NCBI GenBank assembly: GCA_947493005.1
Contig: CANLOY010000002.1
Location: 372,001 to 436,000, forward strand
Direction: 5' to 3'
Source of the DNA: an uncultured Roseivirga sp.
Lineage (GTDB): Bacteria > Bacteroidota > Bacteroidia > Cytophagales > Cyclobacteriaceae
DNA length: 64,000 nt
Position numbers and translations under genes: made by a program. The notes below the pieces were generated by a model that was not told where the DNA came from, searched no databases, and worked only from the letters and a program-made list of their open reading frames with translations. The stretch's first letter is position 1, and each line of letters begins with the position of its first letter. Positions 1-64,000 of this stretch are shown here, piece by piece.

Positions 1-1
1 T

Positions 2-160
2 TATTTCTGGTCAAGGGTTGGATTATCAAAGTCATTTAAAGGGCTGTTTAAAATAACTCTGGCTGCTGATATCGTTTTTCCAGGTTCAGGACTTTTAAAC
101 AGCATAGAGAAATTCTCTCCATTCAAACAATCAGGTATATCATTAATCTTAGCTAGATAA
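2..160 (+). CDS. 3' end of an unidentified CDS (partial)
   Basis: An open frame enters from the left edge and runs for 52 codons to a TAA at 158-160. The visible tail alternates hydrophobic and polar residues and ends in SLILAR, compatible with the last strands of an outer-membrane or secreted protein, but this is too short to assign. The next gene starts two bases after this stop, so the two are probably one operon. Being an edge fragment, it could also be a chance open frame; the tight coupling to the next start argues that it is real. Confidence 0.5.
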   Translation, partial: YFWSRVGLSKSFKGLFKITLAADIVFPGSGLLNSIEKFSPFKQSGISLILAR

Positions 161-162
161 TA

Positions 163-561
163 ATGAAAAAAGTCATAATGCTCTTTATAGCCATTTTATT
201 GGTTTCTTGTGAGGACAATGTTCAACCATCTGAGGTAGATTGGCCAAGGGTAAAAACCACATCTTTCACCCCTGTAAATAATACCTCAATAAGGGTTGAA
301 GGTACTATTACACAAAATAGTAAGGGGTCTCAAATATTGGAATATGGGTTTTTAATAGGTGTTGGCGGACTTAGACCAAACCTCAATAATAACCAAGGCA
401 TAGTAATAGTGGAAAGTCAGAATGGCAAAGATTTCTCAGGTCAACTTGAACTACCCAATACTAACCCTTTTTCCGTTTTCAATGTACGCGCCTATATAGT
501 AACCGCAGAGTATACCGTATTAGGGAATTCTATAACGTTCAAAATAAGTAATTTGGACTAA
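163..561 (+). CDS. small secreted lipoprotein, function unknown
   Basis: The 132-residue product starts with MKK, a short hydrophobic stretch and an LVSC lipobox near residue 16, so it is a predicted SPII lipoprotein. The rest is rich in beta-prone residues (alternating Val/Ile/Thr, several Gly), like a single Ig/FN3-like domain; I recognise no named family. ATG at 163 follows the upstream stop by two bases, so it is likely co-transcribed with the partial gene at the edge. It ends 12 bases before the stop of the convergent surE gene. Confidence 0.75.
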   Translation: MKKVIMLFIAILLVSCEDNVQPSEVDWPRVKTTSFTPVNNTSIRVEGTITQNSKGSQILEYGFLIGVGGLRPNLNNNQGIVIVESQNGKDFSGQLELPNTNPFSVFNVRAYIVTAEYTVLGNSITFKISNLD

Positions 562-573
562 GCTAAACCTATC

Positions 574-1350
574 CTAAAACTCCCAATCCTCATTGATTTG
601 GGCAATGGTATGGTGAGCCGTTAGATCGTACTGGCAAGGAACTACTGCCACATAATTATGGTCTGTAGCCCACACATCACTATCCTCCCCCTTATCATTG
701 TTTACGAAGTTACCAGCCAGCCAGAAATAAGGTCTTCCATATGGGTCGTGTCTATGGTCAAACTCTTCTTCCCAATGCGCATTGGCTTGTCGGCAAACCT
801 TAATACCCTTGACCTTTTCATACTGTTTCGGAGGGAAGTTTACATTTAACGCAACTCCTTTTGTTAATCCATTTTTTAAAACCTGCTCTGCAATATGCTT
901 CACATATTCTCTTGTATGTGAAAAATCCGCATCATGAGCAAAATCACATAGCGAATAACCTATTGATGGAAACCCTTCTATTGCACCTTCAATAGCAGCA
1001 GACATTGTTCCAGAATACAACACACTAACAGCAAGGTTACTCCCATGATTAATACCACTTACCACCAAGTCTGGGTTGCGATCTTTTAGTAAGTGATGCT
1101 TGGCCAACTTAACACAATCAGCAGGTGTCCCTGAGCACTTATAGGCTTCAACATCTAAATCATCAAACAACTTTGACTTGTATAACCTTAAAGGTTCTCC
1201 GATTGTAATGGCATGTCCCATACCTGACTGTGGACTATCAGGAGCCACAACAATCACTTCTCCCAGTTCATTCATTACTTCTATCAGTACCCTAATACCA
1301 TTAGAAGTTATACCATCGTCATTTGAAACTAAGATTAGAGGTTTTGCCAT
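574..1350 (-). CDS. surE: 5'/3'-nucleotidase SurE
   Basis: SurE removes phosphate from nucleoside 5'- and 3'-monophosphates (EC 3.1.3.5/3.1.3.6) in the cytoplasm, using a divalent metal. The 258-residue protein has the N-terminal metal-binding signature SNDDG (residues 9-13), then a Ser/Gly-rich PQSGMGHAIT segment and the SGTPADCV and VSGINHGSN motifs, all in family order. Length matches the family (about 250). It ends with the usual dimer tail region. It faces the lipoprotein gene convergently and is monocistronic as far as can be seen. Confidence 0.95.
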   Translation of the reverse strand: MAKPLILVSNDDGITSNGIRVLIEVMNELGEVIVVAPDSPQSGMGHAITIGEPLRLYKSKLFDDLDVEAYKCSGTPADCVKLAKHHLLKDRNPDLVVSGINHGSNLAVSVLYSGTMSAAIEGAIEGFPSIGYSLCDFAHDADFSHTREYVKHIAEQVLKNGLTKGVALNVNFPPKQYEKVKGIKVCRQANAHWEEEFDHRHDPYGRPYFWLAGNFVNNDKGEDSDVWATDHNYVAVVPCQYDLTAHHTIAQINEDWEF

Positions 1351-1445
1351 GCTTATTAATTTAGGAAAGCTAATTTCGGAACATTAGCCAGCCCGTCCAG
1401 CAATCGATAAGATTTTTTTAGAGATTTTTTTAAAGGAAAAGGAGC

Positions 1446-2096
1446 CTATAAATTTTCCAGTTGATTGTAGTAGACTACCAAAGATTTCACATCCTCTATT
1501 CTATCTACTTTAATCTTTTGCTTTTTGATGAACTTTCTTAGTTCAGCGTGCTTACCATCAAATGCATAAATCACATCCTTCCTATTAGAACTGAGTAGCT
1601 CAATTTCACCTTCAGGACTAACTAGATACAGGTTATGATCCAGAAACCTTACTTTCAAACTCCTGCTGTTCCCATAAGGAACAAATCGAGTACTCCCTCT
1701 AAAATAAGTACCGGCATTGCTTCTCGTAGTTATGGAAATGAATTCTCTGGCTAAAAGACTTGTATTACCTTCATAAATCAACTCAAAGAACTTTGGTCTC
1801 TTATAACCATATTCTGTAACATAGGGAATTGAGTAAAACGTTCTATAGGTTCCAATATCCTGTTGAAATATTCTAAAGTCCTTTATCTGATTGGCAGCGT
1901 AGGTCAGTGTTTTATTCTCGATGATGACTTGTATGGCATCCGCTTCCAAATCATATTTAATACTACCCTGAAATCTACTCCCATCATTTAAGGTAAAACC
2001 ACCAGCATGCCAACGCTCACTCGGGAAGTTGTAGCGTTGAGCGCTAATATTGGTTGAAATCAGCAGTATTAATATGCCTGAAAAAAGTAGACGCAT
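1446..2096 (-). CDS. secreted protein, tandem paralogue A of an unnamed family
   Basis: The 216-residue product has a Sec signal peptide (about residues 1-19, ending near SAQ) and no lipobox cysteine. I do not recognise the family. It shares a ground plan with the next two genes: FPSExWHxG near the mature N-terminus, LxDGxxxxGxIxYDLExD about ten residues later, an Fxx(F/Q)Q(R/K)DI segment, a GYKRPKLFE-type motif, LLxREF, a basic C-terminal third and a final (L/V)VxYYNxL. Shared order and spacing point to gene duplication. A periplasmic or surface location is inferred from the signal peptide. Confidence 0.8.
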   Translation of the reverse strand: MRLLFSGILILLISTNISAQRYNFPSERWHAGGFTLNDGSRFQGSIKYDLEADAIQVIIENKTLTYAANQIKDFRIFQQDIGTYRTFYSIPYVTEYGYKRPKFFELIYEGNTSLLAREFISITTRSNAGTYFRGSTRFVPYGNSRSLKVRFLDHNLYLVSPEGEIELLSSNRKDVIYAFDGKHAELRKFIKKQKIKVDRIEDVKSLVVYYNQLENL

Positions 2097-2166
2097 ATAG
2101 TATTAACAACGATTACTATACGTTTTGTTTCAACAAACGGCTGCTTTTATGTTCTGAAGCAAAGAG

Positions 2167-2210
2167 AAATACCTCTCAAAGGTCACCAAATAGACCCCTG
2201 AGAGGTATTT
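2167..2210 (-). terminator. stem-loop terminator after paralogue B
   Basis: Perfect 11-bp arms (AAATACCTCTC at 2167-2177 and GAGAGGTATTT at 2200-2210) enclose a loop with an inner GGTC/GACC pairing. On the minus strand it lies about 30 bases after the stop of the gene at 2239-2874, so each paralogue is probably transcribed separately. Confidence 0.7.
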
Positions 2211-2238
2211 ATCATTCTGTATTATAAAATGCTATTAT

Positions 2239-2874
2239 CTAATTCAATGAGTTGTAATAAGAAACAAGTTTAGTCATATCCACAAGCTCTTTTGTATTCA
2301 AGCCGTTAGCCTTAATAAAACTTAAAACTTTTTCCTGATTGCTACCGAAAGACATAGCGACTTTCTTCCTTCTCGTTTTGACTGCCTTTGGTTCACCACC
2401 ATCTGCAACCAGATAATAATCATAGTTAAGGGCAGCCACTTTAACTCTATGGAGTCTACCTAACCCATGCTTTGCCTCTTCATTCACTCTGGTCTGACTA
2501 GTGTATTTAATAAATTCTCTTGCCAAGAGGTTGGTCTCGCCTTCAAGAACAAGTTCAAAAAGTCTGAGTTCATGATTACCTTCTGACACTCCATATGGCA
2601 ATGCATAGAAATTTCTTTGACGATCAATCCCTTTTTGAAAAAAGCTAAACTTCTCTAATCTGTCTGCCTTATAAATGAGGATTTCCCCATCCTTACTTAG
2701 CCTGACAGTTTCTTTTTCAAGGTCATATTGAATATGCCCCTGCTCCATGGTGCCATCTTTTAAAGTAACTTCCCCCTTGTGCCAGACTTGGCTTGGAAAC
2801 AATGTCGCGGACTTTTGAGCAAATCCAAGGTTTGAAATCAAAAAAAGTGTAATTGCTGAAACAAATAATCGCAT
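2239..2874 (-). CDS. secreted protein, tandem paralogue B of an unnamed family
   Basis: The 211-residue product has a signal peptide to about residue 19 (ending FAQ). It keeps the family marks FPSQVWHKG, LKDGTMEQGHIQYDLE, an FFQKGID segment, LLAREF, a KKV-type basic stretch and a terminal LVSYYNSL. The GYKRP motif of the other two copies is replaced by NHELRLFE, so this is the most diverged member. Function unknown. A strong stem-loop follows the gene. It may be a cell-envelope protein; nothing in the sequence suggests an enzyme active site. Confidence 0.8.
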   Translation of the reverse strand: MRLFVSAITLFLISNLGFAQKSATLFPSQVWHKGEVTLKDGTMEQGHIQYDLEKETVRLSKDGEILIYKADRLEKFSFFQKGIDRQRNFYALPYGVSEGNHELRLFELVLEGETNLLAREFIKYTSQTRVNEEAKHGLGRLHRVKVAALNYDYYLVADGGEPKAVKTRRKKVAMSFGSNQEKVLSFIKANGLNTKELVDMTKLVSYYNSLN

Positions 2875-2929
2875 AGTTTTAAATTTAAAGTTTAATAACT
2901 AAACGATTAGTTGATTATAAGGTTTCACG

Positions 2930-3577
2930 TTACTTATTTCTCAAGCTATTATAGTATTCAACCAGTCGAACGATATCTTCTAATAGATCTGTTTCTAACC
3001 TATTCTTTTTGATAAACTTCTTTAATTCTTCCTGGTACTGCCCAAATGCATTGGCTATACTTTTTCGGCCACCCCTCAGAAGTACTACTTCATTTTTTTC
3101 TCTCAACAAATAGAACTCATATTTAACCGACTCTATTTGAGGTCTGCCCCATCGGAATTTCATTCTTGCTGGCTGGTCTCTTCTAACGCCACTGGAAATA
3201 TGTAAAAACTCTCGGCCCAGCAAAGCTATGCCTCTACCTGAATAGTGGATAGCTTCGAATAGTTTAGGTCGTTTATAGCCAGTTTTATTAACGAATGGAA
3301 TAGAGATAAACTCTCTTTGCTTTTTAATATCTCTTTGGAAAATACTGAAACGTGCGAATTGATTGGCGGCAAGTATTTGCTTTTGCTCATTAAGTTTAAG
3401 GTGAATAAGGTCGGATTCCAGGTCGTATTTAATTATACCTGACAACTCTTTGCCATCATTGAGAAATACAGTCCCCTTATGCCAACCTTCACTAGGAAAT
3501 CCATATTTTACTTCTTGAGTAAAACTTTCAGCAACTAAAACACACAGAAGAGAAAGAGATATGAACCACTTTACCAT
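2930..3577 (-). CDS. secreted protein, tandem paralogue C of an unnamed family
   Basis: The 215-residue product has a signal peptide ending near FTQ at residue 20. Family motifs are FPSEGWHKG, LNDGKELSGIIKYDLESD, FSIFQRDIKKQ, KTGYKRPKLFE, LLGREFLH and VEYYNSL. It is closest to paralogue A, sharing the GYKRPK block and the D-L-E-S/A-D turn. It lies 29 bases beyond the end of ribBA on the same strand, so it may be read through from there. Function unknown. Confidence 0.8.
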   Translation of the reverse strand: MVKWFISLSLLCVLVAESFTQEVKYGFPSEGWHKGTVFLNDGKELSGIIKYDLESDLIHLKLNEQKQILAANQFARFSIFQRDIKKQREFISIPFVNKTGYKRPKLFEAIHYSGRGIALLGREFLHISSGVRRDQPARMKFRWGRPQIESVKYEFYLLREKNEVVLLRGGRKSIANAFGQYQEELKKFIKKNRLETDLLEDIVRLVEYYNSLRNK

Positions 3578-3606
3578 ATCCCATAAGCAACAAATTTTAT
3601 TCCAGA

Positions 3607-4767
3607 TTACCAGGCCTGACTTTCCTCAGTTCTCCTTTTCAGAGGCACATAGTCCATTATTTCCAATCCGTAACCAATTATCCCAACTCTCTTTTGTGGA
3701 TTGTTTGAAATAAGCTTGATTTTAGAAACCCCAAGGTCTCGAAGAATTTGAGCTCCAACACCATAGTCCTTCTCGTCCATTTTAACACCAAACTTTCTAT
3801 TTAAAGGCTCTTCGGTAATACCTTCTTGCTGTAGGGTTTTAATCTCGTGAAGTAAGCGCTGTCCTCTGGCATTCTGATTCATGTATAGCACTACCCCTTT
3901 GCCCTCTTCTTCAATCATTCTCATGGCATATTTAATAGGGTTGCCAGCATCGAACTTAAAGCCAAAGATATCTCCTAAAGTGCTGGAAGAATGCACTCTC
4001 ACTAAAACAGGCTCATCAGGTTCCCATTCACCTTTTACAACAGCTAAATGCACCTCTCCAGTGTTAATTTGCTTATAAGCCTGTAAGTGGAAATCTCCGT
4101 ATTCTGTTGGCAAGTCTATTCCCAAGTCTTTCTCTATCAAACTCTCATTTTCAAGTCTGTAAGAGATAAGGTCTTCAATTGAAACCAACTTGAGGTTAAA
4201 TTTCTCTGCTACCAACTTCAAATCAGGGAGCCGGGCCATGGTCCCATCCTCATTCATGATTTCGACCAAGACACCTGCAGCTTTCAAACCTGCTAACCTT
4301 GCAAAGTCTACAGCAGCTTCAGTATGTCCGGTTCTTCTAAGCACTCCACCTTTTCTGGCTCTTAGAGGAAATATATGTCCTGGCTTTCCTAGCTCTTCTG
4401 GTCTTATTTCCGGATCAATTAATGCTTGAATAGTCTTTGATCTATCTGATGCAGATATTCCAGTAGTACAACCATGCCCTATTAAATCCACAGAAACCGT
4501 AAAAGGAGTTTCGTAGGCTGCAGAATTGTTTCTCACCATTAAATCAAGCCCCAATTCATTACAACGATCTTCCAGAATAGATGCACAAATCAACCCACGC
4601 CCATGTGTTGCCATGAAATTGATAATCTCAGGGGTTACTTTTTCAGCAGCACAGATAAAATCACCCTCATTCTCGCGGTTTTCATCATCAACAACAATGA
4701 TTACTTCCCCATTTTTGATGGCGGCAATTGCATCTTCTATCGGATCTAATTTGATTTTTTCAGACAT
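3607..4767 (-). CDS. ribBA: RibBA: DHBP synthase with a degenerate GTP cyclohydrolase II domain
   Basis: The N-terminal half (about residues 1-205) is 3,4-dihydroxy-2-butanone-4-phosphate synthase, making the four-carbon riboflavin precursor from ribulose 5-phosphate. DDENRENEGDF, the acidic metal site, and RTGHTEAAVD are intact. The C-terminal half (about 210-386) aligns with GTP cyclohydrolase II, but the stretch that normally carries three zinc cysteines (SECxTGD...RCDCG) reads SSSTLGD...KFDAG, so all three are missing, and the DERDF motif is DEKDY. From memory, degenerate RibA halves are common in Bacteroidota. The DHBP activity is secure; GCHII activity is doubtful. Only 50 bases separate it from dnaG, and no FMN riboswitch was seen. 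Confidence 0.92.
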   Translation of the reverse strand: MSEKIKLDPIEDAIAAIKNGEVIIVVDDENRENEGDFICAAEKVTPEIINFMATHGRGLICASILEDRCNELGLDLMVRNNSAAYETPFTVSVDLIGHGCTTGISASDRSKTIQALIDPEIRPEELGKPGHIFPLRARKGGVLRRTGHTEAAVDFARLAGLKAAGVLVEIMNEDGTMARLPDLKLVAEKFNLKLVSIEDLISYRLENESLIEKDLGIDLPTEYGDFHLQAYKQINTGEVHLAVVKGEWEPDEPVLVRVHSSSTLGDIFGFKFDAGNPIKYAMRMIEEEGKGVVLYMNQNARGQRLLHEIKTLQQEGITEEPLNRKFGVKMDEKDYGVGAQILRDLGVSKIKLISNNPQKRVGIIGYGLEIMDYVPLKRRTEESQAW

Positions 4768-4817
4768 ATTGGTGATTTAAGCGATGCAAAGGTAATAAGT
4801 AAATATATGCATCAAAA

Positions 4818-6746
4818 CTAACGTGGAATTACCGTACCCAACTCTGAATCCACTTCCATTAAAAGGGTTTTCAAGTGCCAGTACATTTTCAGCAGCTCCT
4901 CTTCTTCTTCTAAGCTTGCCGATTTTTTTAAAGACTCATCAGTTTGGCTGATTAGCTTTTCAAGCTTCTTCTTTTTCAACCTGAGTACCATTTTGTAAGA
5001 AGCGTGTGGCAAATCTGCCGATTCGTGCACAATTCCAATCCTGTGCTTTTCGTGCCAGCCATCACTCACAAAATACTTCATCTCGAGCAAGTCAATAACT
5101 AATTGACTCATCGAGGGGTTTTTCGGCCCTATAAACTGATCAGCTTCCAGTTTTTTACCACTTCTAACAATATCAGACGCCTTATTGAAAGTTTCTTCAA
5201 TCATTTTATCATCAAAGCTGATTGCTTCTGTTTCCTGAAGAATAAATTCAGCTACGGACATATCAGTATCAAAAGGCTCATTACCATAGTTAATCAGCAA
5301 GCGAAGACACTCTCTTTCAACATGGTAAGAAGTAAATTTCAGCTCCTCTTTTTTGGGTGCTAAAGGTGATTGTGGTAAAGGTTCTTCTTCATACCTTTCT
5401 TGCCTTTCCTTATTCTGTTTATCCTTTCGCTGCTTCTGAATCAGAATCTTATTCAGTTCGCTGATCAGTACTTGTTCTTCAATTTCTAACTGATCGGCAC
5501 AACTTCTGATATAAACGGATCGCTTAATACCATCAGGAATCAAAGAGATACTCTCTATAACATCTCTGATTACCTGTACTTTTTTTACCGGGTCAACTTT
5601 CTGACCTCCGTCTGTAAGTACGTTAGTTTTGAAAGTGATAAAGTCTTGAGCATTGTCAACAAGGTAATTCTGAAAAGCCTCAGAACTCATGCTTCTGGAA
5701 TAGCTATCAGGATCTTCTCCTTCCGGGAAAACCACGGCCTTCACATCCAGATCATGCTCAAGGATCATGTCAATCCCTCTAAAAGATGCCTTTATACCTG
5801 CGCTGTCGCCATCATATAAGACTGTTATATTCTGGGTATATCGACTTATCAGTTGAATCTGTTCCTTGGTCAGTGAAGTACCACTTGATGCTACCACGTT
5901 CTCTACTCCAGACTGGTGTAAAGAAATCACATCGGTATACCCTTCTACCAGATAGCACTGATCTTCATTCCTTATGGCCTGTCTAGCCTGATGAATACCG
6001 TAAAGGATATTACTCTTATGGTAAACTTCAGTTTCTGGGGAATTTATGTATTTGGGCTGCTTCTTGTCTTTTCTAAGCGTTCTGGCACCAAATGCGATTA
6101 CTTTACCAGCTACATTATGGATAGGAAAAATGACCCTTCCTCTAAAGCGATCGTATTTCTTATTGTCTTTATCCGACTTCAGAATCAACCCAGCCTTTTC
6201 CAGCATCGTCTCTGTATGTCCTTTGGAAGTAGCGGCTTTCAGCAGCCCATCCCAAGCATCTAAAGAGTAACCCAGATCAAACTTCTTGATGGTAGACTCT
6301 GTAAAACCTCTTTCCTTGAAGTAGCTAAGTCCTATCGATTTTCCTTCAGAATTTTCATGCAACAGCTTCTGGAAGTATTCACTGGCAAAGTTCAGTACTA
6401 TAAAAAGACTATCCCGTTCGTTCTGAGCTTCGATTTGCTCATCAGTCAGCTCTTCTTCCTGAATTTCAATACTATACTTCTGAGCAAGGTATTTAAGGGC
6501 CTCTATATAGTTTATGCCCTCAACCTCCATCACAAATGCAATGGCATCTCCCCCTTTGCCTGTTGAAAAGCACTTGAATATCTCTTTGGAAGGAGAAACA
6601 TAGAAGGAAGGTGTTTTTTCGTTGGTAAATGGGCTTAATGCTCTGTAATTGCCTCCTACCTTTTTCAAGGTCACAAAATCACCAATCACCTCGACAATAT
6701 CGATGCGATTCTTGATATCCTGTATGGTAGAGTCATTAATAGCCAT
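4818..6746 (-). CDS. dnaG: DNA primase DnaG
   Basis: DnaG makes the RNA primers for replication. I place the start at the ATG at 6746 (MAINDSTIQDIK), 32 codons inside the longest frame, because this is where family homology begins; product 642 residues. The N-terminal domain keeps NEKTPSF and GKGGD, but the CHC2 zinc ligands are largely lost (CPFH reads SPFT, CFGCG reads CFSTG), a feature I recall in other Bacteroidota primases. The Toprim domain shows the EGYTDV motif, the SSGTSLT segment and the DGDSAG aspartates. The C-terminal helicase-binding region is divergent. It is transcribed divergently from mrp. Confidence 0.94.
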   Translation of the reverse strand: MAINDSTIQDIKNRIDIVEVIGDFVTLKKVGGNYRALSPFTNEKTPSFYVSPSKEIFKCFSTGKGGDAIAFVMEVEGINYIEALKYLAQKYSIEIQEEELTDEQIEAQNERDSLFIVLNFASEYFQKLLHENSEGKSIGLSYFKERGFTESTIKKFDLGYSLDAWDGLLKAATSKGHTETMLEKAGLILKSDKDNKKYDRFRGRVIFPIHNVAGKVIAFGARTLRKDKKQPKYINSPETEVYHKSNILYGIHQARQAIRNEDQCYLVEGYTDVISLHQSGVENVVASSGTSLTKEQIQLISRYTQNITVLYDGDSAGIKASFRGIDMILEHDLDVKAVVFPEGEDPDSYSRSMSSEAFQNYLVDNAQDFITFKTNVLTDGGQKVDPVKKVQVIRDVIESISLIPDGIKRSVYIRSCADQLEIEEQVLISELNKILIQKQRKDKQNKERQERYEEEPLPQSPLAPKKEELKFTSYHVERECLRLLINYGNEPFDTDMSVAEFILQETEAISFDDKMIEETFNKASDIVRSGKKLEADQFIGPKNPSMSQLVIDLLEMKYFVSDGWHEKHRIGIVHESADLPHASYKMVLRLKKKKLEKLISQTDESLKKSASLEEEEELLKMYWHLKTLLMEVDSELGTVIPR

Positions 6747-6857
6747 TCGCTTTTCAAATATAGCGATTGGTTCGACTATTCTTGAACTAAATACTTCTTC
6801 AAGTGTTAATGAAAAAGTAAATCGAATGCATTTTATTTGCACTAGAAAAGAAAAGCA

Positions 6858-7952
6858 ATGGAGTTGACTAAGGAGAGTGTATTAAATGCCCTAAGACATG
6901 TAGATGACCCTGACATAAAAAAGGATCTGGTGACCCTGAATATGATACAGGATATAGCTATTGACGGAAACAAACTATCATTCACCGTCATGCTGACGAC
7001 TCCTGCTTGTCCGCTAAAAGAGGTCATCAAGAATGACTGCCTAAAAGCTATAGAAGAGCACATAAGCAGTGAAATTGAGGTTGATATCCTGATGAGTTCG
7101 CATGTAACCACTACCAGAGATAATACTCCATTATTACCAGGTGTTAAAAACATTATTGCAGTGGCATCAGGTAAAGGTGGTGTCGGAAAATCTACCGTTA
7201 CCGCTAACCTGGCTGTCGCATTAGCAAAAAAAGGGGCAAAGGTTGGTGTAATAGATGCAGATATTTTCGGCCCTTCTATGCCAACAATGTTCAATTGTGA
7301 GCATGAACAACCAGGAATAAAAAAGGTAAACGACAAAAATCTGATTATCCCAATTGAGCAATACGGTGTTAAACTGATTTCAATTGGTTTCCTGACACCT
7401 TCAGAAAACGCTGTGGTTTGGAGAGGCCCTATGGCTAGTAGTGCATTGAAGCAGTTTATTGCAGATACTGAATGGGGAGAATTGGATTACCTCTTGATAG
7501 ACCTTCCTCCAGGCACCAGTGATATACACCTTACGTTAGTGCAAACTGTTCCAGTGACAGGGGCTATTTTAGTAACCACTCCTCAAAAAGTAGCTTTAGC
7601 CGATGCACAAAAGGGCCTAAATATGTTTATGCAGCCACAGATCAATGTTCCTGTTCTTGGTGTGATCGAAAATATGGCTTACTTTACACCTGAGGAACTA
7701 CCTGATAATAAGTATTATATATTTGGTAAGGATGGTGGAAAGCGATTGGCTGAAAAGCATGAAGTGACTTTCCTGGGAGAAATACCATTAGTTCAGGGCA
7801 TAAGAGAAGGTGGTGATATTGGATATCCTGCTATAATGCAAGAGGGAGCCACTTCGGATGCTTTCTTAAAACTAGCAGAAGCAGCCGCACAGCGTATAGC
7901 CATTAGAAACGCTGAGCAAGCAGATACAAAAAAGGTTGAATTAAAAGTTTGA
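6858..7952 (+). CDS. mrp: Mrp/ApbC-family Fe-S cluster carrier ATPase
   Basis: This 364-residue P-loop ATPase binds and transfers Fe-S clusters to apoproteins in the cytoplasm. Residues 1-80 form a MIP18/DUF59 domain with the TTPACPL motif. The deviant Walker A SGKGGVGKS lies at about 104-112, followed by DADIFGPSMP and the DLPPGTSD switch region. The C-terminal CxxC of many Mrp proteins is absent (the region reads ENMAYFTPEELPDNKYY), as I recall in other Bacteroidota. The NifU-like gene starts three bases after its stop, supporting a shared role in Fe-S assembly. Confidence 0.93.
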   Translation: MELTKESVLNALRHVDDPDIKKDLVTLNMIQDIAIDGNKLSFTVMLTTPACPLKEVIKNDCLKAIEEHISSEIEVDILMSSHVTTTRDNTPLLPGVKNIIAVASGKGGVGKSTVTANLAVALAKKGAKVGVIDADIFGPSMPTMFNCEHEQPGIKKVNDKNLIIPIEQYGVKLISIGFLTPSENAVVWRGPMASSALKQFIADTEWGELDYLLIDLPPGTSDIHLTLVQTVPVTGAILVTTPQKVALADAQKGLNMFMQPQINVPVLGVIENMAYFTPEELPDNKYYIFGKDGGKRLAEKHEVTFLGEIPLVQGIREGGDIGYPAIMQEGATSDAFLKLAEAAAQRIAIRNAEQADTKKVELKV

Positions 7953-7955
7953 GAT

Positions 7956-8192
7956 ATGTTAGACAGAGTAGAAGCGGCACTTGATAAAATCAGACCTTTC
8001 CTCATTGCTGATGGAGGTAATGTGAAAGTCCTGGAAATCACCGATGATTTAGTGGTCAGGTTAGAGCTTGAAGGGGCTTGCGGCACCTGCCCAATGTCTC
8101 CCATGACTATGAAGGCTGGTGTAGAAGAAGCTTTAAAAAGAGATATACCTGAAATTAAAGGCGTAGAGGCAATTAACGTTGCAGAGGTTTAA
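7956..8192 (+). CDS. NifU C-terminal-domain (Nfu-type) Fe-S scaffold
   Basis: The 78-residue protein is a stand-alone NifU C-terminal domain. Such proteins assemble a [4Fe-4S] cluster at a dimer interface and pass it on. It has the conserved start RVEAALDKIRPFLxxDGG, the scaffold motif GACGTCPMS (CxxC) and MTMKAGVE. It lies three bases after mrp, so the two are almost surely co-transcribed, and it is followed by a clear intrinsic terminator. Confidence 0.93.
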   Translation: MLDRVEAALDKIRPFLIADGGNVKVLEITDDLVVRLELEGACGTCPMSPMTMKAGVEEALKRDIPEIKGVEAINVAEV

Positions 8193-8216
8193 TTCAGTCT
8201 GAAAGTTAAAAGATAC

Positions 8217-8240
8217 AGGCACCTTGATGGTGCCTTTTTT
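8217..8240 (+). terminator. intrinsic terminator after mrp-nfu
   Basis: AGGCACC and GGTGCCT pair around a TTGAT loop and run into six T residues, 24 bases past the nfu stop. Confidence 0.9.
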
Positions 8241-8264
8241 ATTTGTTAAGATTGACCTGAAAAT

Positions 8265-8293
8265 TTGTCAGTTACATTGAATAACTATCTTTG
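8265..8293 (+). promoter_or_regulatory. Bacteroidota-type promoter for the PASTA gene
   Basis: A TTG at 8265-8267 and TATCTTTG (TAnnTTTG) at 8286-8293 are 18 bases apart, close to the -33/-7 promoter layout known for Bacteroidota housekeeping sigma. It lies between the terminator and the start at 8354. Confidence 0.5.
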
Positions 8294-8353
8294 TCAATAA
8301 CTTCTTAAGTAGTATAAAATGAACTGCTAACAAAGACGTTACATTAACTGAAG

Positions 8354-9142
8354 ATGAGCAATAAGCCTTTTACCATTATCCGTTTCCTGAAAAACATTGG
8401 TATCATGGCAGGGATTTTTACAGTGTTATTACTGTTCTTTTTTTACATCTACCTGCCCAATACCACAAATCACAACGAGACGATTACCGTACCAGACCTA
8501 GTCGGAACCTCTTTCGATAATATAGATGGGTTATTAACTAACAGGAGTCTCAGGTATGAGGTTGTAGTAGACTCTGGCTACTCAGAAAAGTTTGATCCTG
8601 AGGTAATCCTCAGTCAGAATCCGAGAGCAGGCGCCAAGGTTAAAGAAAACCGGAAAATATATCTGACACTTAACGCCAATGTACCTCCTCAAGTTAGAAT
8701 GCCCAACTTGATAAATACTGACCTACTGAATGCTGAAGATATTTTAAGTAGCAATGGGCTTAAGCGTGGTGAGATCACTTACGTCCCGGATCTAAGGGTA
8801 AATGCTGTAATCAAACAACAACTAGACGGAGAAGACATCACACCGGGCACCATGTTATACAAAGGCTCAACCATTGATTTGATCATCGGAAATGGGGTGG
8901 GTGTGGAAACTTTTGCAATACCTGATTTTATTGGGCGAACTTTAGATGAAGCTAAATTTCAAATTCAGGATGCAGGTCTGAAGCTGGATATGATAAACTA
9001 TATTCCTGTTGACTCTGTCCCTGCAAATACCATATACAAGCAGCTCCCTCCTGTTGGAACAATGGTTAGAAAAAACAGGATCATTGAGTTATGGGTAAGC
9101 GGAACAAAACCTGAAGAAAAAGAGGAAAACGAAGATAAATAA
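8354..9142 (+). CDS. single-pass membrane protein with three PASTA domains
   Basis: The 262-residue protein has a short cytoplasmic N-terminus, one membrane helix (about residues 13-34) and three extracytoplasmic PASTA repeats, each opening with a proline/aspartate phrase (VPDLVG, MPNLIN, IPDFIG) and carrying a QxPxxGxxV-type end. PASTA domains bind peptidoglycan fragments or beta-lactams in Ser/Thr kinases and PBPs; here no kinase or transpeptidase domain is attached. The C-terminus is Glu/Lys rich. A stand-alone cell-wall anchor or sensor is an inference. The next gene starts three bases after its stop. Confidence 0.85.
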   Translation: MSNKPFTIIRFLKNIGIMAGIFTVLLLFFFYIYLPNTTNHNETITVPDLVGTSFDNIDGLLTNRSLRYEVVVDSGYSEKFDPEVILSQNPRAGAKVKENRKIYLTLNANVPPQVRMPNLINTDLLNAEDILSSNGLKRGEITYVPDLRVNAVIKQQLDGEDITPGTMLYKGSTIDLIIGNGVGVETFAIPDFIGRTLDEAKFQIQDAGLKLDMINYIPVDSVPANTIYKQLPPVGTMVRKNRIIELWVSGTKPEEKEENEDK

Positions 9143-9144
9143 GC

Positions 9145-11016
9145 TTGAAACAGAAGGTCTTTATATTATTACTTCTTGTACTACAGGTTTGCGCTCAAGC
9201 GCAAATTGTAGAAAGGCCACTGCCTAATAAATTTCGTAAACCTCAAGCCATATCATTTGCTGCAAACCAATCAACTCAAACACTCTCTACAGTCAACATT
9301 CCTTTTTGGGAAGATTTCTCTACCAGTTCTTTAGTACCATCTATCAGTAAATGGACTAATTCGCAAAACGTAAGGATCAGTAACGGTATCGGGAAAAACG
9401 CCCCAACCATTAATGTTGCGATCTTTGATGGAGTTGATGTTAATGGAGCACCTTACAATGCTAACAGTCTGATAAATGGTGCCACTGATAGTCTGACATC
9501 TCAGTTAATTGATCTTTCTGTGCTTGGAGCAGATCAGGCAGATTCTGTATACCTGAGTTTTTTCTGGCAGGTCAATGGTAATGGTGAAATTCCCGATCTG
9601 GAAGACTCTCTGGTTTTACAGTTCAAAAACCCTACTGGCGAGTGGATTAATATGTGGTCTCAGATTGGCGGAACAGAAAATGAGTCAGAAGAGTTTACTC
9701 AGCAACTAGTCCAGGTTCCGCAAAGTTTCTTCTACAGTTCTTTTCAATTTCGCTTCCAATCTTATTCAAGGTTGGCGGGAGCTTTCGACACATGGTTAGT
9801 AGACTATATCTTTCTGAATGATTCCAGGTACGCAAACGACATTGCACATGTTGATCGGGCTTTGACTCAGAAACCATCATTTCTGACAGCCCCCTATTCG
9901 GCCATGCCCACCGAACAGTTTTTTGCTAATCCGACCAGATACTTAATTGCAACCGAAACGGAATTCTACAACTTGAACTCATTCTTTCAACCTATACAGT
10001 ACACTGCGACAGTTCATGAGCTTACCGATAATATTCTTGTAGAAACACTAAATGATGAAACAGTAGCAAATCCTCTACCAGGCCCTTTTGAAAGACATGT
10101 TTTTAACTCGCCAATATTGAATCACGTGCCTCTGGACCGAAATGCTGATTCGCTGCTGTTGGAAACCACCTATTACATTCGCTCTGGAGATAATTTCTTT
10201 ATTGAAGATATCAATCCAGGAGTCGATACTACTTTCAACACCTTGGTAGATTATCGTATCAATGATACAGTAAGAATAACCACGGTAATTGATGATTATC
10301 TGGCCTATGATGATGGAGACCCTGATTTTGCTGCGGGAATCAACCAAAGAGGTGGACAAGTCGCTTATGCCTTCTTTGCGGAGGAAAGGGCTTTACTTAC
10401 GCATATCGATATCAACTTCCCTTTTATTCAACAAGCTGGAGAACCTATTGAACTTTTAGTTTGGAGTAAGCTAGACAAGAATCCTGAATCCATCCTCTTT
10501 CAAGACCCTTTCAGTGTACTGAGACCTGAATCCATTGGTGACTTAAGGGCTTATGAGTTAGATACTCCTGTTTTTGTTCAGGACACTTTTTATATAGGTT
10601 TTCAGCAAGCTACCAATGAGTTCCTTGCCATAGGGCTTGACAAGAATAATGACACTGGGGATAAAATGTTTTTCAATGTAAGCGGAGAATGGAGAAAGAA
10701 CGAATTTGTCAATGGTAGTTTTCTAATGCGTCCACGCTTTGACAAGACCGTAGCTGCCAACTTTGTCCCGCCTGCAGAGATCGCTCCTACTGCGCCAAAT
10801 ATATATCCAAACCCTAGCTCCGGTTCCATATTTATTGAAGGAGAAATAGAGTCACTTCAGGTTTTTGATAACTGGGGTCAACAAGGTGCTTTTTCTATAA
10901 AGAAAACCGATGATGGCATTCAAGTAGACCTGAGTAAAAACAAAAAAGGGATATATTTGCTCAAGTTTTTCAAAGAGGGAACCCTCTTTACCAAAAGAAT
11001 AATTCTCAACAACTGA
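9145..11016 (+). CDS. type IX secretion cargo protein with C-terminal sorting domain
   Basis: The 623-residue product begins at a TTG (9145), the only start that keeps the full signal peptide MKQKVFILLLLVLQVCAQAQ. The body has jelly-roll-like beta segments (FWEDFST, a common opening in such surface proteins) but no catalytic motif I recognise. The last 75 residues are a T9SS type-A sorting domain: YPNPSSG, a central KNKKGIYLLKFF segment and a basic KRIILNN end. It is expected to be exported to the periplasm, carried across the outer membrane and cleaved or attached at the surface. It is tightly linked to the PASTA gene. Confidence 0.88.
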   Translation: MKQKVFILLLLVLQVCAQAQIVERPLPNKFRKPQAISFAANQSTQTLSTVNIPFWEDFSTSSLVPSISKWTNSQNVRISNGIGKNAPTINVAIFDGVDVNGAPYNANSLINGATDSLTSQLIDLSVLGADQADSVYLSFFWQVNGNGEIPDLEDSLVLQFKNPTGEWINMWSQIGGTENESEEFTQQLVQVPQSFFYSSFQFRFQSYSRLAGAFDTWLVDYIFLNDSRYANDIAHVDRALTQKPSFLTAPYSAMPTEQFFANPTRYLIATETEFYNLNSFFQPIQYTATVHELTDNILVETLNDETVANPLPGPFERHVFNSPILNHVPLDRNADSLLLETTYYIRSGDNFFIEDINPGVDTTFNTLVDYRINDTVRITTVIDDYLAYDDGDPDFAAGINQRGGQVAYAFFAEERALLTHIDINFPFIQQAGEPIELLVWSKLDKNPESILFQDPFSVLRPESIGDLRAYELDTPVFVQDTFYIGFQQATNEFLAIGLDKNNDTGDKMFFNVSGEWRKNEFVNGSFLMRPRFDKTVAANFVPPAEIAPTAPNIYPNPSSGSIFIEGEIESLQVFDNWGQQGAFSIKKTDDGIQVDLSKNKKGIYLLKFFKEGTLFTKRIILNN

Positions 11017-11017
11017 C

Positions 11018-11317
11018 ATGCAGGAAATTACCGTACAGGCACTAAAAGAAAGATTGGCCAACAACGAGAATCTGAACATTATTGATGTTCGTGAAGAGTG
11101 GGAACACACAGAAGATAATATTGGAGCAAAATTGCTACCACTCGGAGAACTTCCTCAACACCTCCAGGAAATTGAGCACCTTAAAAATGAAGAAGTAATT
11201 GTTCACTGCAGAAGCGGTGCAAGATCGGCCAAAGCGCAAAAGTATTTGATTTCGCAGGGTTTCCAGAATGTGATTAACCTTGCCGGTGGCATTTTGGCTT
11301 TCAGAGAAGCAGAATAA
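11018..11317 (+). CDS. single-domain rhodanese
   Basis: The 99-residue protein is a lone rhodanese domain. It has IIDVREEWEH near residue 21 and the active-site loop HCRSGARS with nucleophilic Cys64, then an NLAGGI end motif. Rhodaneses carry sulfane sulfur as a Cys persulfide; the acceptor is unknown. It starts one base after the T9SS protein gene and ends directly against the convergent HAD gene. Confidence 0.9.
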   Translation: MQEITVQALKERLANNENLNIIDVREEWEHTEDNIGAKLLPLGELPQHLQEIEHLKNEEVIVHCRSGARSAKAQKYLISQGFQNVINLAGGILAFREAE

Positions 11318-11944
11318 TCATTCAAACAGATTCATCCAATCATCCGGACTTTGGTTATGGTACACTTGTAACCCCAACTGACTGGCTGCATTGATATTCT
11401 CTAGCTTATCGTCTATAAACAAGGCATTATGGGCTGCGACAGACTGCTCATCTAAAATAACCTGCCAGGCTCCTGAGTCTGGCTTTCTTTCTCCTATTTC
11501 ATTTGAAAGATAAACTTTATCGAAATAAGCATAGAAATCCTTTTGTGGTGAGAAGTGATCAGCAATTTGAAGGAAACGTCTCACATGAATTGCATTGGTA
11601 TTACTCATTACATAGAGTTTATAAGCCGACCTAAGTCTATTCAGTTTTTCAAACTTCGCTTTGGGTATAGTGCCAAGCATTGCATTCCATGCTTCGTCCA
11701 AGTACTCTTCTGGTCCTTCAAATAAAAAAGATTCTCTAAGATGGGCTCTGAAAGTGGGGTCATCAATCTTTCCTGTTTCATAGTCCTTAAAGTATTTCTC
11801 ATTGGAAACTATATCACCAGCTTCTTCAATCGACATTTTTCCAAGTGCGGCAAATGCCTTAATTGTTTGTGACTCAGCCAGGTTAATGATTACGCCACCC
11901 AGGTCGAAAATAATTGCTTCAATTTTAGTGATATCTAAAGGCAT
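11318..11944 (-). CDS. HAD-superfamily (IA) hydrolase
   Basis: I start this at the ATG at 11944 (MPLDITKIEAIIFDLGGV), 15 codons inside the longest frame, because the fold begins there; product 208 residues. Motif I is FDLGGVI with nucleophilic Asp14, motif II is YVMSNTN, motif III has the GERKPD lysine, and motif IV is FIDDKLENI. The helical cap lies between motifs I and II. The likely reaction is removal of phosphate from a small sugar or nucleotide phosphate; substrate unknown. Its 3' end abuts the rhodanese stop. Confidence 0.88.
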   Translation of the reverse strand: MPLDITKIEAIIFDLGGVIINLAESQTIKAFAALGKMSIEEAGDIVSNEKYFKDYETGKIDDPTFRAHLRESFLFEGPEEYLDEAWNAMLGTIPKAKFEKLNRLRSAYKLYVMSNTNAIHVRRFLQIADHFSPQKDFYAYFDKVYLSNEIGERKPDSGAWQVILDEQSVAAHNALFIDDKLENINAASQLGLQVYHNQSPDDWMNLFE

Positions 11945-12019
11945 TTGATGTTGTTTAATTAGCCGCAAATATGTAACATTGCAATCCAATTTTCAAAGGC
12001 CTTCGACAGCTTTTGGAAA

Positions 12020-12093
12020 GGGCCTATAACTCAGTTGGTTAGAGTATCTGACTCATAATCAGAAAGTCCCTGGTTCGAGCCCAGGTGGGCCCA
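12020..12093 (+). tRNA. tRNA with CAT anticodon (Met or Ile2)
   Basis: The acceptor GGGCCTA pairs with TGGGCCC; the D stem ACTC/GAGT has loop AGTTGGTTA; the anticodon arm TCTGA-CTCATAA-TCAGA has a normal U33 and CAT anticodon; the T arm CCTGG-TTCGAGC-CCAGG is complete; the discriminator is A and CCA is not encoded. Whether the anticodon C is modified to lysidine (Ile2) cannot be told from sequence. Confidence 0.93.
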
Positions 12094-12106
12094 CTTGAAA
12101 ATCAGC

Positions 12107-12133
12107 CAGTTACGAAAGTAGCTGTCTTTTTTT
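12107..12133 (+). terminator. terminator of the tRNA gene
   Basis: CAGTTAC and GTAGCTG pair around a GAAA tetraloop and are followed by a T-run. A similar sequence recurs at 17116-17154. Confidence 0.8.
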
Positions 12134-12143
12134 ATGTATATAT

Positions 12144-12165
12144 CGCGTGCTTTTCGCGTGCTTTT
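12144..12165. repeat. two tandem CGCGTGCTTTT units
   Basis: The 11-mer CGCGTGCTTTT occurs twice head to tail (12144-12154 and 12155-12165) just downstream of the tRNA terminator. It could be a remnant of recombinase arm sites at a tRNA-linked integration site; no integrase gene is in view. Confidence 0.6.
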
Positions 12166-12175
12166 TCAAAACCAA

Positions 12176-12207
12176 AATCATGCTATTCCAGCTGGAATAG
12201 CATGATT
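12176..12207. repeat. perfect 32-bp palindrome
   Basis: The arm AATCATGCTATTCCAG (12176-12191) is followed immediately by its exact reverse complement (12192-12207), with no spacer and no T-run. It looks more like a DNA-protein or recombination site than a terminator. Confidence 0.85.
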
Positions 12208-12266
12208 CCTTATTATGGTTTTGTGCTTGACACCAACAAGTAGATTGAAATACCATTCAAGTTTTT

Positions 12267-12291
12267 GCGTCTTTTTATAAATAACCCGTCT
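12267..12291 (+). promoter_or_regulatory. predicted SigZ-dependent promoter of the sigma gene
   Basis: GCGTC (12267-12271) preceded by TTTTT, then 15 bases, then CGTCT (12287-12291). The same bipartite motif with the same 15-base gap stands upstream of arsM. CGTC-type -10 boxes are typical of ECF sigma factors, so autoregulation is likely. Confidence 0.6.
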
Positions 12292-12317
12292 CTAAATATA
12301 GAACACTAAATTTAGAG
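12290..12317 (+). promoter_or_regulatory. inverted repeat in the leader of the sigma gene
   Basis: CTCTAAAT (12290-12297) and ATTTAGAG (12310-12317) form 8-bp arms ending two bases before the ATG at 12320. It could be a repressor operator or an mRNA hairpin covering the start. Confidence 0.55.
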
Positions 12318-12319
12318 CG

Positions 12320-12877
12320 ATGCAAACAGACGTTTTAGGCATATGGAACGAAATCAATCTCAGATTGACAGAATTTATAAGGAGCAAAACAAAAGATCCC
12401 GAAATAGCAAAGGACATAGTCCAGGATGTATTCTTAAAAGTCTTTTCTAAAAATGAAATGCTCCGAGAACCAAAGAAACTTGTGGCATGGATTTATCAAG
12501 TCACCAGAAATGAAATCATCGACCATTTCAGAAAATTAAAGAATGATAACCCCAACATGGACATATCGGAAACAGGTAACCAAGAGGAAAATCTAACAGG
12601 AGACCTTATTGACTGTTTGCAACCCATGGTAGACACTCTTCCAGAAAAATATAAAGAAGCATTGATCTTGTCCGATTTAAAGAAGGTATCCCAGAAGGAA
12701 ATTGCCCAAAAGCTGAATATTTCTTATTCAGGAGCAAAATCAAGAGTGCAACGCGGTCGTGAAATGCTCAGATCTGCTTACGAGCAATGCTGCGATATTT
12801 CCGTAGATGTTTATGGAGACGTAATTGACTACCAGTATAAACCCTGCCCCACTGACTGTGAAAAAAAATGTGACTAA
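12320..12877 (+). CDS. sigZ: SigZ-type ECF sigma factor with Cys-rich C-terminus
   Basis: The 185-residue protein has sigma region 2 (about residues 10-80, DPEIAKDIVQDVFLKVF and WIYQVTRNEIIDHFR) and region 4 (about 105-155, LPEKYKEALILSDL and SQKEIAQKLNISYSGAKSRVQRGR). A tail follows with cysteines at 157, 158, 176, 180 and 184. SigZ-type factors in Bacteroidota carry such a tail; direct thiol or metalloid sensing is an inference. No anti-sigma gene is adjacent. It is the first gene after the tRNA, with arsM next, and both share an upstream bipartite motif. Confidence 0.88.
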   Translation: MQTDVLGIWNEINLRLTEFIRSKTKDPEIAKDIVQDVFLKVFSKNEMLREPKKLVAWIYQVTRNEIIDHFRKLKNDNPNMDISETGNQEENLTGDLIDCLQPMVDTLPEKYKEALILSDLKKVSQKEIAQKLNISYSGAKSRVQRGREMLRSAYEQCCDISVDVYGDVIDYQYKPCPTDCEKKCD

Positions 12878-12889
12878 CACATTTTTTTT

Positions 12890-12914
12890 GCGTCTTTTTT
12901 TTTGACATGCGTCT
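12890..12914 (+). promoter_or_regulatory. predicted SigZ-dependent promoter of arsM
   Basis: GCGTC (12890-12894), preceded by a T-run and followed after 15 bases by CGTCT (12910-12914). It matches the motif upstream of the sigma gene in both boxes and in spacing. The arsM ATG is 40 bases downstream. Confidence 0.62.
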
Positions 12915-12953
12915 ATGTAGCAAAAGAATTTAAAAACGCTAAGCATAAACGTT

Positions 12954-13754
12954 ATGTCACAAGAAATAAAAGAAGTAGTAAAACATACTTATACCGAAGT
13001 GGTTAATTCTGAACCTGGATGCGGGTGCGGCCCTTGTTGTGGTTCTCCCATTCAAGAAGTGATTGATCAAGATTGGTCATTAAGTGAGAGCTATTCCGCA
13101 GTAGAAGGTTATGAACCCAAAGCTGACTATGCTTTGGGATGTGGAATTCCCACGGAACATGCTAAAATAAAAGAAGGAGATACGGTGCTAGACCTAGGTT
13201 CGGGGGCGGGCAATGATGTCTTTGTGGCCCGAAGCATTGTTGGTGAAGCTGGAGCTGTCATCGGTGTCGATATGACCAAAGCAATGATTGATAAAGCCAA
13301 TGAGAACAAACAAAAACTAGGATATGCAAACGTCAATTTTGTCTTGGGAGAAATTGAGAATCTACCAATAGAAGATAATTCAATTGATGTGGCAGTGAGC
13401 AACTGCGTAATGAACTTAGTCCCGGATAAAAACAAGGCTTACGAAGAGACCTACAGAGTTCTGAAACCTAATGGTCATTTTAATATGTCTGATATCGTTT
13501 TAAAAGGAGAGTTGCCAGAAGGCATTAAACAGGCCGCAGAGATGTATGCTGGCTGTATTTCCGGAGCCATGCAAAAGCAAGATTATCTGGAGGTAATTGA
13601 AAAAGCAGGTTTTAAGAACATTGAGATTACAAAGGAGCGGGAAATTGACGTTCCAGATCAAGTGTTCCTTCGATACGTTTCGGAGGAGGAACTTGCCACT
13701 TTTAAGGAAGGGGGAAATTCGATTATTAGCCTGGGGGTATACGCAGAAAAATAG
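12954..13754 (+). CDS. arsM: arsenite S-adenosylmethionine methyltransferase ArsM
   Basis: ArsM methylates trivalent arsenite with SAM in the cytoplasm to give methylated, partly volatile arsenicals. The 266-residue protein has a Cys-rich head (C23, C25, C28, C29), the Rossmann SAM site VLDLGSGAGNDVF (about 78-90), and the three cysteines expected for As(III) binding: C63 in LGCGIP, C151 in SNCVMNL and C201 in YAGCISGA. Length and motif order match bacterial ArsM. It has its own predicted ECF-type promoter and is followed by four genes on the same strand. Confidence 0.92.
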   Translation: MSQEIKEVVKHTYTEVVNSEPGCGCGPCCGSPIQEVIDQDWSLSESYSAVEGYEPKADYALGCGIPTEHAKIKEGDTVLDLGSGAGNDVFVARSIVGEAGAVIGVDMTKAMIDKANENKQKLGYANVNFVLGEIENLPIEDNSIDVAVSNCVMNLVPDKNKAYEETYRVLKPNGHFNMSDIVLKGELPEGIKQAAEMYAGCISGAMQKQDYLEVIEKAGFKNIEITKEREIDVPDQVFLRYVSEEELATFKEGGNSIISLGVYAEK

Positions 13755-13820
13755 TCAGAATTTACTAATCGCAGCCTAAAACCTTGAGGCTACTTATTAA
13801 TAACCACAATTGCATTTAAA

Positions 13821-14732
13821 ATGAAAGCACTTAATAAAATCACCTTGGCATTCTTGGTATTCACCATATTCCGATTCTCTGTCTATGGTCAATCAAAAAA
13901 CAATAGTTCCATTTCAACAATACACGAAATGGAAGCAGCAAAAAATCACTATAAGAGCTTAAGCACATTAAGTCCTGAAAAAAGAAAATCTTATTCTTCA
14001 ATGGACAAGGTCAAAAACCTACCGAAAGATTTCACAAGGTTCACGTTGGTTTATGGACTCAATAAGCCCTACTATCTATCCTTATCTCAAGTGGACTTCA
14101 TAGTAAAAGCTGTAGAGCACCCTGCCAATAGTTCTGAACAAACCAGAGCAGAGCTGGATTTTTTATTGAAGCTTCAAAGCGAAAGAAACGAGAAGCAAAC
14201 AGAACGAGTTCGAGAGCTTGGCAGAATCGGCTATTGGCCAGCACTTAACTATACCAAAGCCCACCCTAAATACAAGGAAAACGAAGAAGATCTTCTTTTT
14301 ATGATCCATCAGGTTACGGGTAAGAATTTCACTTCTGACCAAATACCATTCACAACGAATTTGTTGAAGGGAGTTATGCATGATACACGATTGATGGAAT
14401 TTGCAATCAAGCATAACCTTCTAAGAGTAAGGCCCTATCGTTTAGACACAAGAATTACTCCACTGAGTGAGATCCCTACACCTTCTTTTGTAAGCGGCCA
14501 TACACTATGGGCTTACTCCATTGCATTTGTAATGAGTGAACTTGTACCAGACAAACGATCCGAGTACTTGAACTTAGCCTATGAAATAGGGCTTTCAAGG
14601 GAGATTATGGGAGTTCATTACCCAAGTGATGAAGAAATAGCTCGTCAAGTAGCCAATCGCATGCTCACACTTATGTGGCATACACAAAAATTTCAGGATG
14701 ACTTTGTCAAGGCGAAAAAAGAATGGAAATAA
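13821..14732 (+). CDS. secreted PAP2-family acid phosphatase
   Basis: The 303-residue product has a signal peptide ending near VYGQ (residue 24). The PAP2 triad is present: LRVRPYRL (from KxxxxxxRP), PSFVSGHTLW (PSGH-type with catalytic His) and SREIMGVHYPSDEE (SRxxxxxHxxxD). These enzymes hydrolyse phosphomonoesters in the periplasm. It lies 66 bases after arsM, with a short AGCCT/AGGCT hairpin between. Its link to metalloid handling is positional only. Confidence 0.88.
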   Translation: MKALNKITLAFLVFTIFRFSVYGQSKNNSSISTIHEMEAAKNHYKSLSTLSPEKRKSYSSMDKVKNLPKDFTRFTLVYGLNKPYYLSLSQVDFIVKAVEHPANSSEQTRAELDFLLKLQSERNEKQTERVRELGRIGYWPALNYTKAHPKYKENEEDLLFMIHQVTGKNFTSDQIPFTTNLLKGVMHDTRLMEFAIKHNLLRVRPYRLDTRITPLSEIPTPSFVSGHTLWAYSIAFVMSELVPDKRSEYLNLAYEIGLSREIMGVHYPSDEEIARQVANRMLTLMWHTQKFQDDFVKAKKEWK

Positions 14733-14767
14733 CTCAAAACTTCAGGTCTTAATTAAAGCACATAAAT

Positions 14768-16018
14768 ATGAAAAATTCACAAAACACTGCTTGTTGTACA
14801 CCAGATACTGACGCAACAGCTAATACTAATGTTGACTGTTGTTCTCCCAATGCTGAGAATCAGAACAAAATATCGAACAACAAATACGCTAAAAGCAATC
14901 CAAATTACTTGCAGTCTATGTTTGGAGCTACCGATTTAACTCCTTTATGGCTTGCTGATATGGACTTTAAAGTTGCTGAACCAATTACTGCTGAAATTCA
15001 AAGGCTTGCCAATCGAAGTAACTACGCCTACGAATTTAATTCCGGGGAAGTCTTTAGTGCAATAGCGAATTGGAACAAACGAAGAAATGGTTTGGATTTG
15101 AACCCTAAATCTTTTGTCCAAGTACCAGGAGTGCTTACAGGCATCGCTTTGCTCATAAGGGAACTCACAAAAGAGAGTGACAATATTCTGATTCAAACGC
15201 CAGTATACCATCAGTTTTTCAAAGTAATAAGTTCTGCAAAACGAAATATTATTGATACCCCCCTTAAAATAGTTGACGGTAGATACGAAATGGATTGGGA
15301 AGACCTGACTAATAAATTGGTATCTAATGATGTCAAGTTGATGATACTCTGTAATCCTCACAATCCGGTTGGCAGAGTATGGACAAAGGAAGAGATTCAA
15401 CGTCTGTCGGATTTGGCGAATGAGCACAACGTGACTATCATCAGTGATGAAATCCATTCTGATGTCGTTTTTGCTCCCGCTCGCTTTAATAGCATTGCCA
15501 GTGTAACAGACAATCGTCACATAGCTGTCCTAGGTTCTCCGGCAAAGACTTTTGGTATGCAAAGCATTTCTCAGGGCTATCTATACATAGCAGATCAGGC
15601 CATGTATGAGCAAATTAAAGCCACTGTCGGTTCAATGTATCTCGATCATGGCAATGTTATTTCAAACTATGCGACACTCGCTGCCTATAATAGATCGGAG
15701 GACTGGTTGAATAACTTGATTGATTATCTTCAGGACACTATTAAATGGATTGAGAAATTCCTTAGAACCGAACTACCTCAGGTAAAAATGTATACCCCAG
15801 AAGGTACTTATCAAACCTGGTTGGATTTCTCAGGGCTTGGTTTGACAAAAGACCAACTAAATGATGTTGTAGTCAAAAAAGCTAAATTGGCATTGACACC
15901 CGGAGATTGGTTTGGGGCCGGGCATGAACATTTCATGAGAATGAATCTAGCCTCTCCAAAAAAACAAGTCCAGGATGCCTTCATTAAACTATCAAAGGCA
16001 GTAAATGAAAGTTTATGA
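14768..16018 (+). CDS. PatB/MalY-type PLP enzyme (C-S lyase) with a vicinal-Cys head
   Basis: The 416-residue fold-type I PLP enzyme resembles MalY/PatB cystathionine beta-lyases, which split C-S bonds to give thiol or sulfide, pyruvate and ammonia. Core motifs are ADMDFKVAEP, CNPHNPVGRVW, SDEIHSD (Asp227 to the PLP nitrogen) and SPAKTF with Schiff-base Lys260. Unusually, a roughly 35-residue N-terminal extension carries two vicinal pairs (C9-C10 and C24-C25), absent from the MalY/PatB proteins I know. The last 14 bases overlap the next gene, so translation is coupled. A thiol-supply role in metalloid defence is inferred. Confidence 0.85.
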   Translation: MKNSQNTACCTPDTDATANTNVDCCSPNAENQNKISNNKYAKSNPNYLQSMFGATDLTPLWLADMDFKVAEPITAEIQRLANRSNYAYEFNSGEVFSAIANWNKRRNGLDLNPKSFVQVPGVLTGIALLIRELTKESDNILIQTPVYHQFFKVISSAKRNIIDTPLKIVDGRYEMDWEDLTNKLVSNDVKLMILCNPHNPVGRVWTKEEIQRLSDLANEHNVTIISDEIHSDVVFAPARFNSIASVTDNRHIAVLGSPAKTFGMQSISQGYLYIADQAMYEQIKATVGSMYLDHGNVISNYATLAAYNRSEDWLNNLIDYLQDTIKWIEKFLRTELPQVKMYTPEGTYQTWLDFSGLGLTKDQLNDVVVKKAKLALTPGDWFGAGHEHFMRMNLASPKKQVQDAFIKLSKAVNESL

Positions 16019-17051
16019 TACTATAGTCATCGGTGGCGGTCAGGCAGGGCTCTCCATGGGCTATTTTTTGAGAAGACAAAAACTAGATTATCTCATTCTT
16101 GACGATAATCATGACTCAGGAGGTTCATGGCTGCAAACATGGGATAATCTGAAGCTCTTTTCTCCTGTACAATTTAGCTCAATGTCAGGATGGATGATGC
16201 CCAAAGGTGAGGGTGAGTACCCTACAAAAAATGAGTTTTTAGATTATATGTCACGCTACGAACAGCGTTACGCTTTCCCAATTAAGCGTCCTGTTGATGT
16301 TAAGCATGTCAGGAAAGAAGGAGGAATATTTATCTTAGAAACTGATAAAGAAGTTTTTAGAACAAAGACGATCGTGAGTGCTACTGGTAGTGCACAAAAT
16401 CCACTTATTCCAAGCTATCCTGGGCAATCAACTTATGAGGGTACACAGTTCCATTCTGTGAATTACAAAAATGCCGATGACCTCTCCGACAAACGCGTGC
16501 TCATCATTGGGGGAGGTAATTCTGGGGCTCAGCTATTAGCCGAAGTGTCAAAAGTCGCCAAAACACAGTGGGTTACTTTAGAGGAGCCTTATTTTTTACC
16601 TGATCATATTGATGGAAGATATCTATTTGATGCTGCTACCAATAAATACCTGGGAAAACAAGGAAACTCTGCTTATGAAATAAAGGCATCGTTAAGCAAT
16701 ATTGTGATGGTAGACAGTGTCAAGGAGGCTCAAGAGAGAGGTGTGTTGCATGCAAAAAGGCCATTCAAGTCATTTTATAATGAAGGTGTAGTATGGGAGA
16801 ATGGAATTTCAGAGCCCTTTGACGTAGTAATCTGGTGCACTGGATTCAAACCCAATTTAGCCCATCTGCAGGGCCTTGGTATTGTTGAAGACTATCGCAT
16901 AAAAACCAATGGAACACGATCTACCCTTGAACCCCGGCTTTGGCTCTTAGGCTATGGAAACTGGACGGGGTTTGCATCTGCAACAATATATGGAGTAGGT
17001 AAAACAGCCAGACAGACCGCAAGAGAAATTGTAGATGAGCTTGGAACTTAG
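16005..17051 (+). CDS. arsO: ArsO-type flavin-dependent monooxygenase
   Basis: The 348-residue flavoprotein has an N-terminal FAD site VIGGGQAGLSMGYFL (about 8-22) and a second dinucleotide (NADPH) site VLIIGGGNSGAQ near 165. GGSWLQTWDNLKLFSP and the WCTGFKPNL end motif place it with ArsO-type proteins found in arsenic gene clusters. Oxidation of trivalent arsenicals or a related small substrate is inferred. It overlaps the lyase gene by 14 bases and is the last gene before the terminator-like repeat. Confidence 0.82.
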   Translation: MKVYDTIVIGGGQAGLSMGYFLRRQKLDYLILDDNHDSGGSWLQTWDNLKLFSPVQFSSMSGWMMPKGEGEYPTKNEFLDYMSRYEQRYAFPIKRPVDVKHVRKEGGIFILETDKEVFRTKTIVSATGSAQNPLIPSYPGQSTYEGTQFHSVNYKNADDLSDKRVLIIGGGNSGAQLLAEVSKVAKTQWVTLEEPYFLPDHIDGRYLFDAATNKYLGKQGNSAYEIKASLSNIVMVDSVKEAQERGVLHAKRPFKSFYNEGVVWENGISEPFDVVIWCTGFKPNLAHLQGLGIVEDYRIKTNGTRSTLEPRLWLLGYGNWTGFASATIYGVGKTARQTAREIVDELGT

Positions 17052-17115
17052 AAATTCATGCCAAACTGCCATCGAACCCCTTGTAAGTGGATAGAATTGG
17101 ACTACATATTGATGT

Positions 17116-17154
17116 CCACCTCAAAATCAGACAGTTATGAAAGGACTGTCTTTT
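17116..17154 (+). repeat. degenerate direct repeat of the tRNA 3' flank
   Basis: The CCAC start, the central AAAATCAG and the hairpin sequence match 12091-12130, which begins at the 3' end of the tRNA gene. The pair brackets the sigma/arsM/PAP2/PatB/ArsO block and may mark the ends of an inserted segment. Confidence 0.55.
17130..17154 (+). terminator. terminator after arsO, similar to the tRNA terminator
   Basis: GACAGT and ACTGTC pair and run into TTTT. With its flank (17116-17154) it matches 12091-12130 at about 34 of 40 positions. Confidence 0.75.
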
Positions 17155-17203
17155 GTTTTTACGATACATTGAATATATCTCTTTAACCCTTAACGAACAT
17201 TCT

Positions 17204-20200
17204 TTAATTCCCAATAGATACCTCTACACGTCTTATCATTCCCGACCTATTGAAAAGCTCTCGGGAATACTCTTTGGGAAGTAATGTACTTTCTAGTTTA
17301 AATTTTGAATCATCTTCAAATCTCAATTCAATCTTATGACTTCCCTGGGGCTCATTATTTCTGGTATAGATTATTGGTACCTGACAATAGGTAAATGCCA
17401 ACTGATCAGCTGAAACCGGGATTTCTTCCCACTCCTCATTCACAGCATAGTATTCAAAAGTTCTGGCTTCTGTAAGCCATTCGTTTTCGTTCAGCATAAT
17501 TGGGTTAAAATGGATACATCCATCAATAACTCTTACACCAAGCTCTGCCCAGCGATTGATAATATCTTCTTTCACCTGACCAGTCATCCCAGGTTGTTGT
17601 GCTCCTTTTCCATACGGGGTATGTGAGTATGGGTCTGTAGGAAATGCACCATAAAGTTCAGGGGATTTGTTAATACCAATTCCCGCCCTTATCTCATAAT
17701 AATGTTCAACCATTCTTCCCATTACCTCAGTACCTTCGTACTCATCATGACCATTGTAAATACATTCCTGTACGGATAAAAGCAGCTTGGATACCATATG
17801 CCAGTAAATACTACCTAACCCCTCATAGCCAAAAAACGTACCCGATCTACCTGTGAATTTCTTATGATCAAACTGTCTTTCAAATTCGCCTAGAAACAGA
17901 TCGTATTCATCGTCAATTAAACTTCCATATTTAGTGGTGGACAGCTGATTTAAAGCATTCTTAAGGCTTTCTGCATTATTAAACTTTCCATTGAAATGGC
18001 ACCCTCCAAAGTCATCTCTGACAATTACTGAACTATCTCCTGACTTCAAAAGCTGTTCTGCCAGCTTAGAGCTTTTCATGAACTCATTCGACAAAGCGTT
18101 CTTATCGAAAAATCTGGACAACTCCTTATTGGGGTAAAGCATGTAACTATACTGATCTTCACGATACATGTCACTTTTTTTCAGTGCATCCAGCACAGCC
18201 AGGCTTTCTACAAGGTTTAAAAACCCAGAGCTAAGAACAGCTACCTGCCCTTCCAGCATTTCATATAGGTGTGATAGTTGCGCTTTATCGTCCTTAAATT
18301 CAATAAGGTTATAGGCATGATAAAGTCCATCAGCTCGTTTATTAGCTCTGATTGAATGGTCAATGTAAAGTGTAATGTCTTGCAGAAAATCCAGCACATC
18401 ATCTTTAGATAAATCACTCATCGTATCAGAAACCTCATTGTAGACCTTTGCTCTATACGCCTCACCTGAGGTGCCAAGCTCGTCCATAAACTGCTTTCTG
18501 ATACTATCAGAAAACCCGGTCTTCAGTAAATCTTTGTGCTTAGAAAAAGAACCAGATAGTGCTCTAAACAGCTCCACTACAGGTAGATTTAAATGATAAG
18601 ATTCATTACCTGTATTTGATAAGAGTTTTTGGCAAAAAGAAACGTAACGCCTCAAATAAAATAGTGTCACCATTGACACTCCGTTGCCCACAAGCGCATT
18701 ATTGGCATCATTCCACTCCGGGCGTTGCGTATTGAGCCATATCCCCCCTTCGGGAATAAAATTGGATAACTTAACCAGTAGCGTAAGTAAAAGCTTTTCG
18801 ATTAAGTTAGCTCTATACAACTGCCCATTGGCTTGTTGGACTAATTTACCGTCAGCTCCCATCTTTAATACTTCGGCCTTAACCCTATTCTCCAGGTCAT
18901 GATCAAAGTCTATTGTATCATGAGGGTTATTCACAATATCAGCATAGCCTTTAACTCTATAAGGTACATTAGCATAGACAAAGTGTCTGGTAGATAAGAG
19001 CTTATCCAAAGCACTGCTATTGTGGTTGCTAAGCAATTCTAAGAGTTTTAGCAGATAAATTATCTGATGGTCTCCCCAATAGCCAATATAAGACCAAGGA
19101 TCATCTGGTTCGATCACCTCCCAGTCAATACCTTCTCGTGTAATCCTGTATGGGTTATAGCCATCAATTGTTGAAGCATTTACAAAGCGGGTAATCATCG
19201 ACTGTAAATAGCCGGGATATGATAATGCCAATGCCTCCCAGTTCTGAAATATATCTCGCCAATTCCCTTGATAGCTCCTGTTCCTGGAACCATCTTCTTT
19301 TTTAATTTCAATAGAAAATTTATTCCAGGGCCTGCTTGGGTCACCATGCCTTCTACTAAACATCAAAGGCAAATATTCAAAACCGATTCGAATCAGGTCG
19401 ATATCATTTGTTGAATTGATCTCTTCAAGTAATCTATCATGCTCGATATGCATTCCCAGAGCGCATAAGAATTTCTGGTTTCTTAGGTAAACCTGATTGT
19501 TGCAGCCAGTGACATATTCTATAAAATCGCAAATCTCAATTTGGTAGGCCTCTTCAAAAATCCCTCCTCGCATAATGTTGAAGAGCACATTAGAAAAATG
19601 CCTTCCGTTAACCAACCCATCTGCTGTTACCTGCAAACCATCGGCTTTTGACATGAGTGTTTTCAAAGCTCTTGTGGTATTTTCAATATCTTCTTCGAGA
19701 AGCTTCAATAACTCATCTGGTTTGGATTTCAGGTGCTCTCTTAACTTAATAACTGTTGCGTGGTCCTGATTAACATCTGCTACCAGAAACCAACTTTTAG
19801 AAGTCTCCTTTGGCAATTTTATTGAAGCATTAATCATATAAGCCCCTGGTGCAGCCTTAACATTTGTTTCGTTACTTAACACCTTCCCTTCTCTGAAGCA
19901 ATCCACCTGGCGCGATGACAGTAAAACATTGTTCACTGCTACTCCAATGGACCAGACTGATGTAGCCATCAATGCCTCACTTGGTTCTGCTTTGTCTACA
20001 ATCATGGAGCTTAGAACAAACAAACCCAGCCCTGAGTCCTTATCCAGTTCATTTTTCTTGTAAGCATTGACGAGGTTGCTTCTTTGTTGTAACATGATGG
20101 CTCCGGCACCATAGGGTTGTATGTTTCTTATACCATCTAAAACATCGATACTTACATCTTCATTAGCCAGATTATAAAGTGTTGATTTCTTAACAAAACC

Positions 20201-20671
20201 ATACGCTTCTGAAAATTGCCAGGAGTACTGAAACTTTAGCATCAAATCACTGTTTATCTCCTCAAAAATCAGCCTGTTCCCTTCAACGTTCTTATATAGA
20301 TTTCTGCTTATCTGATAAACACCATGATACCTTTCAGAAAAGGGTTCCCATAAATGAGCACACCCTTTTTTTTCTACCAGAAAGAGGGATTTACTTCCGG
20401 TTTTCCCTGCTGTATCGGCAACTTTATCATCCGTTCCATAGGCAAATAATGCAGACTCTTCATTTTTTCGGCCTGCTGTCATTCCACCTGTACTGGAAAT
20501 AAATAGCCAATGATCTGAATGACTGACAAGAGTCATGAAAAATGCAGGCATTGCATCATAATTGGTGATCTTATAGAATACTTCTCCCTCAATATGGGTG
20601 TAGCCTCCTTCAACCTCTGTTTGTCCAGTATTAACAGAAGTATTGCCTATGTAAATCGTGCGCTTTGACAT
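17204..20671 (-). CDS. GH94/GH149/GH161-like glycoside phosphorylase, probably beta-1,3-oligoglucan phosphorylase
   Basis: This 1155-residue protein lacks a signal peptide, so it acts in the cytoplasm. An N-terminal beta-sandwich region contains STGGMTAGRKN, and the (alpha/alpha)6-type core has RPEWNDANNALVG with predicted general acid Asp655, as in inverting GH94-like phosphorylases. It is much longer than cellobiose phosphorylase (about 800), matching the large beta-1,3-oligoglucan phosphorylases. With two GH16 genes, an MFS porter and SusCD beside it, the inferred reaction is oligo-beta-1,3-glucan plus phosphate to glucose 1-phosphate plus the shortened chain. It is the last gene of the PUL, 115 bases after a GH16 gene. 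Confidence 0.82.
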   Translation of the reverse strand: MSKRTIYIGNTSVNTGQTEVEGGYTHIEGEVFYKITNYDAMPAFFMTLVSHSDHWLFISSTGGMTAGRKNEESALFAYGTDDKVADTAGKTGSKSLFLVEKKGCAHLWEPFSERYHGVYQISRNLYKNVEGNRLIFEEINSDLMLKFQYSWQFSEAYGFVKKSTLYNLANEDVSIDVLDGIRNIQPYGAGAIMLQQRSNLVNAYKKNELDKDSGLGLFVLSSMIVDKAEPSEALMATSVWSIGVAVNNVLLSSRQVDCFREGKVLSNETNVKAAPGAYMINASIKLPKETSKSWFLVADVNQDHATVIKLREHLKSKPDELLKLLEEDIENTTRALKTLMSKADGLQVTADGLVNGRHFSNVLFNIMRGGIFEEAYQIEICDFIEYVTGCNNQVYLRNQKFLCALGMHIEHDRLLEEINSTNDIDLIRIGFEYLPLMFSRRHGDPSRPWNKFSIEIKKEDGSRNRSYQGNWRDIFQNWEALALSYPGYLQSMITRFVNASTIDGYNPYRITREGIDWEVIEPDDPWSYIGYWGDHQIIYLLKLLELLSNHNSSALDKLLSTRHFVYANVPYRVKGYADIVNNPHDTIDFDHDLENRVKAEVLKMGADGKLVQQANGQLYRANLIEKLLLTLLVKLSNFIPEGGIWLNTQRPEWNDANNALVGNGVSMVTLFYLRRYVSFCQKLLSNTGNESYHLNLPVVELFRALSGSFSKHKDLLKTGFSDSIRKQFMDELGTSGEAYRAKVYNEVSDTMSDLSKDDVLDFLQDITLYIDHSIRANKRADGLYHAYNLIEFKDDKAQLSHLYEMLEGQVAVLSSGFLNLVESLAVLDALKKSDMYREDQYSYMLYPNKELSRFFDKNALSNEFMKSSKLAEQLLKSGDSSVIVRDDFGGCHFNGKFNNAESLKNALNQLSTTKYGSLIDDEYDLFLGEFERQFDHKKFTGRSGTFFGYEGLGSIYWHMVSKLLLSVQECIYNGHDEYEGTEVMGRMVEHYYEIRAGIGINKSPELYGAFPTDPYSHTPYGKGAQQPGMTGQVKEDIINRWAELGVRVIDGCIHFNPIMLNENEWLTEARTFEYYAVNEEWEEIPVSADQLAFTYCQVPIIYTRNNEPQGSHKIELRFEDDSKFKLESTLLPKEYSRELFNRSGMIRRVEVSIGN

Positions 20672-20786
20672 TTATTAATTCCTTAGCATCCAGAATTGCG
20701 GTAATCAGGCAATTCACCTATCAGTTTATGATGTTATTGAGATATATAGGCTTCATGTTCAAGCCTTAAAGAGATCATGTCAGGTT

Positions 20787-22028
20787 TTACTTCAATTCGT
20801 AAACTCTGACATAATCAATTGTGAACTTTTGAGAAGTCATGGTAGAATCAATTCCCATAGCTCCCCCCCAGCCACCACCAATGGCAAGGTTAAGCACAAT
20901 ATTCTGCGGCTTATCGAAAGGCCATTCCATCTCATTGGCGTTTTTGTCATAGCGATAATATAGCTCACCGTCTACATAACCTCTGATTTCGCTTGGAGTC
21001 CACTCTACCGAGTAAGTATGAAAACTGTTAGTGATGTCTTTTATTTCTTTGGTATTGGATATCTGATTGTTAATCTTGAAATAATAGGCTGGTGTATGCA
21101 CTGTAACGTGGGCTATTCCTCTTCCATCTTCGTTCACTTCGTAGCCAACACTTTCAAGAATATCAATCTCGCCACAATAAGGCCAGCTTAGCTCATCAAC
21201 ATACGCATCTCCCAAAGTCCAGCCAGCAGCCCAATTTCCTTTTTCAGCAGGTACTTTAGCTCTGAATTCTATCTTACCATAAAGGAAACTCTCTTTTCCT
21301 CTGGTAGTTAGTCTGGCCGAAGTCCAGGGATAGTCAAGATCATCCTTCAATGCTTCAATAATCAAATGTCCATTTTCAACTCTGGCATTCTCTTTTCTGC
21401 CCACAGTATAATACTGAAGTTCACTATTTCCCCATCCCCAGTTTCCTATGTCGTAAGTCCATTTAGTGGTATCTACCTCTGAACCTTCAAATTCATCGGA
21501 CCATATAAGCCCCCATTCTTTTCCATCCATAGCCTGGGTGAATGTAACAGGGCTATTTTTATGGGGTTTGATCAAATCAAATCTCAGCTCATTAATCGTT
21601 ACATTCTTTCCTGAAACATGGAGTTTGATTTTATGAAGCCCTTCATTCATTGGGCTTCCTATTTTGACGGGCACTTCATTACCAGCCGAAAGAGACATCT
21701 TTCCAGTAATGTCATATGTCCTCCCATCTTTGTTATCGTAATAATCCTCGATCCAGAAAACACCCTCTCCTTTTGCATCTACCTCAATCTTGTACCTTCC
21801 AGCTTCTTTAATCATCACGTCAAAAGCCAACCATGACTTTCCATCTTTATGCATTATCTGGCCATTGCTCTGAGATACCTCTCCTTCACTAGCCGTATAG
21901 TCAATAGCATTGATACTTACTTTTGAATGGTTACTTTCCGAATCATGCTCTACATCACTTTCTGCACACCCTAGTACAAAAAGAAACAGGCATACCTGAA
22001 TAATCTGATTTCTTATTATCAATTTCAT
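20787..22028 (-). CDS. GH16 laminarinase lipoprotein with N-terminal CBM-like domain
   Basis: An endo-beta-1,3-glucanase is predicted. The 413-residue product is an SPII lipoprotein (LGC, Cys21). Residues about 38-155 form a beta-sandwich resembling a carbohydrate-binding module. The GH16 domain (about 170-413) carries the catalytic motif GEIDILES with nucleophile Glu287, Asp289 and acid/base Glu292, plus the WGWGNSELQYYT substrate region. It probably sits at the cell surface. It starts four bases after the MFS gene, so the two are translationally coupled. Confidence 0.92.
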   Translation of the reverse strand: MKLIIRNQIIQVCLFLFVLGCAESDVEHDSESNHSKVSINAIDYTASEGEVSQSNGQIMHKDGKSWLAFDVMIKEAGRYKIEVDAKGEGVFWIEDYYDNKDGRTYDITGKMSLSAGNEVPVKIGSPMNEGLHKIKLHVSGKNVTINELRFDLIKPHKNSPVTFTQAMDGKEWGLIWSDEFEGSEVDTTKWTYDIGNWGWGNSELQYYTVGRKENARVENGHLIIEALKDDLDYPWTSARLTTRGKESFLYGKIEFRAKVPAEKGNWAAGWTLGDAYVDELSWPYCGEIDILESVGYEVNEDGRGIAHVTVHTPAYYFKINNQISNTKEIKDITNSFHTYSVEWTPSEIRGYVDGELYYRYDKNANEMEWPFDKPQNIVLNLAIGGGWGGAMGIDSTMTSQKFTIDYVRVYELK

Positions 22029-22032
22029 TCTG

Positions 22033-23592
22033 TTATTTTTTAATCAAAAGGGACTCCAACTCTTCCAAACTCTTTCCTTTTGTTTCAGGCACTTTTCTTA
22101 TGATAAAGACCAAACCGAGTAAGGCAAAAACTCCATAAATCATAAATGTTGGTCCGCTACCTATGGTCGATAGTTCCCATGGAAAAACAAGTTGCACTGC
22201 AGTGCTTATTAGTGAATTGGCAAAACCAACTACTGAAATAGCCAAGCCTCGCACATAGATTGGGAATAGCTCAGAAAACAAGACCCACATTACAGGCCCA
22301 AGCGATATTGCAAAGCAGGCTACAAAGCCCAGAATACCAATCAAGATGATGGTTGGGTTCATAGAAATAGCTGCAGTAATCAATTCAGATTCGAATTGTT
22401 TGGCAGTGGATTCTCCAAGGTATTGTTTTAAAGCTTTCTTATAGGCTACATCGCCATCGAATGTCTGACTCAGTAAAGGGGCAAGTTGCTCCTTGTCAAT
22501 AGCCAATTCCAGATTATCCACCTTCTCTTCGGTAAGTTGATAGCTGGCCTGTCGGAAACCATATGTTAGTAAAAACATAAAAATTGCAATCCCTCCAACC
22601 CCTACAATTAACAGTGGCTTCCTGCCTATTTTATCAATAAACAACATGGCAAGGATTGTGAAAACAAGGTTTATCAGTCCTACCAAAATGGCTTGCATAA
22701 AAGACGCATCTGTACCTATTCCAGACTGCTCAAAAATCATAGGGGCATAGAAAAAGACTGAGTTAATCCCGGTAATCTGCTGAAGAATTCCTACTACAAG
22801 ACCAATGGTAATCACCAATCGAAGTGCAGGTTTAAAAAGCAGCTTTATAGGAAGCCTATCTTGTTTCTTATCTGTCAGGCTTTTCTTAACCGCTTCTAAA
22901 TCCTGAACAGCTTCGTCATTTGAACGAAACATCTTTAATACTTTTAATGCCTCTTCCAGTCGGTTTTGCATAATGAGCCAACGCGGGCTTCTCGGCACTA
23001 TCTGAAGTCCAACAAAATAGAGCACTGCAGGTAAAGCCTCTACTCCCAGCATCCATCGCCAGTTGTTTTCATTGATTCCCAGACTTTCAACCCATGCTGC
23101 ATTTGAGTCTCCTAGTGATAAGATTAGATAATTGCTGAAAAACGCGAGAGAGATCCCTACAACGATGTTTAACTGGTTAAAAGAAACCATTCTTCCTCTT
23201 ACGCCTGGAGGAGATATCTCAGCTATGTACATGGGAGCCATTATCAAAGAGGCCCCTACTCCTATTCCTCCAAGCATCCGGAATAACACAAAGGAGGTAA
23301 AAGTGGTTGCCAACGCAGAACCGACTGCAGAAATGGCAAAAACCACAGCACAAACCTTTAATACAACCCTTCTACCGAACCGATCGCTCAAAGGGCCTGA
23401 AACCATCATCGCCAAAGCGGCAATTAGGGTGAGTGAACTAACCGAGAACCCTAGCTCCAAATCGGTTAGATTAAACTCAATTTGAACAAACTTATTCACT
23501 CCTGAAATCACAGAAGCATCAAAGCCCATGAGCAATCCACCAAGAGCAACTATGGCGGCTATTTTGGTTGTAAACAGATTATTACGTGTCAT
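22033..23592 (-). CDS. MFS sugar porter
   Basis: The 519-residue inner-membrane transporter has about 12 predicted helices. Sugar-porter signatures are GLLMGFDASVISG in helix 1, DRFGRR after helix 2, PRSPRWL before the central loop, QQITGINSVFFYAP in helix 7 and PETKGKSLEELE at the end. A roughly 65-residue insert (about 370-435) sits between helices 9 and 10. Position between two GH16 genes suggests uptake of glucose or laminari-oligosaccharides from the periplasm by proton symport. The substrate is inferred. Confidence 0.92.
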   Translation of the reverse strand: MTRNNLFTTKIAAIVALGGLLMGFDASVISGVNKFVQIEFNLTDLELGFSVSSLTLIAALAMMVSGPLSDRFGRRVVLKVCAVVFAISAVGSALATTFTSFVLFRMLGGIGVGASLIMAPMYIAEISPPGVRGRMVSFNQLNIVVGISLAFFSNYLILSLGDSNAAWVESLGINENNWRWMLGVEALPAVLYFVGLQIVPRSPRWLIMQNRLEEALKVLKMFRSNDEAVQDLEAVKKSLTDKKQDRLPIKLLFKPALRLVITIGLVVGILQQITGINSVFFYAPMIFEQSGIGTDASFMQAILVGLINLVFTILAMLFIDKIGRKPLLIVGVGGIAIFMFLLTYGFRQASYQLTEEKVDNLELAIDKEQLAPLLSQTFDGDVAYKKALKQYLGESTAKQFESELITAAISMNPTIILIGILGFVACFAISLGPVMWVLFSELFPIYVRGLAISVVGFANSLISTAVQLVFPWELSTIGSGPTFMIYGVFALLGLVFIIRKVPETKGKSLEELESLLIKK

Positions 23593-23715
23593 ACAATTAG
23601 ATTTCTAATGGACTGAAAGAAAACAGACTGGTATATATATGTGTGTAGGAGGTCACAGTTGAGGAGAAAAAATCTCCTCAAACCACAACCCGACATGAAC
23701 TGACTACTTGTTCAA

Positions 23716-25332
23716 TTATTGGTAAACTCTGATGTAATCGACTTCTATAGTTGCTTCTGTAAAAGCACCATCAATGGCACCTCCCAAAGTTCCTCCCATT
23801 GCCAGATTCATAATGAGGAAGAAGTCTTTATTAAATGGGTATGTATCATTGTTTTTGACAACAGGATTATAGGTGTAAAACAAGTTGTCATCTACAAGGA
23901 AGTAGATTCCATCAGCACTCCATACCATTGAGTAAATATGGTATGCTGTAGCGTCTGCCACCATAGTACTACCACCGTTAGCTGTACCGCCAAAGCCTGA
24001 TGTTGTATGGGTTGTTCCCAAAATCTTGTTCAGGTCATTTCCAGTATGTTCCATGATATCAATCTCTCCAACCGCAGGCCAAGCAGTCGCTCCAAAATCA
24101 GCTCCTAACATCCAGAATGCTGGCCATGTTCCTCCATCTGAAGGAAGCTTGGCTCTTACATCTACTCTTCCATATTGGAACTCAAACAAACCTTGCGTTT
24201 TAATTCTTGCAGAAGTAAACTGACTACCATTGAATGTCTCTCTTTTTGCTATGATTTTAAGGACATCATTTTCAATGATCACATTGTCTGCTCTATTCGT
24301 GTAGTATTGCTCTTCGTTGTTACCCCAACCATTAGTTCCAGTTCCAATGTCATAATCCCACTTAGCAGCATCTAAAGCTCCCGGGGTATTAAACTCATCG
24401 GACCAAACCAGATTTGTAAAGTTAGGTACCCCTCCACCAGTAGCTCCTTCTGGAACGAAACTAAAATACCAGGCCAGTGCACCATCCTTTTGCAAACCTC
24501 TAACAGATAAAAGGTCATTGGTGAGTTCAAGAATCTCCCAATCGGCAATATTTGAATAATATGACATAAAGCTACCTCCAAGAGTAATTGTCTGAACTCC
24601 AGTATTTGCATCAGTCACCACAAGAAACCCTGTTGAGGTAGGTAATAAATTACCTGTTTCCACATCTCTGCATTCATCAACAAATTGCTGAGGGTTAGCT
24701 CCTGGAAACAAACTTGTTACTACTGCCCAGTTGATATAAGACTGTCCATTTGTATTTAAGCTATAACTGTAGTTATCATTAGCATCAAAGCTAAAGGTCA
24801 ACACATCATCGTACAGGCATGCGTTGAGCGCGTTAGGCTGTGCTGAAAAGAAATCCGGAGTTCTACCATCTGGTGGTCCAACACCAAAGTGACCAGCCAC
24901 ATTCTGATTCCAAACCCAATTCTTTGTGCCATTCCCTGCCAATTTCGCCAATGTAGCGGCATCAATAAATAAACGCACATCTAACGGTTGCTCAACTACT
25001 GCTGAACTCGAAACTCCTCCGGGTCCGAAAGCAACGACCCGAATAAAAACATTGTATTGCCCTGATCTGGTGTAACGGTGATCAACGGAGTTTCCTGGGA
25101 GTACAAGCGTAGGAGATTCATTATCAGAATCTCCAAAATATACATGATACGATAATGCTCCTGTAGCACTTGGTGTCACTGTCACATTTCCTGTTTGCCC
25201 TGCCTCTACTACAACAGCAATTTGTACATCTGATGGTGCATTTAGTTCACCTAAACCTGCGATATTCTCTTCGCAGCTCCAAATGACCATCATAAGCACT
25301 AATGAGAGCATATATAATTTGTTCAATTTCAT
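23716..25332 (-). CDS. GH16 laminarinase lipoprotein with PKD-like domain
   Basis: The 538-residue lipoprotein (lipobox WSC, Cys20) has a PKD/Ig-like domain (about 35-120), a middle domain of unknown type (about 128-295, two Cys) and a C-terminal GH16 domain (about 308-538). The catalytic motif is GEIDIMEH with Glu423, Asp425 and Glu428. Endo-hydrolysis of beta-1,3-glucan at the cell surface is expected. The PKD domain resembles those in the next gene, suggesting shared surface assembly. It starts 12 bases after the glycan-binding protein gene in the susCD operon. Confidence 0.91.
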   Translation of the reverse strand: MKLNKLYMLSLVLMMVIWSCEENIAGLGELNAPSDVQIAVVVEAGQTGNVTVTPSATGALSYHVYFGDSDNESPTLVLPGNSVDHRYTRSGQYNVFIRVVAFGPGGVSSSAVVEQPLDVRLFIDAATLAKLAGNGTKNWVWNQNVAGHFGVGPPDGRTPDFFSAQPNALNACLYDDVLTFSFDANDNYSYSLNTNGQSYINWAVVTSLFPGANPQQFVDECRDVETGNLLPTSTGFLVVTDANTGVQTITLGGSFMSYYSNIADWEILELTNDLLSVRGLQKDGALAWYFSFVPEGATGGGVPNFTNLVWSDEFNTPGALDAAKWDYDIGTGTNGWGNNEEQYYTNRADNVIIENDVLKIIAKRETFNGSQFTSARIKTQGLFEFQYGRVDVRAKLPSDGGTWPAFWMLGADFGATAWPAVGEIDIMEHTGNDLNKILGTTHTTSGFGGTANGGSTMVADATAYHIYSMVWSADGIYFLVDDNLFYTYNPVVKNNDTYPFNKDFFLIMNLAMGGTLGGAIDGAFTEATIEVDYIRVYQ

Positions 25333-25344
25333 GATTCTGTCTTT

Positions 25345-27831
25345 TTAGTTGGCTTGTTGGATATCATCGAAATAGTACTTTGTACCGTCTCCTGCAGTAC
25401 CGAAATCAAAGAAGATGACCACTTTATGGTACGTCTTGCTTACATCAATGGCAGAGAAATCGTAAGTGAGTTCCTCCCACCCGTTAGCCACAGTATTGAC
25501 CACATCTATTTCATGTGCAATACCGCCATCAGTGGCATTTTCCACTTTCAATTTGATAGTAATACCACTCTTTGGGGACCAGACTTTCACCTTAAACTTC
25601 TTCATGGTAGAAAAGTCTATGGCGTCTGGTAGCTCAATAAAACCTCCACCCCACACCTCAGCTCCGTTGGCCTTATCAGACTCGGCAACTTTTGACGTAG
25701 TATTAATACCACTCGCATCTGGGTTGTTTACTACGGTAGTAGTTACATTACCAAAATTCACAAAGTTGTAGTTGAGCGTACTTGACTCAAACGTGAGCGG
25801 TAAGTTCAATTGATCTTCCAAACGGATGTCATCGAAGTAATAGGTAGATCCATCTCCAGCATTACCGAAATCGAAGAAGATGACCACTTTGTGATACTGT
25901 TTACTCACATCAATTCCGGAAAAGTCGAAATTGAGTTCTTCCCAGGCATCAGTCATCGTATTCACCACATCTATTTCATGAGCGATTCCGCCATCGGCAG
26001 CATTCTCCACTTTAAGCTTAACTGTAATGCCCGATTTTGGTGACCATACTTTTACTTTAAAGTTTTTGGAGCCGGAAAAATCTATAGGGCTTGGTAGTTC
26101 CAAAAAGCCTCCAGCCCACACCTCTGCTCCATTGGCTTTGTCGGTTTTTCCTACTTTAGAGCTCAGGTTAATGCCTGATGCATTAGGATTGTCTGCTACG
26201 GTTGTAGTTGCGTTTCCAAAGTTGACAAATGAATAGCTTACAGAAGTTGATTCAAAATCGAGTGGCAGTTCTAACACATCCATCGAAATATCTCCAATTG
26301 ACATGTCATCGTAATAGTATTTAGAACCGTCTCCAGCTACACCAAAATCCATAAAAACAACTGCTTTATGATAGGTCTTGGTCATGTCAGCTCCTGACAT
26401 GTCAAATGTTAATTCCTCCCAGGTATTGGCTCCTGTGACAGTACCGTCTACTTCATGAAATACTGTATTGTCATCTTTATTCTCGATCTTCAGTCTTACG
26501 GTAATTCCAGCTTTAGGCGACCAGACCTTCACTTTGAAATTTGTGCTGGCCGAAAAGTCCATTGCATCTGGAAACTCAAGGAAACTTCCTGCCCATACTT
26601 CGGCTCCTGACGCTTTTTCTAACTGAGCGACAGTACTACTTGAATTAATACCAGTTTTCTCAGGGTTTTCTATGACTGTTGAAAAGGCATTCCCAAAATT
26701 GGTAAAACTGTAATTAATGTTCTGGTTTTCGAAATCTACAGGTAACTCAAGCTTTACAGGCGTATCGTTGGTTTGTTCAACGTCATCGAAGAAGTAGTCA
26801 CTTCCGTCACCAGCTACTCCAAAGTCAAAAAACAGTATAATCTTAGAATACTCTTTGGTAACATCTATTCCGCTGAAATCCCAAATGAGCTCTTCCCACT
26901 CATCTGCCTTAGTATTCACTACATCTACTTCATGATTGATGTTGGCATCTGCAGCATTCTCCAATTTCATTTTTATCACAATACCACTTTTAGGAGAATA
27001 AACTTTGGCTTTAAAGTTTTTAAGGGTAGAGAAGTCTATCGGTCCACTGAGCTCCAGAGCAGTACCTGCCCAAACTTCGGCACCAGCTGTCTTTGTAGAC
27101 TTGATGGCCTTAGCACTTGTATTAATACCACCAATTGAAGGATTATCTGCCAATGCAGTTGCTGCACCTCCAAAATCACCAAAGTTGAATGTGATATCTG
27201 CGGCTTCAAAATCTACTGGAAGCGAAACGCTTTCTGTAATGGTTACGGCTTCAGTCACTTCAATAGTAGCCGCACCAGCACCTTTGGCAACAATTCGCAC
27301 ATTGTAATCTCCAACGGTTTCATAAACATGACTTTTAGATTCGTTAGGCATGATTACCGTTGCTTCCTCATTTTGGACATCTCCAAAAAAGACTTCGAAA
27401 AGTGTTGCTCCATCAGCTGTTGGAGCAACAGTGATGGTTCTATTGGAAGTGGTGATTCCTGCTACTAAATTTTCTGGTGGATCAAACCTGATAATAACAT
27501 CCTTTGTTGCATCAACCGCTGTATCATCTGCACCAATACCTGTGATTGTCATCACATAGTCCCCCTCGGCATATACATGAGAGACGCTCTGGCCTGGGGT
27601 TACTTCAGTTGGCTCTTCACTATCGACATCGCCAAACTTGATTCTGAACTTAATTACATTTTCTCCAGTTGGTACAACTGTTAATGTCCCTGTATTATCG
27701 CTAGAGATGCTAAAGACTCCATCAATGTTGGTAGGAGCTTTTGATAACAACTCTTCAAATTCATTCTTACAAGCCACAAAAAACAAAGCAGCGACCAGTA
27801 AAAAGGAAAGTAAATTTCTTATCTCTTTCAT
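25345..27831 (-). CDS. surface glycan-binding lipoprotein with two PKD-like domains and four tandem repeats
   Basis: The 828-residue lipoprotein (FVAC, Cys21) occupies the SusE/F position behind SusD. Residues about 35-200 are two PKD-like domains (FGDVDSEEP, FFGDVQNEE). Residues about 203-828 are four repeats of roughly 155 residues, each with LPxDFE at the start, a GAEVWAG phrase, FKxKVWSPKSGI, HEVDxVNT, WEEL and a FFDFGxAGDGSxYYFDD end. The repeats look like beta-sandwich carbohydrate-binding modules. It probably captures laminarin for SusCD. No catalytic motif was seen. Confidence 0.85.
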   Translation of the reverse strand: MKEIRNLLSFLLVAALFFVACKNEFEELLSKAPTNIDGVFSISSDNTGTLTVVPTGENVIKFRIKFGDVDSEEPTEVTPGQSVSHVYAEGDYVMTITGIGADDTAVDATKDVIIRFDPPENLVAGITTSNRTITVAPTADGATLFEVFFGDVQNEEATVIMPNESKSHVYETVGDYNVRIVAKGAGAATIEVTEAVTITESVSLPVDFEAADITFNFGDFGGAATALADNPSIGGINTSAKAIKSTKTAGAEVWAGTALELSGPIDFSTLKNFKAKVYSPKSGIVIKMKLENAADANINHEVDVVNTKADEWEELIWDFSGIDVTKEYSKIILFFDFGVAGDGSDYFFDDVEQTNDTPVKLELPVDFENQNINYSFTNFGNAFSTVIENPEKTGINSSSTVAQLEKASGAEVWAGSFLEFPDAMDFSASTNFKVKVWSPKAGITVRLKIENKDDNTVFHEVDGTVTGANTWEELTFDMSGADMTKTYHKAVVFMDFGVAGDGSKYYYDDMSIGDISMDVLELPLDFESTSVSYSFVNFGNATTTVADNPNASGINLSSKVGKTDKANGAEVWAGGFLELPSPIDFSGSKNFKVKVWSPKSGITVKLKVENAADGGIAHEIDVVNTMTDAWEELNFDFSGIDVSKQYHKVVIFFDFGNAGDGSTYYFDDIRLEDQLNLPLTFESSTLNYNFVNFGNVTTTVVNNPDASGINTTSKVAESDKANGAEVWGGGFIELPDAIDFSTMKKFKVKVWSPKSGITIKLKVENATDGGIAHEIDVVNTVANGWEELTYDFSAIDVSKTYHKVVIFFDFGTAGDGTKYYFDDIQQAN

Positions 27832-27843
27832 AATTATAATTTC

Positions 27844-29310
27844 TTAGTAGCCTGTATTTTGTGACCAAACATTACCAGCAAGTTGAATCTCTATTAATGG
27901 AATAGGGAATACTTCATGTTTACCTGCCTGAAACCCGCTTATCTCATTGGCAGCTCTTCCGGTTCTAACCAGATCAAAGAAATGATGACCTTCGCCTGCC
28001 AGTTCTACTCTTCTTTCATGATAAATGGCATCAGTAAGTGCTGCCCCTGAAGATGCCACATCTGCCAATTGTGCTCTGCTTCTTACACGGTTCAGGTAAG
28101 TTCTTGCTCTGGCGTCATCAATACCTCCTCTATTAAGTGCTTCAGCCGCCATCAACAACACATCGGCAAATCGAATAGCACGGTAGTTTTTATTACTTGT
28201 CAGGTGAGTATCACCTACAAATTGTTCTCCTTGTCTTGGAATATACTTCTGATTAAAATATCCGGTATGCTCAAAGCCTTGACTGTACTCTGTTCCTGGG
28301 TTTTGAGCTACAAAGGCATCAATATCAAGGATAGCCACTGCTAATCGGATATCTCCTGCTTCAAATTCATCTACAAGTTCCTGAGTTGGTACATTAAAGC
28401 TGAAGCCATCGGCATACACAGGACCACTATAACCTCTGATGCCGTTAAATCCTGGTGCTATATTTCCTTCGCTACATTGAAAGCAACCAAAACCAGCTCC
28501 TTGCTCACCTGTATATTGTACTTCGAAAACGGATTCAATACCATTTTCTCCTGATTCTAAAAACTGAGCCTCATAATTTGCAGCAGTAACTAAATCATAC
28601 TGACCGGAAGCTATTACTTGTTCCAAAACCGTTGCAGCCTGAGAGTACTTCTCCTGAAAAAGATAAACTTTCCCTAAAAGCGCCTGAGCAGCTCCTCTGG
28701 TTGCTCTACCAGCCTGAGCTGGTGTTGCTGGTAAATTTGCAATTGCTAAAGACAGGTCTGCTTCAATCTGAGCATAAACATCGGTCTTGTTTGATTTGGC
28801 AAAATCAGAGGCCTCTCCAAACTGAACCCTTTTATCTAAAGGCATTGGTACATCTCCAAAGAACTTTACCAACTCAAAGTAGTAATAGGCTCTTAAGAAA
28901 TAGTTTTGAGCTAAAACAGCATCCTTACCATCAAAATCGGTTTTGTCTTTGAATTCAAAAACATAATTGGTTCTGTTTATTCCAGCATACATCCAGTTCC
29001 AAATACTTCTCAATTGATCGTTAACTGGTGTATGGGTCATATCATCAATCTCCTGAAAGGCTGGAACATCATTGGCATTCTCGCCTCCTGCCAGCGTATT
29101 ATCAGAAGCCATCTCACCCAGCATTGAGTTCAGGTAAGTTGTTTGCAATAAGTCATATGAAGCTATTGTCGCTAACTCATAATCTTCTTGAGAATTAAAA
29201 AAGTTCTCAGAGTTGATGCTAAAAAGCGGGTCTACGTCCACGAAATCTTCACAGTTAGTCAAGAGAACAGCCGTGGATAAAAACAGTAAATATGTATAAA
29301 GTCTTTTCAT
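27844..29310 (-). CDS. susD: SusD/RagB-family starch-binding-like lipoprotein
   Basis: The 488-residue lipoprotein (LTNC lipobox near residue 20) is the outer-membrane lid partner of the TonB-dependent transporter. Family marks include the N-terminal DFVDVDP, the TPR-like helices with RAYYYFELVKFFGDVP, GKVYLFQEKYSQA and the C-terminal IRFADVLLMAAEALNR and ERRVELAGEGHHFFDLVRTG motifs, ending in the LFPIP-like region (VFPIPLIEI). It starts 11 bases after SusC. The glycan is inferred from the GH16 and phosphorylase neighbours. Confidence 0.95.
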   Translation of the reverse strand: MKRLYTYLLFLSTAVLLTNCEDFVDVDPLFSINSENFFNSQEDYELATIASYDLLQTTYLNSMLGEMASDNTLAGGENANDVPAFQEIDDMTHTPVNDQLRSIWNWMYAGINRTNYVFEFKDKTDFDGKDAVLAQNYFLRAYYYFELVKFFGDVPMPLDKRVQFGEASDFAKSNKTDVYAQIEADLSLAIANLPATPAQAGRATRGAAQALLGKVYLFQEKYSQAATVLEQVIASGQYDLVTAANYEAQFLESGENGIESVFEVQYTGEQGAGFGCFQCSEGNIAPGFNGIRGYSGPVYADGFSFNVPTQELVDEFEAGDIRLAVAILDIDAFVAQNPGTEYSQGFEHTGYFNQKYIPRQGEQFVGDTHLTSNKNYRAIRFADVLLMAAEALNRGGIDDARARTYLNRVRSRAQLADVASSGAALTDAIYHERRVELAGEGHHFFDLVRTGRAANEISGFQAGKHEVFPIPLIEIQLAGNVWSQNTGY

Positions 29311-29320
29311 GATCTATCAG

Positions 29321-32300
29321 TTAAAAGGTCACGTTTAATCCTAAAATGTATGTTCTCGCCTGAGGGTAAAATCCTGCATCGATTGTAGAGGCCAGTGGGT
29401 TTCCTGTTGATATATTCGGATCATAACCTCTATACTTTGTGAAAGTGTATAGGTTGTTTACCGAAGCATATACCCTAAGTTTTGTCATCTTCAATGGTCT
29501 GATAATGGACTCTGGGAATGTGTAACCCAATTGTACATTCTTTATTCTCAGGTAATCTCCATCCTCTACATAGAAGTCAGAGAAGAGGTCATTGTCATTA
29601 GCACCCGTTGTAAGTCTTGGATCAGAATTACTGGTTCCTTCACCTACCCATCTATTCAGGAAAAAAGAAGTTCTGTTAGTAAGTGGTAAATTCCTTTCAT
29701 AGTTTCTAACAATGTCAAAACCAATCTGTGACTCGGCAAAGGCGGAGAAATCAAAGTTCTTGTAGCCTAGTTTTAGACTAAAGCCCATTATCAATTCGGG
29801 AATTGGATCTCCAATAAAAGTGCGATCTTCAGGAGTAATAGCTCCATCATTGTTAAGGTCTACAAATCGAATATCTCCAGGAGCAGCTGTTCCACTTTGA
29901 GCGCTATTGCTCACCTCTGTAGCATTTTGAAAAATCCCATTCGTCTTTAGCCCATAGTAAGAACCAATAGGCCTTCCTACTTGCCAAAGTGTTGGTGGCA
30001 ATTGTCCAATTCCAAAGCCTCCACCTGGAATTGGGTCACCTCCAGCAAGACTTAATGTTTCGTTGGAAAGTGTGGTTAGATTGTATCCAATATCAAACTT
30101 TAATCCGTCAATTTGGTCCGAGTAATTGATACTGAACTCAATTCCCTTGTTACGAATAGTTCCTGCATTTGCAACAGGATCTGCCGCGCCTGGAGCACTA
30201 GAACCGGTCAACCCTGAGGTTGGCACAACCAGAAGTAGGTCCCTGGTAGTTTTCACAAAGTAGTCGAAACCACCAGATAGTTTTCCGTCTAGTATATCAT
30301 ACTCGAAACCTACATCAAGTTGTTCGTTTCTTTCCCATTTGATAGCTGGATTCGATAAAGCGCCTAAAGCAGCTCCTCTTATCAGGTTACCATTAAAGAC
30401 ATATTCCGCTTCTCCTGTGAGTAATGAAACAAAGCGGTTATCTCCAATTCGATCGTTACCAGTTTCACCATAACTTAATCTTACTTTAAGGAAATCGATA
30501 AAGCTGACATCCTTCAGAAAATCTTCATCGGATATTACCCAACCTAATGAACCTGCATAGAAGTAACCAAACTTGTTTTCAGGTCCAAATCGAGTAGAAC
30601 CATCTCTTCTAACAAGCCCGGAAGCCAAATATCTGTTCAGAAAATTGTACTCAACTCTTGCGAATAGTGAGGTTTGTCTGAAATCTCCTTGAAAAGAAGA
30701 AGTCGAATTCTCCCTGATATCTAATGCCGCAGATAGGTCAGCAAAATCGAATGAGTTATTTGGGATATCAAAACCTGTCGCAATTAAACTTTCAGAACGT
30801 TCTCTACGAACTACTGAACCAACAGTGAATTTGAATTTATGGTCTGGCCATATTTCTTTAGAATACCTTACTACATTATCTATGTTGTAAGAGAAAAAGT
30901 TTTGCTGTCCTTCAGTCACAGAGCTTTCAACCTGATTGAAGACTTTTCCAATGCCAAAGTTGACTATTGGAGAAAAACTTTTAAATCTTACGTTACTGAA
31001 GTTAAAATTGAAACTTGACTCAAATTCCAAATCTGGTATAATTTCATAGACAGCTCCTACGCTACCAAAAGCCCTGTTTACCGTAGTTCCATTATAAGTG
31101 TTGGCTATTTGAGCCAAAGGATTAATAACCTCACTTCCTAAGCCGTTGGCCAATGTGAACTCACCACTATCGTCAAAAGGAGTAAAGGTGGGAGCCATGT
31201 TAAGCGCATTGAAGAGTACTGAACCGAGTACATTTTCCGGCAATGAGCTTCGCTTTATGTTAACGTAGTTGACAGCTGTCTTTAGTGTCAGGTTAGGAAA
31301 TAACTCTTGTGTTGTGTTTAGTTTGGTTGTGAAACGATCGAAAGTTGATTTGTCCTTACCTACGATACCATCCTGAGTAAAATACCCGGCACCAAAAGAG
31401 TAAGTGGAGTTTTCATTGCTCCCTCTTACCGAAAGTTGATAATTCTGTATGGGTGCCCTGTCAAAAACTAAATCCTGCCAATCAGTTCCCGCTCCTAAGT
31501 TTGCAATATTTGTAAAAGGGGGAACTTGACCTCCATTGGCAAATGCTTCGTTTGCTAAAACTGCATACTCTGTAGCGTTCAGTACTGGTATCTTTCTGGA
31601 TGTTTCCTGAATACCATAGTAAGAGTCAAAATGGATTTGAGCTTTACCAACTGATTTGCCACTTTTAGTAGTAATGAGTATCACACCGTTTGCTGCATTA
31701 ACTCCATAAATACCTGCAGTAGCGTCTTTCAAAACACTCATGCTCTCTACATCATTAGGGTTAAGTGCATCAAGATTTTCATAAATCACTCCATCCACCA
31801 CAATCAATGGTCGGTTATCTCCATTAGTAGTGATACCTCTAATACGTATATTAAAGGCTCCTCCTGGAGATCCGGAAGTGGAAGATATCTGGACACCTGG
31901 AGTTTGTCCTTGAATAGCTTGTTCCAGTCGTGTAGGATTAAGTGCTTCTATCTCTTTTGCCCCAACCACTGATACAGCACCCGTCAGTTCTTTCTTAGTT
32001 GTAGCACCATAACCGATTACTACAACCTCATCCAATTCGGTAGAACTTGAAACCAGTGCTATATCAATCCTTGTTCGGTTGCCCACTTTCACTTCCTGGG
32101 TTACATACCCCACGAAACTGAAAATCAAAACCGATGAAGTATCCGGTACTGAAATAGAATAACTACCATCGACTTCGGTGATTACTCCTTCACCACCTTG
32201 GACTCGAACAGTAGCGCCAGGCATTGATAACCCATCGGCATTATCAGTTACCTTACCCTTTATTACTATCTGCGACACACCCTGAAAACAGGTCATCAGC

Positions 32301-32332
32301 AGTAGTAAAATAATTAGTAGGTGTCTTTTCAT
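29321..32332 (-). CDS. susC: SusC/RagA-family TonB-dependent outer-membrane transporter
   Basis: I choose the ATG at 32332 (MKRHLLIILLLLMTC), 21 codons inside the longest frame, because the signal peptide begins there; product 1003 residues. A carboxypeptidase-regulatory-like domain (IVIKGKVTDNADG) follows, then the plug with VVVIGYGATTKKELTGAVS and the IRIRGITTNGDNRPLIVVDGV segment typical of SusC, then a 22-strand barrel ending in an aromatic residue (NVTF). It imports oligosaccharides using TonB energy with its SusD lid. It heads the PUL operon. Confidence 0.95.
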   Translation of the reverse strand: MKRHLLIILLLLMTCFQGVSQIVIKGKVTDNADGLSMPGATVRVQGGEGVITEVDGSYSISVPDTSSVLIFSFVGYVTQEVKVGNRTRIDIALVSSSTELDEVVVIGYGATTKKELTGAVSVVGAKEIEALNPTRLEQAIQGQTPGVQISSTSGSPGGAFNIRIRGITTNGDNRPLIVVDGVIYENLDALNPNDVESMSVLKDATAGIYGVNAANGVILITTKSGKSVGKAQIHFDSYYGIQETSRKIPVLNATEYAVLANEAFANGGQVPPFTNIANLGAGTDWQDLVFDRAPIQNYQLSVRGSNENSTYSFGAGYFTQDGIVGKDKSTFDRFTTKLNTTQELFPNLTLKTAVNYVNIKRSSLPENVLGSVLFNALNMAPTFTPFDDSGEFTLANGLGSEVINPLAQIANTYNGTTVNRAFGSVGAVYEIIPDLEFESSFNFNFSNVRFKSFSPIVNFGIGKVFNQVESSVTEGQQNFFSYNIDNVVRYSKEIWPDHKFKFTVGSVVRRERSESLIATGFDIPNNSFDFADLSAALDIRENSTSSFQGDFRQTSLFARVEYNFLNRYLASGLVRRDGSTRFGPENKFGYFYAGSLGWVISDEDFLKDVSFIDFLKVRLSYGETGNDRIGDNRFVSLLTGEAEYVFNGNLIRGAALGALSNPAIKWERNEQLDVGFEYDILDGKLSGGFDYFVKTTRDLLLVVPTSGLTGSSAPGAADPVANAGTIRNKGIEFSINYSDQIDGLKFDIGYNLTTLSNETLSLAGGDPIPGGGFGIGQLPPTLWQVGRPIGSYYGLKTNGIFQNATEVSNSAQSGTAAPGDIRFVDLNNDGAITPEDRTFIGDPIPELIMGFSLKLGYKNFDFSAFAESQIGFDIVRNYERNLPLTNRTSFFLNRWVGEGTSNSDPRLTTGANDNDLFSDFYVEDGDYLRIKNVQLGYTFPESIIRPLKMTKLRVYASVNNLYTFTKYRGYDPNISTGNPLASTIDAGFYPQARTYILGLNVTF

Positions 32333-32564
32333 TTGTTTAAAATTCGTTTCACATTTCTTAATGTTTCGGTAAACAATGTATTTATAGAGTATCACTACAT
32401 CAAAAATTTCTATACATCAAGAATACATCGATTAGAAAAAAAGAATACATCAATAATTCATCAATTGTTTTCAAAACCTTGTTTTTCAAGCATAAACCGC
32501 TATGTTGAATTAAAATCTATTTCTCACAGGATTTACCTTCTGTTCAATAGATTACAACAGGCTA

Positions 32565-35516
32565 ATGAAGAGACCTATACAAATACTTGATGTATTTCTG
32601 CGCTTGTGCATACCGTTACTCATGGTAATGTTAGGCATCAATGCACATGCTCAAGGTCCAAAACTCAAGGGGCTACCATTCATTAAGAACTTCACAGCAA
32701 ATGACTATAATGGAGGTATTCAAAACTGGGATATTACCCAGGATAAAAATGGAATAATCTATATAGCCAATAACCTCGGTCTGCTCGAATATGACGGCAG
32801 TAGTTGGAACAAATACAGTTTTCAGGGAAGTTCTAAGTTCCGATCCGTATACATCCATGATTCTGGTAGAATTTACATTGGTGTACAAGGAGATTTTGGG
32901 TATTTCTATCCAAATGATTCAGGTCAACTTGAATATACTTCATTAGCGGATAGTCTGAAAATCGAAAATCGAAACTTCGATGAAACATGGAAAGTTTATG
33001 AGCAAAACGAAAGTATTTATTTCTGCACATTCAAAAATGTATATGAGTATGATGGCTCAAAGCTCAAAACCTACTCATCTGACTACAATCTGGAGATATC
33101 CTTTCAGGTAAACAACAAACTTTATGTACAGCAATGGGAATTAGGACTAACAATCCTAAAAAACGGTCAGTTTGAATTGATTCAGTCAGGTGAGTTTTTC
33201 AAGGATAAAAGGATTTCTTCAATCATTCCATTCCAAAAAAATAAATTACTTATAGCCACTTTCAATCATGGACTTTTCGTTTTTAACGATGGAAATATAA
33301 CCTCTTACCCACTGGACCCTTCTGTCTCCTGGTCTTCAATTCAAATCAATTCAATTTTAAGGCTCCGTTCAGGAAGAATAGCTTTAGGCACTCAAAACGC
33401 GGGTATTTTTATAATTGAAAATTCAGGAAGAATCAATTACCACTTGGACAGGTCATCTGGACTACAGGACCAAACAATCAATTCAATTTATGAGGACTAT
33501 AATGGCAACTTATGGCTGGGGATGAATTTTGGAGTTTGTAGAATAGAGCTCAGTTCCCCATTTAGCATTATAGATCAACGCCTGGGTATTTCTGGCACAG
33601 GTTACACTGCTTTAATGCACGACAGCATTGTTTACCTAGGCACTAACAATGGTCTGTATAGGATTCATCATAATTACTTCAATAACCTGCTACTTCATGA
33701 GCATCAAAAACTGGTCAAAGGAAGTGAAGGACAGGTTTATTCCTTAAGTGAACAAAATGGTCAACTTGTAATGGGGCATCATAAAGGAGCATTTATTGTT
33801 GAAAATGATCGGGTCAGAGAAATTTCAAACGAGAAAGGAGCATGGTTATTCAAACAGCTCCCTGGTCAATCAGAGTACTATTTGCAAGGAAGTTATTTAG
33901 GTGTCAACCTATTCAAAAAAACACCTGGTGGATTGAAGTGGCAGCACAAAATAGAAGGTTTCGGTGAGTCTTCCCGTATTATAGAGTTCGGTCTTGATGA
34001 CGAGATATGGATTACCCATGGCTATAAAGGGGCTTACAAACTAAAATTAAACAGGGGGCTAACTCACTTTACTGAAGTAAAGCATTATGGACAAAGTTCT
34101 GGTTTTCCGTCAGACAATCTTATCAACGCATTTAACATCAACAACGAATTGATCTTTTCTTCAGAAAGGGGCTTTTTCTCATATCAACCAGCAGGTGACA
34201 AATTTGTAACCAATAACAGCTATAATGATTTAATAGGCAGCCAAAGCTCTATAATAGATATGAAAGAGGATGATATGGGAAATGTCTACTTCATGGAACA
34301 GTCGGAAATAGGAAAGCTCACCCCTACTTCTCAAAACGGGTTAGAAACTAACTCAAAATCGTTCAATAAACTAAAAGGGCTTCTCAATGATGACCTTGGC
34401 AATATCAATATAATTGATTTTCAAAGTGTACTTTTTGGAGCTAGTGAAGGTTTTATTCATTTTGATGCCAGCTATCCATTTGACATTAACAAAGCCTTTA
34501 AACTACTCTTTAGAGAAATTAGAAGTCCAAAAGCTGAGGGACCACATTACTTTTATGGGAGGTTTATTGAAAATGGAGAAGTTAAAGGTGATCAACCATC
34601 AACGGCAATTCCAGTAATACCTTATCAGGAGAACTCCATTAGTTTTGCTTTCTCAGCTATACACTTTGAAAGCGGGGATAATATACGCTATCAATACAAG
34701 CTTGAAAACCTGGATGATGAATGGTCGGACTGGACACTATCCAATACCAAAGAGTATACTAGTCTTCCGGAAGGGAAATATAGTTTTCAGGTAAAAGCAC
34801 AAAACATTTATCAGCAAGAGAGCGATATTATTTCATATGAGTTTGTAGTTAAACCTCCGTTGCACCGTACAAACCTTGCTTATAGTATTTACAGCATTAC
34901 CGGCATTGCATTACTGTTTTTCGGGTTTAGAATACTTGACAAAAAGTATAAGCGAGAACGTTCAGAATTAGCTCAGAAGCAGGAGCAACAATTATCGAAA
35001 AAAGAGACAGAGATAAAAACCATTACTGAACAATCCGAAAAGGAAATCATGAAGTTGAAGAATGATAAACTCCATTCAGAAATTCAACACATGAACAATG
35101 AACTCACCTCTTCAGCAATGCACCTGATACAGAAAAACCAGCTTCTCAATAATATCAAAAACACAATACAAACACTTACAAAAAGCGGGGATGAAAAAAA
35201 TCATAACCAAGCGCTTAAAAAAATAGTCAAATCAATAACGGCAGACCTTTCAAATAATGAGGAATGGAAGGTATTTGAGAAGAATTTTGATAAGGTTCAT
35301 GGTAATTTCATTACCAGACTCAAAAAGGCCTTCCCAAAGCTATCGCCTCAAGAGTTGAAGCTTTGTGCTTACCTAAGAATGAACCTTAATACAAAAGAAA
35401 TTGCCCACTTACTTAACATATCCGTTCGTGGTGTAGAAATTGGAAGGTATAGACTAAGAAAAAAACTCGGGTTGGAACGCCAAGATAATCTCACAGATTT
35501 TATCTTGAGATTCTGA
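32565..35516 (+). CDS. membrane-spanning PUL regulator: beta-propeller, Y_Y_Y domain, LuxR-type HTH
   Basis: The 983-residue protein is transcribed divergently from susC, 232 bases apart, the place of a PUL regulator. It has a signal peptide (ending near AHAQ, residue 29), about 700 residues of two-component-regulator-type propeller repeats (NSILRLRSGRIALGTQNAGI, SIYEDYNGNLWLG), a Y_Y_Y domain (YQYKLENLDDEWSDW), one TM helix near residue 770, a coiled coil (about 790-870) and a C-terminal HTH (LSPQELKLCAYLRMNLNTKE, NISVRGVEIGRYRLRKKLGL). There are no kinase or receiver domains, so it is a one-component sensor linking periplasmic glycan binding to DNA. Confidence 0.87.
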   Translation: MKRPIQILDVFLRLCIPLLMVMLGINAHAQGPKLKGLPFIKNFTANDYNGGIQNWDITQDKNGIIYIANNLGLLEYDGSSWNKYSFQGSSKFRSVYIHDSGRIYIGVQGDFGYFYPNDSGQLEYTSLADSLKIENRNFDETWKVYEQNESIYFCTFKNVYEYDGSKLKTYSSDYNLEISFQVNNKLYVQQWELGLTILKNGQFELIQSGEFFKDKRISSIIPFQKNKLLIATFNHGLFVFNDGNITSYPLDPSVSWSSIQINSILRLRSGRIALGTQNAGIFIIENSGRINYHLDRSSGLQDQTINSIYEDYNGNLWLGMNFGVCRIELSSPFSIIDQRLGISGTGYTALMHDSIVYLGTNNGLYRIHHNYFNNLLLHEHQKLVKGSEGQVYSLSEQNGQLVMGHHKGAFIVENDRVREISNEKGAWLFKQLPGQSEYYLQGSYLGVNLFKKTPGGLKWQHKIEGFGESSRIIEFGLDDEIWITHGYKGAYKLKLNRGLTHFTEVKHYGQSSGFPSDNLINAFNINNELIFSSERGFFSYQPAGDKFVTNNSYNDLIGSQSSIIDMKEDDMGNVYFMEQSEIGKLTPTSQNGLETNSKSFNKLKGLLNDDLGNINIIDFQSVLFGASEGFIHFDASYPFDINKAFKLLFREIRSPKAEGPHYFYGRFIENGEVKGDQPSTAIPVIPYQENSISFAFSAIHFESGDNIRYQYKLENLDDEWSDWTLSNTKEYTSLPEGKYSFQVKAQNIYQQESDIISYEFVVKPPLHRTNLAYSIYSITGIALLFFGFRILDKKYKRERSELAQKQEQQLSKKETEIKTITEQSEKEIMKLKNDKLHSEIQHMNNELTSSAMHLIQKNQLLNNIKNTIQTLTKSGDEKNHNQALKKIVKSITADLSNNEEWKVFEKNFDKVHGNFITRLKKAFPKLSPQELKLCAYLRMNLNTKEIAHLLNISVRGVEIGRYRLRKKLGLERQDNLTDFILRF

Positions 35517-35578
35517 AAGCCAAATAGCGCTATATTATACTCTAAACTCATATTTATTTATGCCGAGTTCTATCACTT

Positions 35579-36006
35579 TTAGTCATCTAAAAAAGCTATT
35601 TCAGCTACATACTCCTGATACTTCTCTATTGCCTCTTTCTAATTTGAGTGACTTATTGAAAGTTGTAGTTCTAGAATATCTAGTTTTCTAGCATAAATCT
35701 GGACTTTCGAAAGCTTACCCTCCAAGTTATGATTAGTTCTTAGGCTTGTTACCACAATGGCGATAAGTGTAAAAAATGATGCTCCTATATACATAAATGC
35801 CAGGTAGTACCTAATGCATTTATTACAGGTTTACCAGCAGAAGCAGGAATACTGACGTAAACAGTCCCAATTATGCCACAACCTATAGCTGAATTTATAA
35901 GCCATTTGTTCCGTGGTTGAATTCTAGTGACATAGGAGTTTACTTTATACTTTTGCGCGTCAATACGTTCTTCTAATTTAATGCGTGTGATTATTGATTC
36001 TAAAGT
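35579..36006 (-). pseudogene. decayed two-TM membrane protein, SLATT-like
   Basis: Read on the minus strand from about 36006, one frame gives a charged helix (IKLEERIDAQKYKVNSYV) and a first hydrophobic segment (WLINSAIGCGIIGTVYV). It then shifts frame around 35803-35815 into a second hydrophobic segment (FMYIGASFFTLIAIVVTSL) and a helical tail (KVQIYARKLDILELQL) with an in-frame TAG at 35639-35641, ending at TAA 35579-35581. The layout of helix, two TM segments and a helical tail resembles SLATT effectors of nucleotide-signalling conflict systems; that naming is tentative. No start codon survives. Confidence 0.6.
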
Positions 36007-36038
36007 TTAAGATAATCAATAGATCAAATAATCACACG
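35984..36038. repeat. 12-bp perfect inverted repeat
   Basis: CGTGTGATTATT (35984-35995) and AATAATCACACG (36027-36038) face each other across 31 bases, between the decayed gene and the DUF6768-like gene. It may be a terminator or a footprint of the event that broke the neighbouring gene. Confidence 0.7.
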
Positions 36039-36046
36039 TATCAGTT

Positions 36047-36430
36047 CTAGTCCTGCTTCTTCATTAAAGAAACTTGATATTCGAGTCTCTTGATTTCCCT
36101 CATCAATGAATTCTTATCCATTTGATTCCAGCCCCATATCTTCAACAAAACCATAGCCATAAAGCATACAATAGTATAAAACATCCACTCCATTTTGTCT
36201 ACTATGACCTCGGAATCAAGCATATTAGTGAAAGTATAAATAGCCACAACAAGTGCTATTACATGGATGACAGCAATTAAAATGTTCATCCAACTATTTT
36301 TCCCTTTGAATAGCCCTATAAACTGTTGTGGGATATTTTGTTCTCCTAATTGATCAAAAAACTCAGCTTCCTCTTTAGAAAGTGCTTTTTGAATTAAATC
36401 ATCAACTTCTTCTTTGCTTTTGTTACTCAT
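36047..36430 (-). CDS. DUF6768-like small membrane protein, probable partner of the ECF sigma factor
   Basis: The 127-residue protein has an acidic soluble N-terminus (about 1-45, KEEVDDLIQKALSKEE), two predicted membrane helices (about 47-68 and 82-103) and a charged coiled C-terminal tail ending MKKQD. From memory this matches the DUF6768 proteins encoded behind Bacteroidota sigma genes. Its first bases overlap the sigma gene by eight, so the two are coupled. An anti-sigma or signal-relay role is inferred from position; no zinc-binding HxxxCxxC is present. Confidence 0.75.
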   Translation of the reverse strand: MSNKSKEEVDDLIQKALSKEEAEFFDQLGEQNIPQQFIGLFKGKNSWMNILIAVIHVIALVVAIYTFTNMLDSEVIVDKMEWMFYTIVCFMAMVLLKIWGWNQMDKNSLMREIKRLEYQVSLMKKQD

Positions 36431-36986
36431 GATAAACTTCCTTTAACTTATTTTTCAATTCCTTTCTTGCATAAAACAATCTGGATTTCACAGTACCTTC
36501 AGGCAATCTTAATGACTTAGCAATGAGCTTAACCGGGTACTTTTCCAGGTAAAAAAGTCGCAGAATTTCTTGATGGAGCACAGGTAACTGTTTAATGGCT
36601 CTCAACATCAAGTCTGTCTTTTCTTCTTCCGTAGATACTAACTCAACTACTTCATCCAAACATTTGGCAGTCTCATTAATAGCATTCCGTTCCTTTTGCT
36701 GTCCTCTTATAAAGTCGGCTGACCTTCTTTGAACTATTCGGTAAGCCCAAAAACGAAAAAATGCTGGGTCTTTAAGTTTATCTATACTCTTAAATATTGA
36801 AATCCAGCTTTCCTGAGCTACCTCATACGCCTGGTTCTTGTCTTTTACAAAATCAAAAGACCATTTGAGCACCTTAGGCTGCCATCTTTTCCAAAGAAGC
36901 CCTAATGCTTGTTGATCTTTCTCTTTACAGCGGAGAATTAACAACTCATCAAATATTTTGTCAGAACTTCGTTCCATAGGATTCAT
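36423..36986 (-). CDS. ECF-type RNA polymerase sigma factor
   Basis: I start at the ATG at 36986 (MNPMERSSDKIFDEL), 31 codons inside the longest frame, where sigma homology begins; an ATG three codons later is also possible. Region 2 is seen as LLWKRWQPKVLKWSFDFVKDKNQAYEVAQESWISIF with WAYRIVQRRSADFIRG (residue runs shortened by family comparison), and region 4 as LPVLHQEILRLFYLEKYPVKLIAKSLRLPEGTVKSRLFYARKEL. It is expected to direct polymerase to a small regulon. It is coupled by overlap to the membrane protein downstream. Confidence 0.88.
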   Translation of the reverse strand: MNPMERSSDKIFDELLILRCKEKDQQALGLLWKRWQPKVLKWSFDFVKDKNQAYEVAQESWISIFKSIDKLKDPAFFRFWAYRIVQRRSADFIRGQQKERNAINETAKCLDEVVELVSTEEEKTDLMLRAIKQLPVLHQEILRLFYLEKYPVKLIAKSLRLPEGTVKSRLFYARKELKNKLKEVYHE

Positions 36987-37182
36987 AGAAGAGTCGGGAA
37001 AAACCTGGAAAGGTTCAATCAATATACAACATATGGAATCAAAGTACCGCAGTACAACAGCCCCTGATGACACCGCCACTCTCTTAAGGCATTAAAACAC
37101 CCACTCGGTGGTAAGGCCAATTGAAACAATATTATACCATAATCAATTGGAGCTTTGAATCAGAGAAAAGACTATCTCATAG

Positions 37183-40100
37183 CTAGGAGAGTTCCAGTTC
37201 TTGATTTGGCAGCAAGTAGGAGTTTACTGTTTTTACCAATAGGTTATAGTTAACTGGCTTGGTTAAGTAATCATTCATTCCTGCAGCAAAACACTTCTCT
37301 TTTTCTCCTGTCATAACGGCTGCTGTTAATGCGATAATCGGAGTTTTTGACTTAGCACCATCCAACTCCCTGATCTTCCTGGTAGCTTCATAGCCATCCA
37401 TTACTGGCATCTGCAAATCCATCAATATCACATCAATATCTTCATTCAATAGAGTTTCAACTGCTATTACCCCATTTTCAGCACAGATCACCTCCATACC
37501 TTTATTCTTGAGCATCTTACTAGCTACCTTCTGGTTAGTAGGGTTGTCTTCCACCAGAAGTACTTTCCCTAAAACATTGGCTTTAGGTTTAATATTCTCA
37601 GGATAGGAACTTATACTTTCCTCTTCCATTTCAAACACTTTAACAGGGACATAGAATTTGAAAATCGATCCTTTATTCTCCTCACTCTCAACCCATATTT
37701 CACCCCTCATTTTCGCAACCAGCTCTTTGCTTATACTCAAGCCTAAGCCGGTTCCTCCATACTCTCTGGTATTTCCAGTATCAACCTGACTAAAACTTTC
37801 GAATATTCCTTCTTGATGAGCTTCTTGTATACCAATACCAGTATCAGTGACTGTAAACCAAATTTCGACCTCATCTGTATTCTCCTTGATCAAGGCCTCA
37901 GCAAAAATTGTAACTCCGCCAGAGTGAGTAAATTTGACTGCGTTTGATACTAAGTTCACAAGTACTTGTCTGATATGTTTTGCATCTCCTTCAACATAAG
38001 CCGGCACATCAGGCAGTATCCAGTGCTTTAATGTTATATTCTTTTCTTCTGCAGCGTAGGAAAATGAAGACACTATCTCCTTTAATAAGTCTTTAATACC
38101 AAATGGTTCAATCACTACCTCCAAACTTCCTGATTCAATTTTAGCAATATCCAAAATATCATCAACGATAGATTTTAAGGAGTCAGCAGAGCTTGATATA
38201 GTCTTTAATATATCCTCTTGTTCCCTGTCCAGATCACTTTCCAGTGATAACTGAGTAAGTCCCATAATACCATTCAAAGGGGTCCTTATCTCATGACTCA
38301 TATTGGCCAGAAACTTGTTTTTTATTTGATTGGCATCTTCAGCATCTTCAAGTGCAGACCTTAGTTTAGCTTCTACTCGCTTTCTTTCCCCAATCTCCTT
38401 ATGCAGTTCTGACGAACGTTCATCAACAAGTAACTCTAACTGCTGACGTTTACGCTTTAATCGCTGCTCTCTTAACCAGAAAAAGAGCACAATCAGGCCT
38501 ACTATTAATAGAACCATTAGTACTCTAAACCAAAGCGACTGGTAAGGATGTGGTTGTACTCTAATGCTCAAAACTCGTTCTTCAGACCAGCCACCTGAAA
38601 GTCTTCCCTTTGATTGGAAAACAAAATCATAGTTCTTACCCGTAGGGATCTCTTTATATGATGCTTGCCCAATTTTGGTTTCAATCCAATCATCGTCATA
38701 ATTGGTTAGCTTATATCTATATAGCACATCATCTGGTCTAACATAATCCAAAGCACTAAATTCAATAAGAAAGTTATTCTGCTCACAACCTAAAATAAGG
38801 TCGTCAATTAAGGCAATGCTCCTGTCCAAAGGGGAATTTTCTTCTCCGGCCTTCACTTTCTCATCATTAACAGTCAGCCTGATAAAATTAGGGTTCTGTT
38901 TGATCTCAAAATCTTTAACCTTCATTGGATTAAGCTCGGTAAGCCCGCTTAGTCCACCCATAAAGATTCTATTATCATTACTTTTAGAAGCGGCTCTTGC
39001 TGAAAATTGATTACCCTGGAGTCCGTCACTAATATCATAATTGTTCACAGAGACTTTCTCCAGACTATCAACACCAACTCGAAGTTTCGTCACACCATCG
39101 TTAGTTGAAAGCCACATAACTCCTTGATCATCCTCTACAATTGATCTTATATCCTGAGCTTTTAGCCCACTTTTTTTATCATATACCTTTACAACTTTTA
39201 AATCATTATCTAGCAACAACGCTCCATCTTCTTGGGTCCCAACCCATATCCTATCTTTTGAATCTTTATATACTTCGTTAATAGGGATATCGTCCGGCAA
39301 CTTTTTAAACCCATTGAAAGGTACTTTTACCAAAATCCCTTTCTCAAACTTGAAAAGTCCTTTTCCTGTCGCAACCAAAACCATTTCATTAAACTTCTTA
39401 ATTGAACGAATGGAAGGGACTAAATCCATTTTCACTCCGTCTATCATAAAATCCACATGTCTCAGCATCCTACTGACACTAGCATACAGTTTAACCCCAT
39501 GTTCTTCCGTTCCAAGCCAGACATTGTCATTCTCATCAACCATAACAGTATTAACAACATGCCCCTTTAACTGGGTTGGCATGATATACTCAAATCCCTT
39601 CCTACTATTTCTCCATTTCACCAAACCATTATTAGTACCTAGCCAAAGGTAGTCTGCACTGCATTGCCCTATTGATAATATACCATTGACATCATTACTT
39701 AACTTTTTAGGAAATGGATAATGAACGAATTTATTTGTAGAGGGATCTAGTCTAGACATACCTCTTCTTGAACCCAACCAGACACCTCCATCTCTTGCTG
39801 AAAAAATAGAAAACAGCGCATAATCCATTAAATCATTATCCGTTCCATCGGCCCTCGTTTGTCCGTAGTAATCGAATAAGTTATCCGCTTCATGATAAAA
39901 ATTAACTCCAGAATTAGGAGTAGAAATCCAAACAACCCCAGATCTATCTTGATAAACATCTCTCAGTACTGGGTCGGAGAGTGAATATGCATTATCAAAA
40001 TCATGTTGATAATGAAATATTTTACCTGTACTTGGATTTATAACACTTACACCATTATTTGTTGTAACCCAAACATCTCTTTGATTAACAACTGCAATAT

Positions 40101-40875
40101 CATTGACAAAGTCAGATATTATCCCTTGTGAACTGTTCTTGGCATACTCTTTTAGTCCGCCATTACGGTATTCAAAAAGTCCACTTCCATACGTTCCAAT
40201 CCATAGTTTCTTATCAGTTGACAGTAGGCTGGAAATTGGTTTACCTTGAAGCATATCCACTCTATTGAGCCTATCGTCACTAACGACAAAGAGTCCTTCA
40301 GAACTTCCAACCCACAAACGTGATTCAAACATTTGAAGTACTGACAACCTTGTTTCTGTATTAGATAGGTCAGATACTTTCAAATCGCTTAACTTTTTAT
40401 GAGTTGTTCCATCTATCTCAACTAAATGTTGATTCAATATCATCCACAAATCACCTTCTTCATCTTCTTTAATGTCTACTACAGAAATACCACTTGCACT
40501 TTCAAAATCTCCCAGAACATTCACCTTTCTGAATTTGTCTCTGTTTCTGTCGAAGAGATTCAAACCATCCTTGGTTCCCACCCATAGTCTCTGCTGGCTA
40601 TCTTCAAAAAGAACTGTGATATAATTATTGCTAAGTGTAGTACTGTCAGACCGGCTATGCTTATAAATTTCAAAGTCATTATAACCATTCACTCGATTGA
40701 GTCCTTCTTCAGTTCCAAACCAAATGAACCCAAGGTAGTCTTGAATAATAGAAGTTGTCTTGTCACTTGACAACCCATAATCGGCAAACAGGTGATAAAA
40801 AAAAGGGCTTTTTGACTGGGATTTAAGGCATAAGCTTAGGCAGCTCAAAAAATAAATGAGTAGTAGTTTTCTCAT
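37183..40875 (-). CDS. hybrid sensor histidine kinase with propeller sensor and C-terminal receiver
   Basis: The start at 40875 (MRKLLLIYFLSCLSLCL) begins a signal peptide; four codons upstream is another ATG. The 1230-residue protein has propeller repeats (GTKDGLNLFDRN, GTEEHGVKL, GTQEDGALLLD), a Y_Y_Y domain (YRYKLTNYDDDW), one TM helix (about 780-800), HisKA with phospho-acceptor His in NMSHEIRTPLNGIMG, HATPase motifs NLVSNAVKF, DTGIGI and GTGLGLSIS, and a receiver with DLQMPVMDG. Unlike classic HTCS proteins it has no AraC DNA-binding domain, so output must pass to another protein. The sensed glycan is unknown. Confidence 0.92.
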   Translation of the reverse strand: MRKLLLIYFLSCLSLCLKSQSKSPFFYHLFADYGLSSDKTTSIIQDYLGFIWFGTEEGLNRVNGYNDFEIYKHSRSDSTTLSNNYITVLFEDSQQRLWVGTKDGLNLFDRNRDKFRKVNVLGDFESASGISVVDIKEDEEGDLWMILNQHLVEIDGTTHKKLSDLKVSDLSNTETRLSVLQMFESRLWVGSSEGLFVVSDDRLNRVDMLQGKPISSLLSTDKKLWIGTYGSGLFEYRNGGLKEYAKNSSQGIISDFVNDIAVVNQRDVWVTTNNGVSVINPSTGKIFHYQHDFDNAYSLSDPVLRDVYQDRSGVVWISTPNSGVNFYHEADNLFDYYGQTRADGTDNDLMDYALFSIFSARDGGVWLGSRRGMSRLDPSTNKFVHYPFPKKLSNDVNGILSIGQCSADYLWLGTNNGLVKWRNSRKGFEYIMPTQLKGHVVNTVMVDENDNVWLGTEEHGVKLYASVSRMLRHVDFMIDGVKMDLVPSIRSIKKFNEMVLVATGKGLFKFEKGILVKVPFNGFKKLPDDIPINEVYKDSKDRIWVGTQEDGALLLDNDLKVVKVYDKKSGLKAQDIRSIVEDDQGVMWLSTNDGVTKLRVGVDSLEKVSVNNYDISDGLQGNQFSARAASKSNDNRIFMGGLSGLTELNPMKVKDFEIKQNPNFIRLTVNDEKVKAGEENSPLDRSIALIDDLILGCEQNNFLIEFSALDYVRPDDVLYRYKLTNYDDDWIETKIGQASYKEIPTGKNYDFVFQSKGRLSGGWSEERVLSIRVQPHPYQSLWFRVLMVLLIVGLIVLFFWLREQRLKRKRQQLELLVDERSSELHKEIGERKRVEAKLRSALEDAEDANQIKNKFLANMSHEIRTPLNGIMGLTQLSLESDLDREQEDILKTISSSADSLKSIVDDILDIAKIESGSLEVVIEPFGIKDLLKEIVSSFSYAAEEKNITLKHWILPDVPAYVEGDAKHIRQVLVNLVSNAVKFTHSGGVTIFAEALIKENTDEVEIWFTVTDTGIGIQEAHQEGIFESFSQVDTGNTREYGGTGLGLSISKELVAKMRGEIWVESEENKGSIFKFYVPVKVFEMEEESISSYPENIKPKANVLGKVLLVEDNPTNQKVASKMLKNKGMEVICAENGVIAVETLLNEDIDVILMDLQMPVMDGYEATRKIRELDGAKSKTPIIALTAAVMTGEKEKCFAAGMNDYLTKPVNYNLLVKTVNSYLLPNQELELS

Positions 40876-40887
40876 ACGTAGTGTCAA

Positions 40888-41344
40888 GGTAATCCTCTAA
40901 TTTACATTTATTTTCAGAGAACTAAAAAAATACAACTGTTTGGCTTTCAAAAGAATACAGTTAACACTAGGACAGCTATCAATTATTGAAGCTTTGCAAT
41001 ATCCAATTAATGTTATATTGGTTTAACATCAAACCGGTTATTCATAAAGCCTTTCAAGCAATACTTAGGTTATCTGATAATGCTATGCTAAACTCATATG
41101 TCACGCACTATCCTCCTTTTGATAAGCCGTCTCCTTAAATACCCCCTACCTTCTGTTATGTAAAACATCAGGTTTGTTTTTAAGAAAACCGTCTAAACGA
41201 TTGAGCAACTTATTAAATCACGACTGTATCAAGCCCTACCTATTCAGAGGAATAGTAAAAAAAACAAATACACTACAAACAACTAATAATCAGTAAGTTA
41301 AATACTTTTGCATTAAACAAAACCAAGCTATCAGGAAATTTATT
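40888..41344. other. AT-rich intergenic stretch without a recognisable gene
   Basis: About 450 bases between the kinase gene and the structured-RNA region. No long frame, tRNA or strong hairpin was seen. A TACTTTTG box at 41303-41310 fits TAnnTTTG but lacks a TTG at the right distance. Confidence 0.5.
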
Positions 41345-41376
41345 TTGCAAATTCAAAAATGATTTTAATACATTTG
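41345..41376 (+). promoter_or_regulatory. predicted promoter upstream of the structured-RNA array
   Basis: TTG at 41345-41347 and TACATTTG (TAnnTTTG) at 41369-41376, 21 bases apart. It is the best Bacteroidota-style promoter upstream of the RNA array. Confidence 0.5.
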
Positions 41377-41382
41377 CAGCAA

Positions 41383-41536
41383 GAAAAAGCGAAATGATAA
41401 AGAGCTATTTACATACTCAATTAGGGACACCACTTCGAATTAGTGATGTTGAAAATTGTTGTGTAATGAGGTTCGGATAAGATATATTTCTTATAATGAG
41501 ATATTGAAACCCGGGCCTTACAGCCTGGGTTTTTTT
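41383..41536 (+). ncRNA. possible short leader or small RNA ending in a terminator
   Basis: The promoter at 41345-41376 and the intrinsic terminator at 41508-41536 bracket about 150 bases with no plausible ORF but a TTCGAATTA-capped hairpin (around 41427-41451). Either a free small RNA or an attenuated leader of the following array. Confidence 0.4.
41508..41536 (+). terminator. strong intrinsic terminator
   Basis: AACCCGGGC and GCCTGGGTT pair (one G-U) around CTTACA and continue into a T-run. Confidence 0.88.
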
Positions 41537-41671
41537 ATGACTAAAAATTTACGAATGCAAGTACGCAAAGAAGAATTACATATTGATCGTTCGTGGAGCA
41601 CAAGTCCAAGTCAAAATGATTTTGGAAAAGGTGAAATCCATCGAATGCATAAGGTCGAGCACGATATTTGA
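41537..41671 (+). CDS. possible 44-codon small ORF between two terminators
   Basis: ATG at 41537 directly follows the T-run of the first terminator and the frame stops at TGA 41669-41671, just before a hairpin. The product would be basic and polar (MTKNLRMQVRKEEL...HKVEHDI) with no TM or signal. No family recognised. A longer frame beginning upstream would read through the terminator and is less likely. Coding status is uncertain. Confidence 0.3.
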   Translation: MTKNLRMQVRKEELHIDRSWSTSPSQNDFGKGEIHRMHKVEHDI

Positions 41672-41692
41672 CAAAACTGTACTTCAGTTTTG
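41672..41692 (+). other. perfect 8-bp hairpin
   Basis: CAAAACTG and CAGTTTTG pair around TACTT immediately after the small ORF and immediately before the next terminator. Confidence 0.7.
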
Positions 41693-41727
41693 AAAAGCCC
41701 GATCTTATTCCAAGGTCGGGCTTTTTT
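41693..41727 (+). terminator. intrinsic terminator before the tRNA-like elements
   Basis: AAAAGCCCGA (41693-41702) pairs with TCGGGCTTTT (41716-41725), followed by T residues. The first tRNA-like element begins four bases later. Confidence 0.82.
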
Positions 41728-41730
41728 ATT

Positions 41731-41802
41731 GTCAGGATGGCCCTATGGTAAGGCACCGGTCCGCAAAACTGGAGGTCATCGGTTCGAATCCGATTCCTGA
41801 CT
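41731..41802 (+). tRNA. tRNA-Cys-like element (GCA), atypical C33
   Basis: It folds as a full cloverleaf: acceptor GTCAGGA/TCCTGAC, D stem GCC/GGC with GG in the loop, anticodon arm CCGGT-CCGCAAA-ACTGG, variable AGGTC, T arm ATCGG-TTCGAAT-CCGAT and U73 as in tRNA-Cys. The residue before the GCA anticodon is C instead of the nearly universal U33. It is either a functional but odd tRNA-Cys or a tRNA mimic. CCA is not encoded. Confidence 0.65.
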
Positions 41803-41807
41803 TTAAT

Positions 41808-41880
41808 CACAAGGTGGCCCAAAGGGAAGGCGTCAGTACCTAAGGCACTGAAGATGCAGGTTCGAAACCTGCCCTTGTAT
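41808..41880 (+). tRNA. tRNA-like element with abnormal anticodon arm (TAA)
   Basis: The acceptor pairs over six bases (ACAAGG/CCTTGT), the D stem is GCC/GGC and the T arm GCAGG-TTCGAAA-CCTGC is perfect. The anticodon arm is irregular: either TCAGT/ACTGA with a 9-base loop, or CAGTA/CACTG with an A-C mismatch and loop CCTAAGG (TAA with C33). A real tRNA-Leu(UAA) would have a long variable arm, which is absent. It lies six bases after the Cys-like element. A pseudo-tRNA or mimic is more likely than a translating tRNA. Confidence 0.5.
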
Positions 41881-41932
41881 TGAGCAAAAGACCAATATCC
41901 AAACAAACTGAACGAGTAACCGACTTATTCAG

Positions 41933-41990
41933 AAAGCCTCTTCTGAGAGGTAAAGAAGAGGTCATTCATTAAATGGCCTCTTCTCAGAAA
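41933..41990 (+). other. pair of CCTCTTCT stem-loops around a small ORF start
   Basis: CCTCT/AGAGG around 41938-41950 and a 13-bp stem (AGAAGAGGTCATT with AATGGCCTCTTCT, one G-U) just after it share the GCCTCTTCT sequence, so they can form alternative pairings. The second stem contains the ATG at 41973. Confidence 0.5.
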
Positions 41991-42068
41991 ATAGTAAAGC
42001 TCAAAAGAGCGGAAAAGAAGCTAAAGGAGAGGCAGAACGAGTGTCTCCTGAAACTGGAGAAGGGTTAA
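41973..42068 (+). CDS. possible 31-codon basic/helical small ORF
   Basis: ATG at 41973 to TAA at 42066-42068. The product would be a Lys/Glu-rich helix (KIVKLKRAEKKLKERQ). Its start lies in the stem of a 13-bp hairpin, so translation could be structure-controlled. No family recognised; it could be chance in purine-rich RNA. Confidence 0.3.
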   Translation: MASSQKIVKLKRAEKKLKERQNECLLKLEKG

Positions 42069-42185
42069 AGCCCCTAAATAGTGCTTCGTTCGGACTATGA
42101 TGTTTGAAAAAGCTCCAGTGTACATAGCAGGTTATTCCAGAGTGAAATTCATTAATCATGAACTGATTCTGAGAATGACCTTAAT

Positions 42186-42268
42186 GGAAATGCGATAACG
42201 ATGGCGAGTTATATCGGTCTGTAAAACCGATGCTGTATGCTGAATAGGTTCGAATCCTATCATTTCCA
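42186..42268 (+). tRNA. tRNA-Tyr-like element (GTA)
   Basis: The acceptor GGAAATG/CATTTCC is perfect; the D arm ATAAC/GTTAT has GG in its loop; the anticodon arm TCGGT-CTGTAAA-ACCGA has normal U33 and GTA; a 13-base variable region fits class II tRNA-Tyr; the T arm ATAGG-TTCGAAT-CCTAT is perfect; discriminator A. Position 8 is C instead of U, and the D loop lacks the usual leading A. Possibly functional, possibly a mimic like its neighbours. Confidence 0.6.
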
Positions 42269-42269
42269 C

Positions 42270-42367
42270 GGGAATATTACTCAGGTATAAGACCTGATGA
42301 GGGCTTCGGTATAGCCCCATAGTGCCGGAAACGGTATGCTGCTTAATAGTTGAAGGTGTTCCCACCA
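42270..42367 (+). ncRNA. tRNA-like element with encoded CCA end and three internal hairpins
   Basis: A 7-bp acceptor-like helix (GGGAATA at 42270-42276, TGTTCCC at 42357-42363) ends in ACCA. Inside are three hairpins in series: TCAGGT-ATAAG-ACCTGA, GGGCT-TCGGTAT-AGCCC and TGCCG-GAAA-CGGTA. There is no TTCGAnT T-loop, so it is not a standard tRNA. Its 3' helix strand overlaps sequence that can also pair in the next element, so the two folds are mutually exclusive. Confidence 0.5.
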
Positions 42368-42454
42368 TAGGCTTAAGGCGAAGGTTCGAATCCTTCTCTC
42401 GACAAGAGTCGGGATAGCTCAGCTTGGTTAGAGTGTAAGCACCACTTATGTGGA

Positions 42455-42471
42455 ATGGACTGTTACTCCAT
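42455..42471 (+). other. free-standing anticodon-arm-like hairpin (GTT)
   Basis: ATGGA-CTGTTAC-TCCAT has a 7-base loop with U33 and a GTT (Asn) anticodon, but no T arm or acceptor follows. It sits inside the larger Y RNA-like domain. Confidence 0.5.
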
Positions 42472-42472
42472 C

Positions 42473-42490
42473 AGAAGTGCTGACTTCTTT
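42473..42490 (+). terminator. short hairpin, possible terminator or processing site
   Basis: AGAAGT and ACTTCT pair around GCTG and run into TTT then AAAAA. The T-run is short, so termination would be partial. Confidence 0.4.
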
Positions 42491-42519
42491 AAAAACAGCA
42501 ACACTTAGAAGAGGTGTTT

Positions 42520-42745
42520 GATAAGTCCCCTCTCTCCTTTTGGAAGAGAAGGAAAGTTTTGAAAAACCCGAATGATCAGGATACCGCCTGATGCAGTAGT
42601 TGACTTCTTAGCACATTGTAGGTATGAGAAGTGAGACTTTGTCTCATGGTACTCATCCTTCAGGCGCTGGAACTCAATCATTAATTCAGACTTAATGATT
42701 ATTCCGCTTTTGATAAATGATTTATCAACACTCTTCCTATTTGAA
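42520..42745 (+). other. further hairpins in the leader of the SPFH gene
   Basis: Several clear stems lie here: a TCTCTCC stem with one bulge, ATCAGG/CCTGAT, ACTTCT/AGAAGT, TGAGAC-TTT-GTCTCA, AATCATTAA/TTAATGATT and TTGATAAA-TGA-TTTATCAA. They continue the structured region up to about 70 bases before the SPFH start. No tRNA motif is present. Confidence 0.55.
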
Positions 42746-42812
42746 AGACATTATATGGCCAATAATGATAAATGAATATTGACCGGGGCATGGCCTCACA
42801 AATTTTAGAATA

Positions 42813-43913
42813 ATGAAAAGGGTACTAATAAACCAAGGTAATGTAGGGTTGGTCTTCAGAAATGGAGACTACAAGAGAGTGCTTACCGCTGGAAAGCATT
42901 GGGTATCAATCTTAGACAGTGTTGTCAAATTCGATATGGTTAAACCATTTATGGCACCTAAGACCATAGACTTGTACTTGGGTGACGAAAAATTGGCCGG
43001 GTTACTGAATGTGATCAGAGTTGCTGATACGGAAATAGTCTTGAAATACAAGAGAGGAAACTTTCGAGAAGTACTTACCTCTGGCACATACGCTTATTGG
43101 AAAGGCTTGATTGACTACAGCTTTATCAAAGTTAATCTGGCTGATTATGAAATTGATGAATGTATCGACAAAGAGGTACTTATTGATAGAGCCCTGTACT
43201 CTTACGTCAGGAAGTTTACTATTGAATCCTTCGAAGAAGGTTTGCTTTTGGTAAATGGAAAATATGTAAGGCAGCTCGACAAAGGCACTCATTACTTCTG
43301 GCAGAATACTACAGCGTTGACTGTACTAAAGGCTGACATGAGACAAGTGCAAATGGAGGTCAATGGACAGGAAATTCTGACCAAAGACAAAGCGGCACTT
43401 CGAATCAATTTCTACGGTCAATACAAAGTCAAAGACATTGTCAAAGCTTTGATTGAGAATAAAGATTATGAGAAGCAACTCTATGTGTTGATGCAAATCG
43501 CACTCAGAGAGTTTGTCGGAAGGTTTACACTTGACGAATTGCTTGAAGAAAAATCTTCTCTCGCAGAATATGTGAAAGAAGTCTTGAAATTGAAATCCAA
43601 AGATCTGGGGATTGAGATCAGGGATTGTGGTGTCAAGGACATCATTTTGCCCGGTGAAGTAAAAGACATCATGAACCAGGTGTTAGTAGCTCAAAAGCAA
43701 GCACAAGCAAATGTGGTTACCAGAAGAGAGGAAACTGCCTCTACACGGAACTTATTGAATACTGCAAAATTGATGGAGGACAACCAAATGTTGTTTAAAC
43801 TCAAGGAGATGGAATATGTTGAACGGATTGCCGAAAAAGTAAGCAACATTTCTCTGTCTGGAGGAAACAAGGTTCTTGACCAGTTAAAAGAAGTCTTTAC
43901 TGGTTTTAAATAA
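42813..43913 (+). CDS. SPFH/slipin-family protein without a membrane anchor
   Basis: The 366-residue protein has a band-7/SPFH domain (about 130-300; LKADMRQVQMEVNGQEILTK, ALRINFYGQYKV, DLGIEIRDCGVKDIILPGEV) and an Ala/Gln/Glu-rich coiled coil (about 285-335). Ordinary slipins begin with a membrane helix; here none is visible. Instead three related beta modules precede the SPFH fold (QGNVGLVFRNGDYKRVLTAGKHW, EIVLKYKRGNFREVLTSGTYAYW, EEGLLLVNGKYVRQLDKGTHYFW, given by their key residues). SPFH proteins form ring-like oligomers. Its place between tRNA-like RNAs and rtcB suggests a scaffold in RNA repair. Confidence 0.88.
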   Translation: MKRVLINQGNVGLVFRNGDYKRVLTAGKHWVSILDSVVKFDMVKPFMAPKTIDLYLGDEKLAGLLNVIRVADTEIVLKYKRGNFREVLTSGTYAYWKGLIDYSFIKVNLADYEIDECIDKEVLIDRALYSYVRKFTIESFEEGLLLVNGKYVRQLDKGTHYFWQNTTALTVLKADMRQVQMEVNGQEILTKDKAALRINFYGQYKVKDIVKALIENKDYEKQLYVLMQIALREFVGRFTLDELLEEKSSLAEYVKEVLKLKSKDLGIEIRDCGVKDIILPGEVKDIMNQVLVAQKQAQANVVTRREETASTRNLLNTAKLMEDNQMLFKLKEMEYVERIAEKVSNISLSGGNKVLDQLKEVFTGFK

Positions 43914-43918
43914 ATAAC

Positions 43919-43948
43919 ATCTCAGTCTCAATGGTTTGAGGCTGAGAT
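43919..43948 (+). terminator. stem-loop between SPFH and TPR genes
   Basis: ATCTCAGTCTCAA pairs with TTGAGGCTGAGAT-type sequence over about 13 bp with a G-U. No long T-run, so it may be a processing or stability hairpin within the operon. Confidence 0.5.
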
Positions 43949-43984
43949 ACTAACGAATAATTATGGAAATACAACTAATAACCT

Positions 43985-44002
43985 GAGGGCAGAACTGCCC
44001 TC
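43985..44002 (+). other. GC-rich hairpin in the TPR gene leader
   Basis: GAGGGCA-GAAC-TGCCCTC forms a tight 7-8 bp stem 14 bases before the ATG at 44017. Confidence 0.6.
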
Positions 44003-44016
44003 TGAATTCAAACAAA

Positions 44017-44541
44017 ATGGACATTTACGAAACGTACATAGAAAACTTAATTCAGCTGGCAGAAGAAGCAATAGATGACTGTAATTATCAGCAAGCGAAG
44101 GATTTGTTAGAAAGTGGTCTGGCTGAAGAGCCTGGCTATCCAAAATTACACGCCTCGATGGGAAGGTTATTTCACTATGACCTTGAGAACCCCGCGATGG
44201 CGGAAAAGCATTACCACCTGGCAATTCACTTTAAACCCGATTACCAAGGCGTTTACGAAGATTTAGCTTGGCTCTACATCAAGCATAAAAAGTACATTGG
44301 TCTAGAGCACTGGATGAAAAAAGCCAGGAAAGTAAAAGGCCTGAATAAGTGTATGATTTATGAGAACCTGGGAAAGGTTGCTGAAGAGAAAGAGGATTTC
44401 AAAAAAGCACTTAAACTATTTAAAAAAGGGCTCTTAAAATCACTGAACGATCACGATGCAAGTCGGCTGAAAAAGCACATTAAAAGAAACAAATACAAGA
44501 AACTCGAGCTCGTCAAAAAGGGCCGCTCGAACAAACATTAA
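44017..44541 (+). CDS. TPR protein with basic tail
   Basis: The 174-residue cytoplasmic protein is built of about three to four tetratricopeptide repeats (AKDLLESGLAEEPGYPKLHA, MAEKHYHLAIHFKPDYQGVY, KALKLFKKGLLKSL). It ends in a strongly basic stretch (KKHIKRNKYKKLELVKKGRS) that could bind RNA. TPR proteins mediate protein-protein contact; a bridge between the SPFH protein and RtcB is inferred from order. RtcB starts four bases after its stop. Confidence 0.85.
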   Translation: MDIYETYIENLIQLAEEAIDDCNYQQAKDLLESGLAEEPGYPKLHASMGRLFHYDLENPAMAEKHYHLAIHFKPDYQGVYEDLAWLYIKHKKYIGLEHWMKKARKVKGLNKCMIYENLGKVAEEKEDFKKALKLFKKGLLKSLNDHDASRLKKHIKRNKYKKLELVKKGRSNKH

Positions 44542-44545
44542 GACA

Positions 44546-45979
44546 ATGGCATCTAGAAAACTAACAGGAAAAGACCTGAAAAAACTGGGATTCCCCGAAG
44601 GTAGAGCCATAGGAGAAGCTATGCGAGTAATGGAGATTCACTATAAAGGAAAATCCATTCTCCATAAGAAAGCTATGCTCAGAAAAGTGTTGGATACGCC
44701 AGCACTCTACAAAAAGCATGAAACATTAGGAGCAATTGCCACTGCATTGCTGATTGCTGAAATTTCTAATAAACCCTTAACTATGCGCCAAAAGCGTATT
44801 CCATATAGTATTTACGGACAGGAAGGCATAGAACCAGGAGCTATTAATCAAATGGAAATCGCCATGAAACTGCCTGTAGCAAAAGCAGGAGCACTTATGC
44901 CCGATGCTCATCAGGGTTATGGTTTACCAATCGGTGGAGTTCTGGCCACGGAAAATGCAGTAATCCCTTATGGAGTTGGAGTGGACATTGGATGTAGAAT
45001 GTGTATGACAGTGTATGGCGTCCCTCCGGCATTTGCTCATCAAAGTACTGAAGCTTTATCTCAAATGTTAATGGATAATACGCGCTTTGGTCAAGGCACT
45101 TTCAAAAGACCGAAAGACCATGCAGTATTAGAAAGCTCATTATTTAATGAGATTAACATTTTGAAATCATTAAAAGACAGAGCATGGAGTCAGATAGGTT
45201 CCTCAGGTGGTGGTAATCACTTTGTAGAATTCGGAATTACAGAAATCTTGAATCCTGATAACGAAATGAATCTGCCTATTGGTAAATACTTATCGGTACT
45301 CTCCCACTCAGGATCGAGAGGGCTTGGTGCTAATATCGCAAGACATTATACCAAGTTGGCCATGGATATGACCAAGTTACCGAGTGAAGCCAAACACCTT
45401 GCCTGGCTAGACCTGGATAAAGCAGAAGGTCAGGAATACTGGTTGGCAATGAACCTGGCCGGTGACTATGCTTCGGCATGTCATCACCAGATTCATGAAC
45501 GATTGGCGAAAGCACTTGGGGAGCAACCATTAGCAATGATTGAAAACCATCACAATTTTGCTTGGAAAGAGCAAGACACCAACGGTAACGAGATCATTGT
45601 TCATCGGAAAGGTGCTACTCCAGCGGGAGAAGGTGTCATGGGAATAATCCCTGGATCAATGACTTCGCCTGGTTTCATAGTCAGAGGCAAAGGAGTTGGT
45701 GAATCAATTAACTCGGCATCTCACGGTGCCGGTCGATTGATGTCCAGAACCAGAGCAAAACAAACGCTTTCTATAAAAGATGTTAAAAAACACATCAAGA
45801 AATCTGGAGTAACGCTTATAGGTTCTGGAGTAGATGAAGCGCCACAAGTTTATAAAAACATCCATGAAGTGATGAAAAGGCAACATGACCTTGTGGAAAT
45901 CATGGGAACATTTCATCCTAAAGTAGTAAGAATGTGTGGAACCAAGGAAGCAAGAGGTGGTTTCACAGAAGTAGATTAA
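44546..45979 (+). CDS. rtcB: RtcB RNA-splicing ligase
   Basis: RtcB joins RNA 2',3'-cyclic phosphate (or 3'-phosphate) ends to 5'-OH ends using GTP and Mn2+. The 477-residue protein shows the metal-site motifs DAHQGYGLPIGGV, GVGVDIGCRM (Cys ligand), GGGNHFVEFG (His) and SHSGSRGLG (His), and SHGAGRxxSR with guanylylated His393. No archease gene is adjacent. Bacterial RtcB repairs RNAs cut by ribotoxins, such as tRNA anticodon loops or rRNA. The tRNA-like array directly upstream on the same strand makes tRNA or tRNA mimics the natural candidate substrates. Confidence 0.95.
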   Translation: MASRKLTGKDLKKLGFPEGRAIGEAMRVMEIHYKGKSILHKKAMLRKVLDTPALYKKHETLGAIATALLIAEISNKPLTMRQKRIPYSIYGQEGIEPGAINQMEIAMKLPVAKAGALMPDAHQGYGLPIGGVLATENAVIPYGVGVDIGCRMCMTVYGVPPAFAHQSTEALSQMLMDNTRFGQGTFKRPKDHAVLESSLFNEINILKSLKDRAWSQIGSSGGGNHFVEFGITEILNPDNEMNLPIGKYLSVLSHSGSRGLGANIARHYTKLAMDMTKLPSEAKHLAWLDLDKAEGQEYWLAMNLAGDYASACHHQIHERLAKALGEQPLAMIENHHNFAWKEQDTNGNEIIVHRKGATPAGEGVMGIIPGSMTSPGFIVRGKGVGESINSASHGAGRLMSRTRAKQTLSIKDVKKHIKKSGVTLIGSGVDEAPQVYKNIHEVMKRQHDLVEIMGTFHPKVVRMCGTKEARGGFTEVD

Positions 45980-45981
45980 CC

Positions 45982-46010
45982 GAAAATGGCATCGTTTTGG
46001 TGCCATTTTC
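45982..46010 (+). terminator. stem-loop after rtcB
   Basis: GAAAATGGCA and TGCCATTTTC form a perfect 10-bp stem three bases after the stop, followed by AAAAA rather than T; it may act in both directions or mark the 3' end. Confidence 0.65.
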
Positions 46011-46025
46011 AAAAACGTTTCAACC

Positions 46026-46580
46026 ATGGGATTAGATTATGTAAACCAATGTGTCAACTACAGAGATTTAGGTGAATTCATTAACCTGATTACAGGAGAA
46101 AACAACTTTCCAGAGAACAGGATTTTTAGAAGTGGAAGCATCGATCATGTTAAAAACCTAAAAGAAATCGGATGTCCCTCCTCAATAATTAATTTGAGAA
46201 ACAGACCTGATTATCAAGACTTTGATGTTGATTATTACCATTTTCCAATGGCCAACAAAGTTGAGAAGTATGACACTTCTCAAAAGGAAGTCAGGCAATG
46301 GTTAAATGGAATCCTTAGGCTTTTCGAAAAACCTGATTTAGAATACCCGGTACTTATACACTGTTTATCAGGTAAAGACAGGACGGGTATTGTAATAGCC
46401 GCTATTCTATTGATATTGGGTTATGACAAAGGCACAATAATGGAAGAATATCTATTCAGTGAAGGTGAGGTTAAAGTCGAACTTATTCAACAAGCTCTCG
46501 ATGGGATGCAGCCACTTGAAAAGTACTTTGCAACAATAGATTTTGATAAGGTACAAAATCAATTAAGAGGTGTTTCATAA
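46026..46580 (+). CDS. DSP/PTP-family phosphatase
   Basis: The 184-residue protein is a Cys-based phosphatase with the loop IHCLSGKDRTG (nucleophile Cys113, Arg119) and an N-terminal VNYRDLGEF and RIFRSGSID pattern seen in tyrosine/lipid phosphatases of this type. Targets may be phosphotyrosine, phosphoinositide-like lipids or RNA 5'-phosphates, since some family members are RNA 5'-triphosphatases. It follows rtcB by 46 bases on the same strand, so an RNA-end role is possible but unproved. Confidence 0.85.
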   Translation: MGLDYVNQCVNYRDLGEFINLITGENNFPENRIFRSGSIDHVKNLKEIGCPSSIINLRNRPDYQDFDVDYYHFPMANKVEKYDTSQKEVRQWLNGILRLFEKPDLEYPVLIHCLSGKDRTGIVIAAILLILGYDKGTIMEEYLFSEGEVKVELIQQALDGMQPLEKYFATIDFDKVQNQLRGVS

Positions 46581-46582
46581 GA

Positions 46583-46612
46583 GTTGGCAGGCTTTCCAGG
46601 AAGCCTACCAAC
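46583..46612. terminator. bidirectional terminator between convergent genes
   Basis: GTTGG...AGGCTT pairs with AAGCCT...CCAAC, between the phosphatase and the SDR genes. Confidence 0.75.
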
Positions 46613-46620
46613 CTCTCTTA

Positions 46621-47382
46621 CTAATTCCTTCCGGCAATTACTCCTCCATCGACATCCCAAATAGCTCCTGTAACCCAGCCCGCCTTATCAGACAACAAGA
46701 AAAGGATAGTATCTGCCACATCTTGTGCTTTACCATTTCTTCCAATGGGATGAAAACCATGGAATCCCTGCAATGCCTTATTAGCTTCTTCTTCGCCCCC
46801 GAATACACCATGATATACTGGAGTTTCTACTACCGCTGGTGATACAGCATTGACACGAACATTGGCATCCCCCAATTCCATTGCCAAATGCTGTGTTAAA
46901 CTATGCAGCCCAGCTTTCTGCATGGAGTAAGCAGATGAAGGGGTAGCTTTCACAGCTTGTTTGGCCCACATAGATCCCACATTTACAATTGCCCCTGATT
47001 TTTGCCCAACCATTTTTCTAGCTACCGCCTGAGTAATAAAAAAGAACCCTCTGTTCAGGTCTTGATAAGCATCATAATCTTCAACGGTATGATCAAGAAA
47101 TGACTTAGGTTCAAAAATTCCTGAAGCGTTAACCAGATAATCAATGCGTTCAATTCCTTCCAGATTAGCGAGTAACTGAGACACAGCATGCTGATTTGTG
47201 ATATCTACTACATGAGTAGATAGTGAATATGTGTTAGCAGCAGCTAAGGCTTTAAGCTTATCACTGCTTCTTCCGACAGCATGTACGTTTGCTCCTCCAT
47301 TTAATAAAGACTCTACAGTAGCTCTTCCAATTCCACTACTCCCCCCGATTATAAGGGCTGTTTTTCCAGTAAATTCTGACAT
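46621..47382 (-). CDS. short-chain dehydrogenase/reductase
   Basis: The 253-residue Rossmann enzyme has the TGxxxGIG cofactor site ([12 protein letters not shown], near residue 12), NASG at the end of strand 4 (VNASGIF), catalytic Ser in NVGSMWAK, the YSMQK (YxxxK) pair and the SPAVVETP segment. It uses NAD(P)H; the substrate is unknown. It stands 61 bases downstream of a TetR gene on the same strand with an operator-like palindrome between, so it is probably that repressor's target. Confidence 0.93.
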
Positions 47383-47406
47383 AATTGTTTATATAATTTA
47401 GATTAA

Positions 47407-47424
47407 ATACAGACAAGTCTGTAT
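47407..47424 (-). promoter_or_regulatory. TetR-type operator upstream of the SDR gene
   Basis: ATACAGAC-AA-GTCTGTAT is an 8-bp inverted repeat with a 2-base centre. A near copy lies before the tetR start. Confidence 0.72.
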
Positions 47425-47443
47425 GTTTAAATTTTAAATTTTT

Positions 47444-48004
47444 TTACTCTATTAATTTGCCTGCCATGGTCTTCACTAGTGAAATAGGCCAGTTATTCGA
47501 ATACAAATAACTTTCTACAAGTGCTCCTTCATATAATATATAAAGCTGATCTGCCAGTGAAGCTTCCTGATTCTCTTTGAGATTATCATCCACCAAGGAT
47601 CTTATGATCCCCCTAAGGCTCTCCTTTTGTTTTCTTATTTCCTCCTTTATTCTAATATCATCTTGAGGAATCTCTGCTATTGTATTCAGACACCAGCACC
47701 CTCTGAAGTTCTCGGCATTATAGAAGTCTTCTAAAAATTCAAACACTGCCAAAACCCGATCAACTCCCTCCTTCTTCTGGTTAACAAAAGTCTTAATGTT
47801 ATGTGTAAACTGATCGTCCATTTCTTGCAAATAGGCAATGCATATATCTTCTTTCGATTTGAAATGATCATACATACTAGCCTTGGCGACTCCAGATTCT
47901 TTCAAAATTTGATTGATCCCTGTACGATTGTAACCCTGCTCGTAAAAAAGACGAGAAGCCGTTTCAATCAAGCGCTCACGTACAGGTACCGGGTTTCTTG
48001 GCAT
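47444..48004 (-). CDS. TetR/AcrR-family repressor
   Basis: The 186-residue protein has the N-terminal TetR HTH (RLIETASRLFYEQGYNRTGINQIL, KASMYDHFKSKEDI by key residues) and a helical ligand-binding domain with two cysteines (CWCLNT). It most likely represses itself and the SDR gene; matching ACAGAC-NN-GTCTGT-type sites precede both. The inducer is unknown, perhaps a reactive carbonyl handled by the reductase. Confidence 0.93.
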   Translation of the reverse strand: MPRNPVPVRERLIETASRLFYEQGYNRTGINQILKESGVAKASMYDHFKSKEDICIAYLQEMDDQFTHNIKTFVNQKKEGVDRVLAVFEFLEDFYNAENFRGCWCLNTIAEIPQDDIRIKEEIRKQKESLRGIIRSLVDDNLKENQEASLADQLYILYEGALVESYLYSNNWPISLVKTMAGKLIE

Positions 48005-48005
48005 A

Positions 48006-48021
48006 AACAGACAGGTTTGTT
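48006..48021 (-). promoter_or_regulatory. operator-like site at the tetR start
   Basis: AACAGAC-AG-GTTTGTT, one mismatch from a perfect repeat, ends two bases from the tetR start codon and resembles the site at 47407-47424. Confidence 0.6.
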
Positions 48022-48066
48022 CGTATAAACTTCACTAAAGAAACGAAAGTTCAATACGGATAAAAA

Positions 48067-48279
48067 TTAAAAGGAGATTTTATATTGTCTGTCAGAAAAG
48101 ACTTTCTGCTTCCAGAGATTAAAAGAACTAGAATTCATCTCACTCCTCATTAACCTTACCACTTCTGCCTCTGGTAGTCCATACTGAGCCCTGATAGTGT
48201 AGAATGGTTTCTTATGTTCCCATGCAATTTGTATTACACAATCTATATCATCAAATGTTAATCCGAATTGATTGAACAT
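48067..48279 (-). CDS. DUF2805/TIGR03643-type small protein
   Basis: The 70-residue protein has LTFDDIDCVIQIAWEHKKPF, a YGLPEAEVVRLMRSEM helix-turn-helix-like core and SSFNLWKQKV, which I recognise as the TIGR03643/DUF2805 family common in Bacteroidota and marine bacteria. The usual GRxTKH tail is replaced by SDRQYKISF. Function unknown; a DNA- or RNA-binding role is only suggested by the helical core. Confidence 0.8.
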   Translation of the reverse strand: MFNQFGLTFDDIDCVIQIAWEHKKPFYTIRAQYGLPEAEVVRLMRSEMNSSSFNLWKQKVFSDRQYKISF

Positions 48280-48454
48280 ATAAGTTCAATCGTTTGATCA
48301 ATCTAAATGTTTTCAAATCAACAGATTAGCTTCGTATTTTTACATAAATGGCAAAATTCATTTCTTATCTAGCAAATAAGAGGGTTGCGTGGGGTCAAAT
48401 TCAACAGTGTCTTATCTTTAATTTTTCTATACTTTAGCCAGCTAATTGCTATTC

Positions 48455-49024
48455 ATGAGTCTGGAAAAAGAATTACAAACAAGAAGCCAATCAACTTGCG
48501 AGTTGTGTAGTGCTGAAAATGAACTCTCTCCCTTTGAAGTAGTTCCATCGGATGGAACTGTAGATCAAACCGTCCTTATATGTAGTACCTGTAAGTATCA
48601 AATTAAGGCCCCAGACCAGATGGATCCTAATCATTGGAGGTGTCTTAATGACAGCATGTGGAGCGCTGTTCCAGCTGTTCAGGTTATGGCATGGAGGTTA
48701 CTGAACATGCTTAGCAAAGAGGGTTGGCCAGCAGACCTTCTGGACATGATGTATTTAGACGAAAAGACATTAGTCTGGGCCAAGTCAGGTCTGGATAGTA
48801 ATGATGAAGAAACTGTAAAACACATTGATAGTAATGGTGTCGTTCTACAGGCTGGTGACACGGTAGTTTTAATAAAAGACCTGAATGTTAAAGGTGGTGG
48901 ATTTACTGCAAAACGTGGCACAGCAGTAAGGAATATTAGTTTAGTACATGACGATCCTGAGCATATCCAAGGAAAAGTCAATGGGCAGACCATTTACATT
49001 CTAACCAAATTTGTGAAGAAGTAA
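48455..49024 (+). CDS. phnA: PhnA-domain zinc-ribbon protein
   Basis: The start is set at the ATG at 48455 (MSLEKELQTRS); a TTG nine bases upstream is possible. The 189-residue protein has an N-terminal zinc ribbon (CELCSAE and CSTCKYQ) and a C-terminal PhnA domain (DSNGVVLQAGDTVVLIKDLNVKG by key residues, KRGTAVRNI, VNGQTIYILTKFVKK). Despite the name, PhnA is not part of the C-P lyase core and its role is unclear. No phosphonate genes are nearby. Confidence 0.9.
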   Translation: MSLEKELQTRSQSTCELCSAENELSPFEVVPSDGTVDQTVLICSTCKYQIKAPDQMDPNHWRCLNDSMWSAVPAVQVMAWRLLNMLSKEGWPADLLDMMYLDEKTLVWAKSGLDSNDEETVKHIDSNGVVLQAGDTVVLIKDLNVKGGGFTAKRGTAVRNISLVHDDPEHIQGKVNGQTIYILTKFVKK

Positions 49025-49025
49025 G

Positions 49026-49253
49026 TTGAATATTAATCATCCATATGGTAAAAGAAGGTGGTGGCGTGCAAGGCTACCATGGTTCCTCATCAATTTAGGC
49101 ATTGCAAAGAAAGGTGAGAATTGCGAAAAAGCATTTGCTCATCATGAATGGTATAACATAGATGGGAAAACCTCTGGATGTTACTATTGCGAGGTTGTTT
49201 CGGATGGTCAAAAATGGAGAGTATCAAAGGATAGAAGCACTGACTTAAAATAA
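49026..49253 (+). CDS. small conserved hypothetical protein
   Basis: A TTG start at 49026, one base after phnA, gives 75 residues beginning NINHPYGKRRWWRARLPWF. It is basic at the N-terminus and has three cysteines (ENCEKAF, GCYYCEV). No ATG is available nearby. The tight spacing and the ordered Trp/Cys pattern support a real gene translated with phnA. I do not recognise a named family. Confidence 0.6.
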   Translation: MNINHPYGKRRWWRARLPWFLINLGIAKKGENCEKAFAHHEWYNIDGKTSGCYYCEVVSDGQKWRVSKDRSTDLK

Positions 49254-49421
49254 GTAAACTTCAACAAACACAATTTATTCAAAGGTGCTCAAGTACTTAT
49301 TTAAGGCGTTTTTAATACAGTATTACTTTGGGTGTTGTAAATCTTACACAACCAAAAACATTAGATAAATTAAAAAAATCATTAATTTGCAATAAAAGAC
49401 CTACACTCATATAGAAGCCCC

Positions 49422-50324
49422 ATGAACTATTTTCTCGCATTATTATTCGTCCTCAACCTTAGTCCTGAAAAGAACGATTTAGGACTAAAGCTTGAACTTG
49501 GAAAAACATATAGTCAAACCTATGTTTCTAGAATAGATATTGCTCAAACTATTAATGGAATAGAGCAAGAGCAAAAAATGGAAATCAAGGGTGGTATGGA
49601 CTTTAGAGTCATACAGTCATTAGAAGACAGGTACATCATGAGTACTTCATATACCAGTTTAATAATGAAAATGAATTCATTTATGGGTGAAACCACCTTC
49701 TCATCTGAAAATAATGAAGAGAATCTCCTTTCAAAAATCTTAAAAGACATGAAAGGTAAGGAGTTCACGGTAGAGATGTACAAAAATGGAGTCATTCGTC
49801 AAATAAAAGATATCGAGAATTTGTACTCTGGAATATTTGAATCATTTCCTGAAGTTCCACAACTTCAGAAACAACAAATATTCTCTCAATTAGAAAGTGC
49901 TTATGGTGAGAAGGCTTTCAAAGGAAACATTGAAATGATTACTGCGATTTTCCCAGACTCAAAAGTAAAAGTTGGAGAACACTGGAATAACTCAGTAAAG
50001 CTTGAATCAGGAATGTCTGGTTTAATCAACAACACGTTTACACTTTCTAAGTTTGATAAAGAGAATGTTATAGTAGAAGGAGTTTCGAAAATTGTTACAG
50101 AAGACAAAGAAGCCTATGTTGATGTTAATGGTATGCCTGTCAAGTACAACCTTTCTGGAACAATGAAATCCACCTTCAAATTAGACCCCATTTCTAACTG
50201 GATTCTAGAAGGTACTGTTGAACAGGAAATATCGGGTAATGTTGAGATTAAAGATAATCCCAATATACCTGGAGGTATGGTAATACCAATGATTATGATT
50301 CACAACATGATTATTGGCCAATAA
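49422..50324 (+). CDS. DUF6263-like periplasmic protein
   Basis: The 300-residue product has a short hydrophobic N-terminus (MNYFLALLFVLNLS), possibly a weak signal peptide, followed by a lipocalin-like, beta-rich body: LKLELGKTYSQ, KGKEFTVEMYKNGVI, PDSKVKVGEHWNN, YNLSGTMKSTFKLD. These phrases match the DUF6263 type as I recall it. Function unknown. It is flanked by AT-rich gaps; no operon partner is visible. Confidence 0.78.
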   Translation: MNYFLALLFVLNLSPEKNDLGLKLELGKTYSQTYVSRIDIAQTINGIEQEQKMEIKGGMDFRVIQSLEDRYIMSTSYTSLIMKMNSFMGETTFSSENNEENLLSKILKDMKGKEFTVEMYKNGVIRQIKDIENLYSGIFESFPEVPQLQKQQIFSQLESAYGEKAFKGNIEMITAIFPDSKVKVGEHWNNSVKLESGMSGLINNTFTLSKFDKENVIVEGVSKIVTEDKEAYVDVNGMPVKYNLSGTMKSTFKLDPISNWILEGTVEQEISGNVEIKDNPNIPGGMVIPMIMIHNMIIGQ

Positions 50325-50384
50325 TCTACATTCTCCTTTAATCGAGGTGACATACCATCTTATGATAACAATAAATACTTTTAC

Positions 50385-50408
50385 CTTGTCGGTATTGTCA
50401 CCGACAAG
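50385..50408. repeat. hairpin, first copy of a tandem duplication
   Basis: CTTGTCGGT...ACCGACAAG with a short loop; near-identical to 50525-50548. Confidence 0.85.
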
Positions 50409-50453
50409 TCATATTCAAAGAGAATCATTACTTCCTTGCATCACCATGAGCTA

Positions 50454-50520
50454 TTAACGATTGATTTCCAACTTATACCCAACACCATGCACTTTGGTCA
50501 GTTTAATAGTATCATCATTC
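50454..50520 (-). pseudogene. duplicated 3' fragment of the winged-helix regulator gene
   Basis: The minus strand encodes DDTIKLTKVHGVGYKLEINR-stop, a near copy of the last 20 residues of the gene at 50592-51458 (DDTIKLANVHGVGYKLEINH). With its hairpin it forms the outer unit of a roughly 140-bp tandem duplication. It has no start and is a fossil. Confidence 0.88.
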
Positions 50521-50524
50521 TCCC

Positions 50525-50548
50525 CTTGTCGGTGTTGTCACCGACAAG
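50525..50548 (-). terminator. terminator-like hairpin of the regulator gene, second copy
   Basis: CTTGTCGGTG-TTGT-CACCGACAAG, a 10-bp stem 44 bases beyond the regulator stop on the minus strand, followed there by GGGGA rather than T. Confidence 0.65.
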
Positions 50549-50591
50549 TCTATTCAAAAAGAATTACCCTCTCTTATATTGGCAAGAGCTG

Positions 50592-51458
50592 TTAATGATT
50601 GATTTCCAATTTATAACCAACACCATGTACATTGGCTAATTTAATCGTATCATCCTCTTTTAACTTTGTGCGTAGTTTGGAGATATAAGTATCTAAACTC
50701 CTACCCACTATCACACCGTTATCTTCCCAAACTCTCTTGGTCAATTCATCACGTTTTACCACTTGGTTTGGGTTAGCTACAAAAATTGTCAGTAATTCAC
50801 ACTCTTTTCTGGAAAGCCCAATTTCAGAAGCAGCCTTCACGAGTTTGTTTTGTTCAGGGTAAAACTGAAAACTCCCAATAGCCGTATACTGATCCTTGTT
50901 TTCTTTTCTATTCACTCCCCTTCTTCTGTTATACAAGAGGAAGGTTATCAACACAAATAAAATCAAGATTAATAAATAGAAAAGGGTACTCCCACCAAGC
51001 AAAGCAGTTGAATCATTAGTGAATTTTACTTCTATAGTATAACAGCTTTTCGGTAGCATCCGGCCAGTGCAAGGAATAATTGTTGTCTGCTCGTTGGTTG
51101 TCATCCTATAACTATAGGCGATTTCTTTATCCGCACACTGAACAACTTCAACAATATAATTCTCGGGCAATGAAGCCCTTCGAAATGAGTTTTTAATAAT
51201 TGATACTAACCTGCTTGGCTCAAAAGAAAGAGGGGATTGAAAAGAAAGTTCAAACTCAAAATCTGCCGATTCAACTATTGGTAAAACTAAAGAACTAGAA
51301 TCCTGGTTGGCAAGCAACAATTGGTTTCCTATGTCTCGCAAAGAGACTTTTACCATCCCTGAAAACTCTTCACTCTTATCGCTTGAGTCTTGAAAGAATG
51401 ACGCGATAAAAACAACAAGCACTACAACCCCAAATGAATAAACCTTTCTTCTGCTCAT
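50592..51458 (-). CDS. membrane-anchored winged-helix transcription regulator (OmpR/PhoB-type output)
   Basis: I start at 51458 (MSRRKVYSFGVVVLVV); a start six codons upstream is possible. The 288-residue protein has an N-terminal TM helix (about 7-23), a periplasmic domain with two cysteines (about 24-155), a second TM helix (about 157-178) and a cytoplasmic C-terminal wHTH (GLSRKECELLTIF, VKRDELTKRVW, VGRSLDTYISKLRTKL, VHGVGYKLE). It is a ToxR-like one-component design with the DNA-binding domain at the other end. It is divergent from the yceI gene, its likely target. Confidence 0.87.
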   Translation of the reverse strand: MSRRKVYSFGVVVLVVFIASFFQDSSDKSEEFSGMVKVSLRDIGNQLLLANQDSSSLVLPIVESADFEFELSFQSPLSFEPSRLVSIIKNSFRRASLPENYIVEVVQCADKEIAYSYRMTTNEQTTIIPCTGRMLPKSCYTIEVKFTNDSTALLGGSTLFYLLILILFVLITFLLYNRRRGVNRKENKDQYTAIGSFQFYPEQNKLVKAASEIGLSRKECELLTIFVANPNQVVKRDELTKRVWEDNGVIVGRSLDTYISKLRTKLKEDDTIKLANVHGVGYKLEINH

Positions 51459-51588
51459 AGAATCTGCAAATAACATTCAACTCCTCGACTTTTTACAATG
51501 GTTGACATTTCTTTTACATTTTTTTGACACTCCTCCCTCTCAGACCGATCTAGATTTACAGCCAAACAAACCATTTAATCAAATCATC

Positions 51589-52188
51589 ATGAACAAAACT
51601 ATTCTCATTCTCTGCTTAATTGCCGGCAGTTTCTCAATAAGAGTAAATGCTCAAGAAATCACAAAAATAGACATTGAAAACAGCACTGTGAACTGGGCAG
51701 GATCATACTCATTTAGCTTTGGTGGACATGAAGGAACTGTAAAGATTAAAGCAGGCTTACTCGTTGCTACAAAGGGTAAAATTACCGGAGGTTCCTTTGT
51801 TATTGACATGAACACGATTGTCAACACAGATGGTGACTATAGCCAAGATCTTGTAGACCACTTGAAAAATGAAGATTTTTTTGATGTTAAAAATCATCCA
51901 ACAGCCCAATTGGTCATCACTAAAGTCAAATACCATGACCCTAACAACACCAAGTGGAGTGACAAGACTTATGTAAGAATCGATGCCAATCTCACTATCA
52001 AGGGAATTACTCATCCAATACAATATGAAGCAGAAATAAATGCGGAGAACACTCAAATGGAATCAAAATTCAAAATTGACAGAACACTCTGGGGAGTTAC
52101 TTTTAAATCAAAAGGCATAGGAACAAGACTTAAGAATGGGATTATTTCTGACGCTGTAGAGTTCAGGATTGTGCTAAAATTAAATTGA
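51589..52188 (+). CDS. YceI-family periplasmic protein
   Basis: The ATG at 51589 (MNKTILILCLIAGSFS) begins the signal peptide; upstream in-frame codons lack it. The mature protein (about 180 residues) is a YceI lipocalin-like barrel that binds isoprenoid or other lipids: STVNWAGSYSFSFGGHEGTV, FVIDMNTIVNTD, HLKNEDFFDVKNHPTAQLVI, NLTIKGITHPI, LWGVTFKSKG (by key residues). It is transcribed away from the membrane regulator and followed ten bases later by another secreted protein gene. Confidence 0.92.
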   Translation: MNKTILILCLIAGSFSIRVNAQEITKIDIENSTVNWAGSYSFSFGGHEGTVKIKAGLLVATKGKITGGSFVIDMNTIVNTDGDYSQDLVDHLKNEDFFDVKNHPTAQLVITKVKYHDPNNTKWSDKTYVRIDANLTIKGITHPIQYEAEINAENTQMESKFKIDRTLWGVTFKSKGIGTRLKNGIISDAVEFRIVLKLN

Positions 52189-52225
52189 TACAATACACTT
52201 GATCTCCAACACTAAACAAGAGAAA

Positions 52226-52807
52226 ATGAAAAAATGCATTACACTCATGGTAGCTTTGCTACTTCTTTCAACACCTACACTTGCGCAAGAAGAAGCCTAC
52301 CCGGATTTACTAATATCAGATGATTGGGGCAAAGAGATTTTCACTTTCCCCATACGATTTGCAAAGAAGATTCCTTTTGACGGATTCGAAGAAGCCAGAT
52401 TCCCCAAAGGCTGGGGAGATAAAAGCAGCCCATATTTTTGGACTTATGCATTTGTCTGGAAAATAGATGTTGATTCTTTGTTGTCTTCGACCGAACTGGA
52501 AGTGAACTTACAGTACTATTTTGACGGATTATTAGGACTGGATTTCCATGAAGATAAGCCCAAAACGAATGCTGTCTTTGTCAAAAACGAAGGTTCTGCC
52601 AATTCATCAAAACTTAAGGGAAAGATCAAGACACTTGATACTCGTTTCACACAAAAACCAATGACACTGAAAGTACTAATAGATCAACGGTATTGTGAAG
52701 AGAGCAAAAAACTCATTGTGCTTTTCAAGTTTTCACCCAAAGCATCTGAGAATGAAGTATGGATCAAATTAAATGAGATAACATTTAGTCCTGATGTGTG
52801 TAAATAA
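52226..52807 (+). CDS. secreted protein of unknown function
   Basis: The ATG at 52226 (MKKCITLMVALLLLSTPTLAQ) starts a clear signal peptide; product 193 residues. The mature part has a GWGDKSSPYFWTYAFVWKI segment, which recalls proteins found next to YceI, and ends with two conserved-looking cysteines (YCEES, DVCK). No catalytic motif is evident. It is co-directional with yceI with 37 bases between, so they may form one operon under the divergent regulator. Confidence 0.8.
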   Translation: MKKCITLMVALLLLSTPTLAQEEAYPDLLISDDWGKEIFTFPIRFAKKIPFDGFEEARFPKGWGDKSSPYFWTYAFVWKIDVDSLLSSTELEVNLQYYFDGLLGLDFHEDKPKTNAVFVKNEGSANSSKLKGKIKTLDTRFTQKPMTLKVLIDQRYCEESKKLIVLFKFSPKASENEVWIKLNEITFSPDVCK

Positions 52808-52858
52808 TGATAGACTCATTTGCCAACGAGTATAATGAAAATCTAATGATTTTTTCTA

Positions 52859-52934
52859 CCCTGAGCCAAGTCGAAGGGTCTTTTGAGGCTACTCGGATTA
52901 TTAATTGGATAAGTTCCCTCGGCTTCGCTCGGGA
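52859..52934. repeat. inverted pair of REP-like elements
   Basis: CCCTGAGCCAAGTCGAAGGG (52860-52879) and CCCTCGGCTTCGCTCGGG (52917-52934) are related in opposite orientation (the first reads CCCTTCGACTTGGCTCAGGG on the other strand). Such TTCGACTT/CGCTCAGG sequences recur in Bacteroidota genomes as REP/BIME-like units. Confidence 0.6.
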
Positions 52935-53018
52935 TAAAAAGACAATGTACTTTTCCAAAAGGAGCTCTAACTCTATTGACAACTTCATAATTAATATTGG
53001 CAAACAAAAGTATAGAAG

Positions 53019-54047
53019 TTACTTGCTCTTCTTAATTCCAAACTCCTTTTCGTAGAATGCCATAATTGGCTGAAAGGGTCCAAACTTATGCTGTTCTGCA
53101 GAAAATGAGTCCACCCATGGCCCATATGGTGTTGAAACAGGCTTTAACTTTTTATCGGGGAAATCCGCTTCTGGATTTCCCTTTTGGGGCCTCTCAAAGC
53201 TATTGATATAAGCAGCAACATGATAAGCCTCCTCGTCTGTCAACACTGGCTTTTCTAATGTGGCTTGTAAATAAGGCATATTGCCTTTAATAAACTGAGA
53301 AGCGGTAATTACGCGGTGCATTCCCGCACCATGATTATAAGTATCGGTTCCCCAAAGTGGCGGGTATAAATAGGGCTCATTTGCCGAAGGCCTTTGCCCT
53401 TGCCCATCCTCCATGTGACATGTTTGACAATGCTTTGTGTAAATTACTTTTCCCTTTACTGGATCTGCTTTCTCTTCAGGTAATACTATCTTAGCAAAGC
53501 CCTTAAACTCAGCAATTCTCTCGTCAGGAACATCTTCACTTAACCACTCCATATAGGCCACTATAGCCTGCATTTCAAGACTATTTTCAGGCAACACTTT
53601 CCCATTCATACTTCTTTCCATACAGCCATTCACCCTCTCTTCGAGAGTTCCCATTTTATTCTCTCGCCCTCGGAATTGCGGGAAACGACTAGCTACACCT
53701 ACAAAAGAAGCTGATCCGGGTTTTCTGCCTGCCTCCAAATGGCAATTCTGGCAACTCAAGTTATTTCCTGCAAATCTAGCTTTCACCTCAGGTGCCAAAG
53801 GTCCAATGTGCTTACTGGTTTCCGTAATTAGCTTATAGCCTAAATTGACAAGGTTGTCATTTGCCTCAGAACCCAAATCCGTTTCAGGATTTCTTGGCTT
53901 CCAATCCTTAACAGAAACTTCCTTATTTATTACTAGTTCAGGGTTTGTGTGAAGAAGAAAAAGGAAAACCAAAAAGATTACCACAAGGCCAAAAACAGTA
54001 TAAACTGCTTTAGTAATTAAGGTCAATCTCTTTTCCAGGTTCATCAA
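53019..54047 (-). CDS. tsdA: TsdA-like diheme thiosulfate dehydrogenase
   Basis: TsdA oxidises two thiosulfate to tetrathionate (or the reverse) in the periplasm. The 342-residue protein has an N-terminal membrane anchor (about 12-32), heme site SCQNCH with the LEAGRKPGSASFVGVASRFPQF region and the NGCMERSMNGK motif, whose Cys likely matches the unusual Cys heme ligand of TsdA, then heme site HCQTCHMEDGQG. Both CxxCH sites are intact. It is the last gene of a sulfur operon on the minus strand. Confidence 0.88.
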   Translation of the reverse strand: MMNLEKRLTLITKAVYTVFGLVVIFLVFLFLLHTNPELVINKEVSVKDWKPRNPETDLGSEANDNLVNLGYKLITETSKHIGPLAPEVKARFAGNNLSCQNCHLEAGRKPGSASFVGVASRFPQFRGRENKMGTLEERVNGCMERSMNGKVLPENSLEMQAIVAYMEWLSEDVPDERIAEFKGFAKIVLPEEKADPVKGKVIYTKHCQTCHMEDGQGQRPSANEPYLYPPLWGTDTYNHGAGMHRVITASQFIKGNMPYLQATLEKPVLTDEEAYHVAAYINSFERPQKGNPEADFPDKKLKPVSTPYGPWVDSFSAEQHKFGPFQPIMAFYEKEFGIKKSK

Positions 54048-54070
54048 TTATCTTAATAATTTGAAGATCA

Positions 54071-55399
54071 TCAAAAGCTATAACTAAGTATTAGATCCAA
54101 ATGGAAAATGTCCACTTTGTTAATTCTAAGGCTTTCATCACCTCCAATCTCATCATTCAAAAAACGATAAGCTGTATATACTTCTGCCGAGAATCCCTTA
54201 AAGCCAGATGTCTTTGGCTCATATTTAAGCGATGTATCCAAATGAATATTTGATGGCACTTTAAGCTTACTTCTCAAGGCATCATTAGGGTTTGGCAATG
54301 AACTCCATGACAAACTTGTGTAAAATCTCATGTTTCTGTTTTCATCGTCCCAATTACGCTGCCACTTTCCCATAATTGTAGTTACATCCTGAAAACCCTC
54401 TACGCGCGTTCTTCTTTGGAATGCATAAAATGGCTCCTTCCCCCACTCTCTCGGTAACAATAACCTGCCATCATCGCTTATCCTGGAAAAATTGAGCTGA
54501 AACAAATCAGCATTTTGTTTCTTCTCTAGCCTTAAACCATAATAAGTGGCACTGGATGATGAAAAGTATCTCAATGATGGGTTAGCATTTCCACCGTCCC
54601 CTACTCTACGCTGATAGATTAAAATGGTCTTCAGGTTAAACCCTTCATCAAATTTAAGAGTAGGTTCTATCAACAAAGAATTCGAAATATTGTCGGCAAA
54701 GTAATTCCAAACATCAAGACTCAACTTTTCTGATATCTCTACATTCACGTTGGCAATTGCCAGGAAATCTGCATCCACATTTCCAGGATATCCACTTGGG
54801 TTCCCATCAACACCTACACCTGTACCTACTTGGCCTATCGACTCTCCTATTCCTTCAAACCTGCCCGTGAATCTTGGCGCAATTTGATGAATACCTCCAA
54901 ACTGAACTTTAAGTTTCTCATTTGGATCGAACTCATACCAAATTCCTTGTAATGCATTTGGGAAGGGCCAAACCTCAGCATTAATTGCTGGGGTATCTCT
55001 TAGAAATCGACCCAGGGTAATCTTGTGCTTGTCAAAGTTCAGTGTAGCATATAGTTGAGGTAATGCAAATTCATGACCTCCTTCCATACGATTCTGATTC
55101 CACAAGTTTCCTTCATAAATAGGACCTGCACCAGTGAGAGGATCTCTTTTCGTAATGTTATCGATTCCAAAGTTGACAAGTCCATTTCCCTGGGCGCCTA
55201 AACTTAGCCAATCATTAAATTTGTGTTCGTACTTCAAATATCCAAAGGATACCCAAACCGAATAATTTGTCAGATCACCACGGTTGTCGGTTCGCATGTA
55301 TCGTGTTCTGAACAACCCACTTAACTCACCGCTCTCCTGAGCAGAAGCAACCACCGAAGCACTTAAAAGAAGTGCTATGCAAATAATGCGTTTAATCAA
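54071..55399 (-). CDS. outer-membrane porin of the sulfur locus
   Basis: The 442-residue product has a signal peptide ending near ASAQ (residue 20) and a beta-barrel pattern of alternating residues ending in an aromatic (ILSYSF), as in OprD/alginate-export-type porins. Motifs such as ITLGRFLRDTP and LRLEKKQNADLFQL fit strands and turns of such barrels. It lies 23 bases upstream of tsdA, so diffusion of thiosulfate or tetrathionate across the outer membrane is inferred. Confidence 0.8.
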   Translation of the reverse strand: MIKRIICIALLLSASVVASAQESGELSGLFRTRYMRTDNRGDLTNYSVWVSFGYLKYEHKFNDWLSLGAQGNGLVNFGIDNITKRDPLTGAGPIYEGNLWNQNRMEGGHEFALPQLYATLNFDKHKITLGRFLRDTPAINAEVWPFPNALQGIWYEFDPNEKLKVQFGGIHQIAPRFTGRFEGIGESIGQVGTGVGVDGNPSGYPGNVDADFLAIANVNVEISEKLSLDVWNYFADNISNSLLIEPTLKFDEGFNLKTILIYQRRVGDGGNANPSLRYFSSSSATYYGLRLEKKQNADLFQLNFSRISDDGRLLLPREWGKEPFYAFQRRTRVEGFQDVTTIMGKWQRNWDDENRNMRFYTSLSWSSLPNPNDALRSKLKVPSNIHLDTSLKYEPKTSGFKGFSAEVYTAYRFLNDEIGGDESLRINKVDIFHLDLILSYSF

Positions 55400-55418
55400 T
55401 TTTCAAAATTTCCAGCAA

Positions 55419-55832
55419 TTAATGTGGTAATTTGGTCTTAAGCAAGCCATATACATAAGTTCCTAGCAGACCTGAAGCAATTGCTGCAATCATCACTAAA
55501 AATCCATTCCCAACCTGAACAAACAATGGTCCGGGGCAAGCTCCTGTCAATGCCCAGCCTAAGCCGAATATTGTTCCCCCAATTAAATATCTTGGGTAAG
55601 AAAATTGCTTGGGTGCTATGATTATCGGATCTCCTGAAAGAGATTTAAGTCTTCTAGCTTTGATAAAGCGCGTAATAAAAATCCCTAGTACCACTGCCGA
55701 TCCAATAACACCATACATGTGAAATGCTTGAAATTTGAACATTTCATAAATTCTAAACCAGGAAATCAGTTCTGCCTTTGTAAGTACAATCCCGAAAACT
55801 GTTCCTAAAATGAGGTATTTAAAATATTTCAT
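55419..55832 (-). CDS. YeeE/YedE-type (DUF6691) transport subunit, short half
   Basis: The 137-residue membrane protein has four predicted helices and the GWALTGACPGPLFVQVGNG motif typical of the second, short YeeE/YedE half, with a Cys likely to touch the sulfur substrate. Two-gene YeeE/YedE pairs import thiosulfate or related sulfur species. It lies ten bases after its partner. Confidence 0.88.
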   Translation of the reverse strand: MKYFKYLILGTVFGIVLTKAELISWFRIYEMFKFQAFHMYGVIGSAVVLGIFITRFIKARRLKSLSGDPIIIAPKQFSYPRYLIGGTIFGLGWALTGACPGPLFVQVGNGFLVMIAAIASGLLGTYVYGLLKTKLPH

Positions 55833-55842
55833 AAGCCAAACT

Positions 55843-56418
55843 TTAAAGGGTAAGTATTGAAGGAAGAATAAGCCAGGTCATAATTAACCCACCTGCAAAA
55901 AAACCGACTACAGCAAGTAATGAAGCTGGCTGTAAATCACTTAGTCCACTAATCGCATGACCTGATGTGCAACCTCCAGCGTATCGGGTACCAAAGCCAA
56001 CTAAGAATCCACCGATAATAATCATTATGATTCCCTTAAGGGATAGCAATGATTGAAAATTGAAAATTGATTCAGGCATCATACCAACACCCGCATCTGC
56101 CATTCCGTAAGTTTGTAACTCTTCTAATGTCGTCTGGCTTATGGCAACCGTATCATTTCCTGAAAGGAACTGACTTGCTATTACTCCTCCCAGAATTGTT
56201 CCTGTAACAAATACTAGGTTCCAGGTTTGTTTACGCCAATCAAAATCAAAAAACTCGCAGGATTTACCTGCTCCCATCACAGAACATAGATTTCTGAAAT
56301 TGGCCGAAAGACCGAAGCTATTTCCGAAATAAATCAGGCCAAACATAACCAGTGCTATCAGCGGGCCTGCCACATACCATGGCCAAGGCTGACTAATGAA
56401 TTCAATCAATGATTCCAT
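55843..56418 (-). CDS. YeeE/YedE-family sulfur transport protein, long half
   Basis: The 191-residue membrane protein has about five helices. The family marks RNLCSVMGAGKSCEFF and RYAGGCTSGHAISGLSDLQPAS place conserved cysteines in the membrane. Together with the next gene it resembles split TsuA-type thiosulfate transporters. It starts 103 bases downstream of the MBL-rhodanese gene. Confidence 0.9.
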   Translation of the reverse strand: MESLIEFISQPWPWYVAGPLIALVMFGLIYFGNSFGLSANFRNLCSVMGAGKSCEFFDFDWRKQTWNLVFVTGTILGGVIASQFLSGNDTVAISQTTLEELQTYGMADAGVGMMPESIFNFQSLLSLKGIIMIIIGGFLVGFGTRYAGGCTSGHAISGLSDLQPASLLAVVGFFAGGLIMTWLILPSILTL

Positions 56419-56521
56419 AATTTATTTTAGGCAATCCAATCCCATTCTACTTTCGGACTATTGAAAGCAAAGAGCAAAAGGACTTCGTTTTAATTAAAAA
56501 TTATCTGTACAATCTGAGAGA

Positions 56522-57931
56522 TTACTCCAGTGTAGTAGGGCAAACATAATCTGTTACTGGAATACCAACCTTCTTAATAGCAGCAAAACCTCCTGCTACA
56601 TCAATTACTTTGTCAAAACCTCTGGATTTAAGAATAGAAGCAAAGATTACCGATCTATACCCACCTGCACAGTGCACGTAGTATTCTTTTTCCTTATCAA
56701 CTCTTTCCATTCCATCATTGATAAAATCAAGAGGAGTACTTTTGGCAGATTCGATATGCTCTGCAGCATACTCTCCAGGTTTTCTCACATCAAGTACGTT
56801 AATACTCTCGGTTTCAAGTTTGGTTTTTAATACCTCGGCTCCAACAGATAGCATACTATCTACTTCTTTGTCTGCATTTTTCCAGGTAGTAAAGCCTCCT
56901 TTTAGAAATCCTAGCGTATTATCATACCCCACACGAGACAATCTGGTCACTACTTCTTCCTCTCTTCCTTCATCTGCAATAAAGACAATAGGCTGGTGCA
57001 AATCGGCTATCAGAGCGCCAACCCATGGTGCAAAGCCTCCATCAACCCCTATGAAAATTGAGTTTGGAATAAATCCATTGACAAAATCTTTCTGATGACG
57101 TGTATCAAGTACTAAAGCTCCTTCATGGTTAGCCATAGCTTCAAAAGTTTCTATATCCAATGGCACATTACCTTTGGCCATAACATCATCTAGGCTATCC
57201 ACCCCAGTTTTGTTCAACATAGCATTCTTAGCAAAATACTGTGGGGGTGGAAGGATTCCTTCTGTAACTTCTTTAATGAACTCTTCCTTGGTCATATCAG
57301 GGCGTAGGGCATAGTTCACTTTCTTTTGATTACCTAACAAGTCTGTAGTCTCTTTACTCATGTTTTTGCCACAGGCTGAACCTGCACCATGAGCTGGATA
57401 TACTACTACATCATCGGGTAATGTCATTATTTTTTCTCTAAGACTATGGAAAAGTAAACCTGCCAAATCCTCTTGAGATAAGTCTGACTTGACAGCAAGG
57501 TCTGGTCTACCAACGTCTCCGATAAACAGTGTATCACCGCTAAAAATTGCATGCTCCTTACCATTCTCATCTATCAGAAGAAATGTAGAACTCTCCGGAG
57601 TATGACCTGGGGTATGAAGCACTTTAATTTTAATATCTCCTAGCTCAAAGATTTCTCCATCCTTTGCTTCATGAATATCATATTCCGTCTTTGCCCCGGG
57701 TCCGTACACAATTGTAGCTCCTGTTTTTCTAGCTAAATCCAAGTGACCAGACACAAAGTCAGCATGAAAATGTGTTTCAAAAATATACTTGATCGTAGCC
57801 TCGTTTTTCTCAGCTTTCGCCAAATAAGGATGAGTTTCCCTCAAGGGATCTATAATCGCAACTTCTCCTCTACTTTCAATATAATAAGCTCCTTGTGCTA
57901 AGCACCCTGTATATATCTGTTCTATTTTCAT
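56522..57931 (-). CDS. persulfide dioxygenase-like MBL protein with two rhodanese domains
   Basis: I place the start at 57931 (MKIEQIYTGCLAQGAYYI), 13 codons inside the longest frame. Residues about 1-240 are a metallo-beta-lactamase domain of the ETHE1/persulfide dioxygenase type (HFHADFVSGH, HTPGHTPES, SGDTLF, PAHGAGSACGK). A first rhodanese domain lacks the catalytic Cys (FIADEGRE), and the second has it (VHCAGGYRS). It likely oxidises glutathione-type persulfides to sulfite in the cytoplasm. It heads the YeeE/porin/TsdA gene group. Confidence 0.92.
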   Translation of the reverse strand: MKIEQIYTGCLAQGAYYIESRGEVAIIDPLRETHPYLAKAEKNEATIKYIFETHFHADFVSGHLDLARKTGATIVYGPGAKTEYDIHEAKDGEIFELGDIKIKVLHTPGHTPESSTFLLIDENGKEHAIFSGDTLFIGDVGRPDLAVKSDLSQEDLAGLLFHSLREKIMTLPDDVVVYPAHGAGSACGKNMSKETTDLLGNQKKVNYALRPDMTKEEFIKEVTEGILPPPQYFAKNAMLNKTGVDSLDDVMAKGNVPLDIETFEAMANHEGALVLDTRHQKDFVNGFIPNSIFIGVDGGFAPWVGALIADLHQPIVFIADEGREEEVVTRLSRVGYDNTLGFLKGGFTTWKNADKEVDSMLSVGAEVLKTKLETESINVLDVRKPGEYAAEHIESAKSTPLDFINDGMERVDKEKEYYVHCAGGYRSVIFASILKSRGFDKVIDVAGGFAAIKKVGIPVTDYVCPTTLE

Positions 57932-58003
57932 CTTAATACTTTCAATTCGTTTGCCGATACTTAAGTTCAAATTACGTAACTATTTGGTACAATGTCTGTA
58001 ACT

Positions 58004-59734
58004 CTAGTTACATTGAACGTTAGCGTTTGTTTGTACAGCCATTTTTGCTCTTGTACTTTCGTATTCTTCCGAAAGACAATACTTTACAGCATCATCAGTC
58101 GTCAAAAAGAAGGTCTCCTGATGCTTTCCTATAACCAACTCATTCTTATACAGGGCATCTCTAACCGGACCTATAACTTCTGCAAACAAAAGTCTTATAC
58201 CTTTTTCGTTCAATGTCTCTATCAAATCTCTCAAACCAATTATTCCAGTAGCGTCTATATGAACCACAGAAGACGCATCCAAAACAACAAACTTCAGCTT
58301 ACCCTCTCTTTTAAGGGCTTCGTTGACCATGCGCTCTTTAATGGTTTGAATATTTACAAAAACAAAAGGAACATCTATTCTAACTATTAACAAATCTTCC
58401 CAGGATTCCAGCCCCTCAAACCTATTTAGGTTTCTATATTCCGTAAACCCCTTGACTCTTCCCAGAAGGGCAATATGTGGATTGGCAGCCTTAAAAAGCA
58501 GGATTAATACTGACAATATAATTCCCGAAACAATGCCCGGAACCATACCAAAAATTAAGGTAACAACTACCGTGGCCAATAACAGTCCAAGTTCAACCTT
58601 GTTGGTTTTCCAGAGTGTATAAGCATACTTAATATCTATCAACCCAGAAACAGCAACAATAATAATGGAGGCCAGAATAGCGTGGGGCAAATGATAAAAA
58701 AGTGGCGTTAAAAATAGCAAGGTTAATGCTACCAACACGGCACTTATAATTGAAGACAAAGGTGTTTGAGCACCAGCTTGTTCATTTACTGCCGACCTGG
58801 AAAAGCCTCCTGTAACCGGATAACTTTGAAAGAGAGAGCCTATGATATTTGCTGCTCCCAAGGCTATCAATTCCTGATTTGGCATAACCCGATAATTTCT
58901 TCTTTTCGCTTCAATAGCTTTTGCCACAGAAAATGCTTCCATATAAGCAACAACAGCAATTGTAAGTGAAAGTGGTAGCAGTTTTCGCATCAATTCCCAG
59001 GAAAAATCCGGCAATACAAAAGCAGGTAGTCCTTGCGGAATATCTCTCACAATGCTCACTCCTTGTTGATCCAGGCCTAAACCAAAAACCACCAAAATAC
59101 CCAATACAACTGCCACGAGCGCTCCGGGAATCTTATTATTTAACTTCTTAGAAAACTTAATGAATAAAATACCAGAAACACCAAGTATTAGAGTAGCCCA
59201 GTGAACATCTCCAATATTCTCAAAGGCACTAGCCAGTATCTTGTGAATCTCGTGCCCCCGTTCTATGTCTACTCCTAAAAGGTACTTCAATTGGTTTAGC
59301 CCAATGATTAAGGCAGCTGCAGAAGTAAACCCACTAATAACAGGCTTGGACAATAAATTTGTGATAAAACCCATACGGATTAGCCCAAGTATAAATTGGG
59401 CTGCTCCCATAAAGAAAGCCAACAGAATGGAATAGGTAACATACGCCTCAGTTCCCTCTGTTGCTAGTACTGAAACACCTGTTGCTACTAGTAACGAATC
59501 CATGGCCACAGGTGCTACTGACAATTGTCTAGATGTGCCAAAAACAGCATAGATAATTTGTGGCACAACCGAAGCATACAAACCGTAAACAGGAGGCAAA
59601 CCTGCTATCAGTGCATATGCCATTCCCTGCGGAATAAGCATAATACCTACAGTGAGCCCAGCAAACAAGTCATCACTCAGGTAATTCTTTTTGTACTTGG
59701 GCAACCAGGAAAGTATTGGAATAAAATTCTTCAA
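58004..59734 (-). CDS. SulP-family anion permease with STAS domain
   Basis: The 576-residue inner-membrane protein has the SulP start GLTVGIMLIPQGMAYALIAGLPPVYGLYAS (key residues), NIIGSLFQSYPVTGGFSRSAVN and about 12-14 helices, then a C-terminal STAS domain (about 440-555; VVLDASSVVHIDATGIIGL). It transports sulfate or bicarbonate. The sulfur genes just downstream favour sulfate exchange. The last residues (TNANVQCN) extend past STAS and are variable. Confidence 0.92.
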   Translation of the reverse strand: MKNFIPILSWLPKYKKNYLSDDLFAGLTVGIMLIPQGMAYALIAGLPPVYGLYASVVPQIIYAVFGTSRQLSVAPVAMDSLLVATGVSVLATEGTEAYVTYSILLAFFMGAAQFILGLIRMGFITNLLSKPVISGFTSAAALIIGLNQLKYLLGVDIERGHEIHKILASAFENIGDVHWATLILGVSGILFIKFSKKLNNKIPGALVAVVLGILVVFGLGLDQQGVSIVRDIPQGLPAFVLPDFSWELMRKLLPLSLTIAVVAYMEAFSVAKAIEAKRRNYRVMPNQELIALGAANIIGSLFQSYPVTGGFSRSAVNEQAGAQTPLSSIISAVLVALTLLFLTPLFYHLPHAILASIIIVAVSGLIDIKYAYTLWKTNKVELGLLLATVVVTLIFGMVPGIVSGIILSVLILLFKAANPHIALLGRVKGFTEYRNLNRFEGLESWEDLLIVRIDVPFVFVNIQTIKERMVNEALKREGKLKFVVLDASSVVHIDATGIIGLRDLIETLNEKGIRLLFAEVIGPVRDALYKNELVIGKHQETFFLTTDDAVKYCLSEEYESTRAKMAVQTNANVQCN

Positions 59735-59922
59735 TCAAAGTTGGTTTTGAAATAAGTACTCAAATGTAAGCGGATTCGTTCTTTTCAAAAGTAACCAAAG
59801 TTACTAAAGCATTACCACAGCAAAATTGTAGAATACATAGACTAATTTATTTTCTAAAAAATGATTGATAACTTCAACCTACATTTCACCTACAAGTCAA
59901 CCTTTTAATTCAGATCAAGAAA

Positions 59923-60504
59923 ATGAAACTGTTAATTTTCGGAGCATCAGGTTCTGGAACCACAACATTAGGCCAGGAGCTTGCGCAACAATTGAATTGG
60001 GTTCATTTGGATGCAGATGATTACTATTGGAAAAAAACAGACCCACCATTTCAAACCAAGGTTCCCCTGGAGGTTAGAAACTCAAAACTTACGGGAGATT
60101 TTGAGGATAACGACCCTGTTATAATTAGTGGTTCACTAGTTAGCTGGGGACCGTATTGGGAGACTGTATTTGATATTGCCATTTTCTTATACCTTCCAAA
60201 TCACATTAGAATGGCAAGGTTAAAAGAACGAGAGCATGAAAGGTATGGAGGGCTTGAGAACATGAGTCAGTCAGCAATTGAAGGTTCAAGAGCATTTCTG
60301 GATTGGGCAAATGAGTATGACAATGAGCAATTCAATGGACGTAGTCTTGCTCAACACAGGCTTTGGATGGAAAAACTTAGCTGTCCTATTATTAGTATTA
60401 TGGGAGATACCTCCACAGAAGAAAGGGTGAACAGGGTGATAGAAGCCGTTAAGCTATCTAAACAACCGCAAAAAACTATCCGAAAAAAGACATCAAAAAA
60501 CTGA
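59923..60504 (+). CDS. P-loop small-molecule kinase-like ATPase
   Basis: The 193-residue protein has Walker A GASGSGTTT near residue 7, a DADDYYWKKTDPPFQ substrate segment typical of adenylate-kinase-like AAA proteins, IISGSLVSWG for Walker B, and a lid-like LKEREHERYG. It probably phosphorylates a small metabolite; the substrate is unknown. The C-terminal tail is basic. It stands alone, divergent from SulP. Confidence 0.82.
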   Translation: MKLLIFGASGSGTTTLGQELAQQLNWVHLDADDYYWKKTDPPFQTKVPLEVRNSKLTGDFEDNDPVIISGSLVSWGPYWETVFDIAIFLYLPNHIRMARLKEREHERYGGLENMSQSAIEGSRAFLDWANEYDNEQFNGRSLAQHRLWMEKLSCPIISIMGDTSTEERVNRVIEAVKLSKQPQKTIRKKTSKN

Positions 60505-60686
60505 TTGTCCCAAACTACAAAGGCAATCTTTTTTATCACATATTGAGTGACTCGTTAAACTGTCAATTACACTTCAACAGGCCAATTCTAATATTCAGGG
60601 CAGTAATTCTATGACTCAACCCTATAATAAATCAAGTCAAAGCCTTAGTCGTATAACCTAGATGGATCATTCTAAACCTATTGACA

Positions 60687-60905
60687 ATGAAACTTCTAAT
60701 CTTCAAGACAAATATTGAATCCGTTCTGAAACTAAAAAAGATAAATTCAATCTTTGCTTATGACCCTCAAATTTTAGATTGGTCCGTAGATACTGAAGAT
60801 ATTGACAATGTATTAAGAGTTGAAGCCGAAGATCATTCCAATGAGTATGAGATAGTTAAAATGGTTGAAACTTGCGGGCTTCAGTGCGAAGCACTACCAG
60901 ATTAA
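60687..60905 (+). CDS. small HMA-like fold protein, no metal cysteines
   Basis: Starting at the ATG at 60687 (a TTG two codons upstream is possible), the 72-residue protein has the beta-alpha-beta pattern of heavy-metal-associated domains (LLIFKTNIES, DPQILDWSVDTEDIDNVLRVEA) but the CxxC is missing. It resembles small Bacteroidota proteins I have seen without assigned role. Its end overlaps nothing; the AraC gene follows 51 bases later. Confidence 0.6.
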   Translation: MKLLIFKTNIESVLKLKKINSIFAYDPQILDWSVDTEDIDNVLRVEAEDHSNEYEIVKMVETCGLQCEALPD

Positions 60906-60956
60906 GCTCTTCTAAACAGGCATATATCGTGAAATAGCCTCATATTTACCAGAGGT

Positions 60957-61814
60957 ATGACCAGGGACATCATAGAAATCAACAACTTCATTGTTCTAAT
61001 TGAGCAGTCGAACAGTTCTAAAACATTTATTGAAAAGTGTGGTTTTAAAAGTAATGTCATTGGAATTGCCTTCTATGGTGCAGGAGAAGTAGAGCTCAAC
61101 ATTATTGATGAAAATCAGAAAGAAACTTTTCAAAATACAAAAGGCACAGCGCTCTCATTCTTTGCTTCAGCAAACTCAACCTTTGAGCACACCATTACAC
61201 CTAACAACCCCATGCAATCAATTTGCATTGTATCAACTATAGATAACTTCAAGAAACTCCCACTGCAAGAGCAAGAAGTATATAAGAAAGAACTTGGTCA
61301 ATTGGTTAACCCTCAGCAGAATATTGTAAAAGGACCTTCATTTGGCATGAATCATCACATGCAAAATGCTGTGAGTAAAATATTTGAGACAGAGTTCAAA
61401 GGAACTACCAGAATGATGTTCCTGCGCAGCCAGGTAACCGAATTACTAGCTCATTTTTTTGAAGAGTTATCGACTCCCAAATCTCACTCTATAGAGGATG
61501 AGGATATACGAAAAGTTTATCAGGCTAAAGAAATCATATCAAAGAATATGACCAGACCACCTTCTCTAAACGAACTCTCGAAACTTATTGGCCTAAACAG
61601 CTATAAGCTTAAAAAGAACTTTAAAGAAGTGTTTGGTGTACCAGTTTTTAAACACCTTCAAAATGAAAGATTGATCAAAGCACATAGTATGCTTAAAGAA
61701 GAGAGAGTGAGTATACAAGAAGCTGCCTGGGAAGTTGGCTATGAAAGCTTAAGTTCCTTTTCCAATGCTTTCACCAAGAAATTTGGTTACAGACCAAGTC
61801 GGTTGAGTAAGTAA
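60957..61814 (+). CDS. AraC-family transcription regulator
   Basis: The 285-residue protein has an N-terminal cupin-like region of about 170 residues and a C-terminal pair of HTH motifs (SLNELSKLIGLNSYKLKKNF and VSIQEAAWEVGYESLSSFSN, with FTKKFGYRPSRL at the end). The signal is unknown. The next two genes on the same strand (DUF1772 protein and NmrA-type reductase) are possible targets. Confidence 0.92.
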   Translation: MTRDIIEINNFIVLIEQSNSSKTFIEKCGFKSNVIGIAFYGAGEVELNIIDENQKETFQNTKGTALSFFASANSTFEHTITPNNPMQSICIVSTIDNFKKLPLQEQEVYKKELGQLVNPQQNIVKGPSFGMNHHMQNAVSKIFETEFKGTTRMMFLRSQVTELLAHFFEELSTPKSHSIEDEDIRKVYQAKEIISKNMTRPPSLNELSKLIGLNSYKLKKNFKEVFGVPVFKHLQNERLIKAHSMLKEERVSIQEAAWEVGYESLSSFSNAFTKKFGYRPSRLSK

Positions 61815-61900
61815 TACTTCTTGAACAAATCTCAATCCTTATGAAACAAATAAAGTACTCACTTATATAAGAGTTTTGAGCTATCGAAAAGGATAGCAAT

Positions 61901-62392
61901 ATGAAACCGTATCTATTAAGTTCTACTATTTTCTTTACCGCACTTTCAGCAGGCCTTTTTTATTCCTGGTCTGTATCAGTTATTCCTGGTACAAAGAGAG
62001 TCAGCGACTCCGTATACATTGAAACCATGCAGGCCATTAACAAAGCGATTCTCAACCCTTGGTTCCTTATTATTTTTATAGGCCCAATAATTCTTCTCTT
62101 TATTAACTGTTTTGAATACTACCATCATAAACAAGTTTTTTATGTGGTACTCATAGCTAGCATCTTTTATACCCTGGGAACAGTTGGTGTTACTGCTTTT
62201 GGCAATGTCCCTCTGAACAATGCTCTGGATGCGATAAGTACCAACAAGCTGTCACTAAAAGAGCTTATTGAAATTCGTCATGAGTATGAGGTCAAATGGA
62301 ACCAATTCCATTTCATCAGGACAATTTTCTCTGTGACTTCCTTTGCATTGCTATTGTTGGCAATCAACCTTGCAAATAGCACCTCTCATTAA
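61901..62392 (+). CDS. DUF1772 (anthrone-oxygenase-like) membrane protein
   Basis: The 163-residue protein has four predicted helices, with GLFYSWSVSVIPG near the start, the FGNVPLNNAL motif after helix 3 and a WNQFHFIRTIF segment, which are hallmarks of DUF1772. Family members include anthrone oxygenases, but most bacterial ones lack a known reaction. It lies 31 bases before the NmrA-type gene, a pairing common in Bacteroidota. Confidence 0.87.
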   Translation: MKPYLLSSTIFFTALSAGLFYSWSVSVIPGTKRVSDSVYIETMQAINKAILNPWFLIIFIGPIILLFINCFEYYHHKQVFYVVLIASIFYTLGTVGVTAFGNVPLNNALDAISTNKLSLKELIEIRHEYEVKWNQFHFIRTIFSVTSFALLLLAINLANSTSH

Positions 62393-62423
62393 AAGCATTT
62401 AACAACTCAAAATCAAACATTTT

Positions 62424-63251
62424 ATGAAACAAGAAAAAATCCTCGTTATAGGAGGAACAGGAAAAACGGGTCGAAAAGTAGCCAAAAAACTCAATTCACT
62501 TGGACACTCCGTAAGGATCGGTTCTAGAAACTCCAGTCCTTCATTTGACTGGGAGAAGCCTGAAACATGGAAGGATCCAATTGAAGGCATGGACAAAATT
62601 TACATCACATTTCAACCTGACCTGGCCGTTCCCGGAGCACAAAAAGCCATTAAAGGTTTAATAGAAGAAGCTTCCAGAGCAAATATTCAAAAGCTTGTGC
62701 TTCTATCTGGTAGAGGTGAATCAGAAGCGGAACTTTGCGAACAGCTAGTAGTCGATTCAGGAATTGCCTATACCATAGTCAGAGCCGATTGGTTCAACCA
62801 AAATTTTAGCGAAGGTCTTTTTACAGAAGCCATCAAGGTAGGAAAAGTAGCTGTTCCAAAGGCCAATGTCCCCATTCCCTTCGTTGACACAGATGATATT
62901 GCTGATGTAGCAGTAACTTCTTTACTTAACAACACTCATGATGGAAAAACCTATAAACTCACAGGTCCTGATTTGTGGACTTTTGAAGATTGCATTGCTA
63001 CAATTGAAAAGTCTTTGAACAGAAATATTGAATTCACTGCTGTGAGTATAGATGAATACACAGAAATGCTAAAAGCGATTAATATACCTGATGACTTTGT
63101 CTGGCTAGTAAACTATCTCTTCATTAATGTACTTGATGGTAGAAATTCAAACACTACCGATACAATTGAAAAGATTCTTGGCAGGCCTGCTAAGAATTTC
63201 AAAGAATTTGCGAAAGAAGCGGCTTTAGCTGGGGTTTGGAATAAATTATAA
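62424..63251 (+). CDS. NmrA-like NAD(P)-binding reductase
   Basis: The 275-residue atypical SDR has the NADP site VIGGTGKTGRKVAKKL at about residues 7-22, SRNSSP after strand 2, and the NmrA-type YTIVRADWFNQNF and TGPDLWTFEDCI segments. It lacks the YxxxK pair of classical SDRs. A quinone- or redox-sensing reductase is inferred. It ends convergent to the Crp/Fnr gene. Confidence 0.9.
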   Translation: MKQEKILVIGGTGKTGRKVAKKLNSLGHSVRIGSRNSSPSFDWEKPETWKDPIEGMDKIYITFQPDLAVPGAQKAIKGLIEEASRANIQKLVLLSGRGESEAELCEQLVVDSGIAYTIVRADWFNQNFSEGLFTEAIKVGKVAVPKANVPIPFVDTDDIADVAVTSLLNNTHDGKTYKLTGPDLWTFEDCIATIEKSLNRNIEFTAVSIDEYTEMLKAINIPDDFVWLVNYLFINVLDGRNSNTTDTIEKILGRPAKNFKEFAKEAALAGVWNKL

Positions 63252-63263
63252 TAAGTATAAACA

Positions 63264-63295
63264 AGAGTTGCTTTCGAAAAGTTTAGAGCAACTCT
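63264..63295. terminator. bidirectional terminator between convergent genes
   Basis: AGAGTTGCT (63264-63272) and AGCAACTCT (63287-63295) are perfect 9-bp arms; the hairpin overlaps the last codons of the Crp/Fnr gene. Confidence 0.75.
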
Positions 63296-63915
63296 ATCCT
63301 ATTTCTATAAAGCTCGATTTTGTCTTCTCTTTCCAACTTTTTTAAGAGACGTGATATAACCACTCTGGAACTATTCAACTCCCGTGCTATTTGCTCATGT
63401 GTTTTATGAATAATATATGAACCCGAACTTTGTTTCTTATCGAGCAGGAATTTCATTAGTCGCTCGTCCATATTCATAAATGCAATACTATCTATAGTAT
63501 CAAGCATTTCGTCAAAACGGCTTTGATAAGAATCAATGATGAACTTTCTAAAGGAAAAATACCTTCCCATCCATTCATCAATATAGGTCATGGGTACTAC
63601 CCAAAGCTGACAGTCATCTTCAGAAACAGCTTTGAATTGACTCAGTTGAGTTCCCAAGCAACAAGAAATAGACATAGCACATGCATCTCCTCCTTCCAGA
63701 TAGTAGAGAAAAATCTCGTTACCCAAATCATCTTCTCTCATTATTCTGAGATTTCCAGAAAGCACAAATGGCATACCTATAGCCTTCTCTCCAGGGCTTA
63801 TTAACAATTCATCGGCTTTTAAATTTACAATCTTGCCCACGTTAACTATCTCATCAATCAAACCCGAAACAAACCCGAGTTGAGCAAATTGTACTTTTAA
63901 GCTTTCTTTGTCCAT
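63283..63915 (-). CDS. Crp/Fnr-family regulator
   Basis: The 210-residue protein has a cyclic-nucleotide-binding-like beta barrel (about 20-130, ADELLISPGEKAIGMPFVLSG by key residues) and a C-terminal wHTH (THEQIARELNSSRVVISRLLKKLERE). Cysteines cluster in SISCCLG but not in the Fnr 4Fe-4S pattern. It may sense redox or a small ligand. A terminator of the gene to its right lies just upstream. Confidence 0.92.
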   Translation of the reverse strand: MDKESLKVQFAQLGFVSGLIDEIVNVGKIVNLKADELLISPGEKAIGMPFVLSGNLRIMREDDLGNEIFLYYLEGGDACAMSISCCLGTQLSQFKAVSEDDCQLWVVPMTYIDEWMGRYFSFRKFIIDSYQSRFDEMLDTIDSIAFMNMDERLMKFLLDKKQSSGSYIIHKTHEQIARELNSSRVVISRLLKKLEREDKIELYRNRIELL

Positions 63916-63932
63916 TCAGAATAGTGATAAAA

Positions 63933-63953
63933 AAAGCAGCTCTAGGCTGCTTT
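63933..63953 (-). terminator. intrinsic terminator for the gene entering from the right edge
   Basis: AAAGCAGC-TCTAG-GCTGCTTT; on the minus strand it ends in a run of seven T residues. Confidence 0.85.
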
Positions 63954-63955
63954 CA

Positions 63956-64000
63956 TTAAACATTATTTTCTTCAGGTGACTGCTGTATCAAATTCAGAAT
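63956..64000 (-). CDS. 3' end of an unidentified CDS (partial)
   Basis: On the minus strand a frame entering from the right edge reads ILNLIQQSPEENNV and stops at TAA (63956-63958), three bases before a strong intrinsic terminator. Too short to name. Confidence 0.5.
   Translation of the reverse strand: MLNLIQQSPEENNV

What the first reader, a model, noticed from the sequence alone, without database searches (positions are those of the whole stretch)
42362..42453. Circularly permuted tRNA-like domain with tetraloop-capped acceptor stem (Y RNA-like)
The T arm and 3' acceptor strand (42371-42403) precede the 5' acceptor strand and D arm (42408-42434), joined by a 4-base AAGA loop. Acceptor (7 bp), D, T and the GCTTA/TAAGC anticodon-type stem all pair, with canonical GG in the D loop and TTCGAAT in the T loop. 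The outer helix continues with CCAC(C)ATAG against TTATGTGG. This is the architecture described for the tRNA-mimic module of bacterial YrlA-type Y RNAs. An alternative is a genuine permuted tRNA precursor needing ligation, which an adjacent RtcB could supply.
Basis: partly seen in the sequence, partly recalled or inferred. Interest (0 to 1): 0.9.

Follow-up and report, generated by a model that had tools for sequence, protein, structure and literature searches.

The report
Capped tRNA mimic before slipin-RtcB genes
Upstream of an RNA-repair gene cluster in many Bacteroidota bacteria lies a structured RNA carrying one or two back-to-front tRNA look-alikes, the same module that true Y RNAs carry but without a detectable Ro60-binding stem, and in this genome without a detectable Ro60 gene.

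Summary
The core observation is real. Window 42371-42440 folds as T arm, capped acceptor stem, D arm and anticodon-type stem. The module recurs within about 1 kb upstream of slipin in 76 of 78 sources with enough upstream DNA, window included. Covariation supports all four helices: score 0.80 against 0.24 shuffled and 0.11-0.19 slid.

The same covariance model finds the modules beside Ro60 (TROVE) genes in 8 of 8 TROVE regions fetched, of 13 TROVE-positive genomes. So "YrlA-type tRNA mimic" is right for the module. It is not shown to be a Y RNA: no TROVE match in the own genome, and no Ro-type basal stem detected around slipin-linked copies. In 7 of 80 slipin loci a TROVE gene lies upstream on the same strand, with Y RNA motifs nearby.

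A permuted tRNA precursor is unlikely: capped acceptors, the seventh pair often lost, ordinary tRNAs of 19 isotypes elsewhere. The module sits in a larger conserved stretch with a second module or its remnant, a U33 anticodon-type arm and a pseudoknot. Best reading: a Ro-independent tRNA-mimic leader or noncoding RNA of a slipin-RtcB unit. Transcription and function are inferred.

The parts
41731..41880 (+). tRNA-Cys(gca) 41731-41802 and tRNA-Leu(taa) 41808-41880, start of the tRNA array; second copies of tRNAs found elsewhere in the genome
   Evidence: further Cys(gca), Leu(taa) and Tyr(gta) tRNAs elsewhere
42186..42269 (+). tRNA-Tyr(gta), last ordinary tRNA before the element
   Evidence: 41.2 bits
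42282..42342 (+). Conserved upstream domain ('module A'): hairpins CAGGT..ACCTG, GGGC-TTCGGTATA-GCCC and GCCG-GAAA-CGGT
   Evidence: coordinates; motif in 52 of 78 sources with the middle stem pair complementary in 51 of 52 (the pattern itself demands the outer G/C letters)
42371..42440 (+). P1: permuted, capped tRNA mimic (anticodon-type stem 42371-42375/42436-42440; T arm 42380-42396; acceptor 42397-42403/42408-42414, cap 42404-42407; D arm 42417-42434)
   Evidence: R1 63.9 bits, best match in the genome
42442..42453 (+).
42455..42471 (+). Anticodon-type arm ATGGA-CTGTTAC-TCCAT (7-nt loop, U33, GUU in anticodon position), read as remnant of P2
   Evidence: the U33 position is T in 48 of 48 P2 modules of relatives
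42473..42500 (+). Possible H-type pseudoknot AGAAG[TGCTG]A CTTCT TTAAAAA[CAGCA]
   Evidence: such a pattern within 110 nt after the last module in 46 of 68 sources, 21 of 340 mononucleotide shuffles; not at the same distance in all
42501..42812 (+). Rest of the conserved leader up to slipin, with recurring motifs GGATACCG (42574-42593) and TTCCG..GAT (42702-42726); no long open frame
   Evidence: motifs by eye (alignment of 817 columns, window 42015-42799, to L001 at 70%; longest stop-free stretch 48 aa on + strand of 41900-42812)
42813..43913 (+). slipin / SPFH (Band_7) protein, no membrane-like hydrophobic stretch
   Evidence: Pfam Band_7 7.6e-32; maximum 19-residue hydropathy 1.0
44017..44541 (+). 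TPR protein
44546..45979 (+). RtcB RNA ligase
   Evidence: Pfam RtcB 2.6e-79

Best explanation
The element is a YrlA-type, permuted, loop-capped tRNA mimic (P1) inside a larger structured stretch that lies directly upstream of, and on the same strand as, a slipin-(TPR)-RtcB RNA-repair gene cluster of Bacteroidota. Many relatives carry two such modules: P1, closed by an open anticodon-type stem, and P2, closed by a full anticodon-type arm, often with a pseudoknot after them. It shares its tRNA-mimic module with the RNAs that sit beside Ro60, but no Ro-binding basal stem was detected, and the genome has no TROVE match. Shown by sequence comparison: the fold, its conservation, its place and its kinship in architecture with Ro-linked YrlA. 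Inferred: it is transcribed with the slipin-RtcB genes, and it works as YrlA's tRNA-like domain does, docking or occupying a tRNA-recognising protein (a nuclease such as PNPase, a tRNA-cleaving enzyme or RtcB itself) for the slipin-RtcB machinery.
For: Fold and covariation: A1, 37 sequences, 95.2% of cells paired, 232 cells with changes on both sides (68.2 in shuffles), score 0.796 vs 0.241 shuffled and 0.112-0.189 slid. Anticodon-type stem: 5 of 5 pairs in 44 of 68 sources, null mean 10.7, null maximum 19 in 2000. P2: 46 to 48 of 48 modules paired at each of the ten T and anticodon-stem positions (pairing partly selected for), U33 in 48 of 48 (not selected for). Recurrence: 76 of 78 sources at E<=0.001; of the 41 not used to build the model 36 score >=45 bits (read by eye). 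Specificity: of the 23 listed hits of at least 46 bits and at most 76 nt in 198 Bacteroidota genomes, 7 lie by slipin, 12 by TROVE and 4 are tRNA-tRNA junctions. All 7 of these genomes with a slipin of >=49% identity have a module upstream of it. Kinship to YrlA. Shared setting: RtcB in the same stretch as TROVE in 7 of 8 fetched regions, 53-60% identical in 5; TROVE upstream of slipin on one strand in 7 of 80 loci. Same-unit hint: a palindromic site with a TTTG box upstream in 40 of 81 sources. Mechanism by analogy: YrlA's basal stem tethers Rsr and its tRNA-like domain binds PNPase (passage in PMC8394870); a competitive-inhibitor role was proposed for the domain in Salmonella (passage in PMC7790460).
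Against: No expression data. The scan that chose the sequences of A1 demanded pairing in T, acceptor and D stems and maximised the anticodon stem, which inflates the paired percentage (less the variety of compensatory changes); one of the five measures, the number of pairs with a change on both sides (18), is reached by 23 of 500 shuffles. The energy z-score of the window is weak. The window's Rfam YrlA score is far below the cut-off. The basal-stem test rests on duplex energy of 25-nt flanks; a stricter count of pairs contiguous with the module does not separate the groups (0 extra pairs in 37 of 54 slipin-linked and 9 of 10 Ro-linked modules). RtcB is not always beside slipin: of 7 slipin genomes it is next or next but one in 3, 9-12 kb upstream in 2, distant in 1 and not found in 1. 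The palindromic site is not found in the window even with 3 mismatches, and 7 sites with TTTG also occur downstream.
Confidence: 0.6

Rival explanations
1. Cis-acting leader: the RNA senses damaged or uncharged tRNA, or a tRNA-binding protein, and controls expression of slipin-RtcB on its own mRNA.
For: It lies directly before slipin with no long open frame between, and a common palindromic site lies upstream in 40 of 81 sources. tRNA fragments are reported to activate the Salmonella rtc operon (passage of PMC8394870).
Against: The only terminator-like site listed on the + strand of 41300-42830 lies in the array tRNA-Leu, none between the module and slipin. True YrlA, the closest relative, is described as a trans-acting RNA.
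Confidence: 0.3
2. Decoy or bait for anticodon nucleases: the P2 anticodon arm (U33, variable triplet) is cut instead of real tRNAs and is resealed by RtcB.
For: P2 arms look like canonical anticodon loops (U33 in 48 of 48, positions 37-38 AA in 37 of 48) with 17 different triplets among 49 arms. The arm is kept in the window although the rest of P2 is not seen.
Against: P1 has no anticodon loop. Fragments of YrlA were not detected in Salmonella when tRNAs were cut (passage in PMC7790460). No nuclease partner is known.
Confidence: 0.2
3. A genuine Y RNA that works with Ro60.
For: Same module as Ro-linked YrlA; a TROVE gene lies upstream in 7 of 80 relatives.
Against: No TROVE match in the own genome (assembly 98.7% complete) or in the 6 same-family genomes searched. 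No basal stem by flank duplex: -6.82 vs null -6.67 in 54 sources, whereas 10 Ro-linked modules give -13.75 vs -10.59. Where TROVE is in the cluster, separate Y RNA motifs exist beside it.
Confidence: 0.05
4. A circularly permuted tRNA precursor, joined by RtcB into a working tRNA.
For: Order of halves and nearby RtcB; permuted tRNA genes are known elsewhere (PMC3978253, search listing only).
Against: Spacers of 1-24 nt between acceptor strands, some closing as GAAA or GTAA; acceptor pair 7 unpaired in 19 of 37; L002 has a shortened acceptor capped by GAAA (by eye); P1 has no anticodon loop; ordinary tRNAs of 19 isotypes are present outside the array (none for Ile seen).
Confidence: 0.04
5. Decayed tRNA array: chance pairing between halves of neighbouring tRNAs.
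For: The model also scores ordinary tRNA-tRNA junctions (up to about 60 bits), so modules may have arisen by domain swapping of adjacent tRNAs.
Against: Compensatory changes hold the permuted pairs across the sampled loci; anticodon arms are absent between halves; 0 of 1560 shuffles.
Confidence: 0.03

Closest known systems
YrlA / bacterial Y RNA (Rfam RF02553) of Ro60 (Rsr) RNPs
   Same: Order T arm, capped acceptor, D arm; Rfam model hits in homologues; RtcB near both
   Different: No Ro-type basal stem detected, modules often in tandem, embedded in a larger leader-like stretch, slipin and no TROVE match in this genome
GOLLD RNA (RF02032)
   Same: Large RNA near tRNA arrays; matched in 4 of the 21 slipin loci scanned against Rfam, each with an R1 match inside it
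   Different: A separate stretch upstream of the element; the window has no GOLLD match in 40000-45000
rsr-yrlBA-rtcBA RNA-repair operon (Salmonella)
   Same: tRNA-mimic RNA beside RtcB (passages of PMC7790460)
   Different: Ro60-based; the words 'slipin' and 'band-7' do not occur in that paper's main text
Anabaena trn operon and TrcR regulon
   Same: tRNA operon, rtcB and a slipin gene under one repressor (passages of PMC10272220)
   Different: trn operon on a megaplasmid, rtcB on the chromosome; 0 occurrences of 'trna-like' and 'permut'
SPFH protein PaFlo8 in the P. aeruginosa rtc locus
   Same: SPFH gene embedded among RNA-repair genes (passage of PMC13086221)
   Different: 0 occurrences of 'tRNA' in that paper's main text

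Membership tests
Y RNA / YrlA | tRNA-mimic module: T arm, capped acceptor, D arm in this order | tested here: met
   R1 finds Ro-linked modules at 49.6-68.4 bits
Y RNA / YrlA | Rfam YrlA gathering score (69 bits) | tested here: not met
   21.3 bits; best homologue 50.0. Note: no YrlA match passes in the 8 TROVE regions either, so the cut-off says little in Bacteroidota
Y RNA / YrlA | Basal stem that binds Ro60/Rsr | tested here: not met
   flank duplex at null level in 54 slipin-linked modules, above it in 10 Ro-linked ones; the contiguous-extension count did not separate them. One of the 54 (L041) is in fact a Y RNA module
Y RNA / YrlA | Ro60 (TROVE) gene in the genome | tested here: not met
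   0 matches; present in 13 of 198 Bacteroidota genomes
Y RNA / YrlA | Small RNA of 90-150 nt binding Rsr and PNPase | not testable with these tools
   definition from passage of PMC8394870; needs RNA and protein work
Circularly permuted tRNA gene | Complete tRNA after joining, with anticodon loop and free acceptor end | tested here: not met
   no anticodon loop in P1, short caps, pair 7 lost in 19 of 37
tRNA | Rfam tRNA match at 42371-42440 over 29 bits | tested here: not met
   only 17.5 bits, over 42330-42404
tmRNA, one-piece or permuted | tmRNA match over cut-off | tested here: not met
   none listed in window 40000-45000 or 42330-42460; the genome has its own tmRNA elsewhere, 129 bits
GOLLD | RF02032 match | tested here: not met
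   none in window 40000-45000 up to E=5

The most novel reading that the evidence does not exclude
A widespread large RNA of Bacteroidota, not found described in the library searched, uses tandem YrlA-type tRNA mimics without Ro60: a ring- or cage-forming SPFH protein takes the place of the Ro60 ring, and the anticodon-bearing second module is a bait whose cutting reports or absorbs attack on tRNAs, with RtcB resealing it. Ro60, Y RNAs, this RNA, slipin and RtcB were once, and in some genomes still are, one system.
Probability: 0.25. Interest if true: 0.88.

Novelty: new variant of a known kind. Interest (0 to 1): 0.72.

Why it matters
Y RNAs are known as partners of Ro60. Here the tRNA-mimic half of a Y RNA is found, held by strong covariation across many Bacteroidota, in a setting with no detectable Ro-binding half and tied to a slipin and often an RNA ligase instead. 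That makes two open questions testable: what the tRNA-like domain of Y RNAs is for without Ro60, and what SPFH proteins do in RNA-repair operons. Clusters in which TROVE, Y RNA motifs, this element, slipin and RtcB stand on one strand are natural test objects.

Tried and rejected
Permuted tRNA precursor: rejected; caveat: no tRNA-Ile and no tRNA-Ala(tgc) were among the 37 tRNAs of the assembly, genes that usually lie in rRNA operons (recalled), which a draft assembly often loses. tmRNA: rejected. Minimum free energy as proof: rejected, z -0.99, -1.49 and -1.24 for three window stretches. Model R1 as a sole criterion: rejected, because ordinary tRNA-tRNA junctions score up to about 60 bits; G151, G012, G167, the second hit of G084 and G186 were fetched and are such junctions. 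Slipin relatives in viral contigs: none by the tool's six peptide patterns. PADLOC: no family for the four proteins. Sigma-70 promoter scan: 1 site against 3.8 in shuffles.

Rows dropped: 12 of 49 P1 candidates were left out of A1 (L013, L023, L028, L029, L030, L040, L041, L043, L047, L068, L073, L076; near-duplicates or less typical). L013, L028 and L029 were left out. L011, L053 and L071 have under 600 nt upstream and are not among the 78. Eight of 13 TROVE-positive genomes were fetched. The looser scan also took in some tRNA junctions. L041's best R1 hit, counted among the 73 sources at >=45 bits, and one of the 54, is the module of its Y RNA; its slipin-side module scores 28.4 bits. Counts were read by eye from its table. 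In one search the 5' acceptor letters printed were wrong through a script slip; positions were right and repeats it correctly.

Papers: PMC8394870, PMC7790460, PMC12286853, PMC6582537, PMC7824862, PMC10272220, PMC13086221: passages only. PMC3978253: search listing only. Chen et al. 2014 and Burroughs & Aravind 2016 are not held; anything about them is recalled. That this slipin-linked RNA was not found in print rests on the searches in the held library only, of which I saw listings.

Full report
What was checked. The sequence at 42371-42440 was read, folded and compared with Rfam. The permuted order is real: GCTTA, variable loop, T arm GAAGG-TTCGAAT-CCTTC, acceptor strand TCTCGAC, cap AAGA, acceptor strand GTCGGGA, TA, D arm GCTC-AGCTTGGTTA-GAGT, G, TAAGC. 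Evidence had to come from relatives.

Relatives. The slipin gene downstream brought 80 named loci, nearly all labelled Bacteroidota, the nearest Roseivirga sp. E12 at 79% identity. ARAGORN finds at least one tRNA upstream of slipin on its strand in 47 of 80 and at least three in 35. A strict scan for the permuted module found 94 hits in 64 of 78 sources (window included) within 800 nt upstream of slipin, none in the downstream control, none antisense and none in 1560 shuffles. A looser scan found 121 candidates in 70 of 81 sources: 65 with an open anticodon-type stem (P1), 53 with a closed anticodon-type arm (P2) and 3 unclear, some of them tRNA junctions. Many loci carry P1 followed at once by P2.

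Covariation. Thirty-seven of 49 P1 candidates were aligned. All five anticodon-stem pairs, all seven acceptor pairs, three of five T pairs and three of four D pairs have changes on both sides somewhere; the paired share is 95.2%, cells changed on both sides 232 against 68.2 in shuffles, and the covariation score 0.796 against 0.241 in shuffles and 0.112-0.189 with slid partners. The plain number of pairs with a change on both sides (18) is less telling: 23 of 500 shuffles reach it. The scan that chose the sequences required pairing, which inflates the paired share. The anticodon-type stem was also tested against partners from other loci: 44 of 68 have five of five pairs, the null mean is 10.7 and the null maximum 19. 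In 48 P2 modules of 40 loci each anticodon-stem and T position is paired in 46 to 48, and the U33 position is T in 48 of 48.

Caps. Acceptor pair 7 is unpaired in 19 of 37 P1 modules and in 20 of 48 P2 modules. With pair 7 counted into the loop, loops such as GAAA (4) and GTAA (2) appear. In L002 the acceptor is shortened to a few pairs closed by GAAA (by eye). This suits a permanently capped helix, not a tRNA end that will carry CCA.

Kinship with Y RNAs. Rfam YrlA matches the modules below its cut-off: 21.3 bits in the window, 50.0 and 40.7 for the two modules of L065, 49.1 in L079. TROVE genes occur in 13 of 198 Bacteroidota genomes, not in the window's genome. Model R1, built from slipin-linked modules, has a hit near TROVE in 11 of these 13 in the printed, cut list; in the 8 regions fetched the best scores are 49.6-68.4 bits. 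None of these 8 has a YrlA match over Rfam's cut-off, so that cut-off says little here. An RtcB lies in the same fetched stretch (9-13 kb) in 7 of 8, 53-60% identical to the window's in five and 28% in two; none was found in L125.

Difference from Y RNAs. Ro-linked modules are framed by motifs that can form a basal stem (GTGCCGTAG.. and ..TTGCC, by eye): mean flank duplex -13.75 kcal/mol against a null of -10.59 (sd 0.82, 10 modules in 8 regions). The 54 slipin-linked P1 modules, one per source, show none: -6.82 against -6.67 (sd 0.24). A count of pairs contiguous with the module did not separate the groups. Seven of 80 slipin loci (L004, L006, L013, L041, L061, L067, L068) carry a TROVE gene upstream on the same strand. 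Y RNA motif pairs lie between TROVE and slipin in L004, L006, L013 and L041, and upstream of TROVE in L061, L067 and L068. L004, L006, L013 and L068 also have a P1 candidate before slipin; L041 has, by eye, a P2-like module and a pseudoknot there. So the slipin-linked element and Y RNAs are separate parts of one neighbourhood.

Specificity. R1 over the 81 sources gives a hit at E<=0.001 within about 1 kb upstream of slipin in 76 of the 78 with enough DNA (not L062, L080), and at >=45 bits in 73 (in L041 it is the Y RNA's module); among the 41 not used for the model, 36 reach 45 bits (counted by eye). In the own genome the element is the best match (63.9 bits); the next two, 37.8 and 36.1, are tRNA-tRNA junctions, and the 20 weaker ones were not looked at one by one. 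In 198 genomes, 7 have a slipin at >=49% identity. Six have a listed R1 hit just upstream of it, and in the seventh, G002, a weaker module (37.5 bits, no tRNA there) was found on checking. Of the 23 listed hits of at least 46 bits and at most 76 nt, 7 lie by slipin, 12 by TROVE and 4 are tRNA junctions. The list was cut, so this is not a full census.

The larger RNA. Upstream of P1 a conserved domain recurs (52 of 78 sources by a motif; its middle stem pair is T-A 33, G-C 9, A-T 5, C-G 4, C-T 1). After the last module an H-type pseudoknot pattern with an A-rich loop is found in 46 of 68 sources, against 21 of 340 mononucleotide shuffles; its distance varies, so not all need be the same element. 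In the window and L001 a small hairpin stands where L002 has the T, acceptor and D arms of P2, while the anticodon-type arm stays. The stretch aligns with L001 over 817 columns at 70% and has no long open frame.

Transcription. In 40 of 81 sources a palindrome TACGCA-N-TGCGTA stands upstream of slipin: 47 sites in 300,296 upstream bases, 45 of them with TTTG 8-26 nt behind, against 7 in 307,876 downstream bases, also all with TTTG. It stands about 60 nt before TROVE in L004, L006 and L013. TTTG as a Bacteroidota promoter element is recalled. The window has no such site within 3 mismatches.

Interpretation. The safest statement is architectural: a YrlA-type tRNA mimic without a detectable Ro-binding stem, often in tandem, in a larger structured stretch before slipin and commonly RtcB. 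RtcB is not constant: in the fetched 4-kb flanks a match of any identity is found in 34 of 80 loci, and in 7 searched genomes it is next or next but one to slipin in 3, 9-12 kb upstream in 2, distant in 1 and not found in 1. YrlA's tRNA-like domain binds PNPase and is modified like tRNA (passage of PMC8394870), and a competitive-inhibitor role was proposed for it (passage of PMC7790460). By analogy the present RNA most likely presents a tRNA shape to a tRNA-recognising protein, in trans or as a cis leader; the bait reading rests on the U33 arm of P2. None of this is shown.

Origin. Because the model also fits junctions of neighbouring tRNAs, and the element often ends tRNA arrays, the modules may have come from adjacent tRNAs that swapped acceptor partners and lost the anticodon arm between them. 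This is inference.

Noticed in passing
L012 2812-2877, L019 779-848, L033 2799-2867, L038 2581-2647: Four GOLLD matches (119.5-129.9 bits, cut-off 150) in slipin neighbourhoods of Flavobacteriaceae (4 of 21 loci scanned, some chosen for this) each hold an R1 match (33.8-40.6 bits) 71-75 nt after the start of the match; in L012, whose alignment was printed, it falls in the unstructured linker, where tRNAs are said to be sometimes present (passage of PMC12286853).
   Followed up: partly
L004 -2903, L025 -1274, L010 -670 relative to slipin, and 37 further loci: A palindrome (A)CTACGCA-N6-TGCGTAG(T) with a TTTG box behind it, 47 sites upstream of slipin in 40 of 81 sources; probably the site of an unknown regulator. 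Absent from the window.
   Followed up: partly
L004, L006, L013, L041, L061, L067, L068: Clusters with a TROVE (Ro60) gene upstream of slipin on the same strand and Y RNA motifs nearby; L004 also has a short Y RNA-like stretch at about 2964-3025 without the tRNA-like module.
   Followed up: partly
window 41808-41880 and 42186-42269: The array tRNAs Leu and Tyr score lowest of the genome's 37 (41.8 and 41.2 bits) and duplicate Leu(taa) and Tyr(gta) found elsewhere in the genome.
   Followed up: partly
window 42813-43913: The slipin has no membrane-like hydrophobic stretch (maximum 19-residue hydropathy 1.0), so it may be a soluble SPFH protein.
   Followed up: no
window 42012-42137: A further conserved block between tRNA-Leu and tRNA-Tyr (84% identical to L002 over 126 nt) with no Rfam match listed there; possibly another structured RNA.
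   Followed up: no
window, about 41510-41536 and 41696-41727: Two GC-rich hairpins followed by T runs upstream of the tRNA array, the second also seen in L001 and L002; perhaps terminators or attenuators. Noticed by eye; the scan did not list them.
   Followed up: no
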